A stretch of DNA of 64,000 nucleotides from the NCBI RefSeq assembly GCF_020889685.1, contig NZ_JACMYO010000013.1:1-64000 (forward strand), given 5' to 3'. Positions within the stretch are counted from its first letter, which is position 1. Every line of letters starts with the position of its first letter. The position numbers and the translations under genes were made by a program. The notes under the pieces were generated by a model, which worked only from the letters and a program-made list of their open reading frames with translations, made no database searches and was not told the origin of the DNA. Shown here one piece after another: positions 1 to 64,000 of the stretch. Source of the stretch: Bradyrhizobium oropedii. GTDB taxonomy: Bacteria > Pseudomonadota > Alphaproteobacteria > Rhizobiales > Xanthobacteraceae.

Positions 1-1
1 C

Positions 2-1060
2 GCCGTCGTCGCCGGCATGCCGGACCCGGCCGTGCTGCTCGATCGCGCCGGCCGCGTCATCCATCTCAACGCCGCCGCGGCCGAGCTTGCGCCGGCGCTG
101 CGCAGGAACGAACTGGCGCAATTTGCCCTGCGTTCGCCGGAGATTATCACCGCATTGCGCGAGGCGATCGCGACCACCGAGCCGCGCCGCGCCACCTACA
201 GCGATCACGTTCCGGTCGATCGCTGGATGGAACTGGTGATCACGCCGGTGCCGGTGCCGACCCAGTTCGGCGGCACCGAGAAGTGCATGCTGATGACCTT
301 CCACGATCTGACGCCGCTGCGTCGGGTCGAGGAGATGCGCGCCGACTTCGTCGCCAACGCCAGCCACGAGCTGCGCACGCCGCTCGCCGCGCTGTCCGGC
401 TTCATCGACACGTTGCAGGGGCCGGCGCGTGAGGACGCGCGGGCGCGCGAGCGCTTTCTCGGCATCATGCATACCCAGGCCACCCGCATGGCGCGGCTGA
501 TCGACGATCTGCTGTCGCTGTCGCGGGTCGAGCTGTCGGCTCATGTGCGGCCCGAGGCGTCGATCGACATCGTGCCGATCATCCGCCAAGTGGCCGACGG
601 CCTCGAGGCGCTGGCCAGCGAGCGTCAGGTCGAGATCGATGTCGACCTGCCTCAGACCCCGGTCACGATCGCCGGCGACCGTGAGGAACTGCTCCGCCTG
701 TTCGAGAACCTGATCGAGAACGCCCTCAAATACGGCGCCTCGGGCGGCCGCGTCATAGTGTCGCTCAATCAGACCGTTTCGGGCGCATCGGGCGAGGGGA
801 CCCCCGAAATCCGTGTCCTGGTACGGGATTTCGGCCCCGGCATCGCCCCGGAGCACCTGCCGCGGCTGACCGAACGGTTCTACCGGGTGGACGTCGGCGA
901 CAGCCGAAACCAGGGCGGAACGGGCCTCGGATTATCGCTGGTGAAACATATTCTTAACCGTCATCGCGGGCGCCTTGTGATCGAAAGCGTGCCGAACAAT
1001 GGCGCCACTTTTACCGCCTGTTTTCCCCGGCCGAAGACCCCGTTTCCGACCCAAAGCTAA
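2..1060 (+). CDS. phoR: Phosphate regulon sensor histidine kinase PhoR (5' end outside window)
   Basis: C-terminal part of a membrane sensor kinase that phosphorylates PhoB when phosphate is short. The frame is open to the left edge, so the true start and the membrane segments lie upstream. A PAS-like region comes first (roughly the first 100 visible residues). Next are a HisKA H-box (ASHELRTPL, phospho-accepting His codon at about 365-367), an N box (ENLIENALKYG), a G1 box (DFGPGI) and a G2 box (GGTGLGLSLVKHI). The identity rests on these domains plus the pstSCAB-phoU-phoB genes that follow in the same orientation. PhoR and PhoB therefore bracket the Pst/PhoU cluster, as is usual in rhizobia. 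The gene ends just before the Pho box of pstS. Confidence 0.93.
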   Translation, partial: AVVAGMPDPAVLLDRAGRVIHLNAAAAELAPALRRNELAQFALRSPEIITALREAIATTEPRRATYSDHVPVDRWMELVITPVPVPTQFGGTEKCMLMTFHDLTPLRRVEEMRADFVANASHELRTPLAALSGFIDTLQGPAREDARARERFLGIMHTQATRMARLIDDLLSLSRVELSAHVRPEASIDIVPIIRQVADGLEALASERQVEIDVDLPQTPVTIAGDREELLRLFENLIENALKYGASGGRVIVSLNQTVSGASGEGTPEIRVLVRDFGPGIAPEHLPRLTERFYRVDVGDSRNQGGTGLGLSLVKHILNRHRGRLVIESVPNNGATFTACFPRPKTPFPTQS

Positions 1061-1080
1061 GCATTTTCAGCCGCTTAGTG

Positions 1081-1114
1081 TTGTCATCGAACTGTCATCC
1101 AACCTTCGTAAAAG
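1081..1114 (+). promoter_or_regulatory. Pho box and PhoB-dependent promoter of pstS
   Basis: Two direct 7-mers, TTGTCAT (1081-1087) and CTGTCAT (1092-1098), are separated by 4 bases, which is the classical PhoB box. A degenerate third half-site, CCTTCGT (1103-1109), continues the 11-bp phase. A -10-like TAAAAG (1109-1114) begins 10 bases after the second half-site, so the box replaces the -35 element as in known PhoB-activated promoters. The predicted transcription start is near 1121, giving a leader of about 75 nt to pstS. Confidence 0.85.
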
Positions 1115-1196
1115 CAGCACCGACCGCTCCTAGATGGACCGGTGTGAGCGCGATCGGGCGCATTCGGCGCTTCGCTCACAAGATGGAGACGACCCC

Positions 1197-2207
1197 ATGA
1201 ATTTCATCAAAGCAATCGTCGCTGCCGGCTTGGTCGCCGCGTCGACGTCGGCCTTCGCTGCCGATATTACCGGCGCAGGCGCAACGTTTCCGTTCCCGAT
1301 CTATTCGAAGTGGGCTGACGCCTACAAGAAGGACACCGGCAATGGCCTGAACTATCAGTCGATCGGTTCGGGCGCCGGCATCAAGCAGATCCAGGCCAAG
1401 ACCGTGACCTTCGGTGCGACTGACGCGCCGCTCAAGGCCGAGCAGCTCGAGAAGGACGGCCTCGTCCAGTGGCCGATGGTGATGGGCGCGATCGTTCCGG
1501 TCGTGAACGTCGAAGGCGTGAAGTCGGGCGATCTCGTGCTCTCCGGCGAAGTGCTCGGCGACATCTATCTCGGCAAGATCACCAAGTGGAACGACGCGGC
1601 GATCGCCAAGCTCAATCCGAAGCTGACCCTGCCGGCCGATGCGATCACCGTCGTCCGCCGCTCGGATGGTTCGGGCACCACCTTCAACTTCACCGACTAC
1701 CTCTCCAAGTCAAACGCCGACTGGAAGTCCAAGGTCGGTTCCGGCACCGCGGTCGAATGGCCGGTCGGCGTCGGCGCCAAGGGCAACGAAGGCGTTGCCG
1801 GCAACATCAGCCAGACCAAGAACGCGATCGGCTATGTCGAATACGCCTACGCCAAGCAGAACAAGCTGACCTACACCGCGCTGGTCAACAAAGCCGGCAA
1901 GACCGTGCAGCCGACCATTGCCGCCTTCCAGGCTGCTGCGTCGAATGCCGACTGGTCCAAGGCCCCCGGCTATTACGTGATCCTGACCGACCAGCCGGGC
2001 GAAGCCTCCTGGCCGATCACCGCGGCGACCTTCATCCTGATGCACAAGGACGCGACCGACAAGGCGGCCTCGCAGGAAGCGCTCAAGTTCTTCAAGTACG
2101 CCTTCGAGAAGGGTGGCAAGGCGGCCGAAGAGCTCGACTACATCCCGATGCCGGACTCGGTCGTCAAGTTGATCGAGAAGACCTGGTCTTCGGACATCAA
2201 GAGCTAA
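1197..2207 (+). CDS. pstS: Periplasmic phosphate-binding protein PstS
   Basis: Substrate-binding protein of the PstSCAB high-affinity phosphate importer. The product is 336 residues. A Sec signal peptide occupies about residues 1-23 ([11 protein letters not shown]...AFAAD). The mature start [17 protein letters not shown] and the phosphate-contact motif RSDGSGTTF are typical of PstS. The ATG at 1197 was chosen over an in-frame ATG at 1134 because it begins the signal peptide and has GGAGA just upstream. A strong hairpin after the stop separates it from pstC, in keeping with PstS being made in excess over the membrane subunits. Expression should be PhoB-dependent. Confidence 0.96.
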
Positions 2208-2227
2208 GTCCAACGCTTCGAATAAGG

Positions 2228-2256
2228 CCTGTGCCGCCTCCCAAGGGCGGCACAGG
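2228..2256 (+). terminator. Intercistronic hairpin between pstS and pstC
   Basis: CCTGTGCCGCC (2228-2238) pairs perfectly with GGCGGCACAGG (2246-2256) around a 7-base loop. No T-run follows, so it is more likely a processing or stability element, or a partial terminator, that allows more pstS than pstCAB message. The sequence that follows, to about 2345, is a degraded palindromic intergenic repeat. Confidence 0.6.
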
Positions 2257-2438
2257 TCGAGCGACCAAGACCGGGCCCCATCACCGCGGCAAGATGCGCG
2301 GCAAGATACGTGGATTGGGCCCGGGGTTCGCGTCCCGGGAGGCGCAACCGGAACGACGCCCGGCCTCATGCGTCAGTGAAGATCGCTTCGGGGGCGTAGC
2401 GGTTGGTGCAGCTTTCAAATAAAAAAGAGGGAATTGGC

Positions 2439-3437
2439 GTGGCAGACATGGCTGTTCAGAGCGATGTGATGGAAGCCGCCGGACCTTACGATCGCGCCAA
2501 GGCCCTCAGCGCCTTCAAGCTGGGTGACCTCACCTTCTATTGGATCACCCGCATCTCGGCGATTTCGGTTCTGTTGATCCTCGGCGGCATCATCCTGTCG
2601 CTGATCGCCGGCGCCTGGCCGGCGATGAAGGAATACGGCTTCGCCTTCCTCTGGACGCAGCGCTGGGCGCCCTCGGCCGATCCGCCGGTGCTCGGCGCGC
2701 TCGGCCCGATCTACGGCACGCTGATCACCTCGGTCATCGCGATGATGGTTGCCATTCCGGTCGGCATCGGTATCGCCGTGTTCCTCACCGAGCTCTGCCC
2801 GCAGATGCTGCGCCGCCCGATCGGCATCGCCATCGAGCTGCTCGCCGGCATCCCCTCGATCATCTACGGCATGTGGGGCTTCTTCGTGCTGGGCCCGTTC
2901 CTCGCCAACACGTTCCAGCCCTTCATGATCAGGCTGTTCGAAGGCGTTCCGGTGCTGGGTGCGGTGTTCGCAGGGCCGCCGTCCTATCTCAGCCTGTTCA
3001 ACGCCGCGCTGATCCTCGCCATCATGGTGCTGCCCTTCATCACCGCGATCTCGGTGGACGTGTTCAAGACCGTGCCGCCGGTGCTCAAGGAAGCCGCCTA
3101 CGGCATGGGCTGCACCACCTGGGAAGTGGTCAGCAACGTTGTGATCCCCTACACCCGCGTCGGCGTGATCGGCGGCATCATGCTGGCGCTCGGCCGCGCA
3201 CTCGGTGAGACGATGGCGGTGACCTTCATCATCGGCAACTCGTTCCGTATCTCGTCGTCGATCTTCGCGCCGGGCACCACGATCTCGGCGGCGATCGCCT
3301 CCGAATTCGCCGAGAGCGACGGCCTGCACCAGTCCGGCCTGATCCTGCTCGGCCTCCTGCTGTTCGTGCTGACCTTCTTCGTGCTCGCCGGCGCGCGGCT
3401 GATGCTGATGCGGCTTGAAACGAAAGCGGGGAAATAG
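2439..3437 (+). CDS. pstC: Phosphate ABC transporter permease PstC
   Basis: One of the two membrane subunits of the Pst importer, about 332 residues with six predicted membrane spans. The first is near [20 protein letters not shown]. The ABC permease EAA-type loop ([20 protein letters not shown]) lies in the C-terminal third, followed by [15 protein letters not shown], which is typical of PstC. The start is taken as GTG at 2439 because GAGGGA lies 6 bases upstream; ATG at 2448 and TTG at 2403 are in frame and possible. The pstA start codon follows its stop by 4 bases, so the two are co-translated. Confidence 0.94.
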
Positions 3438-3441
3438 CGCC

Positions 3442-4287
3442 ATGAACCCGATCTACAAATCCCGCCGCCGCAGCGACATCGTCATTCGCGCACTCTGTGT
3501 CGGCGCGGCGCTGTTCGGCGTCACCTGGCTCGCGCTGATCCTGTTCACGCTGGTCTATAACGGCCTTGCCGGCCTCAGCGTGCAGCTGTTCACCCAGAAC
3601 ACGCCGCCGCCGGGCTCGACCGAAGGCGGCCTGCTCAATGCCATTGTCGGCTCGGTCATCATGACGGTGATCGGCGTCGGCATCGGCGCGCCGCTCGGCC
3701 TGTTCGCCGGCACCTACCTCGCCGAGTACGGCAAGCACGACAAGCTCACCTCGGTGATCCGCTTCATCAACGACATCCTGCTCAGCGCGCCTTCGATCAT
3801 TATCGGCCTGTTCATCTATGGCGCGGTGGTGGTGCCGATGCGCGGCTTCTCGGCGATCGCAGGCAGTCTCGCGCTCGCCGTGATCGTGATCCCGGTCGTG
3901 CTGCGCACCACCGAGGACATGCTGCTGCTCGTGCCCAATCCGCTGCGCGAGGCGGCCTCCGCGCTCGGCCTGCCGCGTTCGCTGGTGATCAAGCGGATCG
4001 CTTATCGTGCTGCGCGTAGCGGCTTGATCACCGGCGTGCTGCTGGCGACCGCCCGTGTCGCCGGTGAAACCGCGCCGCTGTTGTTCACCGCGCTGTCGAA
4101 CCAGTTCTTCAGCTGGGATTTGACCAAGACGATGGCCAACCTGCCGGTGACAATCAACAACTTCGTGCAGAGCCCCTACGCCTACTGGAAAGAGCTGGCG
4201 TGGAGCGGTGCGCTGCTCATCACCTTCACTGTGCTCGCGCTGAATATCGGCGCGCGTATCCTTGGTGCCGAAAGGGCCGCAAAATGA
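3442..4287 (+). CDS. pstA: Phosphate ABC transporter permease PstA
   Basis: Second membrane subunit of the Pst importer (281 residues, about six spans). It carries the permease cytoplasmic loop [20 protein letters not shown] and the PstA motif [17 protein letters not shown] near the C terminus. The ATG at 3442 has a GGGGA ribosome site and lies 4 bases after pstC. Its stop overlaps the pstB start (ATGA at 4284-4287), which couples translation of the ATPase to the permease. Confidence 0.95.
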
Positions 4288-5102
4288 CCGAGCTTTCCGT
4301 CTCCACGACCGTCGCGAGCCACGTTCCCCAGGTTCCACTGCCGGAAGCGCCGCCGAAAGTCACGGTGCGCAACCTCAACTTCTATTACGGCGAGCACCAC
4401 GCGCTGAAGAACATCAATTTGACGCTAGGCACCAACCGCGTCACGGCGTTCATCGGCCCGTCGGGCTGCGGCAAGTCGACCCTGCTGCGCATCTTCAACC
4501 GGATGTATGATCTCTATCCGGGCCAGCGCGCGGTCGGCCAGCTGATGCTGGACCAGACCAACATTCTCGATCCCAAGCTCGACCTCAATCTGCTGCGCGC
4601 GCGGGTCGGCATGGTGTTCCAGAAGCCGACGCCGTTCCCGATGACGATCTACGAGAACATCGCCTTCGGCATCCGCCTCTACGAGAAGATCTCGAAGTCC
4701 GAGATGGACGACCGGGTCGAGAAGGCGCTGCGCGGCGGCGCGCTGTGGAACGAGGTCAAGGACAAGCTGAACGCCTCCGGCCTGTCGCTCTCCGGCGGCC
4801 AGCAGCAGCGCCTGTGCATCGCGCGCACCGTGGCGGTGCGTCCCGAAGTGATCCTGTTCGACGAGCCGTGCTCGGCGCTCGATCCGATCTCGACCGCCAA
4901 GGTCGAGGAGCTGATCCAGGAGCTCTCCGAGGACTACACGATCGCGATCGTCACCCACAACATGCAGCAGGCGGCGCGCGTCTCCGACAAGACCGCCTTC
5001 ATGTATCTCGGTGAGCTGATCGAGTTCGACGACACCAACAAGATCTTCACCTCGCCGAGCGATCGACGCACCCAGGACTACATCACCGGCCGGTTCGGCT
5101 AG
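4284..5102 (+). CDS. pstB: Phosphate ABC transporter ATPase PstB
   Basis: Cytoplasmic ATPase that drives phosphate import (272 residues). The Walker A motif is GPSGCGKST, the signature is [16 protein letters not shown], Walker B is [13 protein letters not shown], and the switch histidine is in IVTHNM. The ATG at 4284 overlaps the pstA stop. In-frame codons further upstream are inside pstA and were rejected. Downstream, phoU is separated by about 97 bases that hold a palindromic repeat. Confidence 0.97.
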
Positions 5103-5103
5103 C

Positions 5104-5148
5104 GCATGATCCGCAAAAGTGGGCACCGGTTTTTCGATCGGATCGTGC
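5104..5148. repeat. 45-bp palindromic intergenic repeat, AAGTGGG-ACCGGTT core family
   Basis: Ends GCATGATCCG (5104-5113) and CGGATCGTGC (5139-5148) are inverted repeats with one G.T-type mismatch. They flank the core AAGTGGGCACCGGTTTTTCG. The same core, with different palindromic ends, occurs at 34126-34170 and, inverted, at 53832-53885. From memory this resembles a repeat abundant between genes of Bradyrhizobium and Rhodopseudomonas. It sits between pstB and phoU and could fold in the transcript. Confidence 0.7.
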
Positions 5149-5199
5149 GAAACTGAGGACACCAAATCATGATCCCCGGGATCATGAGGGAGACAAGCG

Positions 5200-5916
5200 A
5201 TGGCTTCTGAACATACCGCCAAGGCATTCGACAGCGACCTGCAGGAGTTGACCCGCCTGGTCGCCGAGATGGGCGGCCTCGTCGAGCGGATGATCACCGA
5301 GTCGGTCGACGCGCTGATCCGTCGCGACGTCGCGCTCGGCAAGCGCGTGGTCGCCGCCGACATCGAGATCGACAATCTGCAGCGCGTCATCGAAGAGCGC
5401 GCGGTGCTGACGATCGCCCGCCGCCAGCCGATGGCGATCGACCTGCGCGAAATCGTCAGCGCGATGCGCGTCGCCACCGACCTCGAGCGGATCGGCGACC
5501 TCGCCAAGAACATGGGCAAGCGCGTCGCGGCGCTGGAGAGCGATTTCCAGCCGCTGAAGCTGATCCGCGGCCTGGAGCACATGACCGACCTCGTGCTGTC
5601 GCAGGTCAAGTCGGTGCTCGACGCCTATGCCGCGCACGATCTGCCGGCGGCGATGAACGTCTGGAAGGGCGACGAGGAAGTCGATGCGATCTGCACCTCG
5701 CTGTTTCGCGAGCTGCTCACCTACATGATGGAGGATCCGCGCAACATCTCGTTCTGCATCCATCTGATGTTCTGCGCCAAGAATATCGAGCGGATCGGCG
5801 ATCACGCCACCAATATCGCCGAGACCGTGTTCTACATGATCGAAGGCCAGCAGATCACCGACAAGCGCCCGAAGGGCGACATGACCAACTTTGCCACCAC
5901 GGTGCCGGGTACCTGA
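5200..5916 (+). CDS. phoU: Phosphate signalling regulator PhoU
   Basis: PhoU links the state of the Pst transporter to the PhoR kinase and keeps the Pho regulon off when phosphate is plentiful. The product (238 residues) has the two tandem PhoU helical-bundle domains. Each contains the metal-binding pattern: ATDLERIGDLAKNM in the first and CAKNIERIGDHATNIAE in the second. The ATG at 5200 follows GAGGGAGACAAGCG. It lies between pstB and phoB on the same strand. Confidence 0.95.
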   Translation: MASEHTAKAFDSDLQELTRLVAEMGGLVERMITESVDALIRRDVALGKRVVAADIEIDNLQRVIEERAVLTIARRQPMAIDLREIVSAMRVATDLERIGDLAKNMGKRVAALESDFQPLKLIRGLEHMTDLVLSQVKSVLDAYAAHDLPAAMNVWKGDEEVDAICTSLFRELLTYMMEDPRNISFCIHLMFCAKNIERIGDHATNIAETVFYMIEGQQITDKRPKGDMTNFATTVPGT

Positions 5917-6044
5917 CATGGTCCGCGCGTGCGGAAATGGATTGTCTTCGCGACAAATCGTTTCCGCGGGGATCATGCCGACGGAAGTAAGCGTTTCGGT
6001 TTGCGTCTGGGCAACGGATCACCACAGAGAAAGAACTTAAACCG

Positions 6045-6755
6045 ATGAGCGCACGCATTCTGGTAGTCGAAGACGAGGAAGCGCTGACGACGCTGTTGCG
6101 CTACAACCTCGATGCGGAAGGCTACGATGTCGAGACGGTGGGGCGCGGCGACGATGCCGACACCCGCCTGAAGGAGCGCGTTCCCGACCTCGTGGTACTC
6201 GACTGGATGCTGCCGGGCCTGTCCGGCATCGAGCTGTGCCGCCGGCTGCGGGCGCGGCCCGAGACCAAGCAGCTTCCGATCATCATGCTGACCGCGCGCG
6301 GCGAAGAGAGCGAGCGCGTGCGCGGGCTCGCTACCGGCGCCGACGATTACATCGTCAAGCCGTTCTCGGTGCCGGAACTGCTGGCGCGGGTGAAGGGCCT
6401 GTTGCGCCGCGCGAGCCCGGAACGGCTTGCGACCGTGCTGACCTATGGCGACATCGAGCTCGACCGCGAGAAGCGCCGCGTGGCGCGCTCGGGCCGTCCG
6501 ATCGATCTCGGGCCGACCGAGTATCGCCTGCTCGAATTCTTCCTCGAGCATCCCGGCCGCGTGTTCAGCCGCGAGCAGCTGCTCGACAGCGTCTGGGGCC
6601 GCGACATCTATATCGATGAACGCACCGTCGACGTGCATATCGGCCGGCTGCGCAAGCTGCTCAATCCGGGCCGCGAGCAGGATCCGATCCGCACCGTGCG
6701 CGGCGCCGGCTATGCGCTCGACGACCGCTTCGCTAAGGCCGAGCCGCAGCCGTAA
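6045..6755 (+). CDS. phoB: Phosphate regulon response regulator PhoB
   Basis: OmpR-family response regulator (236 residues). The receiver domain has acidic residues VEDEE, phospho-acceptor Asp53 in VVLDWMLPG, and Lys105 in DDYIVKPFS. A winged-helix DNA-binding domain fills about residues 130-228 (LGPTEYRLLEFF, RTVDVHIGRLRKLL, VRGAGYAL). It should bind the Pho box at 1081 before pstS. It is the last gene of the cluster. A bidirectional hairpin terminator at 6919-6946 follows after a palindromic repeat. Confidence 0.95.
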   Translation: MSARILVVEDEEALTTLLRYNLDAEGYDVETVGRGDDADTRLKERVPDLVVLDWMLPGLSGIELCRRLRARPETKQLPIIMLTARGEESERVRGLATGADDYIVKPFSVPELLARVKGLLRRASPERLATVLTYGDIELDREKRRVARSGRPIDLGPTEYRLLEFFLEHPGRVFSREQLLDSVWGRDIYIDERTVDVHIGRLRKLLNPGREQDPIRTVRGAGYALDDRFAKAEPQP

Positions 6756-6783
6756 CGGCTGGCAACAATCGCAACAACGGTCC

Positions 6784-6907
6784 CGTCATTGCGAGCCACC
6801 CGGTCGGCGCGAAGCGCCGCCGGATGACAAGCTCCGCGAAGCAATCCATCTTACCGAAAATGCGGAACGATGGATTGCTTCGTCGCTTCGCTCCTCGCAA
6901 TGACGGC
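6784..6907. repeat. Palindromic intergenic repeat, GTCATTGCGAGC family
   Basis: Begins GTCATTGCGAGCC and ends CTCCTCGCAATGAC. Inner arms GCGAAGCAATCCATC and GATGGATTGCTTCG pair around a short centre, so the whole unit can fold as one long interrupted hairpin. It lies between phoB and the convergent gcrA. No other copy was seen in the window. Confidence 0.7.
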
Positions 6908-6918
6908 GACAACAAAAA

Positions 6919-6946
6919 AATCCCCGCTTTTGCGGGGATTTGCTTT
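6919..6946. terminator. Bidirectional intrinsic terminator between phoB and gcrA
   Basis: AATCCCCGC (6919-6927) pairs with GCGGGGATT (6932-6940) around TTTT. A-rich sequence (6914-6920) on the left and T-rich TTTGCTTTT on the right allow termination in both directions. It serves phoB on the plus strand and gcrA on the minus strand. Confidence 0.85.
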
Positions 6947-6972
6947 TGCAGTTCAGGCTGTTTCCCGAGTGC

Positions 6973-7485
6973 TTACTTGATCTGTGGCTTCGCCGACGGC
7001 CTGCGGCGGTCGCCGGCGGGCTGGTAGGCGACGCGCGAGTGATGCGCGCAATAGGGCAGGCCGCCGAGTGCCTTGCCGCCGCAGAAGAAGAATTCCGGGC
7101 TCGACGGATCGCCGACCGGCCAGTGGCAGGTGGCCTCGTTGAGCTCGAGCAGCGACAGCCGCTGGCTCATCGGCACCACGTTGTCGTAGGAGATCGGATC
7201 GGCCTCCATCTCGACCTCGAAGGCGTGCGCGAGCGCGGTGTTGCCGCGCGAGACCGGGCGCGCCACCCGCATCATGTGCTGGGCGGGACGGGCCTTGCGC
7301 TGCCGCGGGGCGGCTGTCGAGGGGGCCTTGGCGCGGCCGGAGAGGCCGAGCCGGTGCACTTTGCCGATCACGGCGTTTCGCGTCACATTGCCAAGTTCCG
7401 CTGCGATCTGGCTGGCCGAAAGGCCAGACTCCCAGAGCTTCTTCAGCTGCTCGACGCGATCGTCGGACCAGGTCAATACCGTCAT
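6973..7485 (-). CDS. gcrA: Cell-cycle regulator GcrA
   Basis: GcrA (170 residues) is an alphaproteobacterial cell-cycle regulator that binds sigma70-RNA polymerase and activates promoters carrying GANTC sites methylated by CcrM. The N-terminal helix-turn-helix starts WSDDRVEQLKKLWESGLSA and includes TRNAVIGKVHRLGLSGR. The middle is a basic linker. The C-terminal domain holds conserved CHWPVGDP, FFCGG and PYCAHHSRVAYQP. The start is the ATG at 7485, preceded by GGAAGAATGCG; an open frame extends to 7758 without family similarity. Upstream DNA contains three GANTC sites (7567, 7697, 7710). Confidence 0.95.
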   Translation of the reverse strand: MTVLTWSDDRVEQLKKLWESGLSASQIAAELGNVTRNAVIGKVHRLGLSGRAKAPSTAAPRQRKARPAQHMMRVARPVSRGNTALAHAFEVEMEADPISYDNVVPMSQRLSLLELNEATCHWPVGDPSSPEFFFCGGKALGGLPYCAHHSRVAYQPAGDRRRPSAKPQIK

Positions 7486-7696
7486 CGCATTCTTCCTTTC
7501 GCATGGCGCCGGCCAGTCATTGGAACGGCGCTGCGAGCCAAATCTGGACAAATATCCCTGCGGCCAGAATCCCTTAGCCCTCGCCGGGCGCGGTCTTGCG
7601 CCCGAACGTTTACGTGAGACACGAAGGCTACTTAGAGGGTCCAGTACTGCCGCACGAGATGTCGTACCCGACAGGCCAAACGCTACAATATGGCGT

Positions 7697-7714
7697 GACT
7701 CTGGCGCAAGAGTC
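7697..7714. promoter_or_regulatory. Inverted repeat carrying two GANTC methylation sites upstream of gcrA
   Basis: GACTCT (7697-7702) and AGAGTC (7709-7714) form an inverted repeat whose arms each contain a GANTC site, the CcrM target. A third site, GAATC, is at 7567-7571. The element lies about 212 bases upstream of the gcrA start, in the 498-base space between gcrA and argD. A role in methylation-dependent control of gcrA is inference. Confidence 0.45.
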
Positions 7715-7842
7715 CGCGGCCGTGCGTCCACATGTTCCCACAAAGTTAAGCATTGCAATGAGGCTTTTCCACCGCACCGGAATGCTCCGGATTGCGCTGG
7801 TTTCGCATTGCAGGAAGGCCGGCAAAGGCAGGCTCCCGGCGA

Positions 7843-7870
7843 TTGACACCGACCAGCCGCCGCATAGAAT
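7843..7870 (+). promoter_or_regulatory. Sigma70-type promoter upstream of argD
   Basis: TTGACA (7843-7848) is a perfect -35 and TAGAAT (7865-7870) is a near-consensus -10, with a 16-base spacer. The predicted start is near 7877, immediately before the hairpin at 7879. It points toward argD, about 107 bases away. It is one of the best sigma70 matches in the window. Confidence 0.75.
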
Positions 7871-7878
7871 GCTCCTCA

Positions 7879-7913
7879 CGTGCCGCCCGCAAAGGCGGCA
7901 CGTTTTGTTTTCC
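7879..7913 (+). terminator. Terminator-like hairpin at the very 5' end of the argD leader
   Basis: CGTGCCGCC (7879-7887) pairs perfectly with GGCGGCACG (7894-7902) around CGCAAA and is followed by TTTTGTTTT. This is a textbook intrinsic terminator shape. No plus-strand gene lies upstream; the nearest gene, gcrA, runs away on the other strand. It begins about 2 bases after the predicted start at 7877. It may be a 5' stabilising stem, an attenuator, or the end of a very short or upstream-initiated RNA. Confidence 0.7.
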
Positions 7914-7983
7914 GAAGCTGGCCGTTGCTGCGCTGGCGTCAAGGCGCGCGGCAATTGTCGGTTCAAAACCGTCAGTGAACGCC

Positions 7984-9192
7984 ATGACCAACAGCGCCTC
8001 GTCGCATCTGCTCCCCGTCTTCGCCAGGGTCGATCTCGGCTTCGAGCGCGGTGAGGGCGCCTGGCTGATCGCAACCAACGGCGACCGCTATCTCGATTTC
8101 ACCTCGGGCGTCGCGGTGAACGCGCTCGGGCATGCGCATCCGCATCTGGTCAAGGCGCTGCAGGAACAGGCGACCAAGCTCTGGCACATGTCGAACCTGT
8201 TCAAGAGCCCGGACGGCGAGGTGCTCGCCGCGCGGCTCTGCGAGCAGAGCTTTGCGGACTTCGTGTTCTTCTGCAATTCCGGCGCGGAAGCGATGGAGGG
8301 CGTGATCAAGCTGGTCCGCCACCATCACTTCTCCAAGGGCCATGGCGAGCGCTACCGCATGATCACCTTCGAGGGCGCCTTCCACGGCCGCACGCTGGGC
8401 ACGCTGGCTGCGACCGGCTCGGCGAAATATCTCGAGGGCTTCGGCCCGCCGATGGACGGCTTCGACCAGGTGCCGCATGGCGACATTGAGGCGGTCAAGA
8501 AGGCGATCGGCCCGCACACCGCCGGCATCCTGATCGAGCCCGTGCAGGGCGAGGGCGGCGTGCGCTCGGCGCCGCAGGCGTTCTTCAAGGCGTTGCGCGC
8601 GCTCTGCGACGAGCATGGCCTGTTGCTGGCGTTCGACGAGGTGCAGACCGGCATGGGCCGCACCGGCGAACTGTTCGCCTACAAGCGCACCGGCGTCACG
8701 CCGGACGTGATGTCGCTGGCGAAAGCGCTCGGCGGCGGTTTCCCGATCGGCGCGGTGCTGGCGACGGCGCAGGCGGCGGCCGGCATGGCGCCGGGTTCGC
8801 ACGGCTCGACCTTCGGCGGCAATCCGCTCGCGGTCGCAGCCGCCAATGCAGTGCTCGACGTCATGCTGAAGCCCGGCTTCTTCGACCACGTGCAGAAGAT
8901 GTCGCTGCTGCTCAAGCAGAAGCTCGCTTCCGTGATCGACCGCTATCCCGGCGTGCTGTCGGATGTGCGCGGCGAGGGCCTGTTGATCGGCGTCAAGGCC
9001 GTGGTGCCGTCGGGCGACCTGATCGCCGCGCTGCGCAACGAGAAGCTGCTCACCGTCGGCGCCGGCGACAATGTGGTGCGGTTCCTGGCGCCCCTGATCG
9101 TGACCGAGGCCGAGATCGACCAGTCGATCACCTCGCTCGAGCGCGCTTGCGCAACGCTCTCGGCGGGACAGCCGAAGAAGGCGGCGGGGTGA
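7984..9192 (+). CDS. argD: Acetylornithine aminotransferase ArgD
   Basis: PLP-dependent class III aminotransferase (402 residues) that makes N-acetylornithine from the semialdehyde in arginine synthesis; it may also serve as succinyldiaminopimelate aminotransferase. Visible family features are [51 protein letters not shown] and the PLP-lysine motif [14 protein letters not shown]. The ATG at 7984 was chosen because family similarity begins there ([19 protein letters not shown]); the frame is open back to 7792 through the promoter and hairpin. Its stop overlaps the argF start, so argD and argF form one operon. Confidence 0.95.
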
Positions 9193-10118
9193 TGAGCAAG
9201 CCGGTCCGTCACTTCCTCGACATCGACGAGCTGCCGCTCGCCGAGCTACGCACCATGCTCTCCGCCGGAGCCGCCATGAAGGCGAAGCTGAAGGCGCATG
9301 AGAAGGGCAGGAAGCCGCTCGAAGGCAAGACGCTCGCGATGATCTTCGAGCGGCCGTCGACCCGCACAAGGGTGTCGTTCGACGTCGGCATGCGCCAGCT
9401 CGGCGGTGAATCCATCATGCTGACCGGCGCAGAGATGCAGCTCGGCCGCGGTGAGACCATAGCCGACACCGCGCGCGTGCTGTCGCGCTATGTCGATGCG
9501 ATCATGATCCGCATCCTCAACCATGACGCGCTGCTCGAGCTCGCGGCTCACGCCACCGTTCCCGTCATCAACGGTCTGACCCGGCGCTCGCATCCCTGCC
9601 AGGTGATGGCCGATCTCATGACCTATGAGGAAAATCGCGGCTCGATCGAGGGCAAGACGGTGGCCTGGACCGGCGACGACAACAACGTGCTGGCCTCTTG
9701 GGCGCACGCAGCCGAACGGTTCAAGTTCCAGCTCAATGTCGCGACCCCGCCGGAGCTCTCGCCGAAGAAGCCGATGCGCGACTGGATCAAGGCGACCGGC
9801 GCGCCGATCAAACTCGGCACCGACCCGGAGGCCGCCGTGCGCGGCGCCGACTGCGTCGTCACCGACACCTGGGTGTCGATGGGCGACAAGGAGGGTGAGC
9901 ACCGTCACAACGCGCTGCGGCCCTATCAGGTCAATGCCAAGCTGATGTCGCTCGCCAAGCCTGACGCCCTGTTCATGCACTGCCTGCCCGCTCATCGCGG
10001 CGAGGAGGTCACCGACGAGGTGATCGACGGCCCGCAATCCGTGGTGTTCGACGAGGCGGAAAACCGCCTGCATGCGCAGAAGGGCATCCTGGCCTGGTGC
10101 TTCGACACGGTCGCGTAG
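9192..10118 (+). CDS. argF: Ornithine carbamoyltransferase ArgF
   Basis: Converts ornithine and carbamoyl phosphate to citrulline in arginine synthesis (308 residues). The carbamoyl-phosphate site is [12 protein letters not shown], followed by [11 protein letters not shown], and the ornithine/catalytic motif is [11 protein letters not shown]. Family-specific WTGDDNNV and [11 protein letters not shown] are also present. The ATG at 9192 overlaps the argD stop (TGATG), giving translational coupling. The next gene, hslO, is separated by a long palindromic repeat and a 227-base gap. Confidence 0.96.
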
Positions 10119-10134
10119 TCGTAGATCAGTAAAC

Positions 10135-10286
10135 GTCGTCGTCCCGGGCAAGCGAAGCGCGACCCGGGACCCATAACCACCGTTGTAAATTTGCGAAGGC
10201 TGGGGCCCCAGCTTGGCGCAGCAACTCACACCGGTGGTTATGGGTCCCTGCTCCAGTGCGCAATTGCGCACAAGGCAGGGACGACG
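10135..10286. repeat. Composite palindromic repeat, CCCATAACCACC family (copy 1)
   Basis: Outer arm GTCGTCCCGGGCAAGCGAAG...GACCCATAACCACC is mirrored by GGTGGTTATGGGTCCCTGC...CAGGGACGAC, with a central GGCTGGGGCCCCAGC palindrome. The whole unit could form a three-armed cruciform. Further copies are at 27257-27389, 28459-28591, 29487-29609 and 62295-62413. This copy fills most of the argF-hslO gap. Confidence 0.8.
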
Positions 10287-10345
10287 TCGATCCTCGGTAT
10301 GCTGAACCCCTTTATTCCACGGTCCGAGACCCCAGATAGAGCGCC

Positions 10346-11347
10346 ATGGTTTCACAATCCCCCGACATCAAAATCACGACCGAGACGCCCACTCGCGCGC
10401 CGTCAGCGGTTCCCGTCGACGATGCCGTGCTGGCCTTCGAGGTCGGCGCGCTGGACTTGCGCGGCCGGCTGACCCGGCTCGGACCCGCGCTCGACGAGAT
10501 CCTGCACAAGCACGATTATCCGCCGGCGGTCGGCAAGCTGCTCGGCGAGGCCATCGTGCTGACCACGCTGCTCGGTTCGTCCGTCAAGTTCGAGGGCCGC
10601 TTCATCCTGCAGACCCGGACCGAAGGCCCGGTCTCGCTGCTGATCGTCGATTTCCAGGCGCCCGACCGGCTGCGTGCCTATGCGCGCTACGACGCGGCGC
10701 TTCTCAAGCCGGGACAGACCTCAGGCGAGCTGCTCGGCAAGGGCCATCTTGCGATGACCATCGATCAAGGCTCGAACACCAGCCGCTACCAGGGGCTGGT
10801 CGCGCTCGACGGCGGCGGCCTCGAAGAGGCAGCCCACGAATATTTCCTGCGCTCGGAGCAGATTCCGACGCGGGTGCGGCTTGCGGTCGGCGAGGAGATG
10901 CGCGGCGGCGAGGGCGGCAAGCTGCACTGGCGCGCCGGCGGCATCCTGCTGCAATTCCTGCCCAAGGCCCCGGAGCGCGCCAAGCAGGCCGATCTGCATC
11001 CCGGCGACGCGCCGGAGGGCACGGCGACGCACAGCGTGCCGGATGACGACGCCTGGATCGAGGGCCAGTCGCTGATCTCGACCGTCGAGGATGTCGAGCT
11101 GATCGATCCCGATCTCTCCGGCGAGCGGCTGTTGTACCGCCTGTTCCACGAACGCGGCGTTCGCGTCTTCAATCCGCAACCGCTGCGCGCGCAGTGCTCC
11201 TGCTCGCGCGACGCGGTGTCGTCGATGCTGAAGAGCTTTGCGCCGAACGATCGCGCCGAGATGGTCAAGGACGGCAAGGTCGTGGTGACCTGCGAGTTCT
11301 GCTCGTCGGTCTACGAGTTCACGCCGCAGGAAGCCGGCGTCGAGTAG
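10346..11347 (+). CDS. hslO: Redox-regulated chaperone Hsp33
   Basis: Cytoplasmic holdase chaperone activated by oxidation (333 residues). The redox switch is complete: Cys284 and Cys286 (QCSC) and Cys316 and Cys319 (CEFC), giving CXC-X29-CXXC, the zinc-binding tetrad that forms disulfides under oxidative stress. The N-terminal Hsp33 fold is seen in LGEAIVLTTLLGSSVKFEGR and GPVSLLIVDF. It carries a longer N-terminal extension (about 30 residues rich in T, P and V) than the E. coli protein, as is common in alphaproteobacteria. The ATG at 10346 is the first in frame. Confidence 0.96.
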   Translation: MVSQSPDIKITTETPTRAPSAVPVDDAVLAFEVGALDLRGRLTRLGPALDEILHKHDYPPAVGKLLGEAIVLTTLLGSSVKFEGRFILQTRTEGPVSLLIVDFQAPDRLRAYARYDAALLKPGQTSGELLGKGHLAMTIDQGSNTSRYQGLVALDGGGLEEAAHEYFLRSEQIPTRVRLAVGEEMRGGEGGKLHWRAGGILLQFLPKAPERAKQADLHPGDAPEGTATHSVPDDDAWIEGQSLISTVEDVELIDPDLSGERLLYRLFHERGVRVFNPQPLRAQCSCSRDAVSSMLKSFAPNDRAEMVKDGKVVVTCEFCSSVYEFTPQEAGVE

Positions 11348-11379
11348 ACGCGTTCGTCGTCACACACAACGCTCGTCAT

Positions 11380-11512
11380 CACCCGCCAACGGGTCTCGCC
11401 TTCGGCGAGCCCGATGAAAGGCTCCAGCGGGTGATCCAGTATTCCAGAGACGTCTGTTTGTGGATACGGACAGGCCGCGGCGTACTGGATGCCCCGCCTG
11501 CGTGGGTATGAC
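11380..11512. repeat. Palindromic intergenic repeat, TCATCACCCGC family
   Basis: Arms TCATCACCCGCCAACGGGT and AGCGGGTGATCCAGTATTCC flank CTCGCCTTCGGCGAGC. A second pair, CCGCGGCGTACTGGATGCCC and GGGTATGAC, closes the unit. The 11348-11593 gap contains this and no gene I can support. Confidence 0.6.
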
Positions 11513-11593
11513 AACACGCGCTAGGCGCCTCTTCGGCGACATGAACGCCGCAAAAGCTTGGTCCGGGACGTTCAGAATAACTTCACCTTTCTG

Positions 11594-12141
11594 CTACTTC
11601 GCCGCTGTCGGCAGCGGTACCGGATTATCCGAAAGGGTATGCAGATAACTAATCAGATCGGCCCGTTCGCCGTCTCTGGGGATACCAGCAAAACTCATTG
11701 CAGTGCCGGGGATGTACCCTCTTGGATTGGCAAGAAACCTATTCAACTCGTCAAAGGTCCACGTGCCGCCCTTCGCCTTCATGGCCGTAGAGAAATTGAA
11801 TCCGCGCCCCTCGCCTCGGTGATCGTTGACGATTCCGAAGAGATTTGGGCCAACGCGGTTGGGGCCCCCTTCTCGAAGGTGTGGCAGGACGCGCATTTTC
11901 TGGCCGACTCAGCTCCCCTCTCGACCGAGGCGGTCTGCAGCAGCTTCTCGATTGGCTCAGAGGGTGCCGGCGCGGCTTCCTGGCCGCTACCATGCGCTTC
12001 TTCCTTCACCGCGATCTCATAGCCCGGCTTTGTCGGTATCGCGGGCGCAAAAATTGCGCTGGCGGCGAAGCTCGTCACCAACAAAAGGATGCAAGTTCCC
12101 AGAATTGCACCGAGTATCTTGTTCAGCTCGAAGGAATCCAT
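11594..12141 (-). pseudogene. Membrane-anchored c-type cytochrome (CycM-like), broken by a -1 frameshift
   Basis: The first reading frame starts at ATG 12141 (ribosome site GGGGAG) with one membrane anchor (about residues 9-32, ILGAILGTCILLLVTSFAAS). It continues through an acidic/Pro linker and the heme motif CASCH, then runs off frame after FEKG. The second frame picks up at NRVGPNLFGIV and ends DNPVPLPTAAK, including the heme-ligand Met region PGTAMSFAG. A G-run on the minus strand (plus-strand CCCCC at 11865-11869) has five bases where six would restore one frame; the gene then becomes exactly 549 bases, 182 residues. The family carries electrons from the bc1 complex to aa3 oxidase. Either an assembly error or a real pseudogene in an accessory block. 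Confidence 0.85.
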
Positions 12142-12337
12142 TTTTAACTCCCCCTCTCCGCGCAGTTCGAGCGATATTGTCTTGTGCGAACCGCCGACCA
12201 ATTTTCCGCCGCCCGCGAGGCCGAGCGACACATCGTCACTCGCCCTCCGCATTTGCCCTGCGAACGCCACGGCTACCCAAAGCCGCCAACATCAAGAGAA
12301 AATAGCGTTAGCTATCAGATCGCCCTCAGAACAAGGG

Positions 12338-13975
12338 CTAGTGTCGCATCGCCCCTGTCTCGGCCAGTATGCGTGGCAGAACGTCCTTCAACGAGCGAAA
12401 ATCTTCAAACAGGTCCTTCTCCGGCACGACATCCGGAACGAGGTGGAGCGTCTTCAAGATGTCGAGCTGCGCCACTGGCAGCCCGACGATGAGGATGCGC
12501 TGGCCGGCGGCCTTCAGGTCGATCAACGCGTCTTGAAGTGCATAGGCGCCCGACTGGTCCATGAAGCGGACTCGGTCCATGCGGAGCACCAGCAACTTGC
12601 CGCCCTGCGCGCGCATGGCGATGTCCGCGAAACCGCGGGCGAAGCCGAAGAACAGCGGACCTTCGAGGCGCTTGACAAGGAGCCGGTCGCGGTCCGCCGC
12701 GGGCAGGCTAAGCTCGTCGGCCCAGGACTCGTCTGCCATCGGGCCGATGGTGGTCTGCTGTTCGGAGAGATCGGCGACGTTCTTCATGAAGACGAAGGAG
12801 GCTGCGATCAGGCCGGCGGCGACGGCGACGATCACCCCGGAGAAAACCGTCAGCACCAGCACCAGGAGCATCAGCGCCGCATCAGCGCGCGGCACCTTTG
12901 TGATGTGGCCCAGGCCACGCCTGTCGATGCAGCTGAGGCCGGCCGCGACCAGGATACCGGCCAGCACCGCAGTCGGGATATATCGCACCACACCGGAGAG
13001 GCCGAGCAACACCGCAAGCAGGAATAGGCCGTGAACGACCCCCGACAGACGTGTGCTGCCGCCGGCCTCGATATTGACGATGGTGCGGATGCTGGCGCCG
13101 GCGCCCGGCAGCCCACCGACCAGCGCCGCGGCCATGTTGCCGATGCCCTGTCCGATCAGCTCGCGGTTGCTGGCGTGATGGGTCTTCGTGATGTTGTCAG
13201 CCAGCAAGGCACTCAGCAGCGAATCGATGGCGCCGAGCAATGCGAGCTCCAGCGCCGTGGTCACGATGAAGCTCATCCGCGTGAAGTCGAATTCGGGCAC
13301 GACAAAGGCCGGCAGCCCGGACGGGATGGCGCCAATGCGCGGCGCGTCCACGCCGAACAGGAGCGAGGCCCCGGTCACCAGAACCAGGGCGACGACGGAT
13401 GAGGGCACCGCCCGCGTGACGCGCGGCAGGAGATAGATGATTGCAAGCGTCGCCGCGGCCATCAGCGCGACGGGCCAGGCGAATCCGGCGGGCAGCGTGT
13501 GAAGTTTGGCAAGTATCTTTGCAGGATCCGAGGAAGGCGCCGCCATTCCGGCCATCGGGAAAATTTGCTGGATGAAGATCAGGACGCCAATGCCGCTCAT
13601 GAATCCGGAGATCACCGGGTACGGCACGTAGCGGATGTAACTCCCGAGGCGCAGCAACCCCATCAGCGCCTGCAGTGCCCCCGTCAGCAGAAAGACGGCG
13701 ACGACGAAAGCAAGGTTCACCTGGCCGTTGGGAAGCATGCTCGCGGCGACGACGCCGGCCGAGACCAGCGTCATCGGCGCGGTGGGGCCAGACACAAGCA
13801 CCGGCGTGCCACCGAATAGCGAGGCGAGTATCCCGAGCACGATGGCACCATAGAGACCGGCTTCCGGGCCAAGACCCGAGAGGGCGCCGAGCGCGAGGCA
13901 TAACGGCAGAGCAACGACGCCTGCGGAAAGCCCGCCAAACAAATCCCCCCGGCTCGGAATAAATCTGGCAACCAT
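12338..13975 (-). CDS. SulP (SLC26)-family anion transporter with C-terminal STAS domain
   Basis: Integral membrane carrier of 545 residues. The SulP signature region begins near GLSAGVVALPLCLALGALSG, with GPTAPMTLVSAGVVAASML, YPVISGFMSGIGVLIF and the conserved E/D site ELALLGAIDSLLSALLADNITKT. About 10-14 membrane segments are predicted. A C-terminal STAS domain follows from about residue 415, with RFMDQSGAYALQDAL containing the usual phosphorylatable Ser. Substrate is uncertain: sulfate, bicarbonate (BicA-like) or a dicarboxylate are all possible. No sulfate-assimilation or carbonic-anhydrase gene is adjacent. It lies in the probable accessory block between hslO and apaG. Confidence 0.9.
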   Translation of the reverse strand: MVARFIPSRGDLFGGLSAGVVALPLCLALGALSGLGPEAGLYGAIVLGILASLFGGTPVLVSGPTAPMTLVSAGVVAASMLPNGQVNLAFVVAVFLLTGALQALMGLLRLGSYIRYVPYPVISGFMSGIGVLIFIQQIFPMAGMAAPSSDPAKILAKLHTLPAGFAWPVALMAAATLAIIYLLPRVTRAVPSSVVALVLVTGASLLFGVDAPRIGAIPSGLPAFVVPEFDFTRMSFIVTTALELALLGAIDSLLSALLADNITKTHHASNRELIGQGIGNMAAALVGGLPGAGASIRTIVNIEAGGSTRLSGVVHGLFLLAVLLGLSGVVRYIPTAVLAGILVAAGLSCIDRRGLGHITKVPRADAALMLLVLVLTVFSGVIVAVAAGLIAASFVFMKNVADLSEQQTTIGPMADESWADELSLPAADRDRLLVKRLEGPLFFGFARGFADIAMRAQGGKLLVLRMDRVRFMDQSGAYALQDALIDLKAAGQRILIVGLPVAQLDILKTLHLVPDVVPEKDLFEDFRSLKDVLPRILAETGAMRH

Positions 13976-14008
13976 TATTATCGACCCGCCTGGAGGCCCT
14001 GCGCTGTC

Positions 14009-14497
14009 TCAGTTGTCCGGCGAGTACGGCAGCGCCGATTTGTGCGCGCAGAGCCGCAACCGGCCGTCGGCGCAGCGGCGAAAAACGAAGGTCTTGTCCA
14101 CCATGATCTCACCCCCGGATGCGCTCTGCGCATAAACATTGCCCATGGTGATGGCGATGTTGCCGTGAATCTGGATTCCGTTCTCCGCGGCGTTGTTGTC
14201 GTACCAGACCTTCACCCAGTGATTCAGCGCAAATCCCTTATCCTCCGGGAAGTCGGGATCACCTGCGACGAAGTAGGACAGCGCACCCTGCTTTGTGCTG
14301 CGGAACGCGTTCTTGCCGAAGGCAAGTGTCGGCTTGAAGAAGACGGTCCCCTCTGCGTAATCGTATAGGTCATCGATCAGCGCGCTGGCGACGGCGCGGA
14401 AGTCACCGCCTTCGGCGTGCACCGCACCAATGCGTATCAGTGCGTCGCACCAGGCTTGCTGAACGGCATTGACGTCGTCTTCGGTGATGGGAATCAT
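14009..14497 (-). CDS. Hypothetical NTF2/SnoaL-like protein
   Basis: A soluble protein of 162 residues with no signal peptide or membrane segment. Composition and pattern (N-terminal helix VQQAWCDALIRIG, ASALIDDLYDYAEGTVFFKPT, and C-terminal strands GIQIHGNIAITMGNVYAQ and DKTFVFRRCADGRLRLCAH) resemble the NTF2-like/SnoaL fold, which includes small enzymes and association domains. The start was set at ATG 14497, with GGAG 6 bases upstream, instead of the TTG at 14509. It lies downstream of the RND pump genes on the same strand with a 158-base gap. Function is not recognisable. Confidence 0.7.
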   Translation of the reverse strand: MIPITEDDVNAVQQAWCDALIRIGAVHAEGGDFRAVASALIDDLYDYAEGTVFFKPTLAFGKNAFRSTKQGALSYFVAGDPDFPEDKGFALNHWVKVWYDNNAAENGIQIHGNIAITMGNVYAQSASGGEIMVDKTFVFRRCADGRLRLCAHKSALPYSPDN

Positions 14498-14654
14498 AGG
14501 GTGCTCCAATTCTTGGCTTCTTGGTCGGCAGACAAGTTTGCGAGCAGAGTACCTATGATTAGCAGTCCGTCTGCCCGGTGGGAACCGATTTCGCGATACC
14601 GCAGCGAGCGACTCCAGCCCGTGAACTCATGCCGACACGCCTCTCCGCCCGGAA

Positions 14655-17600
14655 TTAGCGTCCCGCGTGATCGACGGCGTGGCCGGGCTTTCCGCGGAAG
14701 CCGAACAGCAACAAGTACCCGGCAGGAACAAACAGCAGCGTCAGCATCGACGCCACGGCAAGCCCTGACATCATCAGGACGGCCATCGGTTTCCAAAGCG
14801 CTCCACCGAAGATCGCCATGGGCATCAACCCGAGAACGGTTGTCGCCGAGGTCAGAAGGATCGGACGCAACCGCTTTTTGGACGCGGCGACCACGGCCTC
14901 CTGCAGCTCCAGCGTCTCGCGCTCAATATCAATCTGGTCGATCAGCACGATCGCGTTGTTGATGATGATGCCGGCAAGGCTGATGATCCCGAGCGTTCCG
15001 AAAAACGACAGCGGCTGTCCGGTCGCCAGAAGCGCCCAGGGTATCCCGACAAAAATCAACGGGATCGTCACGAACGTCAGCAGCGTGCGACGGAACGAAT
15101 TGAATTGCAGGATGATCGCAAACACCATGACCACAAGGGCAGCCGGAAGCCATTTGCTGAGTCTTTGATTGGTCTCGGCGCTCTTTTCGATCTCGCCGCC
15201 GATAACGACCTGGTAGCCGCCGCCGAGATCGAGCTTGTTCAGGCCGGGCTGGATATACGCCAGAAGCTCGCCGGCCGTCAGCGTCGCGCTGCGGCCGGTG
15301 GCGATGACCGTCCTCTCCTGGTTCTTCCGGCGTATTCTCGAAAAGTCAAAACCCATCCGTAATGTCGCGACCTGGGCAAGCGGAATCAGGCTTCCATTGT
15401 TCGCGAAGGTGGCGCTGGTGAGCCCTTCGATGCTTCTGTGTGTTTCCGCGCCTGCCCGGAATACGATCGGGATCGAGTTGTCGCCCTCGCGATAGACCGA
15501 AACCGATGTTCCCGTGAAATATGTTCTCAACTGCTGGGTTATTTCTTCAGACGTCAGCCCAAGCTGCCGGATGCGGTCTTGATTGACGTCGACAATGACC
15601 TTGATGACCTTGTTGCCCCAGTCGTCATCATTGTCCCGAATTCCGGGCGCGCTCCGGAACAGGGACTGCACTTGCGCGCTAAGCGCGAGAAGGCGATCTG
15701 CATCCGGCCCCGATATTTCGACGTCGACGATGCCAGCTTCCACTCCCCCCATCGCAAGCCGCTTGATCTTGAATCGCGCTTCGGGATGATTTTGGAATAA
15801 ATACTTCCATGCACGATCCGCGGCGCGAACGGCCCCCTGATAATCTTTGGTGTTGACCAGAAAAAAGGCCGTACCTGGGTCCGCCGGCACCGGCGTCAAC
15901 GACAGATAGAACCGCGGCCCGCCATCGCCGACATAAAGGATGTGGCTCGCGATCTCCGGGTTTTCTTTTGCGTCCGCAAGCCACCGGGAAATCTTCAAGG
16001 CGCTGTTCTCGGTCTCCGATATATCGGTGCCGTCAGGCATGTTCATGTAGATCAGGAACTGGTTACGTTCACTGAGCGGAAACATCTGCTTGGGGATCCG
16101 GCCGAACTGCATGACGGAAAGCACGACCAGCACACCGCAGATGCCCAACACGACCGGAGAGGCACGAAGCACCACGCGCAGTACCGCGCCATAGGCCTTG
16201 TGAAGGCCCGACTCGGGATTGCTTTCACTGCTTGTGCGGATTCTCGCGCCCATGAACCAGACCGTCAGGGCAGGAAGAATATAAAGCGCGGCAATCCATG
16301 AGCCGCCCAGCGTAACCGCGACGACAGCGCCGAGTGAAAAGCCGTATTCGCCCACCGCTCCCGGGAGCAGGAAGAGCGGAAGAAATGCGGCAACCGTCGT
16401 GATCGACGAGACCAGGAGGGGGAAAGCGTATTGCTGCCCGGACGCCAGCGCGGCATCCGCAGGCGGCATGCCCCGTCCCACACGACTGATGATGTCTTCG
16501 ACGATGACGACACCATTATCGACCAGGAGCCCAAGTGCAATGATGATCGCTGCGATCGAAACCTGCTCGAGCGCAATACCGAGCACGCGCATCCCGATGA
16601 GCGAGAACATCACGGCAAAGGGAACGATCATCGCTGCGATCAATCCGACCCGCAGCCCGAGGAAGATGATGACGATCGCGCCGACGACGAGGAACGTCTG
16701 GGCGACGCTTGAGAGCGCCGAATTGACTGCGGCGCTGACCTGTTCGGCCTGATAGGCCGCGAAATCGATTTCGTAACCGATCGGCAGCGCGTCCCGATAG
16801 CTGCGCGCAAAGGCGCGAAGTTTTTTCCCGAGTTGGGTAACGTCCTGATCCGGTTGCATCACGATGCTGAGCACGACGGCGGGCCGACCATTGAAAAAGA
16901 TCGGTTTTACCTTCGGCGAGACGTAGTCGCGGCGCACCGAGACGACGTCGGACAGCCGCACCAGATTCTCCGTTGTGCCAACCCGGGTCAACATGGTTTC
17001 GATGGCGCGCACGTTTGGAAAATCGCCGGAAGCCTCCAGCAGGATTCGAGTGCCGTCGGCTACGATATTTCCGGCTGGCAGGATGACGTTCTGCGTTTGT
17101 AAATCCTTGACAAGGGTGGTCACCTGAGCGCCGACGGCCGCCAGCTTGCTGGTGTCGATCTCAAGCCAGACACGTTCTTCCTGAACCCCCAGCACTTCAA
17201 CCTTGGCCACCCCATGAACCAAATAGAGCTTCTTGCGGAAATCGTCCGCGACATCCTTCATCTCGCGCTGCGTAAAACCCTCGGCCGTGATTGCAACCGT
17301 AGCAATCGCGACGTCGCCGAAGTCGCTGTTGACGAAGGGGCCGATGGTGTTGTCTGGCAGCTCGATCTTGACGTCGGTCATCTTGTCGCGCAGGCGTTGC
17401 CATGCCGCGTTGACATCGCCGACTTCGTCCTCGAGGTCGACGTAAACGACCAGTGATCCCTCGATTACCAGCGAACGAATATCCTTGACCTCGGCAAGTT
17501 CCCTGATCTTCCTCTCGATCGGAACGGCGACGAGATTTTCCATGCGTTCGGGGGCCATTCCCGGAAACAGCGCGGACACCACGGCCGTTCGAATCACCAC

Positions 17601-17720
17601 GACCGGATCTTCGCGTTTTGGAAAATCAGGATACAGCGCAAAGCCCGCCACCAGCAGGCCGACCATGATGGTGATGGTGAAGCGGGAGCGCGCCAGGCCG
17701 AACCGGGTTAGGAAATTCAA
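14655..17720 (-). CDS. RND-family efflux pump permease
   Basis: Inner-membrane proton-driven exporter of 1021 residues in the AcrB/MexB-like (HAE1) layout: a membrane segment at the N terminus (FTITIMVGLLVAGFALYPDF), two large periplasmic loops, and two blocks of five to six helices. The proton-relay motif is in TM4 (LGLLVDNGVVIVED). TM10-12 includes GIIINNAIVLIDQID and LTSATTVLGLMPMAIFG. It starts with TTG at 17720, with AGGAG 8 bases upstream. The adaptor gene stops inside that ribosome site, so translation is coupled. No outer-membrane channel gene is next to it. Substrate unknown. Confidence 0.93.
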   Translation of the reverse strand: MNFLTRFGLARSRFTITIMVGLLVAGFALYPDFPKREDPVVVIRTAVVSALFPGMAPERMENLVAVPIERKIRELAEVKDIRSLVIEGSLVVYVDLEDEVGDVNAAWQRLRDKMTDVKIELPDNTIGPFVNSDFGDVAIATVAITAEGFTQREMKDVADDFRKKLYLVHGVAKVEVLGVQEERVWLEIDTSKLAAVGAQVTTLVKDLQTQNVILPAGNIVADGTRILLEASGDFPNVRAIETMLTRVGTTENLVRLSDVVSVRRDYVSPKVKPIFFNGRPAVVLSIVMQPDQDVTQLGKKLRAFARSYRDALPIGYEIDFAAYQAEQVSAAVNSALSSVAQTFLVVGAIVIIFLGLRVGLIAAMIVPFAVMFSLIGMRVLGIALEQVSIAAIIIALGLLVDNGVVIVEDIISRVGRGMPPADAALASGQQYAFPLLVSSITTVAAFLPLFLLPGAVGEYGFSLGAVVAVTLGGSWIAALYILPALTVWFMGARIRTSSESNPESGLHKAYGAVLRVVLRASPVVLGICGVLVVLSVMQFGRIPKQMFPLSERNQFLIYMNMPDGTDISETENSALKISRWLADAKENPEIASHILYVGDGGPRFYLSLTPVPADPGTAFFLVNTKDYQGAVRAADRAWKYLFQNHPEARFKIKRLAMGGVEAGIVDVEISGPDADRLLALSAQVQSLFRSAPGIRDNDDDWGNKVIKVIVDVNQDRIRQLGLTSEEITQQLRTYFTGTSVSVYREGDNSIPIVFRAGAETHRSIEGLTSATFANNGSLIPLAQVATLRMGFDFSRIRRKNQERTVIATGRSATLTAGELLAYIQPGLNKLDLGGGYQVVIGGEIEKSAETNQRLSKWLPAALVVMVFAIILQFNSFRRTLLTFVTIPLIFVGIPWALLATGQPLSFFGTLGIISLAGIIINNAIVLIDQIDIERETLELQEAVVAASKKRLRPILLTSATTVLGLMPMAIFGGALWKPMAVLMMSGLAVASMLTLLFVPAGYLLLFGFRGKPGHAVDHAGR

Positions 17721-17725
17721 AAGCG

Positions 17726-18841
17726 CTACTCCTGTAGCGGAAGAAGCTTCACTTTCTCGCCATCAGTCAAATAGGACACGCCGGCGGAGGCTACGATGTC
17801 ACCGACACCGAGCCCCTCCGTGACGACAAGTCGATTGTCGCGAATGCCGCCAACGGTGATTTGGCGCCTTTTGACCGTCGAGCCCGCCGCGTCATAAAGG
17901 AATACGGTCGCGATACCCCGCAAATCGCTGCCGCCCTCCGGAGCAAGCGCGGTCAGCGGCAGCAAGAAGCCGCTTGCGCTGCCGCCGACCAGAGGCTCCT
18001 CTATCGTCACCTCGACCGACATGCCGGCATTAAGGCCGGGCGCGCTGTTCTTGAGCCTGACCACGACTGGAAATGCCGACACTTGTTGGGCCTTCGAGCC
18101 CAGCTCCTTGATCTCCCCCTTGAGGGAAAGATCGGATCTGTCGGCGACTTTTACGACGACCGACTGTCCAACCGTGAGCGTCTGGAACGTTCCTGACGGC
18201 ACCAGGAAGTCCATCTCGAAGCTGTCGTCGCTATACAGCGTAACGATCGATTGACCTGCCGCCACCTGCGCAAATGATTTCACCTCGACGCCGGCAATTG
18301 TGCCGCTGAAGGGAGCCAGCAGCTTGCTTCGATCAAGATTGTGGGTTGCCAGATCCAGTTGACGTTGCGCCTGGTCGAGCTGCGCTTTGGCAGTAAGGAG
18401 TGCTGCGTTGGCGCGATCGAAGTTGGCTTGTGTCGTAACAGCTCTCTTCAGAAGCTGATCCTGGCGCTGATATTCCGCGTCGGCATTGTCCAACTGCGCC
18501 TGAGCCTGCTTTACGCCAGCGCTCGCCTGGTCGACCTGTGTCTGCAGCGACCGCGGGTCGATTTCTGCCAGGACGTCTCCCAATTGGACTTTTTGGCCAG
18601 CCTCCAGAGTTACGGCCCTGAGCTGTCCGGCGATTTCGAAGGATAGACGGCTCACATCGGCGGGCTGCAGGATGCTTGGGAAGTGGCGCAAACGGCTCTC
18701 CGCCGTCGCAGCGACCTTGTAGGCGCGAAGCCCGCGAACCGGCTGCTCGGCAGGTTCGCCCTGCTTTTCCGAGCAATTGCATAGGCCAAGAAGCAGGATC
18801 AGTCCCGTGGCTATCGCAAGCGCTTTCTGATCGGAGTTCAC
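17726..18841 (-). CDS. RND periplasmic adaptor (membrane fusion protein)
   Basis: Links the RND permease to an outer-membrane channel. The product is about 371 residues. An N-terminal hydrophobic segment ends in Cys residues (LILLLGLCNCSEK), suggesting a lipoprotein. A split biotinyl-lipoyl domain follows (RAVTLEAGQKVQLGDVLAEID and SKLLAPFSGTIAGVEV), separated by a coiled-coil hairpin rich in A and Q (about residues 105-165). Beta-barrel and membrane-proximal domains come next. GTG at 18841 is preferred because GGAG lies 7 bases upstream; TTG at 18847 is the alternative. Five bases separate its stop from the permease start. Confidence 0.92.
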   Translation of the reverse strand: MNSDQKALAIATGLILLLGLCNCSEKQGEPAEQPVRGLRAYKVAATAESRLRHFPSILQPADVSRLSFEIAGQLRAVTLEAGQKVQLGDVLAEIDPRSLQTQVDQASAGVKQAQAQLDNADAEYQRQDQLLKRAVTTQANFDRANAALLTAKAQLDQAQRQLDLATHNLDRSKLLAPFSGTIAGVEVKSFAQVAAGQSIVTLYSDDSFEMDFLVPSGTFQTLTVGQSVVVKVADRSDLSLKGEIKELGSKAQQVSAFPVVVRLKNSAPGLNAGMSVEVTIEEPLVGGSASGFLLPLTALAPEGGSDLRGIATVFLYDAAGSTVKRRQITVGGIRDNRLVVTEGLGVGDIVASAGVSYLTDGEKVKLLPLQE

Positions 18842-18978
18842 AACCAAGCTCCGCGCTAAGGACTTCCTATATCATAGCCGAATTGGTTAGACCGTCCACT
18901 TGCGGCTTGGAAGACTGGCGGTTATGTGCTCGTGCCTTAAGGTCTTGCCGGCAAACTCCTGGTCGCCTGAGGTCGGGA

Positions 18979-19128
18979 TCCATGCCGCTTGCCGATCGTG
19001 GATATGACGCCGACTGGATCAGAGAACTCGCCATCAACAAGGGGGGCCGGGCCAACATCGGGCCGAAAAGCGATCGCAACAAGCCGATCTGCTTCAGTCC
19101 TTGGCTCTATCGGGCCCGCAACCTTCGC
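18979..19128 (+). mobile_element. IS5-family transposase remnant
   Basis: A short plus-strand frame from about 18979 reads LADRGYDADWIRELA, then KSDRNKPICFSPWLYRARN. This is the Y-shaped Asp/Arg region of IS5-type DDE transposases (ADRGYD...W) and the following basic stretch. The catalytic remainder, the N-terminal part and terminal inverted repeats are missing, and the frame stops at 19149. It marks the right edge of the accessory block, directly before apaG. Confidence 0.75.
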
Positions 19129-19145
19129 GCTAACGAGTGCACGTC

Positions 19146-19544
19146 CTAGTTCAACACCCTTTTCCCGTTCGGGCTCGGGCTGTCGAGCGAGAATGTCGGC
19201 ACGTCGACGTCGAAGCGCTCGCCGGCTTCGGTGACCATCTGGTAGCTGCCGGTCATGAAGCCGGAGGCGGTCGGCAGCGGCACGCCGGAGGTGTATTCGA
19301 AGCGTTCGCCGGGCGCGAGCACCGGCTGCTCGCCGACCACGCCTTCGCCGCGCACCTCCTGGCGGCGGCCGGTGGCGTCAGTGATGATCCAGTGCCGCGT
19401 GCGCAGCTGCACCGTTTCCGGGCCCGAATTGACGATCACGATCTTGTAGGACCAGAAATATTCGCGCCGGTCGACCGACGAGCGATCCGGCATGAAGTTC
19501 GGCTCGACGGTGACTTCGATCTGGCGGGTAACGGCGCGGTACAT
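19146..19544 (-). CDS. apaG: ApaG (Co2+/Mg2+ efflux-associated beta-sandwich protein)
   Basis: Small cytoplasmic Fn3-like protein of 132 residues. Family motifs are WSYKIVIVNSGPETVQLRTRHW, in particular the RHWIITDATGRRQEVRGEGVVG run, then GERFEYTSGVPLPTASGFMTGSYQMV. The start is ATG 19544 (MYRAVTRQIEVTVEPNF). A TTG at 19553 is in frame but less likely. ApaG is linked genetically to cobalt resistance and Ap4A levels, and its exact role is not settled. Here it sits directly after the IS5 remnant and converges with the opgC region only through the tandem repeat spacer. Confidence 0.94.
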   Translation of the reverse strand: MYRAVTRQIEVTVEPNFMPDRSSVDRREYFWSYKIVIVNSGPETVQLRTRHWIITDATGRRQEVRGEGVVGEQPVLAPGERFEYTSGVPLPTASGFMTGSYQMVTEAGERFDVDVPTFSLDSPSPNGKRVLN

Positions 19545-19658
19545 ACGGCTCAATCCGATAATCTCGGCACGTGATCCGTTCTGACCGGATCACGCACAAA
19601 CAGGTGACTATCATAGCGAATTGGCTCGCCGGAACCAATCGCCTGCCGGGCCGTGAAA

Positions 19659-19742
19659 AGCCGGACTTGGGCAGCCGGACTTGGGCAGCCGGGCTTGGGC
19701 AGCCGGATTTGGAAAGCGGGACTCGGAAAGCCGGATTTGGGG
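19659..19742. repeat. Six tandem copies of a 14-bp unit
   Basis: Unit AGCCGGACTTGGGC repeats at 19659, 19673 and 19687 (one change), followed by three diverging copies at 19701 (AGCCGGATTTGGAA), 19715 (AGCGGGACTCGGAA) and 19729 (AGCCGGATTTGGGG). It occupies the 342-base space between the divergent apaG and opgC. No gene is visible in that space. Unit length is not a multiple of 3 and there is no spacer, so it is not a CRISPR array or a coding repeat. Confidence 0.9.
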
Positions 19743-19886
19743 CCATCCGTTCATCGCGGTTTCAACATAGTTCCGCTCTAAAGCGCGGCCGCATGTCGCC
19801 GCACTCTGCGCTTTGTCGGCAAGTCGTACGCGAATAGTATCTTTTCAGCTGGGCATGCGGGGCGTCCGCGGCCGACACGGTGTTTG

Positions 19887-21158
19887 ATGAGCTCGATTGC
19901 CGATCCCATAGCCGGTGCGCCGGTGGCTGACGCCAAGGCCGAGGCCAAGAGCGACACCAGGAGCGAGGCCAAGGCGAAGGTTGCCGCGCCCGCGATCACG
20001 CTGCCGGCGACCGGTGAGCGCGAGCTCAGGCTCGACCTGTTCCGCGGGCTCGCGCTGTGGCTGATCTTCATCGACCATCTGCCGACCAATCTTTTGACCT
20101 GGCTCACGATCCGCAATTACGGCTTCTCCGACGCCACCGAGATATTCATCTTCATCTCCGGCTACACCGCGGCCTTCGTCTATGGCCGCGCGATGCTGGA
20201 GGGCGGCTTCGTGATCGCGACTGCGCGCATCCTGCGCCGGGTCTGGCAGATCTATGTCGCGCATGTCTTCCTGTTCACGATCTTCCTCGCCGAGATCTCG
20301 TATGTCGCGACCTCGTTCGAGAACCCGCTCTACAGCGAGGAAATGGGGATCATGGACTTCCTCAAGCAGCCCGACGTCACCATCGTCCAGGCGCTGCTGC
20401 TGCGCTTCCGGCCCGTCAACATGGACGTGCTGCCGCTCTATATCGTCCTGATGCTGTTCCTGCCGCTGATCCTGTGGCTGATGAAATGGAAGCCCGACGT
20501 GACGCTTGGCCTGTCGGTCGTGCTCTACGCGCTGACCTGGCAGTTCGACCTTTATCTGTCGGCCTATCCGAACGGCTTCTGGGCGTTCAATCCGTTCGCC
20601 TGGCAATTGCTGTTCGTGTTCGGTGCCTGGTGCGCGCTCGGCGGCGCGCGGCGGATGTCGCGCATCCTGTCGTCGAACATCACGATGTGGATCTGCATCG
20701 TCTATCTGGTCGCCGCGTTCTTCGTGACACTGACCTGGTACGTGCCGCAGCTCGGCCACATCATGCCGAAGCTCATCGAGCAATGGATGTATCCGATCAA
20801 CAAGACCGACCTGGACGTGTTGCGGTTCGCGCATTTCCTCGCGCTCGCAGCCCTCACCGTGCGCTTCCTGCCCCGGGATTGGCCGGGCTTGAAATCGCCC
20901 TGGCTGCGACCATTGATCCTGTGTGGCCAGCATTCGCTTGAGATATTCTGTCTCGGGGTATTCCTCGCCTTTGCCGGTCACTTCGTGCTTGCCGAAGTCT
21001 CCGGCGGTGCCGCACTGCACGCCTTGATCAGCGTCTGCGGCATCCTCATCATGTGCGGGATGGCGTGGATTATTTCGTGGTACAAGCACTCCGCCGACAA
21101 AGGCGCCTCGAAAAAAGGTGCCGCCGGCAACGCCGATATGGCGGGAGGGGGAGCATGA
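19887..21158 (+). CDS. opgC: OpgC-type membrane acyltransferase (osmoregulated periplasmic glucan modification)
   Basis: Polytopic inner-membrane protein of 423 residues with about 10 membrane helices. The catalytic-family motif RLDLFRGLALWLIFIDHLPTN sits near residue 50, then GFSDATEIFIFISGYTAAFVYG, and later CGQHSLEIFCLGVFLAF. OpgC adds succinyl groups to periplasmic glucans. The N-terminal tail is charged and Ala/Lys rich (residues 8-40), and the C-terminal tail is Gly/Ala rich. ATG 19887 was taken over the adjacent TTG 19884. Its stop overlaps the next start (ATGA at 21155), so it forms an operon with two SGNH-hydrolase genes. That suggests joint acyl-group trimming or transfer. Confidence 0.9.
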   Translation: MSSIADPIAGAPVADAKAEAKSDTRSEAKAKVAAPAITLPATGERELRLDLFRGLALWLIFIDHLPTNLLTWLTIRNYGFSDATEIFIFISGYTAAFVYGRAMLEGGFVIATARILRRVWQIYVAHVFLFTIFLAEISYVATSFENPLYSEEMGIMDFLKQPDVTIVQALLLRFRPVNMDVLPLYIVLMLFLPLILWLMKWKPDVTLGLSVVLYALTWQFDLYLSAYPNGFWAFNPFAWQLLFVFGAWCALGGARRMSRILSSNITMWICIVYLVAAFFVTLTWYVPQLGHIMPKLIEQWMYPINKTDLDVLRFAHFLALAALTVRFLPRDWPGLKSPWLRPLILCGQHSLEIFCLGVFLAFAGHFVLAEVSGGAALHALISVCGILIMCGMAWIISWYKHSADKGASKKGAAGNADMAGGGA

Positions 21159-21928
21159 AGTCCGCGCGGACGATGCTGGGCCTGATGCTGCTGGCCGCCT
21201 GTTTGGCGGCCGCGCCCGTGCGCGCCGGCGACACTCCCGATCCTGCACCACCGGCGCCGCCCTGCGACGTGCCCGCCTATCTGCTGGCGAGCGAAAGCTC
21301 GCTGCCGAAGGTCGCCGATGCGGTGAAGGCCAATCAGCCGCTCAACGTGCTGGTGGTGGGCAGCCGCTCCTCGACCATCCCCGGCAACGAGGCGAGCGCC
21401 TATCCGGCCACGCTGCAAACGGCGCTGAAGGAGGCGTTTCCGGCCGCCACCATCGATCTATCCGTAGAATTACAGGGAAAGAGCACCGCCGAGGAGACCG
21501 CGGGAACCCTTGTTAAGCTTGTTGAGGCAAAAAAGCCTACTTTGGTTATCTGGCAGACCGGAACGGTCGATGCTATGCGAGCAGCCGATCCCGACGATTT
21601 CCGTACCGCCATCAACGACGGCGTTGTTGCGTTGCGGGGCGCCGGGACCGACGTGGTGCTGGTCAATCTGCAATACAGCCCGCGTACGGAGACAATGATC
21701 TCTGCACCGCCATATCTCGACAATATCAAGGTGGTGGCGCAGCAGCACGACGTTCCGCTGTTCGACCGGTTCGCGATCATGAAGCAGTGGAGCGACGCCG
21801 GATATTTTGACCTGTTCAGCACCTCGCATGGTGTCGATCTGGCCAAGAAGGTTCATGCCTGTCTCGGCCGCGCACTGGCGAAATTCGTGATCGATGCGGC
21901 CCATCTGGGCCCGGTGCAGCAGAATTAG
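21155..21928 (+). CDS. Secreted SGNH/GDSL-like hydrolase, degenerate catalytic motif
   Basis: A 257-residue exported protein. Signal peptide is about residues 1-24 (MKSARTMLGLMLLAACLAAAPVRAG). Fold landmarks: block I LVVGSRSSTIPG (nucleophile-position Ser), then IWQTGTVDA, and a C-terminal DLFSTSHGVDL. The conserved D-x-x-H dyad is changed to S-T-S-H, so the Asp is missing. Activity may be reduced or use another residue. It is a paralog of the next gene; both share VIWQ.GT and VVLV..QYSPR. The start overlaps opgC and has a GGGAGGGGG ribosome site. Likely acts on acylated periplasmic glucans or polysaccharide (inference). Confidence 0.82.
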   Translation: MKSARTMLGLMLLAACLAAAPVRAGDTPDPAPPAPPCDVPAYLLASESSLPKVADAVKANQPLNVLVVGSRSSTIPGNEASAYPATLQTALKEAFPAATIDLSVELQGKSTAEETAGTLVKLVEAKKPTLVIWQTGTVDAMRAADPDDFRTAINDGVVALRGAGTDVVLVNLQYSPRTETMISAPPYLDNIKVVAQQHDVPLFDRFAIMKQWSDAGYFDLFSTSHGVDLAKKVHACLGRALAKFVIDAAHLGPVQQN

Positions 21929-21942
21929 AGGAAGCAGAGTTG

Positions 21943-22950
21943 ATGCGTTTTGCCTTCCCTTTTCGCTCTTCGGTAGCGCGAGGCCTGTGCGCCGTGGCGG
22001 CGCTGGCGCTGCTCGCGCCGCTCTCGGTTGTGCCGTTGTGTGCGCAGACCGGTCAGGCCGACCAGCATGCCGCGCTCTCATCGGGTGCAAAGACTGAAGC
22101 AGCCAGGACTGATGCGGCCAAGCCCGCGGTGATCGCCGCCGACACGCCCGATCAGCAACCGGGCGTCGCCGCCAAGGCGCTCGACAAGGTGAAGCAGGTC
22201 GCGAAATCCGCGAGCGACATCTTCCACCGCGTGCCCTGTCATCAGCCGACCGGCGTGCCGAACACCACCGGCTCGCTGCCGCATGTCGCGGCCAAGCTCG
22301 CGGCCGGCAAGCCGGTTATCATCATCGCGTTCGGCTCGTCCTCGACCCAGGGCTATGGTTCGTCGGCGCCGGAATTCACCTATCCCAACCGGCTCGCCGG
22401 ACAGTTGCGCCGGCAGTACCCTTCCGCAGACATCACCGTGCTCAACCGCGGCAAGGGCGGTGAAGACGCGCCCGAGATGATGCGGCGGTTGCAGACCGAA
22501 GTGATCGACGTGCATCCCGACATGGTGATCTGGCAGGTCGGTACCAACGCGGTGCTGCGCAACCTCGATCCGTCAGAGACCGCCAAGCAGGTCGAGGACG
22601 GCGTGGCGCGCATCCAGGCCGACGGTGCGGATGTCGTGCTGGTCGATCCGCAATATTCGCCGCGCATCACCGAACGCCCCGAAAGCGCACGCGGCATGGT
22701 GAAACTGCTCGGCCGCATCGCCGCGCTGCGCCATGTCGGCATCTTCCCGCGCTTCGAGGTGATGCGCGACTGGCACGAGAAGCAGGCGATCCCGATCGAC
22801 GATTTCGTCACCGCCGACGGTCTGCACATGAACGACTGGGGCTATGCCTGCTTCGCCCAGCTGCTCGGCGACGACATCATCCGCTCGGTCGGCGCGATCA
22901 AGATCGGCGTCAACGTCCCCGGCGACGTCAGGACCTACCGGCCGATGTGA
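21943..22950 (+). CDS. Secreted SGNH/GDSL-type esterase
   Basis: A 335-residue exported protein with a long signal/anchor region (residues 1-34) and an Ala/Lys-rich linker. The hydrolase core has block I IIAFGSSSTQGYGSS, then VLNRGKGGEDAPEMM, the block III-like IWQVGTNAVLR, and a complete C-terminal dyad DGLHMNDWGYACF (D-x-x-H). It lies 14 bases after the previous paralog. It looks like the active member of the pair, while the first lacks the Asp. Substrate unknown; an O-acyl group on a periplasmic sugar polymer fits the opgC context. Confidence 0.86.
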   Translation: MRFAFPFRSSVARGLCAVAALALLAPLSVVPLCAQTGQADQHAALSSGAKTEAARTDAAKPAVIAADTPDQQPGVAAKALDKVKQVAKSASDIFHRVPCHQPTGVPNTTGSLPHVAAKLAAGKPVIIIAFGSSSTQGYGSSAPEFTYPNRLAGQLRRQYPSADITVLNRGKGGEDAPEMMRRLQTEVIDVHPDMVIWQVGTNAVLRNLDPSETAKQVEDGVARIQADGADVVLVDPQYSPRITERPESARGMVKLLGRIAALRHVGIFPRFEVMRDWHEKQAIPIDDFVTADGLHMNDWGYACFAQLLGDDIIRSVGAIKIGVNVPGDVRTYRPM

Positions 22951-22987
22951 TCGGCCGCCCGGCTTCCCTTCCTGCGCCTGCTCTATC

Positions 22988-23096
22988 ACCGTCATCCTGA
23001 GGTGCGAGCCTCTTCGGCGAGCCTCGAAGGATGCACGGCCCGGCTGGTGGCCGTCGATTCTTCGAGGCTCGCTCCGCTCGCACCTCAGGATGACGG
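22988..23096. repeat. Palindromic intergenic repeat, CATCCTGAGGTGCGAGC family (copy 1)
   Basis: Outer arms CGTCATCCTGAGGTGCGAGC and GCTCGCACCTCAGGATGACG are near-perfect inverts. Inner arms GAGCCTCGAAGGATGCA and TTCTTCGAGGCTCGC also pair. A second, scrambled copy is at 59448-59602. It fills most of the gap before glpK. Confidence 0.8.
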
Positions 23097-23217
23097 GTCT
23101 GATACCGTCGCAGGCTTTTGTATCGATCGACCGTCCGGCCGCGCCTACCAGCAATCTTGACCTCGCCGCGGTAATCCGCTCCCTTGGCGCCTCTACCAAG
23201 CCTCAAGGGAAACGCTC

Positions 23218-24720
23218 ATGTCTTTCGTGCTGGCCATCGATCAGGGCACCACTTCGTCGCGCGCCATGGTGTTTCGCAGCGACATTTCCATCGCCGCGGT
23301 CGCGCAGCAGGAGTTTCCGCAGCATTTCCCGGCCTCCGGCTGGGTCGAGCACGAGCCGGAGGACATCTGGACCTCGACCGTGATGGTGTGCCGCGAGGCG
23401 CTGGAGAAGGCCGGGCTGAAGGCGAAGGACATCGCCGCGATCGGCATCACCAACCAGCGCGAGACCACCGTGGTGTGGGACCGCGCCACCGGCCAGGCCG
23501 TGCACCGCGCCATCGTCTGGCAGGACCGCCGCACCGCCGATATCTGCGCCAGGCTCAAGGCCGAGGGCCATGAGCCGGCGATCTCGGCCAAGACCGGCCT
23601 GATCATCGACCCCTATTTTTCCGGGACGAAAGTCGCCTGGATACTCGATCACGTGCCGGGCGCGCGCGAACGCGCCGAGCGCGGCGAGCTGCTGTTCGGC
23701 ACCGTCGACTGCTATTTGTTGTGGCGGCTCACCGGCGGCCGAGTGCACGCCACCGACGCCACCAACGCCTCACGCACGCTGCTGTTCAACATCCACACCG
23801 GTGCGTGGGACGACGACCTCATCAACCTCCTGCGCGTGCCGCGCTCGATGCTCCCCGAGGTGAAGGATTCCTCCGCCCGGTTCGGCGAGAGCACCGCCGA
23901 TCTGTTCGGCGGCCCGATCGCGATCTCGGGCATTGCCGGCGACCAGCAGGCCGCGACCATCGGCCAGGCCTGCTTTGAGCCCGGCATGATGAAGTCGACC
24001 TACGGCACCGGCTGCTTCGCGCTGCTTAACACCGGCACCACGCCGGTGGCCTCGAAGAACAAGCTGCTCACCACCATCGCCTATCAGCTCGGCGGCGAGC
24101 GCACCTATGCGCTCGAAGGCTCGATCTTCGTCGCCGGCAGCGCAGTGCAGTGGCTGCGCGACGGGCTCGGCATCATCAAGCATGCCGCCGAGACCGGGCC
24201 GCTCGCCGACAAATCCGATTCCATGCAGAGCGTCTATTTGGTGCCGGCCTTTGTCGGCATGGGCGCGCCGTACTGGAATCCGCGCGTGCGCGGCGCGCTG
24301 TTTGGCCTCACCCGCAACACCGGCCCGGCCGAGCTCGCCCACGCGACCTTGGAGAGCGTCTGCTACCAGACCTTCGATCTGTGGGCCGCGATGCGCACCG
24401 ACTGGCCGGAGGCGAACGCCGCCAACACCGTGCTGCGCGTCGACGGCGGCATGACCGCATCCGACTGGACCATGCAGCGGCTCGCCGATCTGCTCAACGC
24501 GCCGGTCGATCGCCCGATGATCCAGGAGACGACGGCGCTCGGCGCCGCCTATCTCGCCGGCCTCGAGGCCGGGGTCTATCCAAAGCCCGCGAAATTCGCC
24601 GACAATTGGCGGCTCGAGCACCGCTTCCGGCCGGCAATGAGCGAAGCAACGCGCGAGCGCAAGCTCGCCGGCTGGACCCGCGCCGTGAAGGGCGTGCTGG
24701 CGAGCGACGAGGGGGAGTAG
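23218..24720 (+). CDS. glpK: Glycerol kinase
   Basis: FGGY-family kinase (500 residues) that phosphorylates glycerol to sn-glycerol 3-phosphate. The ATP phosphate loop DQGTTSSR is at residues 8-15. Glycerol-contact residues lie in [11 protein letters not shown] and IVWQDRRT, and the FGGY-type motifs are in [11 protein letters not shown] and the C-terminal [17 protein letters not shown]. Length and order match the family. The ATG at 23218 has AAGGGA upstream. No glycerol facilitator or GlpD is adjacent; the next gene is an unrelated hydrolase. Confidence 0.96.
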
Positions 24721-24782
24721 CGCCGGAAGAAAAATTCCGGCTCAAGTCTCGCAAGCAAAAACAACAACCATCGGAGAACAAC

Positions 24783-27227
24783 ATGAACACGGATATCAAC
24801 CGAGTCACCAGGCTACTCACCGCGGCGCTCTGCGCCGCGACGCTGGCAGCTCCCGCCACCGCGCGCGAGAAGCCAAGCCCGCTCGTCGCAGCGCGTGAGG
24901 TCAAGACCGACGTCGCCGGGCTGAAGGCGCCGGGCCAGATCCTGGTCGATGTCTGGGGCATCCCGCACATCTATGCCGGCAATGAGCACGACCTGTTCTT
25001 CCTGCAGGGCTTCAACGCAGCGCGCGACCGGCTCTGGCAGATCGATCTCTGGCGCAAGCGCGGCCTCGGTCTCCTGGCAAAAGACTTCGGCCCCGCTTAT
25101 GCCGAGCAGGACAAGGCGCTGCGGCTGTTCCTCTATCGTGGCGACATGAATGCGGAATGGGCCGCCTATGGTCCGAAGGCGAAAACCTATGCCGAGGCCT
25201 TCGTCGCCGGCGTCAATGCCTATGTCGCCGACGTCATCGCGGGCAAGCGGCCGCTGCCGATCGAGTTCAGGATCGCCGGCACGAAGCCGGACCTGTGGTC
25301 GGCGGAGGACGTCGTGCGCGTTCGCAGCCATGGCCTGACGCGCAACGTCGCTTCCGAGGTGAAGCGCGCGCTGGTGGCCTGCGCCGCAGGCCTCGATGCC
25401 GATCGCTTCCGCGTCAAGCTGGAGCCGGAATGGACCACGAATATCCCCGACGGGCTCGATCCGTGCAGCGTGCCGAAGGGCGTGCTCGCGGCCTATGACC
25501 TAGCCACCCGCCCGGTCACGTTCGCGGCCCCGAAGGACCAGAAGGCGGCGCTGGCGCACGATCCCGACAAATACCTCGCCGAGGCCGATCAGCAGCGCGA
25601 CACCATCGGCTCCAACAACTGGGTGATCGCGGCCTCGCGCACCGCGACCGGACGTCCGATCCTCGCCAACGATCCGCATCGCGAGCATTCGGTGCCGTCG
25701 CTGCGCTACATCGTCGGCCTCAACGCGCCCGGTATGTCTGTGATCGGCGCCGGCGAGCCGGCGCTGCCGGGCATCTCGATCGGCCATAACGACACCATCG
25801 CGTTCGGTCTCACCATCTTCAACGTCGACCAGGAAGACCTCTACGTCTACGAGCTCAACCCGGACAATCCGAACCAGTACCGCTACGGCACGGGCTGGGA
25901 GGACATGCGCATCGTGCACGAAAAGGAAGCGGTGAAGGGCGAAGCCGACCGCGACCTCGAGCTGAAGTTCACCCGCCACGGCCCGGTGATCCTTGTCAAC
26001 GCCGACAAGAAGCATGCGTTTGCCGTGCGCTCGATCTGGTTCGAGCCTGGCACCTCGGCCTATTTCGGCTCCTCCGACTACATGACCGCGAAGACGTGGG
26101 GCGGCTTCCTCGGCGCGATGCGGCGCTGGGGCGCGCCGTCGGAGAACCAGGTCTATGCCGACACGTCAGGCAATATCGGCTGGGTCGCTGCCGGCAAGAC
26201 GCCGCGCCGCATCAGCTTCGACGGCTTGATGCCGGTGCCCGGCGACGGCCGCTACGAGTGGCAGGGTTTTCTGTCGCTCGACGAATTGCCGAAGCTGTAT
26301 CAGCCGAAGCAGGGCTTCATCGCCACCGCCAACCAGATGAACCTGCCGGCGGATTATCCGGTCAATGAGCGCCGGGTCGGCTTCGAATGGTCCGACAGCG
26401 CGCGCTGGCAGCGCATCGTCGAGGTACTGCAAGCCAACAGCAAGGTGACGCTGGCGGATGCGATGGCGTTGCAGAACGACGACACCGGCATGATCGCGCG
26501 CCGTCTCGTCGCGCTGTTGAAGCCGCTCACGTCTGATGATGCCAACGTCAAGAAGGGTCTCGATCTCCTGAGGGCGTGGGACGCGCGCGACGCAGCGGAT
26601 AGCGCTGCGGCTGCGGTCTATGAAGTGTGGATCGCGAACCATCTCGGCCCGGTGCTGCTCAAGACCACGGCGCCGAAGGTGGCCGAGCTGATCGCGCCTG
26701 AGGCGTCGAGCATTTCCGCCATCGTCGGTTATCTCGAAAAGCCCGATGCGTCGCTCGGGAGCGATCCCTCGGGCGCGCGCGACCGTGTGTTGCGCGATAG
26801 CCTCGGCGCGGCCGTCGCCGATGTCACCGACAAGCTCGGGGGCGATGCGTCGACCTGGCGCTGGGGCCGCCTGCATGTCGCGAAGTTCGATCACGCGCTG
26901 ATGCCGCTCGCCGACAAGGCGACAGCCATGCAGATGACGGTCGGCCCGCTCGCCTATGGCGGCGCCGCCAACGTGCCGCGTGCCGCCAATTACCGCCGCT
27001 CCGACTATCATCTCACCTCGGGCGCCTCGTTCCGCATGGTGCTCGACGTCGGCAATTGGGATGCGAGCCGCACCATCAACACACCAGGCCAATCCGGCGA
27101 TCCCTTCAGCGGCCACTACCGCGACCTCGCGCCGCTGTGGGCGACGGGCCAATATGTGCCGTTGCTCTACAGCCGCGGCGCCGTGGAAGCCGCGACTGCG
27201 GAGGCGATCACGCTGACGCCGAGGTGA
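24783..27227 (+). CDS. Penicillin acylase-family (Ntn) amidohydrolase
   Basis: Exported precursor of 814 residues. Signal peptide is about residues 1-27 (ALCAATLAAPATA). The alpha-subunit part starts with VDVWGIPHIYAGNEHDLFFLQGF. The predicted autocatalytic Ser277 is in DTIGSNNWVIAASRTATG and would become the N-terminal nucleophile of the beta subunit; ANDPHREHSVPS and the Asn/His sites follow. Family members include penicillin G acylase, cephalosporin acylase and homoserine-lactone acylases, so the substrate cannot be read from sequence. Quorum-signal degradation is one option. It follows glpK by 62 bases, but I see no functional link. ATG 24783 begins the signal peptide, with GGAG upstream. 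Confidence 0.9.
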   Translation: MNTDINRVTRLLTAALCAATLAAPATAREKPSPLVAAREVKTDVAGLKAPGQILVDVWGIPHIYAGNEHDLFFLQGFNAARDRLWQIDLWRKRGLGLLAKDFGPAYAEQDKALRLFLYRGDMNAEWAAYGPKAKTYAEAFVAGVNAYVADVIAGKRPLPIEFRIAGTKPDLWSAEDVVRVRSHGLTRNVASEVKRALVACAAGLDADRFRVKLEPEWTTNIPDGLDPCSVPKGVLAAYDLATRPVTFAAPKDQKAALAHDPDKYLAEADQQRDTIGSNNWVIAASRTATGRPILANDPHREHSVPSLRYIVGLNAPGMSVIGAGEPALPGISIGHNDTIAFGLTIFNVDQEDLYVYELNPDNPNQYRYGTGWEDMRIVHEKEAVKGEADRDLELKFTRHGPVILVNADKKHAFAVRSIWFEPGTSAYFGSSDYMTAKTWGGFLGAMRRWGAPSENQVYADTSGNIGWVAAGKTPRRISFDGLMPVPGDGRYEWQGFLSLDELPKLYQPKQGFIATANQMNLPADYPVNERRVGFEWSDSARWQRIVEVLQANSKVTLADAMALQNDDTGMIARRLVALLKPLTSDDANVKKGLDLLRAWDARDAADSAAAAVYEVWIANHLGPVLLKTTAPKVAELIAPEASSISAIVGYLEKPDASLGSDPSGARDRVLRDSLGAAVADVTDKLGGDASTWRWGRLHVAKFDHALMPLADKATAMQMTVGPLAYGGAANVPRAANYRRSDYHLTSGASFRMVLDVGNWDASRTINTPGQSGDPFSGHYRDLAPLWATGQYVPLLYSRGAVEAATAEAITLTPR

Positions 27228-27256
27228 GGGGAGGCGATGCGGCCCAAACCTCCGCT

Positions 27257-27389
27257 GTCGTCCCGGGCAAGCGAAGCGCGACCCGGGACCCATAACCACA
27301 AATGCCGATTGCTTTGCGGTGCTGGGACCACAGCGATCGCAACAACAAACCGCGGTGGTTATGGGTCCCTGCTTTCGCAGGGACGACAG
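27257..27389. repeat. Composite palindromic repeat, CCCATAACCACC family (copy 2)
   Basis: GTCGTCCCGGGCAAGCGAAG and GACCCATAACCAC on the left are mirrored by GGTGGTTATGGGTCCCTGC and AGGGACGACAG on the right, around TGCTGGGACCACAGC. Same architecture as the copy at 10135. Confidence 0.85.
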
Positions 27390-27413
27390 CGAGTGTGTGG
27401 TGCGCACCTCTGG

Positions 27414-27701
27414 CTACTTCGCATCCTTCTCCTGCACCTCCAACATCGCCCGCAGCGTATCGTCGCTGAGCTTGCCGTTCGGCGACGGCACGCGTCGCTC
27501 GGCCGCTTCGACCGGACGCGCACGCTGCGGAAGCACGGCAGCGCTACGTACCGGCGCGCCGTCCTCGACGTCCACGGCTTCATCAGCCGCACGCGCACCA
27601 TAGGCAAACCCGACGCCGCGCCGGCGCCGCGTGGGCTTCGGCTTCGGTGGCGGCGGCGTGTGGATGATCGGCGGCAGCGTGTGATGGCGCGACACGGTCA
27701 T
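27414..27701 (-). CDS. Conserved hypothetical protein, 95 residues
   Basis: A basic, proline-rich N terminus (LPPIIHTPPPPKPKPTRRRRG) is followed by an acidic middle and a conserved-looking C terminus, NGKLSDDTLRAMLEVQEKD. No membrane segment or known domain is visible. I recall similar small proteins in Bradyrhizobium, which is the main reason for accepting it. The ribosome site GGAG is unusually close to the ATG (2 bases). Function unknown. Confidence 0.65.
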   Translation of the reverse strand: MTVSRHHTLPPIIHTPPPPKPKPTRRRRGVGFAYGARAADEAVDVEDGAPVRSAAVLPQRARPVEAAERRVPSPNGKLSDDTLRAMLEVQEKDAK

Positions 27702-27845
27702 TGCTCCGGTGGCCTCTGCACATGGAGCCGCTGATTCGCCGAATCACCCACTGACAAATCGGTAACATTGTTACGCCGCGTTGCATTGCATCTGCCGCGA
27801 CATCCGGATATCTCCGGCCGGCAACGCAGAGACAAAGGTCGCTTA

Positions 27846-28439
27846 ATGCTGCTGCCCGACGGTTACTCCGACATTCCTCCCGGCAAGATCGCCGCCGTCG
27901 TCACACATCTGGAAATGACTGCACGTCCGCCGCTGCGCGATGATCCGCCGGGCGCGTGGCGCCTGCGCAAGGTCGATCCACCCGCGCTCGATTGGTATCG
28001 CGATCTCTACCGCCGCGTCGGCGAGGAGTGGCTGTGGTTCACCCGCACCGGGCTCGAAGACGCCGATCTCGCCTCACGGATCCACGCGCCCGGCGTTGAG
28101 CTCTACGGGCTGGTCGGCGACGGCCGGGACGAAGGCCTGCTCGAACTCGACTTCAGCGTGCCCGGTGAATGCCAGTTGCTCTATTTCGGCGTCACCGCAA
28201 AATTCATCGGCACCGGCGCCGCGCGCTTCCTGATGAACCGCGCGCTGGAGATCGCCTGGTCGCGCGACGTCAGCCGCGTCTGGGTCCACACCTGCACGTT
28301 CGACCATCCGTCGGCGGTCGCGTTCTACCAGCGCTCCGGCTTCCGTGCGTTCAAGCGGCAGATCGAGGTGGCGGATGATCCGAGGCTCGACGGCAAATTG
28401 CCGCGCGATGCGGCGAGGCATGTGCCGGTGATTGGGTAG
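27846..28439 (+). CDS. GNAT-family N-acetyltransferase
   Basis: Cytosolic acetyl-CoA-dependent acetyltransferase of 197 residues. The acetyl-CoA loop is GVTAKFIGTGAARFLMNRALEIA (a modified Q/RxxGxG/A). The substrate-side strand VWVHTCTFDHPSAVAFYQRSGFRAF is typical of motif B. ATG 27846 (MLLPDGYSDIPPGKIAAVVTHLEM) is taken as the start; the frame is open further up to 27768 but without family similarity. Substrate unknown. Stands alone between two copies of the CCCATAACCACC repeat family. Confidence 0.88.
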   Translation: MLLPDGYSDIPPGKIAAVVTHLEMTARPPLRDDPPGAWRLRKVDPPALDWYRDLYRRVGEEWLWFTRTGLEDADLASRIHAPGVELYGLVGDGRDEGLLELDFSVPGECQLLYFGVTAKFIGTGAARFLMNRALEIAWSRDVSRVWVHTCTFDHPSAVAFYQRSGFRAFKRQIEVADDPRLDGKLPRDAARHVPVIG

Positions 28440-28458
28440 CTGCGGCCACAGACTCCGC

Positions 28459-28591
28459 TGTCGTCCCGGGAAGCGTAAGCGCGACCCGGGACCCATAACC
28501 ACCGAAGTGAGTTGGCTTGCAGCGCTGGGGCACCAGCCTCTGCCGCAACGGAAGCCGGTGGTTATGGGTCCCTGCTTCCGCAGGGACGACA
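28459..28591. repeat. Composite palindromic repeat, CCCATAACCACC family (copy 3)
   Basis: Left GTCGTCCCGGGAAGCGTAAG and GACCCATAACCACC, right GGTGGTTATGGGTCCCTGC and GCAGGGACGAC, centre GCGCTGGGGCACCAGC. It occupies most of the 329-base gap before the GST gene. The remaining 178 bases before 28769 show no feature I can name. Confidence 0.85.
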
Positions 28592-28768
28592 CTGAATATG
28601 TGGCTTAATTGCTCGCGATGCTTCATCGGAATGTCTCAGCGTGTTGCAAAGCCGCGCGGTCCATCTACGATGGTGCAAAGCGCAACCTTTGACCCCGGCG
28701 TGGCCGCAACCCCGAAAGCCTTGCTCTCGCCGGTAGTGGCTGCCGCGGCATGACCGACGAGATGACAG

Positions 28769-29395
28769 ATGTTCCTGATCGGCCAGTACGACTCGCCCTT
28801 TGTTCGCCGCACCGCGATCGCGCTGCGGCTCTATGGATTGCCGTTTGAGCACAAGCCGTGGTCGACCTTCGGCGATGCGGAGAAGGTTGCGGCCTACAAT
28901 CCGGTGCAGCGGGTGCCGACGCTGGTGCTCGACGACGGCGAGGCGCTGATCGAGAGCGGGGCGATCCTGGATTATCTCGACGAGCTGGTCGGGCCGGAGC
29001 GGGCGATGCTGGCGCGCTCCGGCGTCGAGCGGCGACGGCATCTGCGCATCATGGCACTGGCGACCGGGCTTGCCGACAAGGCGGTGAGCCTGGTCTATGA
29101 GCGCGTGCTGCGCAAGGAGCAGCTCAAGCTGTGGGTCGAGCGTTGCGAGGGGCAGATCTCCCGTGTGCTCGCGGTGCTGGAGCAGGAGCGCGCAGCGGTG
29201 CAGACGCCTTACTGGTTGGGCGATCGCATCGGTCATGCCGACATCGCGGTGGCCTGCGCGTTGCGCTTCACCGGCGAGGCACATCCGCATCTGTTCGATG
29301 CGCGCTATCCGGCGCTGCAAGCCCACGCCGCGCGCTGCGAGGCGCTGCCGCCGTTCCAGGAGATCGCGCAGCCGCTGGCGCCGCCGAAAGGGTAG
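28769..29395 (+). CDS. Glutathione S-transferase family protein
   Basis: Cytosolic GST of 208 residues. The N-terminal thioredoxin-like domain shows QYDSPFVRRTAIALRLYGLPFEHKPW (Ser in the glutathione-activating position), VQRVPTLVLDDGEALIESGAILDYLDE (cis-Pro and glutathione gamma-Glu contacts). The all-helical C-terminal domain includes YWLGDRIGHADIAVACAL, the N-capping D. Substrate unknown. It starts at ATG 28769 with GACGAGATG upstream; no operon partners. Confidence 0.9.
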   Translation: MFLIGQYDSPFVRRTAIALRLYGLPFEHKPWSTFGDAEKVAAYNPVQRVPTLVLDDGEALIESGAILDYLDELVGPERAMLARSGVERRRHLRIMALATGLADKAVSLVYERVLRKEQLKLWVERCEGQISRVLAVLEQERAAVQTPYWLGDRIGHADIAVACALRFTGEAHPHLFDARYPALQAHAARCEALPPFQEIAQPLAPPKG

Positions 29396-29486
29396 GGAGC
29401 GTAACGCCCAGCTCATCTGTCATCGCCCGCTTTCGCGGGCGATGACACCGCGTTGTTTGACATCTTGAATCGAGAACCACCCTCAA

Positions 29487-29609
29487 CGTCGTCCTGGCGA
29501 AAGCCAGGACCCATTACCCCGAATCTCAATTGTTGCTCGACGCTGGGGCCAGCATCCCGTTCATTAGCGAATGCGGTGGTTATGGGTCCTGGCTTTCGCC
29601 AGGACGACG
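29487..29609. repeat. Composite palindromic repeat, CCCATAACCACC family (variant copy 4)
   Basis: Arms CGTCGTCCTGGCGAAAGCCA and CAGGACCCATTACC are mirrored by GGTGGTTATGGGTCCTGGCT and TTTCGCCAGGACGACG, with centre GACGCTGGGGCCAGC. A separate short hairpin, TCATCGCCCGCTTTCG/CGGGCGATGA, lies at 29417-29446. Together they take up about half of the 411-base gap between the GST gene and thrC; no gene is visible there. Confidence 0.8.
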
Positions 29610-29806
29610 GTGGTGAATGCGGCGCCGGCGGTGATCAGTCGCGGGCAACACCATCCGCCGCTCCACCCGGCCCCGCGGCGCGTGCTTCGGGCTACCCATT
29701 GCCGGTCCGATCTTCTATGGTGAACCGTTCGGGTCGCATGCGGCGAACTCGATAAATCCATGATATCAAAGGCTTAAGGCTCGGATCGAAGCCTTTGGAG
29801 GGCGGT

Positions 29807-31222
29807 TTGACGCGGTATATTTCGACCAGGGGTGAGGCCCCGGTGCTTGGCTTCTGCGATGTGATGCTGACCGGGCTTGCCCGTGACGGCGGGCTCTACG
29901 TGCCCGAGACCTGGCCGCAGCTTTCGCACGAGACCATCGCCGGCTTCTTCGGCCGTCCCTATTGGGAGGTCGCGGTCGAGATCATCCGCCCGTTCGCCGC
30001 CGGCGAGATTTCCGATGCCGAGCTCGGCCGCATGGCGAACGAGGCCTATGCCACCTTCCGGCATCCCGCGGTGGTGCCGCTCGACCAGGCCGGGCCGAAC
30101 CAGTTCCTGCTCGAGCTGTTCCACGGGCCGACGCTGGCGTTCAAGGACGTCGCGATGCAGCTGATCTCGCGGCTGATGGATCACGTGCTGGCCAAGCGCG
30201 CGCAGCGCACCACCATCGTGGTCGCAACCTCGGGCGATACCGGCGGCGCCGCGGTCGAGGCGTTTGCCAATCTCGACAATGTCGATCTCGTCGTGCTGTT
30301 CCCGAACGGGCGCATCTCCGAGGTGCAGCGCCGCATGATGACGACGACCGGCGCTTCCAACGTCCACGCGCTCGCGATCGAGGGCACGTTCGACGATTGC
30401 CAGGCGCTGGTGAAGGAGATGTTCAACAACCATCGCTTTCGCGACCGGGTGGCGCTGTCGGGCGTCAACTCGATCAACTGGGCGCGCATCGTGGCGCAGG
30501 TGGTCTATTACTTTACCTCGGCGGTCGCGCTCGGCGCGCCGCAGCGCACCGTCGACTTCACGGTGCCGACCGGCAATTTCGGCGACATCTTCGCCGGCTA
30601 TGTGGCGAAGCGCATGGGGCTGCCGATCCGCTGGCTGCGCATCGCGGCCAACGTCAACGACATCCTGCCGCGCACGCTGAAGACCGGCAATTACGAGGTG
30701 CGCGAGGTTCACGCCACGGCATCGCCGTCGATGGACATCCAGGTATCCTCGAATTTCGAGCGGCTGCTGTTCGAGGCGAGCGGCCGTGACGCCGATCAGG
30801 TTCGCCGCCTGATGGCCTCGCTGAAGCAGTCCGGGCGCTTCGTACTCCCCGATGCGACGCTCGCCGCCGTGCGCCGTGATTTCGACGCCGGCCGTGCCGA
30901 CGAAACCGAAACCGCGGCTGCGATCCGCGCCGCCTGGCGCGAGGCCGGCGATCTGGTCGATCCCCACACCGCGGTGGCGCTCGCGGTCGCCGACCGCGAC
31001 ACCTCGGATTCCAAGATCCCGAACATCGTGCTGTCGACCGCGCATGCGGCCAAATTCCCCGATGCGGTCGAGGCCGCCTGCGGGGTGCGCCCGCAGCTGC
31101 CGGCCTGGCTCGGCGGGTTGATGACCAAGTCCGAACACATGACGGTCATGAAGAATGATTCTGCCGAGGTCGAGCGCTTCGTGCTGTCGGTCAGCCGTGC
31201 TGCCAAGCAGGGAGTTGCCTGA
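29807..31222 (+). CDS. thrC: Threonine synthase
   Basis: PLP enzyme converting O-phosphohomoserine to threonine (471 residues). The N terminus TRYISTRGEAPVLGFCDVML is typical; the PLP lysine motif is HGPTLAFKDVAMQ; ATSGDTGGAAVEAF binds the cofactor phosphate; SGVNSINWARIVAQVVYYF and VPTGNFGDIFAGY follow. The start is a TTG at 29807, with GGAGGGCGG immediately upstream. An in-frame TTG at 29795 overlaps that ribosome site and was rejected. It is joined to the M16 peptidase gene with no gap (TGA directly followed by ATG). Confidence 0.95.
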   Translation: MTRYISTRGEAPVLGFCDVMLTGLARDGGLYVPETWPQLSHETIAGFFGRPYWEVAVEIIRPFAAGEISDAELGRMANEAYATFRHPAVVPLDQAGPNQFLLELFHGPTLAFKDVAMQLISRLMDHVLAKRAQRTTIVVATSGDTGGAAVEAFANLDNVDLVVLFPNGRISEVQRRMMTTTGASNVHALAIEGTFDDCQALVKEMFNNHRFRDRVALSGVNSINWARIVAQVVYYFTSAVALGAPQRTVDFTVPTGNFGDIFAGYVAKRMGLPIRWLRIAANVNDILPRTLKTGNYEVREVHATASPSMDIQVSSNFERLLFEASGRDADQVRRLMASLKQSGRFVLPDATLAAVRRDFDAGRADETETAAAIRAAWREAGDLVDPHTAVALAVADRDTSDSKIPNIVLSTAHAAKFPDAVEAACGVRPQLPAWLGGLMTKSEHMTVMKNDSAEVERFVLSVSRAAKQGVA

Positions 31223-32512
31223 ATGAGCGTTGAAATCACCAAGCTGCCGAGCGGCCTGACCGTCGTCACCGACACCATGCCGCATCTGGAGACTGCGGCG
31301 CTTGGGGTCTGGGCCGGGGTCGGCGGGCGCGACGAGAAGCCGAACGAGCACGGCATCTCGCATCTGCTCGAACACATGGCGTTCAAGGGCACCGCGCGGC
31401 GCTCCTCGCGCGAGATCGTCGAGGAGATCGAGGCGGTCGGCGGCGACCTCAATGCCGGCACCTCGACCGAGACCACCGCCTATTATGCGCGGGTGATGAA
31501 GGCCGACGTGCCGCTGGCGCTCGACGTGCTGTCCGACATCCTCGCCAACCCATCCTTCGTGCCGGATGAGCTCGAGCGCGAGAAGAGCGTCATCGTGCAG
31601 GAGATCGGCGCGGCGCAGGATACGCCCGACGACGTCGTGTTCGAGCACCTCAACGAGCTCTGCTATCCGGACCAGCCGATGGGGCGCTCGCTGCTCGGCA
31701 CCGCCAAGACGCTGAAGGCGTTCGACCGCGACATGCTGCGCGGCTATCTCTCGACGCATTACCGCGCCCCCGACATGGTGGTCGCGGCCGCCGGCGCGGT
31801 CGATCACAAGCGCGTCGTCGAGGACGTCGCACAGAAATTTTCCAGCTTCGACGCCACGCCGGCGCCGAAGCCGCAGGCTGCGATGTTCGGCAAGGGCGGC
31901 TCGCGCGTGGTGCATCGCGATCTCGAGCAAGCGCATCTGACGCTCGCGCTCGAAGGCGTGCCGCAGAACGACCTGTCGCTGTTCTCGTTGCAGGTGTTCA
32001 CCAACACGCTCGGCGGCGGGATGTCGTCGCGGCTGTTCCAGGAGGTGCGTGAGAAGCGCGGGCTGTGCTACTCGATCTACACCTTCCATGCGCCCTACAC
32101 CGATACCGGCTTCTTCGGGCTCTACACCGGGACCGATCCCGCCGACGCGCCGGAAATGATGGAAGTCATCGTCGACGTCATCAATGATGCGGTCGAAACC
32201 CTGACCGAGGCCGAGGTCGCCCGCGCCAAGGCGCAGATGAAGGCCGGGCTGCTGATGGCGCTCGAAAGCTGTTCATCCCGAGCCGAACAACTGGCGCGTC
32301 ATGTGCTAGCCTATGGCCGGCCGCAGACCGTGGAAGAGCTGGTGGCACGGATCGACGCGGTCAGCGTCGAATCGAGCCGCAACGCCGCCCGCGCCCTGCT
32401 GTCGCGCAGCCGACCCGCCGTCGTTGCCCTCGGCAGCGGAAGGGGTCTGGACACGGCGGTGTCTTTTGCGGAAGGATTGACGAACTCGAAGGCAAAGACG
32501 CTGCTGCATTAA
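31223..32512 (+). CDS. M16-family zinc metallopeptidase (processing-peptidase-like)
   Basis: Pitrilysin/mitochondrial-processing-peptidase-like protein of 429 residues. The inverted zinc motif is HLLEH (in EHGISHLLEHMAFKGT), with the distal Glu in AVGGDLNAGTSTETTAYYARV. The C-terminal M16_C domain includes GGGMSSRLFQEVREKRGLCYSIYTF. No signal peptide is seen, so it probably works in the cytoplasm on peptides. It starts at the base after the thrC stop, so it is translationally coupled. The pairing thrC-M16 peptidase-GNAT recurs in related genomes as I recall. Confidence 0.94.
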   Translation: MSVEITKLPSGLTVVTDTMPHLETAALGVWAGVGGRDEKPNEHGISHLLEHMAFKGTARRSSREIVEEIEAVGGDLNAGTSTETTAYYARVMKADVPLALDVLSDILANPSFVPDELEREKSVIVQEIGAAQDTPDDVVFEHLNELCYPDQPMGRSLLGTAKTLKAFDRDMLRGYLSTHYRAPDMVVAAAGAVDHKRVVEDVAQKFSSFDATPAPKPQAAMFGKGGSRVVHRDLEQAHLTLALEGVPQNDLSLFSLQVFTNTLGGGMSSRLFQEVREKRGLCYSIYTFHAPYTDTGFFGLYTGTDPADAPEMMEVIVDVINDAVETLTEAEVARAKAQMKAGLLMALESCSSRAEQLARHVLAYGRPQTVEELVARIDAVSVESSRNAARALLSRSRPAVVALGSGRGLDTAVSFAEGLTNSKAKTLLH

Positions 32513-32520
32513 TTTGAGGT

Positions 32521-32735
32521 TCACCTCGCCCCGCTCTTGCGGGGAGAGCATAGGCCGCCCACCGGCGGCCGTTGACGGACATACGCCGAGGCGGAGCCTC
32601 GGCTATGGCCAAAGGCTTCGGGTGAGGGGTAGAGCCGCAAAACCGGATTTGCGGTAAGATCCTCACGCCGACCCTCTAAGAGCGAGCTTCGCTCGTCTCG
32701 ACCCCGCAAGAGCGGGGCGAGGGAGAAGTCGGGGG
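32521..32735. repeat. Palindromic intergenic repeat, CCCCGCTCTTGCGGGG family
   Basis: TTCACCTCGCCCCGCTCTTG at the left is mirrored by CAAGAGCGGGGCGAGGGAGA at the right. Internal hairpins include CACCGGCGG, GCCGAGGCGGAGCCTCGGC and GCGAGCTTCGCTCG. It spans the gap between the peptidase and acetyltransferase genes. Confidence 0.75.
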
Positions 32736-32746
32736 AGTGTTGGGCC

Positions 32747-33334
32747 ATGGCCCTGTTTCGTTTGCCGTCTAGCGGACCGGCTGCACTGATGCCGCGCGGT
32801 CATGGGCTGCTGCTGCGGGCGCCGCAAATGTCGGATTTCCCGCAATGGGCCCAGTTGCGCGAATTCAGTCGCGCCTATCTCACGCCATGGGAGCCGATCT
32901 GGCCCTCCGACGACCTGACCCGCGCCGGCTTCCGCCGCCGGTTGCGCCGCTACACCGAGGATATCGCCGCTGATCGGTCCTATCCGTTCATCATTTTCCG
33001 CGAATCGGACGGGGTGATGATCGGCGGGATCACGCTCGCCAATGTCCGCCGCGGCATCGTGCAGGCCGGCACGATCGGCTATTGGGTCGGTCTGCCGCAC
33101 GCCCATCGCGGCTACATGACGACGGCGCTGCGGGTGCTGCTGCCCTCGCTGTTCGGCGAGCTCAATCTGCACCGCATCGAGGCCGCCTGCATTCCGTCCA
33201 ACGCGTCGTCGATCCGCGTGCTGGAGAAGTGCGGCTTCACCCGCGAGGGCCTGGCGCGGCGCTATCTCTGCATCAACGGGATCTGGCAGGACCATTTGCT
33301 GTTCGGCCTGCTGCACGAGGACTTCCGCGGCTGA
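32747..33334 (+). CDS. RimJ/RimL-type N-acetyltransferase
   Basis: GNAT protein of 195 residues related to enzymes that acetylate the N-terminal residue of ribosomal proteins. It has GHGLLLRAPQMSDFPQWAQLRE at the N terminus, the acetyl-CoA region YWVGLPHAHRGYMTTALRVLL (a degenerate loop with HRGYM), and EAACIPSNASSIRVLEKCGF, the family C-terminal motif. Starts at ATG 32747 directly after the repeat. Lies downstream of thrC and the M16 peptidase on the same strand, but the repeat in between makes co-transcription uncertain. Confidence 0.9.
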   Translation: MALFRLPSSGPAALMPRGHGLLLRAPQMSDFPQWAQLREFSRAYLTPWEPIWPSDDLTRAGFRRRLRRYTEDIAADRSYPFIIFRESDGVMIGGITLANVRRGIVQAGTIGYWVGLPHAHRGYMTTALRVLLPSLFGELNLHRIEAACIPSNASSIRVLEKCGFTREGLARRYLCINGIWQDHLLFGLLHEDFRG

Positions 33335-33464
33335 TTCCCGAGCCGTTTGGCCGATGGCAGGCCGCGTTCCATGCCTTCTCAAGATGCCTTGGGTTCGCCG
33401 CCATTGGCTTGCTATAACGCCGGCGAAACGGGGAACCCGGATTTGGAGAGTTTAGGGATATCGC

Positions 33465-34118
33465 ATGGGTGACAGGGTGATCAGGTTCGCGCTCGCCGCG
33501 GCGGTATCGATCGGGCTCGGGGCTGCCCTGCTGCCGTCGGCGGCTTCGGCGCAGTCGCTCAGCGACCGCTTCAAGAGCCTGTTCGGCGGCGGCTCGTCCG
33601 ACTCGGCGAAGCCGGCGACACCCGCGGCGCCGCAGCAGCTCAACGACGCCGATGCCGAGCTGACCTGTCCGCCGGTGCAGATCCGCTCTGGCGCCTCCAC
33701 CTATTCCGTGGCCGCGACCGGCAAGGAAGCGGTCGGCAATGACGTCAAGTTCCTGGCCTCGATCACCCGCACCGCGCGGCAATGCAACCTGAACAGCGGC
33801 ATGATCACCGCCAAGATCGGCATCCAGGGGCGGATCATCGTCGGTCCCCAGGGCGCGCCGCCGTCGATCCAGGTGCCGCTCCGCGTCGCCGTGGTGCAGG
33901 GCGGCGTTGGCGAGAAGACGATCGCGACCAAGGCCTACACGACGACAGTGCAGATGGATGAGAGCGGCAGCGTGCCGTTCAGCCTGGTCGCCGAGGATTT
34001 GGTCTATCCGGCGCCATCGGCCGCCGACAACGACAGCTACATCTTCTATATCGGCTTCGACCCGCAGGCCCTGAAGCCGGAGCCCAAGCCGCGCGCCGCC
34101 CCCCACAAGAAGAAGTAG
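33465..34118 (+). CDS. Conserved exported hypothetical protein
   Basis: A 217-residue protein with a Sec signal peptide (residues about 1-29, ending AASAQ), then a Ser/Pro linker. The globular part has ELTCPPVQIRSGASTY near residue 66 and two Cys (TCPP and QCNL) that could form a disulfide. Alternating hydrophobic patterns suggest a beta-sandwich. The tail is Pro/Lys rich (EPKPRAAPHKKK). Not a family I can name. It is followed by a palindromic repeat and a strong terminator. Confidence 0.8.
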   Translation: MGDRVIRFALAAAVSIGLGAALLPSAASAQSLSDRFKSLFGGGSSDSAKPATPAAPQQLNDADAELTCPPVQIRSGASTYSVAATGKEAVGNDVKFLASITRTARQCNLNSGMITAKIGIQGRIIVGPQGAPPSIQVPLRVAVVQGGVGEKTIATKAYTTTVQMDESGSVPFSLVAEDLVYPAPSAADNDSYIFYIGFDPQALKPEPKPRAAPHKKK

Positions 34119-34125
34119 GACTGGC

Positions 34126-34170
34126 GCGTTTTCGAGCGAAGTGGGTTACCGGTTCGCGTGAGGAAAACGC
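34126..34170. repeat. 45-bp palindromic repeat, AAGTGGG-ACCGGTT core family (copy 2)
   Basis: Perfect inverted ends GCGTTTTC (34126-34133) and GAAAACGC (34163-34170) enclose GAGCGAAGTGGGTTACCGGT. An inverted copy is at 53832-53885. The core is shared with 5104-5148, which has different ends. Confidence 0.8.
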
Positions 34171-34216
34171 GTCAAAGCAAAACCAGCCGCATCAGGCGAA
34201 CGGATTTGGACAAATA

Positions 34217-34253
34217 AAAAGGCCGGCGCGATCAGCTCGCGCCGGCCTTTTCT
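34217..34253. terminator. Bidirectional intrinsic terminator between the exported protein gene and atpF
   Basis: AAAAGGCCGGCGCGA pairs with TCGCGCCGGCCTTTT around TCAGC. A-run and T-run flanks allow termination from both sides, fitting the convergent genes that end at 34118 (+) and 34273 (-). Confidence 0.9.
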
Positions 34254-34272
34254 GGAAGGAGTTGAGATCGCG

Positions 34273-34758
34273 TCAGTTCAGCTTGGAGCGGACTTCGGCG
34301 ATGCCCTTGCCGACGAGGTCGTCGGCAACCGAGCCCTTGACCGACTGCGACAGGATGGTCGAGGCGGCGGTCACGGCGGCGTTGGCCGCGGCGGCGCGCA
34401 CATCGGCCACGGCCTGAGCTTCGGCCTGGGCGATCTTGCTCTCGGCGGTCTTGGTCCGCCGGGCGACAAAATCTTCCATCTTGGTCTTGGCTTCGGCCGC
34501 GATCCGTTCGGCTTCGGCCTTGGCGCCGGAGATGATCTCCTGGGCCTCGCGCTCCGCGCTGGCGCGGCGTGCCTTGTACTCGCCGAGCAGCTTATTGGCC
34601 TCGTCCTTCAGACGGCGGGCGTCCTCGAGCTCGGCCTTGATCCGCTCGGCACGGTGGTCGAGCGCCGTCAGCAGGGTGCGGTGGACGCCGAGGTAACCGA
34701 ACACGACCATCAGAACGACGAAGGCGATCGCAACCCAGGTTTCCGGTTCGTAAAACAT
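34273..34758 (-). CDS. atpF: ATP synthase F0 subunit b
   Basis: Peripheral-stalk subunit of 161 residues. One N-terminal membrane helix (about residues 7-26, [20 protein letters not shown]) is followed by a long charged helix ([21 protein letters not shown] and on) that forms the right-handed coiled coil with b'. It is the last gene of the F0 operon on the minus strand and starts 3 bases after the b' stop. Confidence 0.95.
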
Positions 34759-34761
34759 CGT

Positions 34762-35328
34762 CTATCCCTTCAGCGAAGCGTCGACGGCGCTGTTGACCGC
34801 ATTCGCGTCCGGCGTGACGCCGGCAAGTTGCTGAACGATGGCGCCGGCCGCATCCGCCGCGATGCCGCGGACGTTGCTCATGGCGTTGGTCCGGGTCGTT
34901 GCGATCTGCTTCTCGGCGTCGGCGAGCTTGGCCGCCAGCTTGTCTTCCAGAGCCTTGCGCTCGGCTTCCGAGGCCGCGTTCAGCTTCTCGCGGGTCTCGT
35001 TGCCGATCGCCTGCGCGTTGGAGCGCGCATTCGCCAGCTCGGTTTCATAGGCCTTCAGCGCCGCGTCGGACTCGTCCTTCAGCTTCTGCGCCTCGGCCAG
35101 ATCGCCCTCGATCTTGTTCTGGCGTGCATCGATCGTCCCGCCGACACGCGGCAGAGCGATACGCGACACGATCAGATAGAGCGCGACAAATGCAATCGCC
35201 AGCGACACCAGCTGCGAGGCGTAGTTGGACGAATCGAACGGCGGAAAGGCTCCGCCGTGATGTCCGCCTTCTGCCTCGGTGTGGGCGCCGGCTTTCTGGC
35301 CTTTTGCCTCGCCATGACTCTCAGCCAT
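34762..35328 (-). CDS. atpF2: ATP synthase F0 subunit b'
   Basis: Second, diverged peripheral-stalk subunit found in photosynthetic and alphaproteobacterial F0 sectors (188 residues). A His/Gly-rich N terminus precedes one membrane helix (about residues 38-58, [20 protein letters not shown]). [22 protein letters not shown] follows, then a long coiled coil. RBS CAGGAG before ATG 35328. Paired with the b gene at 34273. Confidence 0.95.
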
Positions 35329-35351
35329 GGTGTTCTCCTGTTGCTGTCATG

Positions 35352-35385
35352 CGCGCCGCCCTTGGAACGATCCTTGGGCGGCGCG
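35352..35385 (-). promoter_or_regulatory. Intercistronic hairpin between atpE and the b' gene, with nearby short direct repeats
   Basis: CGCGCCGCCC (35352-35361) pairs perfectly with GGGCGGCGCG (35376-35385). Next to it, AGCGGAACCGGGTTGCCGCT is followed by a near copy (35403-35456), with a third partial copy entering the end of atpE. Such elements after atpE can protect the c-subunit message and help make its high copy number; that is inference. Confidence 0.55.
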
Positions 35386-35442
35386 AACTGGTTACCGCGA
35401 GAGCGGAACCGGGTTGCCGCTAAAGCGGAACCGGGGTGCCGC

Positions 35443-35673
35443 TCAGAGCGGAACGAACAGCAGGAGCAGCGCGATCAGCAGCGAGAAGATGCCGAGCGCT
35501 TCGGTCACGGCGAAGCCGAAGATCAGGTTGCCGAACTGGCCCTGAGCGGCCGAGGGGTTACGCACCGCAGCGGCGAGGTAGTTGCCGAAGATGATGCCCA
35601 CGCCGACGCCCGCGCCGCCCATGCCGATGCACGCGATGCCCGCGCCGATAAGTTTTGCTGCTGCCGGTTCCAT
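35443..35673 (-). CDS. atpE: ATP synthase F0 subunit c
   Basis: Rotor-ring proteolipid of 76 residues with two membrane helices joined by a polar loop ([12 protein letters not shown]). The Gly-rich first helix [21 protein letters not shown] is typical. The proton-carrying carboxylate is Glu in [20 protein letters not shown]. The ribosome site AAGGAG lies 6 bases before ATG 35673, a strong signal matching the high copy number of this subunit. Confidence 0.96.
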
Positions 35674-35728
35674 TTGTAGCTCCTTGAGAAAGATAGACAG
35701 ATTGGTGGGTGGAGATTCCCCGGACCGC

Positions 35729-36478
35729 TTAGTGTCCCGGATGAATGGCGTCGTTGAGGTAGATGCAGGTCAGGATCGCGAACACGTAGGCCTGCAGGAA
35801 CGCGACCAGCAGTTCGAGCGCGTACAGCGCAACCGTAAGCGCGAGCGGCAGCACGCCGCCGACCCAGCCGAGCGCGCCCAGCGAGAAGCCGAGCATCGCC
35901 ACGAAGCCCGCGAACACCTTCAGCGCGATATGGCCGGCCAGCATGTTGGCGAACAGACGAACGCTGTGCGAGACCGGCCGCAGGAAGAACGACAGGATCT
36001 CGATGAACATGACCAGCGGCAGGATGTAGATCGGAACGCCGGAGGGGACGAAGATCTTGAAGAATTTCAGGCCGTTCTTGTAGAGGCCGTAGATCAGGAC
36101 CGTGAAGAACACCAACAGCGCAAGGGCTGCGGTCACGATCAGATGGGTCGCGATCGTGAAGGTGTAGGGGACGACGCCGACCAGGTTCGAGACGCAGATG
36201 AACATGAAGAGCGAGAAGATCAGCGGGAAGAACTTCATGCCTTCCGCGCCGGCGTTGCCGCGAATCGTGCTGGCGACGAATTCGTAGGATATCTCGGCGA
36301 CCGACTGCAGCCGTCCCGGAACCAGGTCCCGGCCGCTCGCCACCATCAGCAGCGCAATCAACAGCACCGCGATGAACATGTAGAGCGACGAATTGGTGAA
36401 GGCGATCGTGTGATTGCCGATGTGGCCGAGCGTGAAGAGGGGCTCGATATTGAACTGATGGATCGGGTCGATTTTCAT
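35729..36478 (-). CDS. atpB: ATP synthase F0 subunit a
   Basis: Membrane stator subunit of 249 residues with about six helices. The essential Arg is in [19 protein letters not shown]. Typical motifs are [18 protein letters not shown] and the C-terminal [24 protein letters not shown]. The start is placed at ATG 36478 ([15 protein letters not shown]); an in-frame ATG at 36505 is possible. It lies between atpI and atpE on the minus strand. Confidence 0.95.
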
Positions 36479-36550
36479 CCGCGCGGCTCTTGGTCCACCG
36501 GCCATCGTGCCGGTAATCGAATTTCAAATGTCGTGACTTCCCGCCAGCGC

Positions 36551-36922
36551 TCAGCGCTTGCCCGAGGCCACGCCCGCGGACCTCACCACGTTGACCACGC
36601 CGGCGACGAAGCCGAGCAGCGTTAACACGATGAAGCCGAATGGCGACGTCGACAGCAAACGGTCGAACCCCCAGCCAATCGCCGCTCCGACGGCAACGCC
36701 CGCGATCAGCTCCGAGGAAAGACGAAAACCGAGCGCCATCGCCGAAGCTCTGGCCGCACTGTCCCCGCTTTCATTACCGGATTGATCAGTCTTGCTCCTG
36801 CGGCTGTCGCGAATTTCTGACAACCGATGATCGAGACTTCCGAGCCTTGCGGAAAGCGCAGCTTCGTCAGGAGGCGATTGATCGCGACTTCCATCTGCGC
36901 CGTGGTTGGTGTTCTCAGCCAT
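36551..36922 (-). CDS. atpI: ATP synthase assembly/accessory protein AtpI
   Basis: First gene of the F0 operon (123 residues). A long charged N terminus (about 60 residues) precedes two membrane helices, LIAGVAVGAAIGWGFDRLL and FGFIVLTLLGFVAGVVNVVRS, which match the AtpI/AtpZ family. These proteins help assemble the c-ring or supply Mg2+/Ca2+. ATG 36922 is supported by the promoter found about 65 bases upstream. Confidence 0.92.
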   Translation of the reverse strand: MAENTNHGADGSRDQSPPDEAALSARLGSLDHRLSEIRDSRRSKTDQSGNESGDSAARASAMALGFRLSSELIAGVAVGAAIGWGFDRLLSTSPFGFIVLTLLGFVAGVVNVVRSAGVASGKR

Positions 36923-36988
36923 GCTGCAAACACTAACCGATGCCGCGGATGATGGAAATTGCGCCCGTCCCCGTCAAAAGCCGCGCGG

Positions 36989-37017
36989 ACCATACTTACC
37001 GCGTCTAATCAAGTCAA
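36989..37017 (-). promoter_or_regulatory. Sigma70-type promoter of the atpIBEF'F operon
   Basis: Reading the minus strand, TTGACT (37017-37012) is followed after 17 bases by TATGGT (36994-36989). The predicted start lies near 36983, about 60 bases before the atpI start at 36922. Both hexamers and the spacing fit a housekeeping promoter. Confidence 0.65.
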
Positions 37018-37196
37018 GATTGCGTCGTAACCAGTTATTGCTTTGATTCTGCTGGTTTTATTTGGAGATATTCAAGGTCAGAGTGACGCAGTGTTCGCAG
37101 TGCAACAGCTTGCGTGGCATTGAGCGATGTTGCGTGGCTTTTCCGGCTCTGCTGGGATCACCGAAAGTCCATCCTCTCATACAGTCAAGGTTCCGC

Positions 37197-37820
37197 ATGC
37201 CGCGCCAGATCGACTACTACTTCTCGCTGCAATCACCTTGGGCCTATATCGGCCACAAGCCCTTCGTTCGGCTCGTAAGCACTTACGATCTCAAGGTAAA
37301 TTACCGGCCCGTGCTGCTGGTCGATCTGTTCTCGGAGACCGGTGGATTGCCGCTCACCAAGCGCCATCCGGTGCGGCAGCGCTACCGGTTGATCGAGTTG
37401 CAGCGCTGGCGCGACAAGCGCGGGCTGAATTTTCATCTGCAGCCGGCCAACTGGCCGTTCAACGGTCGCCTCGCCGATGGCGTCGTGATCGCAGCACTCG
37501 AGGCGGGGCTCGATCCCGAGCCGTTTTTGCAACGGGCCTATCCCGCGGTGTGGGAGCTTGAGCTCAACCTTGCCGATGCCGCGACGCTGGTGAAGCTTGC
37601 CGATGATGCTGGTATGCCGGGCCGGCAGCTGGTGGAGCGCTCAGGCTCGGATGCGATCAGCGCGGCCTATGAGCAGAATCGCCAGGATGCATTGGACGCC
37701 GACGTGTTCGGCTCGCCCGGATACGTGCTCGATGGCGAGGTGTTCTGGGGCCAGGACCGGATCGAATTGCTCGAGGACGCGTTGAAGTCAGGCCGCAAGC
37801 CCTATAGCTCTGTGGTCTAG
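37197..37820 (+). CDS. DsbA-fold isomerase (2-hydroxychromene-2-carboxylate isomerase-like)
   Basis: A 207-residue thioredoxin-fold protein of the HCCA isomerase/GST-kappa group. The N terminus IDYYFSLQSPWAYIGHKPF has Ser in the glutathione-activating position in place of CXXC. GYVLDGEVFWGQDRIELLEDAL at the C terminus is typical (G-x-P/Y cis-Pro region DVFGSPGYVL). The classical role is glutathione-dependent isomerisation in naphthalene breakdown, but no aromatic pathway genes are near. ATG 37197 has CAAGG upstream; the frame runs back to 37062 without family similarity. Confidence 0.88.
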   Translation: MPRQIDYYFSLQSPWAYIGHKPFVRLVSTYDLKVNYRPVLLVDLFSETGGLPLTKRHPVRQRYRLIELQRWRDKRGLNFHLQPANWPFNGRLADGVVIAALEAGLDPEPFLQRAYPAVWELELNLADAATLVKLADDAGMPGRQLVERSGSDAISAAYEQNRQDALDADVFGSPGYVLDGEVFWGQDRIELLEDALKSGRKPYSSVV

Positions 37821-37852
37821 GGGCAGGAAGCAAAGTTGAGGCGGAGCAAGCC

Positions 37853-38362
37853 ATGCCCATCGCAATGTCCCTGTCGAAATTGTCGATCGCAGTTGCCGCC
37901 GTTCTGATCTCAAGCGGCGCGGCGACGGCGCAAACCGCGCCCGACACCGAGAACGGCCGCTACGCATTGTCTCCGGCCGGCGACGGCTTCCTGCGGCTCG
38001 ATACGCGCACCGGCGCGGTGTCGACCTGCACCAATTCGAGCGCCGGCTGGGCCTGTTACATGGTGCCCGACGAGCGGGCGGCGCTGGATGCCGAGATCGG
38101 GCGCCTGCAATCCGACAATGAAAAGCTGAAGGGCGAGCTCGCCGCGCGCGCCCCGTCGGCCAAGACCGATGAGGCGTTGCCGAAATCGGATCAGCTGAAG
38201 AAGGCTGAGCCGAAGGTCGCCGAGGGCGAGCGCAAGATCGAGATCCCGCTGCCGAGCGACCGCGACATGGACCGCATGATGTCGTTCGTCGAGCGAGCCT
38301 GGCGGCGGTTGATCGAGATGGCCAACCGCGTGCAGCGCGACGTCAATGGCGGCAAGATTTGA
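37853..38362 (+). CDS. Exported hypothetical protein with coiled coil
   Basis: A 169-residue protein. Signal peptide is about residues 1-27 (ends TATAQ). A compact N-terminal domain (GRYALSPAGDGFLRLDTRTG, then VSTCTNSSAGWACYMVPDERAAL with two Cys) is followed by a coiled coil from about residue 80 (ALDAEIGRLQSDNEKLKGELA). The C-terminal part has IPLPSDRDMDRMMSFVERAWRRLIEM. Similar exported proteins occur widely in Bradyrhizobium as I recall; no function is known. It is 32 bases after the isomerase gene. Confidence 0.78.
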   Translation: MPIAMSLSKLSIAVAAVLISSGAATAQTAPDTENGRYALSPAGDGFLRLDTRTGAVSTCTNSSAGWACYMVPDERAALDAEIGRLQSDNEKLKGELAARAPSAKTDEALPKSDQLKKAEPKVAEGERKIEIPLPSDRDMDRMMSFVERAWRRLIEMANRVQRDVNGGKI

Positions 38363-38375
38363 CGCGGCTGCAAAA

Positions 38376-38405
38376 TGTCGTCCCGACCTTCGCCGGGACG
38401 ACGGT
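38376..38405. repeat. Short palindromic repeat GTCGTCCCGACC/CGCCGGGACGAC
   Basis: A single-hairpin relative of the outer arm of the CCCATAACCACC family, in the gap before the YjbQ gene. No central module is present. Confidence 0.6.
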
Positions 38406-38416
38406 CTAGAGGGAAG

Positions 38417-38890
38417 ATGAGTTTATCGAAGCAAGTATCGCGCTCGGCGCCGTCCTCCGTCGCGGCAACCAGCATCGTTTCGTCGCGCCTGACGGTCGAA
38501 ACGCAGGGCGCGGGCTTCACCGACGTCACGCGCGAGGTCGCAAGATTCCTGCGCGAGGTGCGCGCCGGCGAGGGCGCGGTCACGCTGTTCATCCGTCACA
38601 CCTCGGCCTCGCTGACGATCCAGGAGAATGCCGATCCGACGGTGCTGGTCGACCTGATGACGGCGCTCGATCGCGCCGCGCCCGAAGACGGCGGCTGGCG
38701 TCATGACACCGAAGGTCCCGACGACATGCCGGCGCATATCAAGACCATGCTGACGGCGACCTCGCTGCAGGTCCCCGTGCTCGATGGGGAGATGGCGCTC
38801 GGCACCTGGCAGGGCATCTATCTGATTGAGCATCGCGCCTGTCCGCACCGGCGCGAGATCGTGCTGCAATTCATCGGCGCCACGCGGTGA
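38417..38890 (+). CDS. YjbQ/UPF0047 family protein (secondary thiamine-phosphate synthase type)
   Basis: A 157-residue beta-barrel protein with motifs HTSASLTIQENADPTVLVDL, WRHDTEGPDDMPAHIKTMLTATSLQVPV and LGTWQGIYLIEHR, followed by HRREIVLQF. The E. coli homolog has weak thiamine-phosphate synthase activity; the native role is not clear. ATG 38417 is preceded by AGAGGGAAG. It has no thiamine-gene neighbours here. It ends before a strong bidirectional terminator. Confidence 0.9.
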   Translation: MSLSKQVSRSAPSSVAATSIVSSRLTVETQGAGFTDVTREVARFLREVRAGEGAVTLFIRHTSASLTIQENADPTVLVDLMTALDRAAPEDGGWRHDTEGPDDMPAHIKTMLTATSLQVPVLDGEMALGTWQGIYLIEHRACPHRREIVLQFIGATR

Positions 38891-38916
38891 CGCGTTCGAT
38901 CCGGCTTCCAAAACGA

Positions 38917-38952
38917 CATCGGCCGCGGATCGCTCCGCGGCCGATGCATTTT
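38917..38952. terminator. Bidirectional intrinsic terminator between yjbQ-like gene and MFS gene
   Basis: CATCGGCCGCGGA (38917-38929) pairs perfectly with TCCGCGGCCGATG (38934-38946) around TCGC. CATTTTGATT follows on the plus strand and CGTTTTGG on the minus strand, suiting convergent genes on both sides. Confidence 0.88.
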
Positions 38953-38970
38953 GATTGAAGCGTTGACCGG

Positions 38971-40635
38971 TCAGGTCTTGGTGATGTCGACGTCCTTGGT
39001 TTCCGGAATGAACAGCGCGCCGACCACGACGGTGATTGCCGCGAAGATCACCGGATACCAGAGACCGGAGTAGATATCGCCGGTCGAGGCTGTGATCGCG
39101 AACGCGGTCGCCGGGAGCAGGCCGCCGAACCAGCCGTTGCCGATATGGTAGGGCAGCGACATCGAGGTGTAGCGGATGCGGGTCGGGAACAGTTCGACCA
39201 GCATGGCGGCGATCGGGCCGTAGACCATGGTGACGTAGATCACCAGGATGAACAGCAGTCCGATGATCGCAGCCACCTGCGGACGGAAGACGTCGAACGG
39301 GTTCGACATCTTCACGATGCCGGCGTCACCCGGCTTCGGATAGCCTGCCGCCTGCACCGCTGCGAGGATCGCGGGGTTCGACGTCTTGGCGTCCGTGTAC
39401 GGCACCTCCTTGTCGTTGACCGTGATCTTCACCGGCGAGCCGGCCGGGCCAGGAATGGTGGAGTATTTCACCGACGATTGGGCGAGGAAGGCGCGGGCGG
39501 TGTCGCAAGGCGCCGTAAAGACGCGGGTGCCGACCGGGTTGAACAGATCGCCGCAACCGGCGGGATCCGCAATGACCTGCACCTTGACCGTCTCATAGGC
39601 CTTTTCCAGCGCCGGGTTGGCGTTGGTCGTGATCATCTTGAAGATCGGGAACAAGGTGAGTGCGCCGATCAGGCAGCCCGCGAGGATGATCGGCTTGCGG
39701 CCGATCTTGTCCGACAGTGCGCCGAAGAGCAGGAAGAAGCCGGTCCCGAGCAGCAGCGACCAGGCGATCAGCAGGTTGGCGGTGTAGCCGTCGACCTTCA
39801 GGATCGATTGCAGGAAGAACAGCGCATAGAACTGGCCCGTGTACCAGATCACCGCCTGGCCCATGGTCAGGCCGAGCAGAGCGAGGATCACGATCTTGGC
39901 GTTGCTCCAGGTCCCGAAGGCTTCGGTCAGCGGCGCCTTGGAGGTCTTGCCTTCCTCCTTCATGCGCTGGAACACCGGCGATTCGTTCAGCCGCAGGCGG
40001 ATCCAGACCGAGATGCCGAGCAGCAGCACGGAGACCAGGAACGGAATACGCCAACCCCAATCCGCGAAGTCCTTTTCACCGGTGAAGCTTCGCGTGAACA
40101 GGATCACCAGCAGCGACAGGAACAGCCCAAGCGTTGCCGTGGTCTGGATGAACGAGGTGTAGTAGCCCCGCTTGCCCTGCGGCGCGTGCTCGGCGACGTA
40201 GGTCGCGGCACCGCCATATTCGCCGCCGAGCGCGAGGCCCTGCAACAGGCGCAGCGAGATCAGGATGATCGGCGCCGCGATCCCGATGGTCTTGGCGCTG
40301 GGCAACAGGCCGACGATGAAGGTCGACAGACCCATGATCAGGATGGTGACGAGGAAGGTGTATTTGCGGCCGACGATGTCGCCGACCCGGCCGAACACGA
40401 TCGCGCCGAACGGGCGCACCAGGAAGCCCGCAGCGAAGGCCAGCAGCGCAAAGATGTCCCGGGTGGCAGGCGGATAGTCGGAGAAGAACTGCGCGCCGAT
40501 GATGCCGGCCAGTGAACCGTAAAGATAGAAGTCGTACCACTCGAAGACGGTGCCCAGCGACGACGCCAGGATGACGAAACGCTCATCCTTCGTCATGCCG
40601 GCGGGCCGCGCCGAAGTTGCAGTCATAGTGGACAT
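38971..40635 (-). CDS. MFS metabolite:H+ symporter (MHS type) with a periplasmic insert
   Basis: A 554-residue carrier. The MHS N-terminal motif GTVFEWYDFYLYGSLA is complete, followed by RPFGAIVFGRVGDIVGRKYTF (MFS loop 2-3 motif) and RLLQGLALGGEYGGAATYVAEH. About 100 extra residues lie between TM8 and TM9 (about 345-445), containing two Cys (GCGDLF and APCDTA) and a VKITVNDKEVPY strand. They make the protein longer than the usual 430-450. Substrate unknown; MHS carriers take up dicarboxylates, proline/betaine or citrate-like acids. No operon partner. Confidence 0.92.
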   Translation of the reverse strand: MSTMTATSARPAGMTKDERFVILASSLGTVFEWYDFYLYGSLAGIIGAQFFSDYPPATRDIFALLAFAAGFLVRPFGAIVFGRVGDIVGRKYTFLVTILIMGLSTFIVGLLPSAKTIGIAAPIILISLRLLQGLALGGEYGGAATYVAEHAPQGKRGYYTSFIQTTATLGLFLSLLVILFTRSFTGEKDFADWGWRIPFLVSVLLLGISVWIRLRLNESPVFQRMKEEGKTSKAPLTEAFGTWSNAKIVILALLGLTMGQAVIWYTGQFYALFFLQSILKVDGYTANLLIAWSLLLGTGFFLLFGALSDKIGRKPIILAGCLIGALTLFPIFKMITTNANPALEKAYETVKVQVIADPAGCGDLFNPVGTRVFTAPCDTARAFLAQSSVKYSTIPGPAGSPVKITVNDKEVPYTDAKTSNPAILAAVQAAGYPKPGDAGIVKMSNPFDVFRPQVAAIIGLLFILVIYVTMVYGPIAAMLVELFPTRIRYTSMSLPYHIGNGWFGGLLPATAFAITASTGDIYSGLWYPVIFAAITVVVGALFIPETKDVDITKT

Positions 40636-40950
40636 CTGGATTGCTCCCCCCGAATTATTGCTGCCATGCTCGCCCCCGGCTGGCGGGTTAGACCCGAATG
40701 GGCCTTAGGCTTAATTTGAGGGTAACATCGCAGTGAAACCCGTCCCAATAAGACTTTTGGCTTTTGCACGCTTGAACTTATCTTCAGAGCCAAGAGTTGG
40801 ATGGAACGACCCTGCGTGCGTCTATTGCGGCGCACAAGCTCGGCGGGTTAACTGCGTTGGCATCTGGTATTATCGAGCCCTTGCGTGATACTGCCGCGCG
40901 GGCGACAACCGAACGGCGCGGGTTTGCCAAAATCCGCTTGTGGGACTGAG

Positions 40951-41625
40951 ATGACTGCTGCTGCCAATACTCATCTTGTCATCGCCGACGACCATCCGCT
41001 GTTCCGCGATGCGTTGCGCCAGGCGGTGTCCAGCGTCGTGAGTTCGGCCACGATCAGCGAGGCCGGATCGTTCGAGGATCTGACCGCGCTCCTGGAACGG
41101 GACTCCGAGGTCGATCTGATCTTGCTCGACCTGAGCATGCCGGGAATCAGCGGCTTCTCCGGCCTGATCTACCTGCGGGCGCAATATCCGGCGATTCCGG
41201 TGGTCATCGTTTCCGCCAGCGACGATGCCGGAACCATCCGCCGCTCGCTCGACTTCGGCGCCTCCGGTTTCATCCCCAAGCGTTTCGGCGTCGAGACGTT
41301 GCGGGATGCCATCATGAAGGTGATGGAGGGCGACGTCTGGGTTCCGCCGGACACCGATCTGTCGGCGGCCGGCGATCCCGACATGACCCGGCTGCGCGAC
41401 CGTCTGGTGACGCTGACCCCGCAGCAGGTGCGGGTGCTGATGATGCTGTCCGAGGGGCTGCTCAACAAGCAGATCGCCTACGAGCTCGGCGTCTCCGAGG
41501 CAACCATCAAGGCCCACGTCTCCGCCATCCTGCAGAAGCTCGGCGTCGAAAGCCGCACTCAGGCCGTGATCGCCGCCGCCAAGATCGCCGGCGGCCAGTG
41601 GCGCCAGGGCACGCCGTCGAGCTGA
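40951..41625 (+). CDS. NarL/LuxR-family response regulator
   Basis: A 224-residue two-component regulator. Receiver domain: acidic ADDH, phospho-acceptor Asp60 in LILLDLSMPG, Lys in ASGFIPKRFG. LuxR-type HTH: LTPQQVRVLMMLSEGLLNKQIAYELGVSEATIKAHVSAIL, then QKLGVESRTQAVIAA. The receiver and HTH match the type of regulator usually served by NahK/ErcS-like hybrid kinases, and a kinase of that type is encoded at 43783. ATG 40951 was chosen over upstream codons because the receiver begins there. The 315 bases upstream (40636-40950) hold no gene or clear promoter I can name. Confidence 0.9.
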   Translation: MTAAANTHLVIADDHPLFRDALRQAVSSVVSSATISEAGSFEDLTALLERDSEVDLILLDLSMPGISGFSGLIYLRAQYPAIPVVIVSASDDAGTIRRSLDFGASGFIPKRFGVETLRDAIMKVMEGDVWVPPDTDLSAAGDPDMTRLRDRLVTLTPQQVRVLMMLSEGLLNKQIAYELGVSEATIKAHVSAILQKLGVESRTQAVIAAAKIAGGQWRQGTPSS

Positions 41626-41628
41626 CTC

Positions 41629-42264
41629 TCAGGCGGCCGGCATCACCCGGTACGCGCAGCGCCGCGCGCCGGCCAGGATGTGATCGACGCGATCGACCAC
41701 GACGTCGCTGCCCAGCACGGCGCGAAACACCGCAAGTTCGGAGCGGCAGAGGCCCTGACAGGCTGCCGCCGCCGCGCAGATCGGGCAGTGGTTCTCGATC
41801 AGCAGGAAGCCGCCGGCGTCCTTGACCACGCTCGCCATGTAGCCTTCCCGGCTCCGGATCCGGGCGAGCGCCGTGAGCCGCTGTCGGAGTGAGCCCTCGG
41901 TTCCGACCGCCTTCCGGTAGTCGGCAATGCCGGCGCGTTCGCGATGCGCGATCAGCGTCTCCAGACCGCGCTCGCCAAACACCTCACGCATCGATCGCAG
42001 CAGATCCAGCGTGAGGTCGGAGTGGCGGTCGGGAAAGCGCGCGTGGCCCGGCGCCGTCAGACGCCAATACTTCCGCGGCCGCCCGCGTCCTTCGCGTTCA
42101 TCGCCGCTTTCGACGAGGCCCGCCGCTTCGAGCTTGAGCAGATGCTGGCGCGCACCGGCAGGCGTCATGTCGAGGCGCGCGCCGATGCCGGCAGCGGTCT
42201 GCGGGCCGCGCGTCTTCAGTTCGAACAGGATGCGATCCTGGCTGTTTGTGTCGTCTTGACTCAT
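41629..42264 (-). CDS. SufR-like HTH regulator with C-terminal cysteine cluster
   Basis: A 211-residue transcription factor. N-terminal winged HTH: QDRILFELKTRGPQTAAGIGARLDMTPAGARQHLLKLEAAGLV, then a basic wing EGRGRPRKYW. The C-terminal half has ENHCPICAAAAACQGLCRSELAVF and a later Cys (ARRCAYRV), the Cys pattern that binds an Fe-S cluster in SufR-type proteins. It diverges from an MFS exporter gene. A perfect palindrome lies between the two starts. A repressor of the exporter that senses redox or metals fits (inference). ATG 42264 has no ribosome site; see the operator entry. Confidence 0.87.
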   Translation of the reverse strand: MSQDDTNSQDRILFELKTRGPQTAAGIGARLDMTPAGARQHLLKLEAAGLVESGDEREGRGRPRKYWRLTAPGHARFPDRHSDLTLDLLRSMREVFGERGLETLIAHRERAGIADYRKAVGTEGSLRQRLTALARIRSREGYMASVVKDAGGFLLIENHCPICAAAAACQGLCRSELAVFRAVLGSDVVVDRVDHILAGARRCAYRVMPAA

Positions 42265-42268
42265 CGGC

Positions 42269-42300
42269 TTATTTTAGAAACAAGATGCTATCTAAAATAA
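42269..42300. promoter_or_regulatory. Operator palindrome between the SufR-like gene and the MFS gene
   Basis: TTATTTTAGA (42269-42278) and TCTAAAATAA (42291-42300) are a perfect 10-base inverted repeat around 12 bases, in an otherwise GC-rich region. Each arm contains TAAAAT in the direction of the gene it faces, so the -10 boxes of both divergent promoters may lie in the arms. On the minus strand the predicted start falls at about 42264, the first base of the regulator's ATG, suggesting a leaderless mRNA. No good -35 is seen for either gene. Confidence 0.75.
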
Positions 42301-42358
42301 CCGGAAATCGCCGCCGCGTGCAACTGCCTTGGCGCCAGTCCGGATGGAGAACTCCGAC

Positions 42359-43780
42359 ATGGAGCAACAACAAGTCCGCGCGGGATGGCGATCGCTCCTC
42401 AAGCGCGAATGGATCCCGACACTGGCCATCCTGCTCGGCGGTGTGCTGCTGCAATCCATGAACGTGCTGATGCTGACGACGGTGCTGCCGTCGATCGTCG
42501 GTGAACTCGGCGGCGTCGCCATGCTGAGCTGGCCGACCACCGCCTATCTGGCGTCCTCCATCGTCGCGGCGAGTTGCGTCGGCGTGCTCTCAACCGCGCT
42601 CGGCGCCCGGCAGGTCTACTGCGTGGGCGTTGCGATCTTCGGCGTCGGCGCCGTGCTGTGTTCGCTCGCCCCCGCGATGGGCTGGATCGTGGCCGGCCGG
42701 CTGATCCAGGGATTCGGCGGCGGCCTCGAGGCTGCCGTCGCCTATGTGCTGGTGCGCGGTACGTTTCCCGAACACATGTGGTCGCGGACGATCGCACTGA
42801 TGTCGACGAGCTGGAGCATGTCGGTGCTGATCGGCCCGCTGGTCGGCGGGATGTTTGCGCATTTCGCGAGCTGGCGCGGCGCCTTTGTCGCCAGCGCCGC
42901 AACGGCCGTCGTGCTGGCGATCGCTGCCTTCTTCGTGCTGCCGCCGGTCTCCGCGGCGCAGCGCACGTCGTCGGCGCGCGTACCGCTCGGCCGTGTCGCG
43001 CTGATCTGCCTTGCCATCGCCGCGACGTCGGCCACCTCTGCTGCCGGATCGTCCTTGCTGAAGCTCGGCCTGATCGTGATGGCGATCGTCTCGTTTGTCG
43101 CAATGTTGCGGCTCGATCGTCTGGCGTCACCCCGGCTGCTGCCCAGCGACGCGTTCTCCTGGCGCACCGGCACCGGCGTCGGTCTGTGGCTCGCGCTGCT
43201 GCTCTGCATCACTTTCAGTCCGCTGCAAATCTACGTGCCGATGTTCCTGCAGCAACTGCACGGCTTCGATCCGCTCTCGGCCGGATTCACCGTCGCCTGC
43301 GCTTCGCTGGGCTGGAGCGCCGCCTCGCTGCTGACGGCCGGCGTGTCGGCCCGCCGGGCGGACCGCCTGATGCTGACCGGTCCTGCGATCATGGCAGCTG
43401 GTCTTGCCGCGATCGGGTGGCTCGGTCCGGACGGCGCGGCGTCCATCATCCTGATGGTCATGGCGATCGCGATGCTGGGAGCCGGTATCGGTCAGTGCTG
43501 GCCGCTCGTCGCACATCGCATCATGGACAGTGCCAAGGCGGGCGACGAAGTGGTCGCGGCCTCGTCGGTGCCGACCATCCAGCAGATGGGCTTTGCGTTC
43601 GGTGCGGCGATCGCGGGGCTGATCGCAAACGCCAGCGGCCTGTCGGCTGCGATTGCCGACGCCACGATGGCGCGCGCCGCCTTCTGGGTGCCGGCGAGTT
43701 TTGTGGTGCCGGCCATGCTCGCCGTTGCGGCCGGGCTCCGCCTGCGGGCGCTGCGCAAGCCGCAAGCCGGCCCGCCGTAA
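42359..43780 (+). CDS. MFS exporter (14-helix drug-resistance-like)
   Basis: A 473-residue major-facilitator protein with the DHA2-like layout of about 14 helices. Visible motifs are LPSIVGELGGVAMLSWPTTAYL at the N terminus (motif near TM2), RLIQGFGGGLEAAVAYVLV and SWSMSVLIGPLVGGMFAHFASWRGAF (motif C region). ATG 42359 is taken as the start (GGAGA 8 bases upstream); ATG 42344 and TTG 42329 are also in frame. Its divergent neighbour is the SufR-like regulator and they share the palindrome at 42269-42300. Substrate unknown. Confidence 0.9.
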   Translation: MEQQQVRAGWRSLLKREWIPTLAILLGGVLLQSMNVLMLTTVLPSIVGELGGVAMLSWPTTAYLASSIVAASCVGVLSTALGARQVYCVGVAIFGVGAVLCSLAPAMGWIVAGRLIQGFGGGLEAAVAYVLVRGTFPEHMWSRTIALMSTSWSMSVLIGPLVGGMFAHFASWRGAFVASAATAVVLAIAAFFVLPPVSAAQRTSSARVPLGRVALICLAIAATSATSAAGSSLLKLGLIVMAIVSFVAMLRLDRLASPRLLPSDAFSWRTGTGVGLWLALLLCITFSPLQIYVPMFLQQLHGFDPLSAGFTVACASLGWSAASLLTAGVSARRADRLMLTGPAIMAAGLAAIGWLGPDGAASIILMVMAIAMLGAGIGQCWPLVAHRIMDSAKAGDEVVAASSVPTIQQMGFAFGAAIAGLIANASGLSAAIADATMARAAFWVPASFVVPAMLAVAAGLRLRALRKPQAGPP

Positions 43781-43782
43781 GG

Positions 43783-46700
43783 CTACTCCGCCGCCACCAT
43801 CTGCTGGGTGCGCCATTGTCCGAGCAGGGCGCGCAGCGAGGCCGGTTTGACCGGCTTGTTCAACACCGCGATGTTTTCCTCGCGCGCGGCCAAGCGCACC
43901 GCGGGGCTGCGGTCGGCAGTGATCAGGATGGCCGGGATGCCGTCGCCGAAGCGGCGGCGGATCTCGCGGATCGCGGCGACGCCGTTGCCGCGGTCGAGAT
44001 GGTAGTCGACCAGCACGCCGGTGACGCGGCCGTCAGCGGCCTCGATCGCGCTGATCGCGGCGTCGGGATCGGTCACCGCGATCACCTCGGCGTCCCACGC
44101 CGTCAGCAGCGTCTTCATGCCGTCGAGAATGGCGGGATCGTTCTCGATGCAGACGATCAGCGCGCCGCTCATCGGTGTCTTCGACAGCGGCGTGGCCGTG
44201 GTAACGGCCGCGGTGTGGTTGACGGCGGTCGCGACCGGCACAGTGACCGAGAACGCCGAGCCGCCGCTCACATTGGCCGAGATCGCGATGCGGTGGTTGA
44301 GCACGCGCGCCAGCCGCTCGACGATCGACAGGCCGAGCCCGAGGCCGCGGGCGATCCGGGCGCCCTGCTCGAGGCGGTGGAATTCCTTGAAGATCTCGCC
44401 GCGCTTCTGCACGGGAATGCCGACGCCGGTATCGAAGATGCTGATCTGCAACGTCTCGCCGCGGCGGCGGCAGCCGATCAACACGCGGCCGCGCGGGGTA
44501 TATTTGATCGCGTTGGAGATGAAGTTCTGCAACAGCCGGCGCAGCAGCGAGCGGTCGGATTCGACCGGCAGCGAGCAGGCCACGAAGCGCAGATCGAGGC
44601 CCTTGTCGCGGGCGATCGGCATGAACTCGATCTCCAGCGAGCGCATCAGGTCGGCCATCCGGAAGCTCGTGATCGCCGGTGTCATGGCGCCGGCATCGAG
44701 CCTGGAGATGTCGAGCAGCGCGCCCAGGATGTCCTCGATCGCCTCGAGCGAGTCGTCGATGTTCTCGACCAGCCGTGAATCCTCGCCGCCGTTCTGGCGC
44801 TCGACTAGGCTCGTGACATAGAGGCGCGCGGCGTTGAGCGGTTGCAGGATGTCGTGGCTGGCGGCCGCCAGGAAACGCGTCTTGGAGGCGTTGGCGTCTT
44901 CCGCGATGCCCTTGGCGAGGGCGAGCTCAGAATTCAGCCGCGTCAGCTCCTCGGTGCGGTCGCGCACCCGCTTTTCCAGCGTCGCGTTGGCGCGCTCCAG
45001 CGCCTCCGCGGCCTCGAAGCTCGGCGTGACGTCGGAGAAGGTGATGACGAGCCCGCCGCCGGGCATGCGGTTGGCGCGCACCTCGATCACCAGGTGGCGG
45101 TCGGTGAAGCGTTCCAGGTAGGGCTCGCCCTCGGTGGTGTAGGCGCGCAGGCGCAATTGCAGCAGGCTGTCGCCGTCGCCGGTCGCCGGCGGGCTGATCG
45201 CGCCCATGAATTCGAGGATCTCCGGCAGCGGGATGCCGAGCTGCACCAGATGCTGCGGCAACCCCAGCAACTCGGAGAACTGGCGGTTGGAGCAGATCAG
45301 CTGCAAATCGGCGTCGAACACCGCGATGCCCTGGCGCACGTGATTGAGCGCGGTCTGCAGGATCTCGCGGTTGAAATGCAGCGCGGCGTGGGAGTCATCG
45401 AGCAGCTTCAGCGCTGCCTTGGCCGACACCGTCCGTCGTTGCAGCAAGAGCGACATCACGAGGCGCGAGGACGCCGCCCCGATCGAGGAGGCGATCAGCC
45501 GCTCGGCGTGCTGCAGCAGCTCGAAGTCGGCGGGCGCCGATGTTTGCAGCACGATATTGCGGTCGGCGGCGAACGCGGCGAAGGCCTCGCGGGTGCGGTC
45601 GGGGCCGAGATATTGCGTCACCGTGCTCTGGATGTCCTGGACCGTCACCGTTGTGCGCCAGCGCCGGAAGCTCGGCGCGATCGGGGCCAGCGCATTGGGC
45701 ACGAACACGTCGGCCTGCAACAGCTCGATCGAGGATGGCGCGCGCGCCAGCGAGAACAGGACATAGCAGAGGATGTTGAGCGCAAGGCTCCACAACACGC
45801 CATGAAGCAGCGGCGGCAGGTCGGCGCCGAACAGCGCTTGCGGCCGCAGCGCCTCGATCCCGAACGGCCCGTGTTGCAGCAGCATCAGGCCGCCGGTGGA
45901 GTTTTCCAGGAAGCTCGGGATGAACAGCGTGTAGAGCCACATCGCGAAGCCGACCAGCATGCCCGCCATGGCGCCGCGTGCGGTGGCCCGGCGCCAGAAC
46001 AGGCCGCCGAAGAAGGCCGGCGCCAGCTGCGTGATCGCGGCAAAGGACAACAGGCCGATCGCGACCAGCTGGGTGTTGCCGAGCGCGCGATAGTAGAAAT
46101 ACGCCAGCACCATGATGGCGAAGATCGAGAAGCGGCGCGCCTTCAGGAGAAAATCGCCGAAATCCTTCTGGCCGACGCGGGCGTCGTCGCTGCGGGGCAG
46201 CACCAGCGGCAGCACGATGTCGTTGGAGACCATGATCGAGAGCGCGACGCATTCGACGATCACCATCGCGGTCGCCGCCGACAGGCCCCCGACGAACACC
46301 GCGAGGCTGAGCAATTGCGAATTGCCCTCGATCGGCAGCGCCAGCACGAACATGTCGGCATCGACCGCGCCGAACGGGAAGATGACGAGACCCGCGATCG
46401 CGATCGGAATCACGAAGATATTGATCGCGACGAGGTAGAGCGGGAACAGCCAGCGCGCCCTTGTGACCTCGGCGGGGGTCGAGTTCTCCACCACGCTGAC
46501 ATGGAACTGGCGCGGCAGCAGCATGATCGCGCAGAACGACAGCAGCGTCATGATCAGGAAATTGCCGATCGACGGCACATATTCGATCGCACGCACCGCT
46601 TCCGGCGTCTTCAGGGCGCGCTCATAGAGTTCAACCGGGGAGAACATCCAGAAGGTGACGAAGGCGCCGGCGGCGATGAAGGCGACCAGCTTGACGATGG

Positions 46701-47292
46701 ATTCGGCTGCGATCGCCAGGATCAGCCCGTGCTGGTGCTCGGTCGCGTCGGTGTGGCGGGTGCCGAACAGCACCGCGAACACCGCCATCGCCAGCGTCAC
46801 CATCAGTGCGATGTCGCCGAAAACGGGGATTTTCGAGAATGCCTGATCCTCGCTCAGGATGGTCTCCAGCGACGACGCCATCGCCTTGAGCTGCAGCGCG
46901 ATGTAGGGCACCGAGCCGATGATCGCGATCAGCGCGACGGTCGCCGCGACGGCCTGGCTCTTGCCGTAACGGGCGGCGATGAAGTCGGCGATCGAGGTGA
47001 TGTTCTGCGACTTGGCGAGCCCGATCACCCGGCGCAGCAGCGGCGTGCACAGTCCGATCATCACGATCGGGCCGACATAGATCGCCAGGAAGTCGACGCT
47101 GGTGCGGGTGGCGAAGCCGACCGAGCCGAAGAAGGTCCAGGAGGTGCAGTAGATCGCCAGCGACAGCGGATAGATCCACTGGCTGGCACGGCCGCGCTCG
47201 CCCGCCGACATCCGGTCGCCGCGGCTGGCAATGAAGAACAACAATCCGATGTAGGCGAACGCCGTGGCGATAACGCCCCAGTCGTGCAGCAT
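43783..47292 (-). CDS. Hybrid sensor histidine kinase with N-terminal SSS transporter-like domain
   Basis: A 1169-residue membrane kinase. The first about 520 residues form a sodium/solute-symporter-like domain with about 13 helices (PLSLAIYCTSWTFFGSVGFA, SQNITSIADFIAARYGKSQ). A PAS-type segment (NHVRQGIAVFDADLQLICSN) and a coiled coil follow. Then comes HisKA with His813 (FLAAASHDILQPLNAARL), a HATPase domain (QNFISNAIKYTPRGRV, DTGVGI, GLGLGLSIVERLA), and a C-terminal receiver with Asp1096 (VLVDYHLDRGNG). The pattern resembles CbrA/NahK-type kinases. The LuxR-type regulator at 40951 is a plausible partner, though separated by two genes. A hairpin at 47352-47380 separates it from hemA. Confidence 0.93.
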   Translation of the reverse strand: MLHDWGVIATAFAYIGLLFFIASRGDRMSAGERGRASQWIYPLSLAIYCTSWTFFGSVGFATRTSVDFLAIYVGPIVMIGLCTPLLRRVIGLAKSQNITSIADFIAARYGKSQAVAATVALIAIIGSVPYIALQLKAMASSLETILSEDQAFSKIPVFGDIALMVTLAMAVFAVLFGTRHTDATEHQHGLILAIAAESIVKLVAFIAAGAFVTFWMFSPVELYERALKTPEAVRAIEYVPSIGNFLIMTLLSFCAIMLLPRQFHVSVVENSTPAEVTRARWLFPLYLVAINIFVIPIAIAGLVIFPFGAVDADMFVLALPIEGNSQLLSLAVFVGGLSAATAMVIVECVALSIMVSNDIVLPLVLPRSDDARVGQKDFGDFLLKARRFSIFAIMVLAYFYYRALGNTQLVAIGLLSFAAITQLAPAFFGGLFWRRATARGAMAGMLVGFAMWLYTLFIPSFLENSTGGLMLLQHGPFGIEALRPQALFGADLPPLLHGVLWSLALNILCYVLFSLARAPSSIELLQADVFVPNALAPIAPSFRRWRTTVTVQDIQSTVTQYLGPDRTREAFAAFAADRNIVLQTSAPADFELLQHAERLIASSIGAASSRLVMSLLLQRRTVSAKAALKLLDDSHAALHFNREILQTALNHVRQGIAVFDADLQLICSNRQFSELLGLPQHLVQLGIPLPEILEFMGAISPPATGDGDSLLQLRLRAYTTEGEPYLERFTDRHLVIEVRANRMPGGGLVITFSDVTPSFEAAEALERANATLEKRVRDRTEELTRLNSELALAKGIAEDANASKTRFLAAASHDILQPLNAARLYVTSLVERQNGGEDSRLVENIDDSLEAIEDILGALLDISRLDAGAMTPAITSFRMADLMRSLEIEFMPIARDKGLDLRFVACSLPVESDRSLLRRLLQNFISNAIKYTPRGRVLIGCRRRGETLQISIFDTGVGIPVQKRGEIFKEFHRLEQGARIARGLGLGLSIVERLARVLNHRIAISANVSGGSAFSVTVPVATAVNHTAAVTTATPLSKTPMSGALIVCIENDPAILDGMKTLLTAWDAEVIAVTDPDAAISAIEAADGRVTGVLVDYHLDRGNGVAAIREIRRRFGDGIPAILITADRSPAVRLAAREENIAVLNKPVKPASLRALLGQWRTQQMVAAE

Positions 47293-47351
47293 CGCTGCTC
47301 ATCTCCTGTCCCGGCCGCTGGGAGGGCCGGGTATCAGGATTATAACGCAAA

Positions 47352-47380
47352 GGGCCGGCCGTGCATCGCACGACCGGCCC
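47352..47380 (-). terminator. Hairpin terminator after hemA
   Basis: GGGCCGGCCGTGC (47352-47364) pairs with GCACGACCGGCCC (47368-47380), with one G.T pair, around ATC. On the minus strand it is followed by TTTGCG, a weak T-run. It lies between hemA and the hybrid kinase gene. Confidence 0.65.
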
Positions 47381-47406
47381 GAATTCGGGGTCGGAAACGG
47401 ATAGGG

Positions 47407-48635
47407 TTACTCGGCGGCCAGCGACTTCTGGTGCAGGGGCAGGCCGAGCCGGTCCCAGACCTGGAGCAGGGCCTCGGCCAGCGCGTCGATCAGCCCGTCG
47501 TCATGGTAGGGCGAGGGGGTGATGCGCAGCCGCTCGGTACCCTTGGCGACGGTCGGATAGTTGATCGGCTGGATGTAGATGCCGTGGTCCTCGAGCAGCA
47601 GGTCGGAGGCGCGCTTGCACTTCTCGGGATCGCCGACGAACAGCGGCACGATATGGGTGTCGCTCGACATCACGGGCAGGCCGGCTGCGGTCAGGATCGC
47701 CTTGGTGCGGGCGGCGCGGTCCTGGTGGCGCTCGCGCTCCCAGTTCGAGGTCTTGAGGTGGCGGATCGCAGCGGTCGCGGCCGAGCAGATCGCCGGCGGC
47801 AGGGCGGTCGTGAAGATGAAGCCCGGCGCATAGGAGCGCACGGCGTCGATGATCTCGGCGCGGCCGGCGATGTAGCCGCCGAGGCAGCCGAATGCTTTTG
47901 CGAGCGTGCCCTCAAGCACGTCGATCCGGCGCATCACGCCGTCGCGCTCGGCAATGCCGCCGCCGCGCGGGCCGTACATGCCGACTGCATGCACCTCGTC
48001 GACATAGGTCATTGCGCCGTATTTCTCGGCGAGATCGCAGATCTTGCCGAGCGGCGCGACGTCGCCGTCCATCGAATAGAGGCTCTCGCAGACGATCAGC
48101 TTCGGCCGGTCGGGACCGGCGGCGATCAAGAGCTCTTCGAGATGCGCGACGTCGTTGTGGCGGAAGATCTGGCGGTCGCAGCCGGCTTGGCGCACGCCTT
48201 CGATCATCGAATTGTGGTTCAGCGCGTCCGACAGGATCAGGCAGTTCGGAATGAGCTTGGCAAGCGTCGAGATGCCGGTCTGGTTCGAGACGTAACCCGA
48301 GGTGAACAGCAGTGAGGCTTCCTTGCCGTGCAGGTCGGCGAGCTCTGCCTCGAGCTGCACCAGCGGATGATGGGTGCCCGCTATGTTGCGGGTGCCGCCG
48401 GCGCCGTGCCGACCCGGGTCGCGGTCTCGACCATGGCGCCGACCACCTTGGGGTGCTGGCCCATGCCGAGATAGTCGTTGGAGCACCAGATCACGACGTT
48501 GCGGCTGCCTTTCGGCGAATGCCAGGTCGCGTGCGGGAAGCGTCCCGCGATCCGCTCGAGGTCGGCGAACACCCGGTAGCGCCGCTCGTCATGCAGGCGA
48601 TTGAGGGCGGTTTGGAAAAACTGGCTGTAATTCAT
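47407..48635 (-). pseudogene. hemA: 5-aminolevulinate synthase, broken by a -1 frameshift as given
   Basis: PLP enzyme joining glycine and succinyl-CoA, the first step of heme synthesis. The N-terminal frame from ATG 48635 reads [20 protein letters not shown] to ETATRVGT and then leaves frame. The following frame resumes at [19 protein letters not shown] and runs to the stop at 47407. It includes [17 protein letters not shown] and the PLP Lys motif [13 protein letters not shown]. One extra G on the minus strand (at plus-strand CC 48404-48405) restores a single 409-residue enzyme, the expected length. Alphaproteobacteria depend on this enzyme for heme, so an assembly error is likelier than true loss. 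A FixK/FNR box lies about 139 bases upstream. Confidence 0.93.
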
Positions 48636-48773
48636 CGGCAAACCCAGAAAGCGGAACCTGACCGGAATAGCTGCTTCTTCTTAGAGCTTTTCCAGCTCTA
48701 ATGTCCATGCATTGGCCCACATCCGGGCATGCGTCGCAGTTGGGCAAATTGCCCTAGTGGCCGTCTATCCGGC

Positions 48774-48787
48774 TTGATTTCGGTCAA
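48774..48787 (-). promoter_or_regulatory. FixK/FNR-type box upstream of hemA
   Basis: TTGATTTCGGTCAA is a perfect TTGA-N6-TCAA palindrome, the binding site of FNR/FixK2-type regulators. It lies 139 bases before the hemA ATG. If it centres near -41, transcription would start around 48739. A second palindrome, GGGCAAATTGCCC (48742-48754), lies just downstream of it on the hemA side. Low-oxygen induction of hemA through FixLJ-FixK is known in Bradyrhizobium, which fits. Confidence 0.72.
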
Positions 48788-48818
48788 ATTGCCCGGGGCA
48801 TTACGGGCCCGGCCGGTC

Positions 48819-49883
48819 TCAGGTCGTCTTGAAGCGCAGCATGCCGTCGTCGTGCATCTCGGCCGTCAGGCGGCCCTCGACCAGCATGTAATTGACATGG
48901 GCGACCAGCTCGCCGGCGGCGAAGCCCATCTGGTGCTCGTCCAGCACGTGCTTGTGGAACACCACCGGGACCAGTTCCTTGGAGGTCTGCGGCACCTCGC
49001 GGCAGGCCTCGGCGATCAGCCGGCAGCGCTCCTCGTGGTGATCGGCGAGCTGCTTGATCCGGGTCTTCAGCCCGTAGAACGGCACGCCGTGGCCCGGCAG
49101 CACCATCACGTCATAGGGCAAAGTGGTGGTCAGGCTGGCCAGCGAGGCCAAATATTCGCCGAGCGAGTTCTGCTCGGGCTCGACCGCCCAGACGCTGACA
49201 TTGGGCGAGATCTTGCTCAGCACCTGGTCGGCGGACAGGAACAGCTTGTCGGCGGCGCAATACAGCATCACCTGGTCGAGCGCGTGTCCGCCGCCGGTAA
49301 TTACCTTGAAGCGCCGCGTGCCGATCACGACCTCGTCGCCATGGGTGAGGCGGTGATAGGACGGCGGCAGCACCGAGACGCGCTTCAGATAATCCTGGCC
49401 GCGGCCGAGCAGCTTCTCGGTCAGGTCCTCGTCCATGCCGTGGCGGCGGAAGAACAGCCGCTGCGCGTTGCGCCGTTCCTCGGTGCCGCGGTTCTGGTGA
49501 TAGACCGATTGCAGATATTCCACCTGCGACATGAACAGCGGGCAGTCGAACCGCTCGGTGATCCAGCCGGCGAGACCGACATGATCGGGATGCGAGTGCG
49601 TCACGATCAGCCGCTTGACCTTGACGTGCTTCAGCGGTCCCTCGAACAACGTGGTCCAGGCCGCGATCGATTCCTCATTGCCGAAGCCGGCATCCACCAT
49701 GGTCCAGCCGTCGCCATCGGCGAGAAGGTAGATGTTCACATGGTTGAGGCGGAACGGCAGCTTCAGCCGCGCCCACAGCACGCCGGGGGCCACCTCCACG
49801 ACCTGGTCGTGGCCGGGATGGTTCTCCCAGGGGTATCGCAGTGCCTCCGCGGAGGAGGGAAGGCTGTCGGTCTTCGTATGCAT
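48819..49883 (-). CDS. Metallo-beta-lactamase-fold hydrolase
   Basis: A 354-residue cytosolic protein. The metal motif is VTHSHPDHVGLAGW (H-x-H-x-D-H). An upstream strand-Asp is in TMVDAGFGNEE, GGGHALDQVMLYCA provides the next His, and VLPGHGVPF the last. The C-terminal winged-helix-like part (EERCRLIAEACREV...VFHKHVLDEHQMGFAAGELVAHVNYM) is of the LACTB2-type. Substrate unknown; a thioesterase or RNase-like role is possible. Starts at ATG 49883. No close partner; hemA is 183 bases away. Confidence 0.9.
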   Translation of the reverse strand: MHTKTDSLPSSAEALRYPWENHPGHDQVVEVAPGVLWARLKLPFRLNHVNIYLLADGDGWTMVDAGFGNEESIAAWTTLFEGPLKHVKVKRLIVTHSHPDHVGLAGWITERFDCPLFMSQVEYLQSVYHQNRGTEERRNAQRLFFRRHGMDEDLTEKLLGRGQDYLKRVSVLPPSYHRLTHGDEVVIGTRRFKVITGGGHALDQVMLYCAADKLFLSADQVLSKISPNVSVWAVEPEQNSLGEYLASLASLTTTLPYDVMVLPGHGVPFYGLKTRIKQLADHHEERCRLIAEACREVPQTSKELVPVVFHKHVLDEHQMGFAAGELVAHVNYMLVEGRLTAEMHDDGMLRFKTT

Positions 49884-50016
49884 GCCACCGGCTTAGCGGG
49901 ACACGGCCCGCCGCGCCAGCCGAAAAATCAGATAGTCGTCCGGAGAATGGGGTGGAATGGCACCCGAATTCCGTAACCCGGATCAAGCCCGGGCTACGGA
50001 TCGCACAGAGGCGTTG

Positions 50017-52161
50017 CTACGCCGCGCGGATGTTCGACAGGAAGCCGTCGATTTCGGAGCGCAGCACGTCGGCCTCGCGGCGCAGCGCGTCGGAGGCGCT
50101 CAGCACCTCGCCGGCGGCGGCGCCGGCCTCGGCGGAGGCGGTGGAGACGCCGACGATGTTGCTCGACACCTCGCTGGTGCCGCCCGCCGCGTGCTGGATG
50201 TTGCGGGCGATCTCGCGGGTCGCCGCGCCCTGCTCCTCGACGGCAGCCGCAATTGCAGTGGTGACGTCGTTGATCTCGCCGATCGTGCTCGAGATGTTGC
50301 GGATCGCGGAGACGGCGGTGGTCGTCACATCCTGCATGCTGACGATCTGCTGGCGGATCTCTTCGGTCGCCTTCGCGGTCTGGCTCGCGAGATTCTTCAC
50401 CTCGGAGGCGACGACGGCAAAGCCGCGGCCGGCCTCGCCGGCGCGCGCCGCCTCGATGGTGGCGTTGAGCGCGAGCAGATTGGTCTGCGAGGCGATGGTC
50501 TGGATCAGGTCGACCACGACGCTGATGCGCGCGGCGTTGTCGGCAAGCCCTTGCATGGTGGTGTCGGTGGCGCTGGCTTCCTCCACGGCCTTGCGGGCGA
50601 TCTCCGCCGAGGTGACGACCTGGCGGCCGATCTCCGAGATCGACGACGACAGCTCCTCGGTGCCGGCCGACACGGTCTGCACGTTGACCGAGGTCTCCTC
50701 GGCGGCGGAGGCCACCGCGTTGACCAATGCGCTCGACTGGTCGGCGGTCGCCGACATGCTCTGCGCGGTCGACTGCATCGAGTTGGCCGCGGTCTGCAGG
50801 CTGCCGAGCGCGCTCTGGACGTTGGACTCGAACGCTGCGATCTGCGTCTCCATGCGGGAGGCGCGCTCCGCCTTGGCGGAGCGGTCCTTGTTCTGGTTGT
50901 CGGTGAGCTCGCGGCTCTCGATCATGCTCTCGCGGAACACCTGCAGCGAGTCGGCCATGACCGCGATCTCGTCGCGCTGGCGGCTCTGCGGGATCTCGGT
51001 GTCGAGATCGCCGTCGGACAACAGCTGCATCGAGCGCTGCAGGCCGCGGATGCGGCGCAGGATGTTGCGCCCGACATAGAGCCAGACGAACAGGAACGAT
51101 CCGACCAGCGTCAGCGCGCCGAGGCCGATCATGACCGTCGTTGCAAGCGAGATCTGCTGCCGGGCCTGGAAGGTCGACGCGTCGGTCTCCTTCTGCACGG
51201 CGTCGACCAGCTGCTGGACGCTGATGCCGAGCCCGACATTGAGCTTGCGCGTCTCTTCCAGGATGGTCTGGCCGTAATCGATCGAGTCGAGTTCCTTCTG
51301 GCGGACCTTGAACACGCCGGTCTTGCCTTCGCCGAGCACGAGCAGCTTCTGCGCGGTGTCGCGCACGGCGACGATCGCCGGATTGTTCGGCAGGTCGTCG
51401 AGGTTGGACTTGATGCGCTCGCGGCCCTTCTTGAACTCCACCTCGATCGCATCGAGCGTCTCGCTGGAATTGGCCGACAGCGCCGCGGTCATGTCGGCGG
51501 CCATCAGATTGCCGATGGACAGCACGTTGCTGATCTGGCCGACGGTGCGGGCGGCCTCGGTCGCATCGTCGGCCGAGACTTCGGCCGCGGCGAGGATGGC
51601 GTTGAGCCGGGTCTGCGCATCGAGCATCGCGGGACCGGCGGCGGAGGCGAAGGAGCCCTGCGCCTTGCGCAGCGCATTGTACTGCTTGTCGCGCAGCGCG
51701 CCGACGTCGAGCCGCTCATGCGCCGCCGAGATCAGGCTCTTGGTCGCCTCGTCGGTGTTCTTGACGTTCTCCTGCAGCGCGCTGACGACCGATTTGTCGG
51801 CGCCGAGCTCGATGATCTCGCCGAGTTTGGCGTTGGTTTGCTTCGCGACCTCCTGCACCTTCTTGGTGCGGTCGTTCAGCGCATCCTCGCTCTGCACGGC
51901 GAGCAGGCCGGGACCCTGGGCTGCGAGCGAGGCGCTCTGCGCGGAGAGTTGCAGGCTCGCGGCGAGCCGCGGAATGTCGCGGCCGGAGAGATCGCTCATG
52001 GTGCCGCCGAGCTGATGCAGCACGATGCCGGCGCCTGCGCTGATCACCAGCGCCATGCCGGCGATTACGGCGAATGCTGCGAACAGGCTGCCCCTGACGC
52101 CCATCTGCGGCAGGCGGATACGCTTGAGATTTGGTTTGCCGAGCTTGAACCGAAACGCCAT
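50017..52161 (-). CDS. Methyl-accepting chemotaxis protein
   Basis: A 714-residue membrane receptor. TM1 is near residues 20-45 ([22 protein letters not shown]), followed by a periplasmic helical domain of about 260 residues. TM2 ([25 protein letters not shown]) and HAMP ([22 protein letters not shown]) precede the signalling hairpin. The tip motif [37 protein letters not shown] is complete. No CheR-type pentapeptide is seen. The N-terminal frame extends to 52338, but MAFRFKLG at ATG 52161 fits a receptor start. No ligand-binding fold I can name. Confidence 0.92.
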
Positions 52162-52351
52162 TGCCCCGTGCCCCCTTGGCCCACTACCCCTGGCCACTAC
52201 TACTCTTGGATGTTTCCCCGGCGCGGGAGTATCGGTGCGGCGGGTTAACAAAATCGGGAAAATTGCGACGATCTGCGGGATTTTTCGGGGCTGACGCGCG
52301 CCGGCGCCGTCCTGGTTCGCTGTGCGGAATCGATGCACGCGATCGGACGCA

Positions 52352-52377
52352 AAAAGGCCGGCGTGAGCCGGCCTTTT
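52352..52377. terminator. Bidirectional intrinsic terminator
   Basis: AAAAGGCCGGC (52352-52362) pairs with GCCGGCCTTTT (52367-52377) around GTGA. It lies 25 bases after the end of the outer-membrane protein gene (minus strand, ends at 52402). Confidence 0.85.
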
Positions 52378-52401
52378 CTACGCCTGGTTGTATTCGCAAT
52401 C

Positions 52402-53151
52402 TCAGTAGCGGCCGTAAGCGGGGCCGCCGAGGTTGCCGAGGTTGAAGCGGTAGTTGAGGCCCGCCTTCACGGTGTGCTCGTCATTGTGGAAGGTGCCGTA
52501 CTGCGCCAGCGCGCCCGGCGCGGTGAAGCGGCTGTCGCCGAAGTCGTAATACTGGTACTCGACCTTGGCCGACCAGTTCGGCGCGAACATGTATTCGGCG
52601 CCGCCGCCGATGGTCCAGCCGTTGCTGTGGTTGTCGCTGAGCGCGAAGGGTACCTGCGCGCCACCCAGCGTCACCGTTTCGTTGTTGTCGGAATAGGCGT
52701 AACCGCCCTTCACATAGATCAGGCCCGGGCCCCAGGTGTAGCCGACCCGGCCGGTGATCGATGCAATGCCGCGCTGGTTGTTGTTGTAGGCGTAACCGCC
52801 CGGGAAGATCGCGTTGAGCTGGTGGTTGCCGACCCAGGAATACTGGCCTTCGAGGCCGATCACCCACATCGGCGACAGCTGCCAGTCGTAGCCGCCCTGC
52901 ACGCCGCCCATGAAGCGGGCGCTGGAGTCGGTCAGCGCGAGGCCGTTGAACGTGTTGTTGCTGCCCGAGAACACGCCGCCGAGATGGCCGCCGAGATAGA
53001 AGCCGGTCCAGTTGTAGAGCGGAGCGGCGTAAACAGGCGCGGGCGCCTTCTGATAATAGCCGCGGGAGCCGAGGTCGGCGGCCTGGGCGGTCGCGCCAAA
53101 GGCCACGACGGCAACGGCTGCGGCTGCGGTTGCGAGCAGGAACTTCTTCAT
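52402..53151 (-). CDS. Outer-membrane beta-barrel protein (Omp25/Omp31/RopB type)
   Basis: A 249-residue porin-like barrel. Signal peptide is residues 1-24 (MKKFLLATAAAAVAVVAFGATAQAA). Typical motifs are YNWTGFYLGGHLGGVF at the start of the barrel, FMGGVQGGYDWQLSPMWVIGLEGQYSWV, and WTIGGGAEYMFAPNWSAKVEYQYYDFG. The C-terminal signature ends in aromatic residues (YGRY). Such proteins are abundant structural or immunogenic outer-membrane components in rhizobia and Brucella. ATG 53151 begins the signal peptide; the longer frame to 53223 is not needed. A 227-base space upstream has no gene. Confidence 0.94.
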   Translation of the reverse strand: MKKFLLATAAAAVAVVAFGATAQAADLGSRGYYQKAPAPVYAAPLYNWTGFYLGGHLGGVFSGSNNTFNGLALTDSSARFMGGVQGGYDWQLSPMWVIGLEGQYSWVGNHQLNAIFPGGYAYNNNQRGIASITGRVGYTWGPGLIYVKGGYAYSDNNETVTLGGAQVPFALSDNHSNGWTIGGGAEYMFAPNWSAKVEYQYYDFGDSRFTAPGALAQYGTFHNDEHTVKAGLNYRFNLGNLGGPAYGRY

Positions 53152-53378
53152 GGGGCAGTCTCCGGACAAGTCATGAGGCGCAGCGTGAATGGCGCCATCC
53201 ATGGCCGAGGGGTTAGCCCGCATTTGAATAAAATGCTGTCACCGGAAGACGACTTGGAGCGTTAAGTCGCACCCTTTGCGGCGAAACGTTTTGTTGTGCC
53301 TAACGGACGCTTAAGCCGGAATGAAGGAAGGCTTAACGCGGCGCGCGGACCCGCGAGGCCTGTTGACCAGGCCGTCCG

Positions 53379-53699
53379 CTAAGCCAGTCGCTTGCGCACG
53401 TCGTCGCGGATCTGTTCGCGGAACGCCTGGCGGCGCGCGGCACGATCCTTGACCGGAACGTCGTGGCGATCGAACACGTCGAACTTCTCCAGGATCGGAT
53501 AGTGCTCGCTCGCCATCGCCAGGATGCGCAGCAGCCCGGCGACCTTCGGGGTCGGGCCGGTGACCTCCCACTTGCGGAGTTTTTCGGCGCCGCCGTCAGC
53601 CGTCAGCCCGCACAGCTTCGCCATATCAGCCACCGTCAGCTTCCGGCCGAGTGCCTCGCCGAGATGTTCGCGCAATTTCTTCAGTTCTGGGCCGGTCAC
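53379..53699 (-). CDS. Helix-turn-helix protein (XRE-like)
   Basis: A 106-residue protein. The HTH lies at ELKKLREHLGEALGRKLTVADMAKLCGL, and GAEKLRKWEVTGPTPKVAGLLRILAM follows, as in lambda-repressor-like domains. The C-terminal tail is highly charged (DRHDVPVKDRAARRQAFREQIRDDVRKRLA). The start is set at GTG 53699, where the family pattern begins; a GTG at 53741 extends it by 14 residues. Function unknown, possibly a local repressor. It diverges from the 41-residue membrane protein gene, with about 200 bases between. Confidence 0.75.
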   Translation of the reverse strand: MTGPELKKLREHLGEALGRKLTVADMAKLCGLTADGGAEKLRKWEVTGPTPKVAGLLRILAMASEHYPILEKFDVFDRHDVPVKDRAARRQAFREQIRDDVRKRLA

Positions 53700-53831
53700 G
53701 CTTGGGTTGGCTCCGCGATAGCAAAGTGTGAAGTGAGTCACATGATTTGCTCGAGGTGCGGGCTATACGCCGCGCACGCGACTTCTCAAGCCTTTTCCGT
53801 TCCGATTGAATCGGAACGGGGCTCCGGATTC

Positions 53832-53885
53832 TTGTTTTGACGCGCTTTCTTCACGCGAACCGGTACCCGCTTCGCGCGAAAGCGC
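53832..53885. repeat. Palindromic repeat, AAGTGGG-ACCGGTT core family (copy 3, inverted)
   Basis: On the minus strand it reads GCGCTTTCGCGCGAAGCGGG, then TACCGGTTCGCGTGAAGAAA and GCGCGTCAAAACAA. This matches the copy at 34126-34170 over nearly its whole length. The end nearest 53885 lies 4 bases before the AAGGA ribosome site of the small membrane protein gene. Confidence 0.8.
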
Positions 53886-53901
53886 CCTTAAGGAAATCAT
53901 C

Positions 53902-54027
53902 ATGCACGGCATCATCGAAAGCCTCAGCCCCGAACACGGACAGATCGATTGGAAATGGGTCGGCAGTGTGTTCGCGTTCTACGTCGTGCTGATGATCGGC
54001 GGGGCGGGCGTGCTGATCATGCGCTGA
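53902..54027 (+). CDS. Small membrane protein, 41 residues
   Basis: Starts ATG 53902 after AAGGA, 7 bases away. The first 18 residues are polar (HGIIESLSPEHGQIDWKW). One membrane helix follows (VGSVFAFYVVLMIGGAGVLIM) ending in Arg before the stop. The pattern suits a single-pass inner-membrane small protein with the polar N terminus outside or in, orientation undetermined. It is accepted because of the strong ribosome site, one clear helix, clean codon use, and an adjoining repeat that does not extend into it. I recall similar hypothetical proteins in Bradyrhizobium. Function unknown. Confidence 0.65.
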   Translation: MHGIIESLSPEHGQIDWKWVGSVFAFYVVLMIGGAGVLIMR

Positions 54028-54069
54028 GCCGTGCAAGCCGATAACTAAGATCCGCCGCTCTCGGCCCGA

Positions 54070-54888
54070 TCAACTGAGCCTTGTCACACCGTCGCTGTGA
54101 CTCATGTGCTGCAGGACCGGATCTTCCGCGTGGAGTGCGATGAGATTGAGCCCGGCCGGAAAATACCGGTATCCCAACGCGTCGAGCAATCCCCGGATCG
54201 CGGCCTGGTCGGACTTGATCACCTCGATCAGCAGGATCGGCCGCCGATCTTGCAGCGTTTGCCGGGCTCCGCGCAGCACGTCCAGTTCCATGCCTTCGAC
54301 GTCGAGCTTGAACAGGTCGGCGCGGTCGAGGCGGAGCGAATCGATGCGCACCATCGGCACGGTGCTCCCGCTTGATGGATCGTACGAAATGCGCTGCCCG
54401 ATACTCTCGGTATTGGTGCGCTCGCGCAGTTCGAGGCTGCCGAAGCTGGCGTGCGCGAAATAATCCGGCTGCGGAACGATCAATTCGCCGTCGTGCTCAC
54501 CAAGGGCGGCGAGTTTGGCGCGCGCGTTGAGGCAATTGTTGATGACGATGTTGCCGGCCAGAGCGTAGTAAACGATCTCCTGCGCTTCGAAGCTGAGCAC
54601 GCGCCCCCAACCGTGCATGTGCCGCGCCCATTCGACCGTGTGCACGCCGATATTGGCGCCGCCGTCGATCGCGACCACGCCATCGCCGAAATACTGCCGT
54701 CGCCGGTTCAGCAGCGCCAGCATGAAGCCGACTTCGCTTGCGTCGAAGCTCGACCCGTTCAGGATCTGGTATCCGACCCCGTAAGCGCCCCCGGAACCCG
54801 TGACATTATAATCGTTGCGATTGACGATCATCGTGCCGTGGTTCGAGGCGGCAAGGATGAACGCGATCGGGCGAGCGGGAAATGACAT
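54070..54888 (-). CDS. FkbM-family methyltransferase
   Basis: A 272-residue SAM-dependent methyltransferase. The SAM-binding motif I is VVAIDGGANIGVHTVEWAR; a later acidic site is VLSFEAQEIVYYALAGNIVIN. The FkbM C-terminal feature is RADLFKLDVEGMELDVLRGA, then RRPILLIEV. Members methylate oxygen atoms of sugars or secondary metabolites. No glycosyltransferase cluster is nearby. ATG 54888; an AGGAC ribosome site is about 9 bases upstream. Confidence 0.9.
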   Translation of the reverse strand: MSFPARPIAFILAASNHGTMIVNRNDYNVTGSGGAYGVGYQILNGSSFDASEVGFMLALLNRRRQYFGDGVVAIDGGANIGVHTVEWARHMHGWGRVLSFEAQEIVYYALAGNIVINNCLNARAKLAALGEHDGELIVPQPDYFAHASFGSLELRERTNTESIGQRISYDPSSGSTVPMVRIDSLRLDRADLFKLDVEGMELDVLRGARQTLQDRRPILLIEVIKSDQAAIRGLLDALGYRYFPAGLNLIALHAEDPVLQHMSHSDGVTRLS

Positions 54889-55000
54889 GGAGCAGATGTC
54901 CTGTTCAGGCTGGTCGAGCCTCGGCTCGAAGCAATTTCACCAAAAATGTACGGCCAGTGATTGGCTTTAAGGATCGCAGAAGTAGGTTGCCGCAGAAATA

Positions 55001-55330
55001 ATGACCGAGGCCGGCCGCGGATATTATCGACAGGGACGTGTCGTTCGACAAGGTGAGGCGCGCGATGCGAACAGGCCGCGGCTAGTGAGCCGCGCCGGAT
55101 TGGTCGTGGGTCCGATCGGCGAGCGTCTTGCGGCCGATGCCGGGATGGGTTTCGCCTGGTTGCCGCGGTGGATTGTCGAAGATCGGCTGCAGGCCGGCCG
55201 GCTGGTGCCGGTCCTGACCGATCACGCGGCGCTGTGCTTGAGCTATTTCCTGGTCTGGCCGGAGGCGCAGTTCCTGCCGCTCCGCACCCGGGTCGCGATC
55301 GATGCGATCGCCCGGCAGCTCGCCGCCTGA
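55001..55330 (+). pseudogene. LysR-type regulator remnant
   Basis: The frame starts TEAGRGYYRQGRVV, which resembles the linker helix of LysR regulators. It jumps straight to AADAGMGFAWLPRWIVEDRL and QAGRLVPVLTDHA, then PLRTRVAIDAIARQLA, the C-terminal part of the substrate-binding domain. The HTH and about 150 residues in between are missing. It therefore looks like a decayed, internally deleted gene in the small accessory block before the Mrr-type gene. The 559-base stretch 54889-55447 holds nothing else I can identify. Confidence 0.65.
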
Positions 55331-55447
55331 GTGGCGCCAAACTCGGCAGTAAGTCATTGATGGGTCAGCGGAAAGGGATGGTGCCGCCAACGGGGTGATG
55401 GGATCGCTAAGCCGGATCCCGTAAGTCTTTGAAAACAAGGGATCTGG

Positions 55448-57037
55448 ATGGAGGCGCTGGTGGCCGTTCCTCGCCTTCGATCGATAGGTCCGGGTTGTCG
55501 TATATCGCAGCGAAGCGACTTTTTGTCGGACCGCTACTTTGCCGTCGACACAGGGAAGCTTGCTCACCAATATGGGAACCGGACCTCCACCAACCCAAGC
55601 GTGTGCCACGTGTCCCGTGATCCATGGCGACAATACGGATACAGACTTGACTCCTATGAAGGCAGCCTCAAGCACCTGACGTATTCAGGAGCGCTGAAGC
55701 CTCAAGAGCAGAGTGACGCATTCGGATTTTTCTCGGTTCGAACAGACCCGTCGGCCCTCAGCCTCGCCGAGGCCTCTGGCATTCTTTCCGAGCAATCTTT
55801 GGGCCCGCCGCACGGATACGCATTGCTCAATCCCGTTCCAATACCTGAGTTTCCGCAGGCTCCGGAGCGTCCTAAAACGGTGCCAGGCCAATACGAACTG
55901 TACATTGTAGAGCGCGCCAGCAAAGCAGAAGCGAAGGCCCAACAGCTTTTTGAGCAGTTCCTTGATCAGTATAAGAGAGAGGCTACACAACTCGCTCAGC
56001 TCAAACAGGCTTGCGAGCAAGGCGATGACGCCGCGTTGCGGTTGCTCATGTCAATCTCACACGTACGGCACCATCTGCATCCGTTGCTAATGTTGGCCTT
56101 CGACGTCGAGATCGACCAGCCATCTCGCGTAATACTTACGACTGTGCGCGTGCCCGACTTCAAGCAGCTTCCCATCGTCAAGCCAAAGGGAAGCAAGTCT
56201 TGGAATTCCGATTGGACTTTGGTGTCCGCGGCGGAGCGTAAGCGAGCAACGGAAACTCTGCTCTACGCACTTTGCCTGCGCGCGGCCTATCTCGTTGCCA
56301 TGTCAGATGAGGGGGCCTGGTTCGATACCGTTGCTATTAACATCGCTCAAAGCTGGTTCGATTCTGCGACCGGCGCGCCGCAAGAAGGTATTATCGCGAG
56401 CCTTCAGGCGTCGAAAGCTGACCTCGTCGCACTCCAACTCCATAAGGTCGACCCGAAGGCCTGCTTTCGGCATCTCAAAGGCATTTCGACGCCATCGGTT
56501 GAGTCGGTCGCTCCAGTTCGGCCCATCTTCGTTATGAGCAAAGAGGATGACCGCATCGTCGAAAACAAAGATGTCGCAGAGACGCTGGAAGCGGAAACCA
56601 ATCTTGCCGCCATGCCTTGGGAGGATTTTGAGCATCTCGTTAGTCAATTGTTCGAGTGGGAGTTTGGTAAGAACGGTGTGGAGGTAAAAGTTACCCGCGC
56701 ATCTCGTGATCGCGGCGTGGACGCAATCATGTTCGATCCGGATCCCTTGCGCGGGGGAAAATATGTTCTCCAAGCAAAACGCTACACGCGGCCGGTTGAT
56801 GTCGCCGCCGTTCGGGACCTGTACGGTACTGTTATGAACGAGGGTGCCAATCGTGGGATCATCGTCACGACGAGTACGTATGGGCCGGACGCTTATGAGT
56901 TCGCTAAGGACAAGCCGCTTTCCCTCGTGGATGGTCAGCACCTCATTGCGATGCTTCGAAAGCACGGACGGAATTTTCGGATCAATCTGGCCGAGGCGCG
57001 CAAGGCAATGGAGGCGGAGGCCCGGTCAGCGAGTTAG
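55448..57037 (+). CDS. Mrr-type restriction endonuclease-like protein
   Basis: A 529-residue protein. The last about 150 residues form an Mrr_cat/PD-(D/E)XK nuclease domain: WEDFEHLVSQLFEWEFG, DRGVDAIMFDP (catalytic Asp), YVLQAKRYTRPVD (Q-x-K active-site variant), and GIIVTTSTYGPDAYEFAKD. The N-terminal about 370 residues match no domain I know, with a helical middle (YKREATQLAQLKQACEQGDD). Mrr enzymes cut methylated or foreign DNA. Base composition is visibly lower in GC than the flanks. The start at 55448 is uncertain, as the first 50 residues are poorly gene-like. It ends next to tRNA-Thr, as acquired genes often do. Confidence 0.82.
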   Translation: MEALVAVPRLRSIGPGCRISQRSDFLSDRYFAVDTGKLAHQYGNRTSTNPSVCHVSRDPWRQYGYRLDSYEGSLKHLTYSGALKPQEQSDAFGFFSVRTDPSALSLAEASGILSEQSLGPPHGYALLNPVPIPEFPQAPERPKTVPGQYELYIVERASKAEAKAQQLFEQFLDQYKREATQLAQLKQACEQGDDAALRLLMSISHVRHHLHPLLMLAFDVEIDQPSRVILTTVRVPDFKQLPIVKPKGSKSWNSDWTLVSAAERKRATETLLYALCLRAAYLVAMSDEGAWFDTVAINIAQSWFDSATGAPQEGIIASLQASKADLVALQLHKVDPKACFRHLKGISTPSVESVAPVRPIFVMSKEDDRIVENKDVAETLEAETNLAAMPWEDFEHLVSQLFEWEFGKNGVEVKVTRASRDRGVDAIMFDPDPLRGGKYVLQAKRYTRPVDVAAVRDLYGTVMNEGANRGIIVTTSTYGPDAYEFAKDKPLSLVDGQHLIAMLRKHGRNFRINLAEARKAMEAEARSAS

Positions 57038-57081
57038 GCTGTTTCCTCGGGCGGACAGGCAGCGGTTCATTGGAGATGGGA

Positions 57082-57156
57082 TGGTGCTGCCAGACAGGAT
57101 TGAACTGTCGACCTCTCCATTACCAATGGAGTGCTCTACCACTGAGCTACGGCAGC
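57082..57156 (-). tRNA. tRNA-Thr(GGT)
   Basis: On the minus strand the gene starts GCTGCCGTAGCTCAGTGGTA. The anticodon stem is CTCCA/TGGAG with loop TTGGTAA (anticodon GGT), the T arm is GACAGTTCAATCCTGTC, and CCA is encoded. The acceptor stem GCTGCCG pairs with TGGCAGC (one G.T pair). Length is 75 bases including CCA. Its 3' end faces the Mrr-type gene, a typical site of genomic-island insertion. Confidence 0.96.
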
Positions 57157-57474
57157 ATGCCCGGGAAAAATTGAATCGGCCCCAAGGGCCCGTCCAAGCG
57201 GGCGGTTCTTGCCACAGGCCTCCCTTTCGCGCAAGCGAAACAGCACCCCTGCTGCCAGTGAAATCGGCAGAAATTGACGTTCCATGCGGTGATTCCGTCC
57301 AAACTGGACGATTTCGACCTGATTGGGTTCCGAACTGACCGGTAAATTGCCGATCCGGCAAGTCGCCGAATCATGCCACCGGGTGCGCAACTGGCCGACC
57401 GGGCAGGGTGCGCGGGCGATGGCCATTGGCTATGGTCGGGTTGCGCAGGGCGTCGGCGGTTCGAGAGTGTTGCA

Positions 57475-57687
57475 ATGACAGGCGATCGGGACAGACGCGG
57501 CGGGCAGGCCGGAGCCCGTGTGAAGGATTCACGACAGGATCGCCTCAAGCTGGCGTTGCGCGAAAACCTGAAGCGGCGGAAGTCGCAGGCGCGCGGTCGT
57601 GACGATGCAGCCTCTTCCGAACTGCCCGATGGCTCGCTAGATGACGGCTCGCTGGATGACGCCGGCGGAAATAAGCCGGGCCGCTAA
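57475..57687 (+). CDS. Small basic hypothetical protein, 70 residues
   Basis: Starts ATG 57475 with GAGAGTGTTGCA upstream. The middle is strongly basic and helical (SRQDRLKLALRENLKRRKSQ). The C-terminal part is acidic and has a repeated DGSLDD (twice). No known domain. I recall small proteins with a similar RLKLALRENLKRRK core in rhizobia, often near murA, but no murA is in the window. It could be nucleic-acid binding. Confidence 0.62.
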   Translation: MTGDRDRRGGQAGARVKDSRQDRLKLALRENLKRRKSQARGRDDAASSELPDGSLDDGSLDDAGGNKPGR

Positions 57688-57728
57688 CGCGGCTCGGGTG
57701 TGTTGCAGAGAGAAGCGGGTCGCCGAAA

Positions 57729-59426
57729 ATGGCTGTAGATGAGACGATGATCGATCGGCTGAACGCAACCGCGTACGCCTTCCCGCGCCACGAGCAGACC
57801 TTTCCGACCCTGACAGCGCATGAGATCGAGCGGATGCGCCGTTTCGGCGAGGCGCGCGCGTACAAGGACGGCGAGGCGCTGTTCGAGACCGGCACGCCCG
57901 GTCCCGGCATGTTCGTGGTGCTGTCGGGCAGTGTCGCGATCACCCAGCGCGACGGCCTTGGCCATGTCACGCCGATCATCGACCAGGGGCCGGGGCAATT
58001 CCTCGCCGAGATCGGCCAGCTCTCCGGCCGCCCCGCGCTGGTCGACGGCCATGCCGATGGGGCTGTCGAGACATTGCTGCTGCCGCCGGAGCGGCTGCGC
58101 GCGCTGCTGGTCGCCGAGGCCGACCTCGGCGAGCGCATCATGCGTGCGCTGATCCTGCGCCGCGTCAGCCTGATCCAGGGCGGCGCCGGCGGACCGGTGC
58201 TGATCGGCTCGGCGTCGGTCGGCAACATGGCGCCGCTGCAAAATTTCCTGGCGCGCAACGGCCAGCCGCATCACGTGATCGATCCCGAGAGCGACAAGGA
58301 TGCCGCCGACCTCGTCGCGCGCTACTCGCCGACGCGCGCCGAGCTGCCGCTGGTGGTCTGTCCTGATGGCACGGTGCTGCGCAATCCGTCCGAGACCGCG
58401 CTTGCGATGGCGCTCGGCATGATCGGCAACAGCGCGCATGAGAAGCTCTACGACGTCGCCGTGGTCGGCAGCGGCCCGGCCGGGCTCGCCACCGCGGTCT
58501 ATGCGGCCTCCGAAGGGCTGTCGGTTGCGGTGTTCGATTCCCGGGCCTTCGGCGGCCAGGCCGGCGCCAGCATGCGGATCGAAAACTATCTGGGCTTCCC
58601 GACCGGCATCTCGGGCCAGGCGCTGGCCGGCCGCGCCTTCAACCAGGCACAGAAATTCGGCGCCGAGATGCTGATCCCGGTCTCGATCAAATCGCTCGAC
58701 TGCTCGAAGACGTCGGGTGCGTTCGCGCTCGCCACCGGATGCGGGCACACGCTGCGCGCCAGGTCGGTCGTGGTCGCAAGCGGCGCGCGCTATCGCCGGC
58801 CGGTGATCGACAATCTCGAGAGCTACGAAGGCCGCGGCGTCTGGTACTGGGCCTCCCCGATCGAGGCGCGGCTTTGCGCCCAGCAGGATGTCGTGCTGGT
58901 CGGCGGCGGCAACTCCGCGGGGCAGGCGGCGGTGTACCTGTCGGCGCATGCCCGCAAGGTCAACATGATGATCCGCGGCGGCGGGCTTGGCGCCAGCATG
59001 TCGCGCTACCTGATCGAGCGCATCGAGGCGACGCCGAACATCGAATTGATGTTCAACACCGAGGTGATCGGGCTCGACGGCGCCGAGACGCTGGAGCGCG
59101 TGCGCTGGCGCAGCCGGCTCGCGCCCGACGAGTTCACCATGGATATCCGCAATCTCTTCTTGTTCGTCGGCGCCGATCCGGCGACCGGCTGGCTCGAGGG
59201 CTGCGGGGTGCAGGTCGACCGCGGCGGTTTCGTGATGACCGGCGTGCAGAACGGCGAGGGTACGCCCGCCGTGCCGCTGCTCGAGACCACGGTGCCCGGC
59301 GTGTTCGCCGTCGGTGACGTTCGCTCCGGCTCGGTCAAGCGCGTCGGCGGCGCGATCGGCGAGGGCGCGCAGGTCGTCGCCGCCCTGCACGGCTATCTCG
59401 CCGATGCCGGCAGCCCGTCGCTGTAG
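57729..59426 (+). CDS. cNMP-binding / thioredoxin-like / TrxR-like fusion flavoprotein
   Basis: A 565-residue cytosolic protein with three parts. Residues about 30-150: cyclic-nucleotide-binding (CAP_ED) fold (FGEARAYKDGEALFETGTPGPGMFVVLSG; GPGQFLAEIGQLSGRPALV). Residues about 160-230: a thioredoxin/glutaredoxin-like domain (MAPLQNFLARNGQPHHVID) without CXXC. Residues about 245-560: TrxR-like FAD/NADPH reductase (VAVVGSGPAGLATAVYAASEGL, GGQAGASMRIENYLGFP, VLVGGGNSAGQAA, VFAVGDVR). Where TrxR has the redox CXXC, this protein has YWASPIEA, so it cannot do TrxR chemistry. It may transfer electrons to another partner under cNMP control. The UBP-finger gene follows on the same strand. Confidence 0.87.
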   Translation: MAVDETMIDRLNATAYAFPRHEQTFPTLTAHEIERMRRFGEARAYKDGEALFETGTPGPGMFVVLSGSVAITQRDGLGHVTPIIDQGPGQFLAEIGQLSGRPALVDGHADGAVETLLLPPERLRALLVAEADLGERIMRALILRRVSLIQGGAGGPVLIGSASVGNMAPLQNFLARNGQPHHVIDPESDKDAADLVARYSPTRAELPLVVCPDGTVLRNPSETALAMALGMIGNSAHEKLYDVAVVGSGPAGLATAVYAASEGLSVAVFDSRAFGGQAGASMRIENYLGFPTGISGQALAGRAFNQAQKFGAEMLIPVSIKSLDCSKTSGAFALATGCGHTLRARSVVVASGARYRRPVIDNLESYEGRGVWYWASPIEARLCAQQDVVLVGGGNSAGQAAVYLSAHARKVNMMIRGGGLGASMSRYLIERIEATPNIELMFNTEVIGLDGAETLERVRWRSRLAPDEFTMDIRNLFLFVGADPATGWLEGCGVQVDRGGFVMTGVQNGEGTPAVPLLETTVPGVFAVGDVRSGSVKRVGGAIGEGAQVVAALHGYLADAGSPSL

Positions 59427-59447
59427 GCAGGTTCATCAGGGCCTACC

Positions 59448-59602
59448 CCGTCATCCCCGCGCAAAGGCGCAGCCTTTGTCGCTGGAGGAGCCGCGAAGCG
59501 GCGTCTCGAAGGATGAATCGGCCACGGTGCGGGCCGTGCATCCTTCGAGGCTCGCCCAGCGGCGCAATTGCGCCGCAAGGCTCGCACCTCAGGATGACGG
59601 TT
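59448..59602. repeat. Palindromic intergenic repeat, CATCCTGAGGTGCGAGC family (copy 2, hybrid)
   Basis: The right half ends GGCTCGCACCTCAGGATGAC as in the copy at 22988. The left half starts CCGTCATCCCCGCGCAAAGG, which belongs to a different family (compare 60002-60050). It looks like one repeat inserted into or recombined with another. Confidence 0.7.
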
Positions 59603-59636
59603 CAAAAAGAGCCCACTTCAGATACGAGGTCGCAAA

Positions 59637-59945
59637 ATGTCAAAGGGCTGCACCCATATCGCCGGCATCCAGGATGTCACGCCGAGTGCGCTCGGCTGCG
59701 AGGAATGCCTGAAGAGCGGCAGCCGCTGGTTGCATCTGCGGATCTGTCGGACCTGCGGCCATGTCGGTTGCTGCGACGACTCGCCGAACCGGCATGCGAC
59801 GGCGCATTTCCACGCCACCGGCCATCCCGTGATCGAGGGTTACGATCCGCCGGAAGGCTGGGGCTGGTGCCATGTCGACGAGGTGCTGTTCGACCTGTCG
59901 AAGCGCAAGACGCCGCACAACGGGCCGATCCCGCGCTACTACTGA
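59637..59945 (+). CDS. UBP-type zinc-finger protein
   Basis: A 102-residue protein consisting of one ZnF-UBP domain. Zinc ligands: CTHI, CEECL, CRTCGHVGCCDDSPNRHATAHFHATGHP. Trp in GWGWCHVDEVLFDL marks the C-terminal part. In eukaryotes this finger binds the free C terminus of ubiquitin. In bacteria its ligand is unknown. It follows the cNMP/TrxR-like fusion gene on the same strand, and I recall the two occurring side by side in other genomes. A repeat (59448-59602) separates them, so co-transcription is unproven. ATG 59637. Confidence 0.9.
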   Translation: MSKGCTHIAGIQDVTPSALGCEECLKSGSRWLHLRICRTCGHVGCCDDSPNRHATAHFHATGHPVIEGYDPPEGWGWCHVDEVLFDLSKRKTPHNGPIPRYY

Positions 59946-60001
59946 TTCAAGTTCTCACGACGCGCATGGGTCGCTGCATCCGATGGGCGCACGCACTATC
60001 A

Positions 60002-60050
60002 CCGTCATCCCAGCGACAAAGGCAAAGCCTTTGCGCGGGGATGACGGGTC
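60002..60050. repeat. Palindromic repeat CGTCATCCCAGC/GGGGATGACG
   Basis: CCGTCATCCCAGCGACAAAG with AAAGCCTTTGCGCGGGGATGACGG forms one hairpin around GGCAAAGCC. The left arm also occurs at 59449 in the hybrid repeat. It lies between the UBP-finger gene and the membrane-protein gene. Confidence 0.65.
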
Positions 60051-60171
60051 AATCAAAGTTATCGTCGGGAAAATTTCGGATGAGATGTCGGCCATCTTGC
60101 CATCGAACCATGTAGCAATTTTCAGGGACGCATCGTAACGTGGTGCGGGTTCTCAACGGGGGGTGCGCCAC

Positions 60172-60672
60172 ATGTCGACGATCGTGCTCGTGCACGTCAT
60201 TATCAGCCTGATCGCAATTGTTGCCGGTGTGATCGTGATGTTCGGCCTGCTCGGCTCGCGCGCGATGCCCGGGTTGACCGCGATCTTCCTCATCCTCACG
60301 ATCCTGACCAACGCCACCGGCTTCGTGATCCCGCCGCTGGTGACGGAGAAGCTGCTGCCGTCGCACATCATCGGCGGCCTCTCGCTGGTGCTGCTCGCGA
60401 TCGCCTGCATCGCGCTGTATGCGATGCAGCTCAGGGGCGCCTGGCGCCCGATCTATATCGTGACCGCGATGGTCTCGCTCTATCTCAACGTCTTCGTGCT
60501 GGTGATCCAGAGCTTCCTCAAGGTCCCTGCATTGCAGGCGCTGGCGCCGGCCGTGCCGCCGAACCCGCCGGCGGGGCCGGTCTTTGCGGCGGTGCAGGGC
60601 ATCGTGCTGGTGTTCTTCGCCGTGATGATCATCGGCGCCTGGCGCCGGTTCAGGCCGGTCAATTTCGCCTGA
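60172..60672 (+). CDS. Four-helix membrane protein, unknown function
   Basis: A 166-residue protein with four predicted membrane helices: IVLVHVIISLIAIVAGVIVM, GLTAIFLILTILTNATGFVI, HIIGGLSLVLLAIACIALYAM and IYIVTAMVSLYLNVFVLVIQ. A fifth hydrophobic stretch lies near the C terminus (GIVLVFFAVMIIGAW). A short basic tail RRFRPVNF follows. No family I can name. ATG 60172 has a GGGGGG site 8-9 bases upstream; GTG 60163 is in frame. It may be co-oriented with, but is not clearly linked to, the redox pair upstream. Confidence 0.8.
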   Translation: MSTIVLVHVIISLIAIVAGVIVMFGLLGSRAMPGLTAIFLILTILTNATGFVIPPLVTEKLLPSHIIGGLSLVLLAIACIALYAMQLRGAWRPIYIVTAMVSLYLNVFVLVIQSFLKVPALQALAPAVPPNPPAGPVFAAVQGIVLVFFAVMIIGAWRRFRPVNFA

Positions 60673-60813
60673 TCCGGGGCGGACGACATAATTTCGAGAC
60701 GACGCACGACATAGAACTCGATGTGCGGTGGCGTGTCAGGGACACACCGTCGTCCGCGGTCCGTTCGTGCCTCGCATGCGCGGGCCAAAATCAGCAACAA
60801 GAGGAGCAATCAA

Positions 60814-61638
60814 ATGCCCACCATCACCACCAAAGACGGCGTCGAGATCTTCTACAAGGATTGGGGTTCGGGCCAGCCGATCGTGTTCAGCCATGGCTGG
60901 CCGCTGTCGTCGGACGATTGGGACGCCCAGATGCTGTTCTTCCTCAATCACGGCTTCCGCGTCGTCGCCCATGATCGCCGCGGCCATGGCCGCTCCGCCC
61001 AGGTGGCCGACGGTCATGACATGGACCACTATGCCGACGACCTCGCGGCCGTCACCACGCATCTCGATCTGAAGAATGCCGTTCACGTCGGTCATTCCAC
61101 CGGCGGCGGAGAGGTGGTGCATTACATCGCGCGCCACGGCGAGAGCCGGGTCGCGAAGGCCGCCATCATCGCGGCCGTGCCGCCCTTGATGGTGCAGACA
61201 GCGGCCAATCCCGGCGGCCTGCCGAAGTCGGTGTTCGACGGCCTGCAGGCGCAGGTCGCAGCCAACCGTTCGCAATTCTACCGCGATCTGCCGGCCGGGC
61301 CGTTCTACGGCTACAACCGGCCCGGCGCAAAACCGTCGGAAGCGGTGATCCAGAACTGGTGGCGGCAGGGCATGATGGGTGGCGCGAAAGCGCATTACGA
61401 CGGCATCGTCGCCTTTTCGCAGACCGACTTCACCGAGGATCTGAAGAAGATCAACGTGCCGGTGCTGGTGATGCATGGCGACGACGACCAGATCGTGCCC
61501 TATGCCGATTCCGGTCCGCTGTCGGCCAAGCTTCTCAAGAACGGCACACTGAAGACCTACAAGGGCTTTCCGCACGGCATGCCGACCACCGAAGCCGAGA
61601 CGATCAACAAGGATCTGCTGGCGTTTATCAAGGGCTGA
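60814..61638 (+). CDS. Alpha/beta hydrolase (non-heme haloperoxidase/esterase type)
   Basis: A 274-residue cytosolic hydrolase. Oxyanion region [12 protein letters not shown]; nucleophile elbow GHSTGGGEV (Ser); acid DDQIVPY; catalytic His in [36 protein letters not shown] is typical of the chloroperoxidase F-type group. Members are esterases, perhydrolases or lactonases. GAGGAG lies 8 bases before ATG 60814. Alone in its transcription unit. Confidence 0.92.
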
Positions 61639-61861
61639 GGGCCACGTCGCTTCGCGTCACCGCTTGAGACCTTCGACAGCGCTCGCGTGAGATAGCCACC
61701 GGCGGTTGGGTTCCCTCCCTTGTGGGGGAGGGAGCCTAACGGGCGTGCTCAACTCACGTTAGGCCTTCCAGCATCAACGGCCACTGATGACCGCGACCTC
61801 GGAGTGCGCCGGTTCCTCTGGCACGATTTGGTACCTCCGCCGAAGGCGTTATAATTGTCCC

Positions 61862-62289
61862 ATGTCTCCGCCCGTCCCCCTGAAACTGATCGCCCTCGAT
61901 GCCGATGACCTCGCGGTCATCTCCGCCCATGTGCAGGACGCCCGCGTCCAGCCCTCCGATATCGTCTGGCGCCAGGACGAGAAACGTTTGGTGGTCGGCC
62001 TGAACCGGCTCGACTGGGAGCAGACCCTGTCGGGCGGCGCCTGTTCGCGCCGGCTGCTCGCCGCGCTCCGGTTCGACCGGGTGCTGGCCTGCAAGTCGCG
62101 CAACATCGACCTCGCGGCCCCGGACACCCCCTGGAACTCGTCGGGATCGAATTCCATGTCTCCGACCCGCCCGGCGGCAGCGCGCTCTTGATGTTCGGCC
62201 ATGGCGGGGCGCTGCGGCTGGATGTCGAGTGCCTGGAGTGCGAATTGACCGATCTCGGGGCTGATGATCTCGGGATGTCGCCGGGGTAA
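61862..62289 (+). pseudogene. DUF2948-family protein, broken by a -1 frameshift as given
   Basis: The N-terminal frame from ATG 61862 reads PPVPLKLIALDADDLAVISA and continues to NIDLAAPDTP. The C-terminal part lies in the next frame: LELVGIEFHVSDPPGGSALL, MFGHGGALRLDVECLECELT, then GADDLGMSPG and TAA at 62287-62289. Adding one C to the run CCCCC at 62127-62131 gives one 429-base gene, 142 residues. DUF2948 genes commonly precede hisD in alphaproteobacteria, as here. Function unknown. Confidence 0.87.
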
Positions 62290-62294
62290 TAGGC

Positions 62295-62413
62295 TGTCGT
62301 CCCGGCGAAGGCCGGGACCCGTGACCACCAATGCGGATTTTGGTCGCGATGAGGCCCCAGCCTCCCGCAACAATCGGCTGTCGGGGTTGGGTCCCGGCCT
62401 TCGCCGGGACGAC
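62295..62413. repeat. Composite palindromic repeat, CCCATAACCACC family (variant copy 5)
   Basis: GTCGTCCCGGCGAAGGCCGG and GACCCGTGACCACC at left. GGTTGGGTCCCGGCCTTCGC and CGGGACGACGG at right. Central GAGGCCCCAGCCTCCCG. The outer arms match those of the short hairpin at 38376-38405. Confidence 0.75.
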
Positions 62414-62503
62414 GGCTGTAAGGTTGCATAGCTGCCAAGGGTTGACGGCCATTATCCGCCGCGCCATTGAGCAGGGACCCAGAGTCCTCTTCAGAAAGCC
62501 GCC

Positions 62504-63799
62504 ATGCCCGTTCGCCTGGACCGACAGAGCGCCGATTTCGACCAGCGTTTCCGCGACTTTTTGGCGGCCAAGCGCGAGGTGTCGGCCGACGTCGAGCGTG
62601 CCACCCGCGCCATCGTCGACGACGTGGCGGCCCGCGGCGATGCGGCGCTGCTCGAGGCGACCAAGAAGTTCGACCGGCTCGACATCGACGCCGGCGGCCT
62701 GCGCATCACCACCGCCGAGATCGACGCCGCGGTCGCGGCCTGCGATCCCAAGACCGTCGATGCGCTGAAATTCGCGCGCGACCGCATCGAGACGTTTCAT
62801 CGCCGTCAGCTGCCGAAGGACGAGCGCTTCACCGATGCAGCAGGCGTCGAGCTCGGTTGGCGCTGGAGCGCAGTCGATGCGGTCGGGCTTTACGTGCCGG
62901 GCGGCACCGCGGCCTATCCGTCCTCGGTGCTGATGAACGCGGTGCCGGCCAGAGTGGCCGGCGTGCCGCGGGTGGTGATGGTGGTGCCGGCGCCCGACGG
63001 CAAGCTCAACCCGCTGGTGCTCGCGGCAGCAGGTCTCGGCGGCGTCTCGGAAATCTACCGGGTCGGCGGCGCCCAGGCGGTGGCCGCTTTGGCCTACGGC
63101 ACGGCAACGATCGCGCCAGTGGCAAAAATCGTCGGCCCCGGCAACGCCTATGTCGCCGCGGCCAAGCGGCTGGTGTTCGGCAAGGTCGGCATCGACATGA
63201 TCGCCGGCCCCTCCGAGGTGCTCGTCATCGCCGACGACACCGGCAATGCCGACTGGATCGCGGCCGATCTGCTGGCGCAGGCCGAACACGACGTCAGCGC
63301 GCAGTCGATCCTGATCACCGACAGCGCGCGGCTCGCCGCCGATGTCGAGCGCGCGGTCGAGGCGCAGCTTGCGACCCTGCCTCGGGCCGAGATCGCCCGC
63401 ACCTCGTGGAACGATTTTGGTGCCGTCATCAAGATCGCCAAACTGGACGACGCGGTCGAGCTCGCCAATGCGATCGCGGCCGAGCATCTCGAGATCATGA
63501 CCGCGGACGCCGAGGGCCTGTCGAAGAAGGTCCGCAATGCCGGGGCGATCTTCCTCGGAGCCCATACCCCGGAGGCGATCGGCGACTATGTCGGCGGCTC
63601 CAACCACGTGCTGCCGACCGCCCGCTCGGCCCGGTTCTCCTCCGGCCTCGGGGTGCTTGACTTCATGAAGCGAACCTCGATCCTGAGGTGCGGGCCGGAT
63701 CAGCTTCGTGCGCTCGGGCCCGCCGCGATGACGCTCGGTCAGGCCGAGGGTCTCGATGCCCATTCACGTTCCGTCGGATTGCGCCTCAATCTCTCATGA
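62504..63799 (+). CDS. hisD: Histidinol dehydrogenase
   Basis: Zinc- and NAD-dependent enzyme of the last two steps of histidine synthesis (431 residues). Conserved stretches are VGLYVPGGTAAYPSSVLMNA, GGAQAVAALAYGT and KIVGPGNAYVAAAKR, then IDMIAGPSEVLVIAD, LAQAEHDVSAQSILIT and YVGGSNHVLPTARSARFSSGL. The zinc His/Asp set lies in QAEHD and GGSNHVLPT. ATG 62504. Its stop overlaps the next start (ATGA at 63796-63799), so it is coupled to the UPF0262 gene. Confidence 0.96.
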   Translation: MPVRLDRQSADFDQRFRDFLAAKREVSADVERATRAIVDDVAARGDAALLEATKKFDRLDIDAGGLRITTAEIDAAVAACDPKTVDALKFARDRIETFHRRQLPKDERFTDAAGVELGWRWSAVDAVGLYVPGGTAAYPSSVLMNAVPARVAGVPRVVMVVPAPDGKLNPLVLAAAGLGGVSEIYRVGGAQAVAALAYGTATIAPVAKIVGPGNAYVAAAKRLVFGKVGIDMIAGPSEVLVIADDTGNADWIAADLLAQAEHDVSAQSILITDSARLAADVERAVEAQLATLPRAEIARTSWNDFGAVIKIAKLDDAVELANAIAAEHLEIMTADAEGLSKKVRNAGAIFLGAHTPEAIGDYVGGSNHVLPTARSARFSSGLGVLDFMKRTSILRCGPDQLRALGPAAMTLGQAEGLDAHSRSVGLRLNLS

Positions 63800-64000
63800 A
63801 CAAGCCACCAGACGACGAGGATTCCAACAATCGCATCGTCGCGGTGACGCTCGACGAGGAATCGATCGGCCGTTCCGGGCCCGACATCGAGCATGAGCGG
63901 GCGATCGCGATCTACGACCTGGTCGAGCAGAACCTGTTCGCGCCGGAAGGAGCCGAGGTCGGGCCCTACACCCTGCATATCGCGATCACCGGCAACCGCC
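63796..64000 (+). CDS. UPF0262 family protein (3' end outside window)
   Basis: The frame begins MNKPPDDEDSNNRIVAVTLD and continues IGRSGPDIEHERAIAIYDLV, EQNLFAPEGAEVGPYTLHIA and on to the window edge. The IEHER and AIAIYDLVEQNLF stretches match the UPF0262 family, which sits after hisD in rhizobia. ATG 63796 overlaps the hisD stop. Function unknown. The product continues beyond the window. Confidence 0.9.
   Translation, partial: MNKPPDDEDSNNRIVAVTLDEESIGRSGPDIEHERAIAIYDLVEQNLFAPEGAEVGPYTLHIAITGNR

Follow-up and report, generated by a model that had tools for sequence, protein, structure and literature searches.

A conserved gene pair encoding a thioredoxin reductase-like flavoprotein without a CXXC site and a stand-alone UBP zinc finger

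Introduction

In the KefF–KefC and KefG–KefB systems, an oxidoreductase gene stands beside the gene of a KTN (TrkA_N)-domain antiporter. PMC10224563 describes KefF, a soluble quinone reductase of ~20 kDa, as an activating ancillary subunit of KefC that is needed for full activation. UBP zinc fingers, as in HDAC6, USP5 and USP16, include ubiquitin binders; the binding-deficient controls described in PMC10424181 carry HDAC6 R1155 and Y1184, or USP16 R84 and Y117, mutated together. Here we describe a bacterial UBP finger whose gene is paired with that of a flavoprotein related in fold to thioredoxin reductase (TrxR, TrxB) and AhpF. No paper on this pair was found among the matches listed in the open-access literature. 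Work on prokaryotic treble clefs by Burroughs, Iyer and Aravind (2011, Mol Biosyst), cited in PMC4506424, may have reported earlier that flavoprotein genes neighbour the finger, and we therefore claim no priority.

Results

The window, a 64,000-nucleotide stretch of Bradyrhizobium oropedii (contig NZ_JACMYO010000013.1), carries on its + strand a 565-aa open reading frame (57729..59426) that joins a CNB fold, a glutaredoxin (Grx)-like domain and a TrxR-like FAD/NADPH reductase. The next gene (59637..59945, +) encodes a 102-aa stand-alone UBP zinc finger (zf-UBP, 42.8 bits; Pfam cut-off 22.7), whose solved orthologue, RPA1320 (2IDA, 211 bits), is filed as a hypothetical protein; structure comparison of the two gave Z 18.5 over 101 residues. 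The reading frames and domain matches thus bear out a preliminary description of this DNA, which had named both the three-domain fusion and the lone finger. Between the genes lies a stretch with a REP-like palindromic repeat (59427..59636, no strand) that is missing from a close relative (L002), where the gap is 8 bp. Beside the Bradyrhizobium pair, in its own locus, there is no antiporter or chaperone gene.

Finger and flavoprotein genes form a conserved pair, and the link between them is real. Among 398 Pseudomonadota genomes, a flavoprotein gene was present in 15 of the 16 with a finger gene (versus 45/398 overall) and was adjoined by 13 of the 16 fingers; in 111 Deinococcota genomes, the co-occurrence was 6/6 (versus 14/111 overall). 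Hypergeometric probabilities were 9e-15 and 1e-6, respectively, uncorrected for shared ancestry. Across 80 finger loci, 55 held a flavoprotein or part of one, and in 51 it lay within 600 bp. Genomes of the order, those of Bradyrhizobium relatives included, contributed 20 fingers, 13 adjacent to the flavoprotein gene, 2 near it and 5 apart. A neighbourhood tally was the check that the preliminary description had proposed, and the association held. Of the 25 finger loci without a flavoprotein, 22 belong to genomes that carry one elsewhere (E 1.4e-89 or better); no match was found in the other three genomes, nor in one of the 16 Pseudomonadota finger genomes. The finger also lies apart from the flavoprotein on plasmid stretches of Variovorax, Streptomyces NBC_01558, Oscillatoria and two Deinococcus. 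Several fingers, L011 and L013 among them, sit in long open frames; no gene fusing finger and flavoprotein was met among the six scanned (L056, L079, L081, L027, L038 and L061), five of which gave zf-UBP only and were read as chance open frames, L081 being an antiporter fusion.

The reductase module (residues 241–546; 58449..59366, +) matches Pyr_redox_2 with 106 bits (Pfam cut-off 26.1) and has a TrxR-type FAD/NADPH fold (Z 35.1 against 3CTY over 304 residues, rmsd 2.6), and the fold suggests that NADPH and FAD are used. The three best PDB matches to the flavoprotein in Foldseek are full-length AhpF. With AhpF/TrxB the flavoprotein shares the FAD/NADPH module, with a thioredoxin-type fold ahead of the reductase in both, but it lacks CXXC in the reductase and in the Grx-like domain, carries an additional input domain and is arranged differently from AhpF (rmsd 12.6–16.8 over AhpF). 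Its NCBIfam equivalog scores lie far below the cut-offs for TrxR (202.7 versus 343.45) and AhpF (142.3 versus 502.9). At the TrxR redox site the Bradyrhizobium protein has W374-A-S-P377, followed by an invariant E379 and by C383, and CXXC was absent from all sequences in two sets (0/54 and 0/47), so the loss of CXXC noted earlier holds in both sets; we rejected a true thioredoxin reductase on this ground.

The two sets share the Bradyrhizobium protein and two further sequences. The first excludes the broken or truncated L010 (open frame of 354 aa) and L067 (234 aa), and includes L020, which looks frameshifted; the second omits L183, excluded by length. In-frame stops were flagged in G025, G279 and G407, where frames stay open for 538–547 aa and the flagged stop is thus the gene's own end, and also in G015, G031, G034, G456 and G474. 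Co-variation of the finger tail (GPIPR) with W374/A374 flavoprotein subtypes was considered and rejected, the tail occurring in both by eye.

The middle domain (residues 152–236; 58182..58436, +) had been called thioredoxin-like without CXXC, which stands, and can be placed more closely as glutaredoxin-like. No Pfam family scored above cut-off for residues ~152–236; a profile of 31 members matched the mycobacterial glutaredoxin 2LQO (E 0.0012), and the predicted model runs strand-helix-strand-helix-strand-strand-helix. In the Bradyrhizobium protein this domain has a single cysteine, C211, and no cysteine pair. C211 and C383 were rejected as a redox pair, C211 being missing in 10/54 sequences and C383 in 8/47.

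At the N terminus (residues 18–150; 57780..58178, +), cNMP_binding matches residues 43–127 with 44.2 bits (Pfam cut-off 27.5), and the profile also matches PKA/PKG and CRP-type chains, the PKA alignment being gap-free at the phosphate-binding cassette. The CNB part, which was not folded by itself, gave no row in the structure search. In canonical CNB domains the cassette arginine contacts the cNMP phosphate. The flavoprotein family resembles CRP/PKA-type domains in the profile match and in the cassette glutamate (E94 here; kept in 52/54), but differs at the arginine position, which is A103 in Bradyrhizobium, S, A, L, V, M or I in 54/54 and R in none, and R in 0/36 of the second-set rows with a residue there; two actinobacterial flavoproteins also lack it by eye. 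Another arginine, two residues earlier, is conserved in 48/54, so an unusual mode of cNMP binding may exist. In relatives the slot holds a receiver domain or no domain. Of the cyclic-nucleotide domain proposed in the preliminary description, the fold therefore stands and the phosphate-binding arginine does not. The second-messenger gating built on it, which was to be given up if the phosphate-binding residues were lost in most homologues, is left unsupported by the missing arginine and the replacement of the domain in relatives.

Some other bacteria place the genes beside stress functions. The finger is fused to a Kef-type antiporter in L081 and L184, and in L184 a gap of 53 bp separates the end of the fusion from the receiver-type flavoprotein gene that follows; in L186 the flavoprotein lies 1.3–1.5 kb from a Kef-type antiporter. 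Three of five antiporter–finger fusions from the Deinococcota search had no flavoprotein within the stretch fetched. These loci recall KefF–KefC, but here the antiporter itself carries the UBP finger, Bradyrhizobium has no antiporter at the locus, and the flavoprotein, TrxR-type and ~60 kDa (565 aa), is not a small KefF-type protein. Four actinobacterial plasmids share the order dnaK-grpE-dnaJ-cbpM-clpB-trxA-finger-flavoprotein, and Streptomyces NBC_01001 has the same chaperone operon with trxA followed by the flavoprotein, no finger gene lying between. Relatives of the Rhodococcus DnaK, GrpE, DnaJ, CbpM and ClpB were absent from 81 records (L001–L081, mostly 6-kb flanks), and these records thus give no instance of the chaperone link in Pseudomonadota, the phylum of Bradyrhizobium.

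Discussion

Residues for binding cyclic nucleotides and ubiquitin tails are missing, and the pair therefore probably does something else. The reading we favour, at about even confidence, is that it forms a redox-signalling module of a sensor-controlled, dithiol-free NADPH flavoprotein and a finger that docks it to stress effectors, much as KefF serves KefC. The flavoprotein would use NADPH and FAD as thioredoxin reductase and AhpF do, having lost the dithiols for onward electron transfer to thioredoxin; the slot at its N terminus would be an interchangeable input, filled by a degenerate CNB domain here and by a receiver or nothing elsewhere. The finger would be a dedicated accessory subunit, attached to the Grx-like/TrxR-like core and docking this core to effectors; elsewhere among bacteria these may include finger-fused Kef-type antiporters and a chaperone/disaggregase set. 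Physical contact between finger and flavoprotein, the docking, the direction in which control runs and whatever the pair does in Bradyrhizobium are inferred. Against this reading weigh the fingers that lie apart from the flavoprotein, the many flavoproteins that lack a finger, the Streptomyces NBC_01001 chaperone operon with no finger gene, the absence of the chaperone relatives from the 81 records and the fact that no fusion gene of the two was met. More tentatively, the bacterial UBP finger may be a general adaptor through which one family of sensor-controlled NADPH flavoproteins without dithiols governs stress effectors that are unrelated to one another (Kef-type antiporters and the ClpB/DnaK set).

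The main rival, which we consider unlikely, makes the finger a switch instead of an adaptor: C46 would replace the lost CXXC as redox partner and be reduced or oxidised by the flavoprotein. The flavoprotein has indeed lost its own dithiol, and C46 is cysteine in 81/81 fingers, where USP16 has glycine, and also in the antiporter-fused, actinobacterial, cyanobacterial and Gemmatimonadota fingers that we read. Thioredoxin genes, moreover, precede the finger in Rhodococcus (with WATWCAPC) and in Rhodomicrobium L036, where 47 bp separate the end of a thioredoxin relative (39%) from the finger match. However, C46 adjoins C45, a presumed zinc ligand, and could itself be a ligand or structural, and the flavoprotein often has no finger to reduce (30/45 among Pseudomonadota).

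It is distinctly improbable that the finger instead recognises the free C-termini of proteins that are damaged or tagged, much as HDAC6 recognises ubiquitin tails on aggregates, and so recruits redox and chaperone proteins. The actinobacterial chaperone operon fits such a role, as do the HDAC6 fold (Z 10.3 against HDAC6, 89–90 residues) and an aromatic pocket that is largely kept (Trp31 in 81/81, Trp77 in 78/81, Tyr/Phe79 in 79/81), so that some ligand or interface is possible. But at the tail-carboxylate site, where ubiquitin-binding fingers have Gly-Arg, it has Cys-Asp (C46-D47), with Asp in 81/81 at the position of HDAC6 R1155 and USP16 R84. The USP16 alignment places this position 33 residues ahead of the tyrosine in WCYV, in keeping with R84 and Y117, and at that tyrosine (HDAC6 Y1184) the Bradyrhizobium finger has His. 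We accordingly rejected canonical ubiquitin- or GG-tail reading, and the C-terminal-peptide ligand suggested in the first account of the locus is not supported as far as canonical reading goes. The bacterial finger, which has its fold and presumed zinc ligands in common with RPA1320, HDAC6, USP5 and USP16, differs further from the eukaryotic ones in being stand-alone or antiporter-fused, with a flavoprotein as its partner.

Co-inheritance of both genes as stress-island or megaplasmid cargo with no joint action appears highly improbable: plasmid copies are many (finger in 87 records, flavoprotein in 129) and 25/80 finger loci lack a flavoprotein, but adjacency recurs in four arrangements, with gene order and strand varying, across Pseudomonadota, Actinomycetota, Deinococcota and Gemmatimonadota, and reading frames overlap in some (by 1 bp in L185, provided that translation starts at the first GTG). 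Most improbable of all is a gating of NADPH oxidation by cAMP or cGMP bound to the CNB domain, a rejected candidate for which the clear fold and the kept glutamate speak, but which meets a cassette arginine that is absent throughout and a domain swapped or missing in relatives.

The pairing gives a bacterial finger family of solved structure (2IDA) a partner and hence a testable job. Were the adaptor reading true, it would bear on the origin of eukaryotic ubiquitin-tail readers: the UBP fold would have served in redox or stress docking earlier than, or alongside, its ubiquitin function, and the fold with which eukaryotes read ubiquitin tails would be a docking module of bacterial redox signalling. 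RefSeq calls relatives of the finger 'UBP-type zinc finger domain-containing protein' and those of the flavoprotein 'cyclic nucleotide-binding domain-containing thioredoxin-disulfide reductase'; the latter credits the protein with cNMP binding and disulfide reduction, but the residues support neither, and both parts of this automatic label are probably misnomers for the flavoprotein family.

Organization of the gene pair

In the window, the flavoprotein is encoded at 57729–59426 on the plus strand (565 residues), with a CNB domain at residues 43–127 (44.2 bits) and a TrxR-type FAD/NADPH reductase at residues 241–546 (106 bits). The UBP zinc finger follows at 59637–59945 on the same strand (102 residues, 42.8 bits), and matches the solved Rhodopseudomonas orthologue RPA1320 (2IDA) at 211 bits. 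The nearest named finger loci, among the best 80 of 590 matches, are from Bradyrhizobium, with 98% protein identity. A REP-like palindromic repeat with the core ATCCTTCGAGNCTCGC lies in the 210 bp gap between the genes (59427–59636) and recurs at 23017–23072; the core has 62 exact matches across the 9.04 Mb genome, compared with 0 for the control. Because of this repeat, its genomic copy number and a gap of only 8 bp in another finger locus (L002), the window pair resembles a tight operon that the repeat has interrupted. By eye, related repeats lie in the gaps of three further loci (L003, L004 and L007). Just upstream are a plus-strand Mrr_cat restriction endonuclease-like gene (55448–57037, 105.7 bits) and, between it and the pair, a minus-strand tRNA-Thr (ggt; 57082–57156). 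Downstream lies a plus-strand alpha/beta hydrolase gene (Abhydrolase_1; 60814–61638, 98.8 bits).

The finger and the flavoprotein co-occur

The finger–flavoprotein pair is conserved, in keeping with the pairing noted in the preliminary description. A search of genome contigs confirmed 590 finger loci, and in the best 80, a selection biased to close relatives, 55 contained a whole or partial flavoprotein (in L010 and L067 it is broken or truncated). The distance was at most 600 bp in 51 of the 80, with the flavoprotein first in 40, the finger first in 6, 2 divergent and 3 convergent. For the other 25 loci, 22 genomes carried a flavoprotein elsewhere (each E 1.4e-89 or better, against about 1e-34 or weaker for ordinary TrxR-like proteins), and none was found in the remaining three, all metagenome-assembled genomes.

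Among 398 evenly drawn Pseudomonadota genomes (flavoprotein threshold E up to 1e-60), the finger occurred in 16 and the flavoprotein in 45, with both in 15 of the 16 finger genomes. Thirteen of the 16 fingers adjoined the flavoprotein, one was 5.3 kb off, one was elsewhere and one had no flavoprotein in its genome; 30 of the 45 flavoprotein genomes had no finger. Among 111 Deinococcota, all 6 finger genomes fell within the 14 with a flavoprotein (E up to 1e-50). Hypergeometric tails were 8.8e-15 for Pseudomonadota and 1.3e-6 for Deinococcota, with shared ancestry not removed. Of 60 relatives, 17 carried fingers, 20 in all, and each of the 17 also had the flavoprotein; 13 of the fingers adjoined it, 2 were within 6 kb of it and 5 stood apart. 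In Gemmatirosa, the two genes are side by side.

The input slot of the flavoprotein varies

The cassette Arg of CNB domains binds phosphate. We set its column by gap-free alignment of the CNB domain to PKA chains, and compared two sets of flavoproteins: a first set of 54 CNB-type sequences, including the window's, and a second set of 47 including receiver-type sequences, with the window and two more sequences common to both. Arg was absent from this column in all 54 first-set sequences (S 27, A 18, L 4, V 3, M 1, I 1) and in all 36 second-set rows having a residue there; by eye, it is absent from the one Rhodococcus and one Streptomyces flavoprotein read too. The cassette Glu was kept in 52 of 54, and an Arg two residues before the phosphate-Arg position in 48 of 54. 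The CNB fold is therefore, by alignment, retained and the canonical cNMP ligand site lost. The cyclic-nucleotide domain of the preliminary description thus stands as a fold, without its canonical site. Behind it, R139, L143, R144 and R145 of the linker motif RALILRR were invariant in 44 of 44 sequences.

A receiver domain takes the N-terminal slot in L137, L138, L139 and those Deinococcota loci that were read; acidic residues, a phospho-acceptor Asp and Lys were discernible by eye in these domains, and the one receiver-type protein scanned, from L184, scored 48.8 bits to Response_reg. A 423-aa Burkholderia flavoprotein adjoining a finger lacks any input domain, and that of L136 appears to do so likewise. 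Judged from these sequences, the slot is interchangeable.

Middle domain and reductase

The middle domain matched no Pfam family above the cut-off in a scan of the full protein. A profile of 31 members weakly matched mycobacterial glutaredoxin 2LQO (E 0.0012, residues 17–77 of 92), with SecA next (E 0.043); scanned singly, one of the 31 matched Glutaredoxin (E 0.0037) and two SecA (best 0.0063). In an AlphaFold2 model of the flavoprotein (mean pLDDT 85.2, pTM 0.79), its elements follow thioredoxin order. With moderate confidence, the domain is predicted to be glutaredoxin-like without the cysteine pair, which agrees with the earlier assignment of a thioredoxin-like domain lacking CXXC. The best three Foldseek matches to the model were full-length AhpF (438–453 columns), at an rmsd of 12.6–16.8, so the predicted domain arrangement either differs from AhpF or is one that the model does not pin down.

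The replacement of the TrxR CXXC, also described earlier, proved general: all 54 first-set and 47 second-set sequences lack it at the redox site. E379, which lies roughly at the position of the TrxR acid adjoining the second cysteine, was present in 54 of 54 and 47 of 47, C383 in 52 of 54 and 39 of 47, and W374 in 45 of the first set. Of the two Lactococcus enzyme forms compared, the predicted structure is closer to the flavin-reducing one (5MH4, TM 0.87) than to the flavin-oxidising one (5MJK, TM 0.67; both by target length). A subtype with Ala for W374 (L037, L042, L050, L051, L059, L070, L075, L076 and L077) is missing C211 in 8 of its 9 sequences.

The finger pocket and antiporter fusions

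Across 81 fingers (the window's and 80 others), C5, H7, C21, C24, W31, H33, R35, C37, C40, C45, C46, D47, S49, H53, H57 and H63 were invariant. USP16 has Gly-Arg where the bacterial fingers have C46-D47. Its Arg aligned to D47 precedes the WCYV Tyr by 33 residues, a spacing that fits R84 and Y117; R84A/Y117A in USP16 and R1155A/Y1184A in HDAC6 serve as binding-deficient controls in PMC10424181. The Tyr site reads Y in 66 fingers, F in 13, H in the window's own and a gap in one. By sequence comparison, the pocket is altered relative to ubiquitin-tail readers. Outside the 81, the L187 finger has Cys-Glu at the Cys-Asp site, and two actinobacterial fingers from chaperone operons lack the N-terminal Cys-x-His.

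Kef-type antiporters with a C-terminal finger (Na_H_Exchanger, TrkA_N and zf-UBP) were identified by domain scan in Phycisphaerae (L081:4336–6261) and Deinococcota (L184:1177–3297), and similarity indicated such fusions for 5 of 9 Deinococcota fingers. Two Deinococcus plasmids also have annotated antiporters carrying the finger. A receiver-type flavoprotein gene starts 53 bp after the fusion in L184 and 1.3–1.5 kb after it in L186; in L185, the frames of a lone finger and the flavoprotein share 1 bp, provided that translation starts at the first GTG. No flavoprotein was found in the fetched stretches of fusions L190–L192 or of both Deinococcus plasmids.

An antiporter-fused finger encoded beside the flavoprotein is best explained by a finger that would bring flavoprotein and effector together. 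Most likely, the flavoprotein core is the fixed element with varying input domains, and the finger is an accessory, rarely found in a genome without it. KefF–KefC offers a working parallel, alike in arrangement, not in family: KefF, an oxidoreductase, is needed for full KefC activation (PMC10224563). The invariance of C46 in 81 of 81 fingers keeps open a redox role for the finger itself. Both protein families are already on record, as are the structure of the finger and the automatically assigned names; a literature text search returned no paper on the pair among the matches listed.

Other genomic contexts

Four plasmids of Actinomycetota (L151, L157, L160 and L198; two from Rhodococcus and one each from Nocardia and Streptomyces) carry dnaK-grpE-dnaJ-cbpM-clpB-trxA-finger-flavoprotein; in another Streptomyces the operon lacks a finger gene between trxA and the flavoprotein. 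The N-terminus of the Rhodococcus operon thioredoxin is zinc-ribbon-like, although its 25.9 bits fall just under the 27.1 cut-off. Two Deinococcota stretches have chaperone genes nearby: clpB is 1.7 kb from one antiporter–finger gene (L192), and dnaK is 2.5 kb from one flavoprotein gene (L195). Relatives of the Rhodococcus operon chaperones were absent from the 81 finger-locus records L001–L081. In Rhodomicrobium (L036), a thioredoxin relative (5525–5953, 39% to the Rhodococcus one) directly precedes the finger, with no flavoprotein near.

The plasmid fingers of Variovorax, Streptomyces NBC_01558 and Oscillatoria do not fit the pairing: no annotated flavoprotein stands beside them in an incomplete plasmid gene table, and the Variovorax finger sits between LysR and VOC genes. 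In Alpha- and Betaproteobacteria stretches, relatives of Dps, histidine kinases and response regulators, all common families, each recur in 7 of 81 records. Relatives of the alpha/beta hydrolase, also a common family, occur in 15 of 81, ten of them Bradyrhizobium-type loci including the window; the 15 also include Skermanella, Sphingomonas, Stakelama and Variovorax records. Variovorax, Burkholderia and Rhizobium (L028, L153 and L199) have an FAD-dependent monooxygenase-like gene close to the finger.
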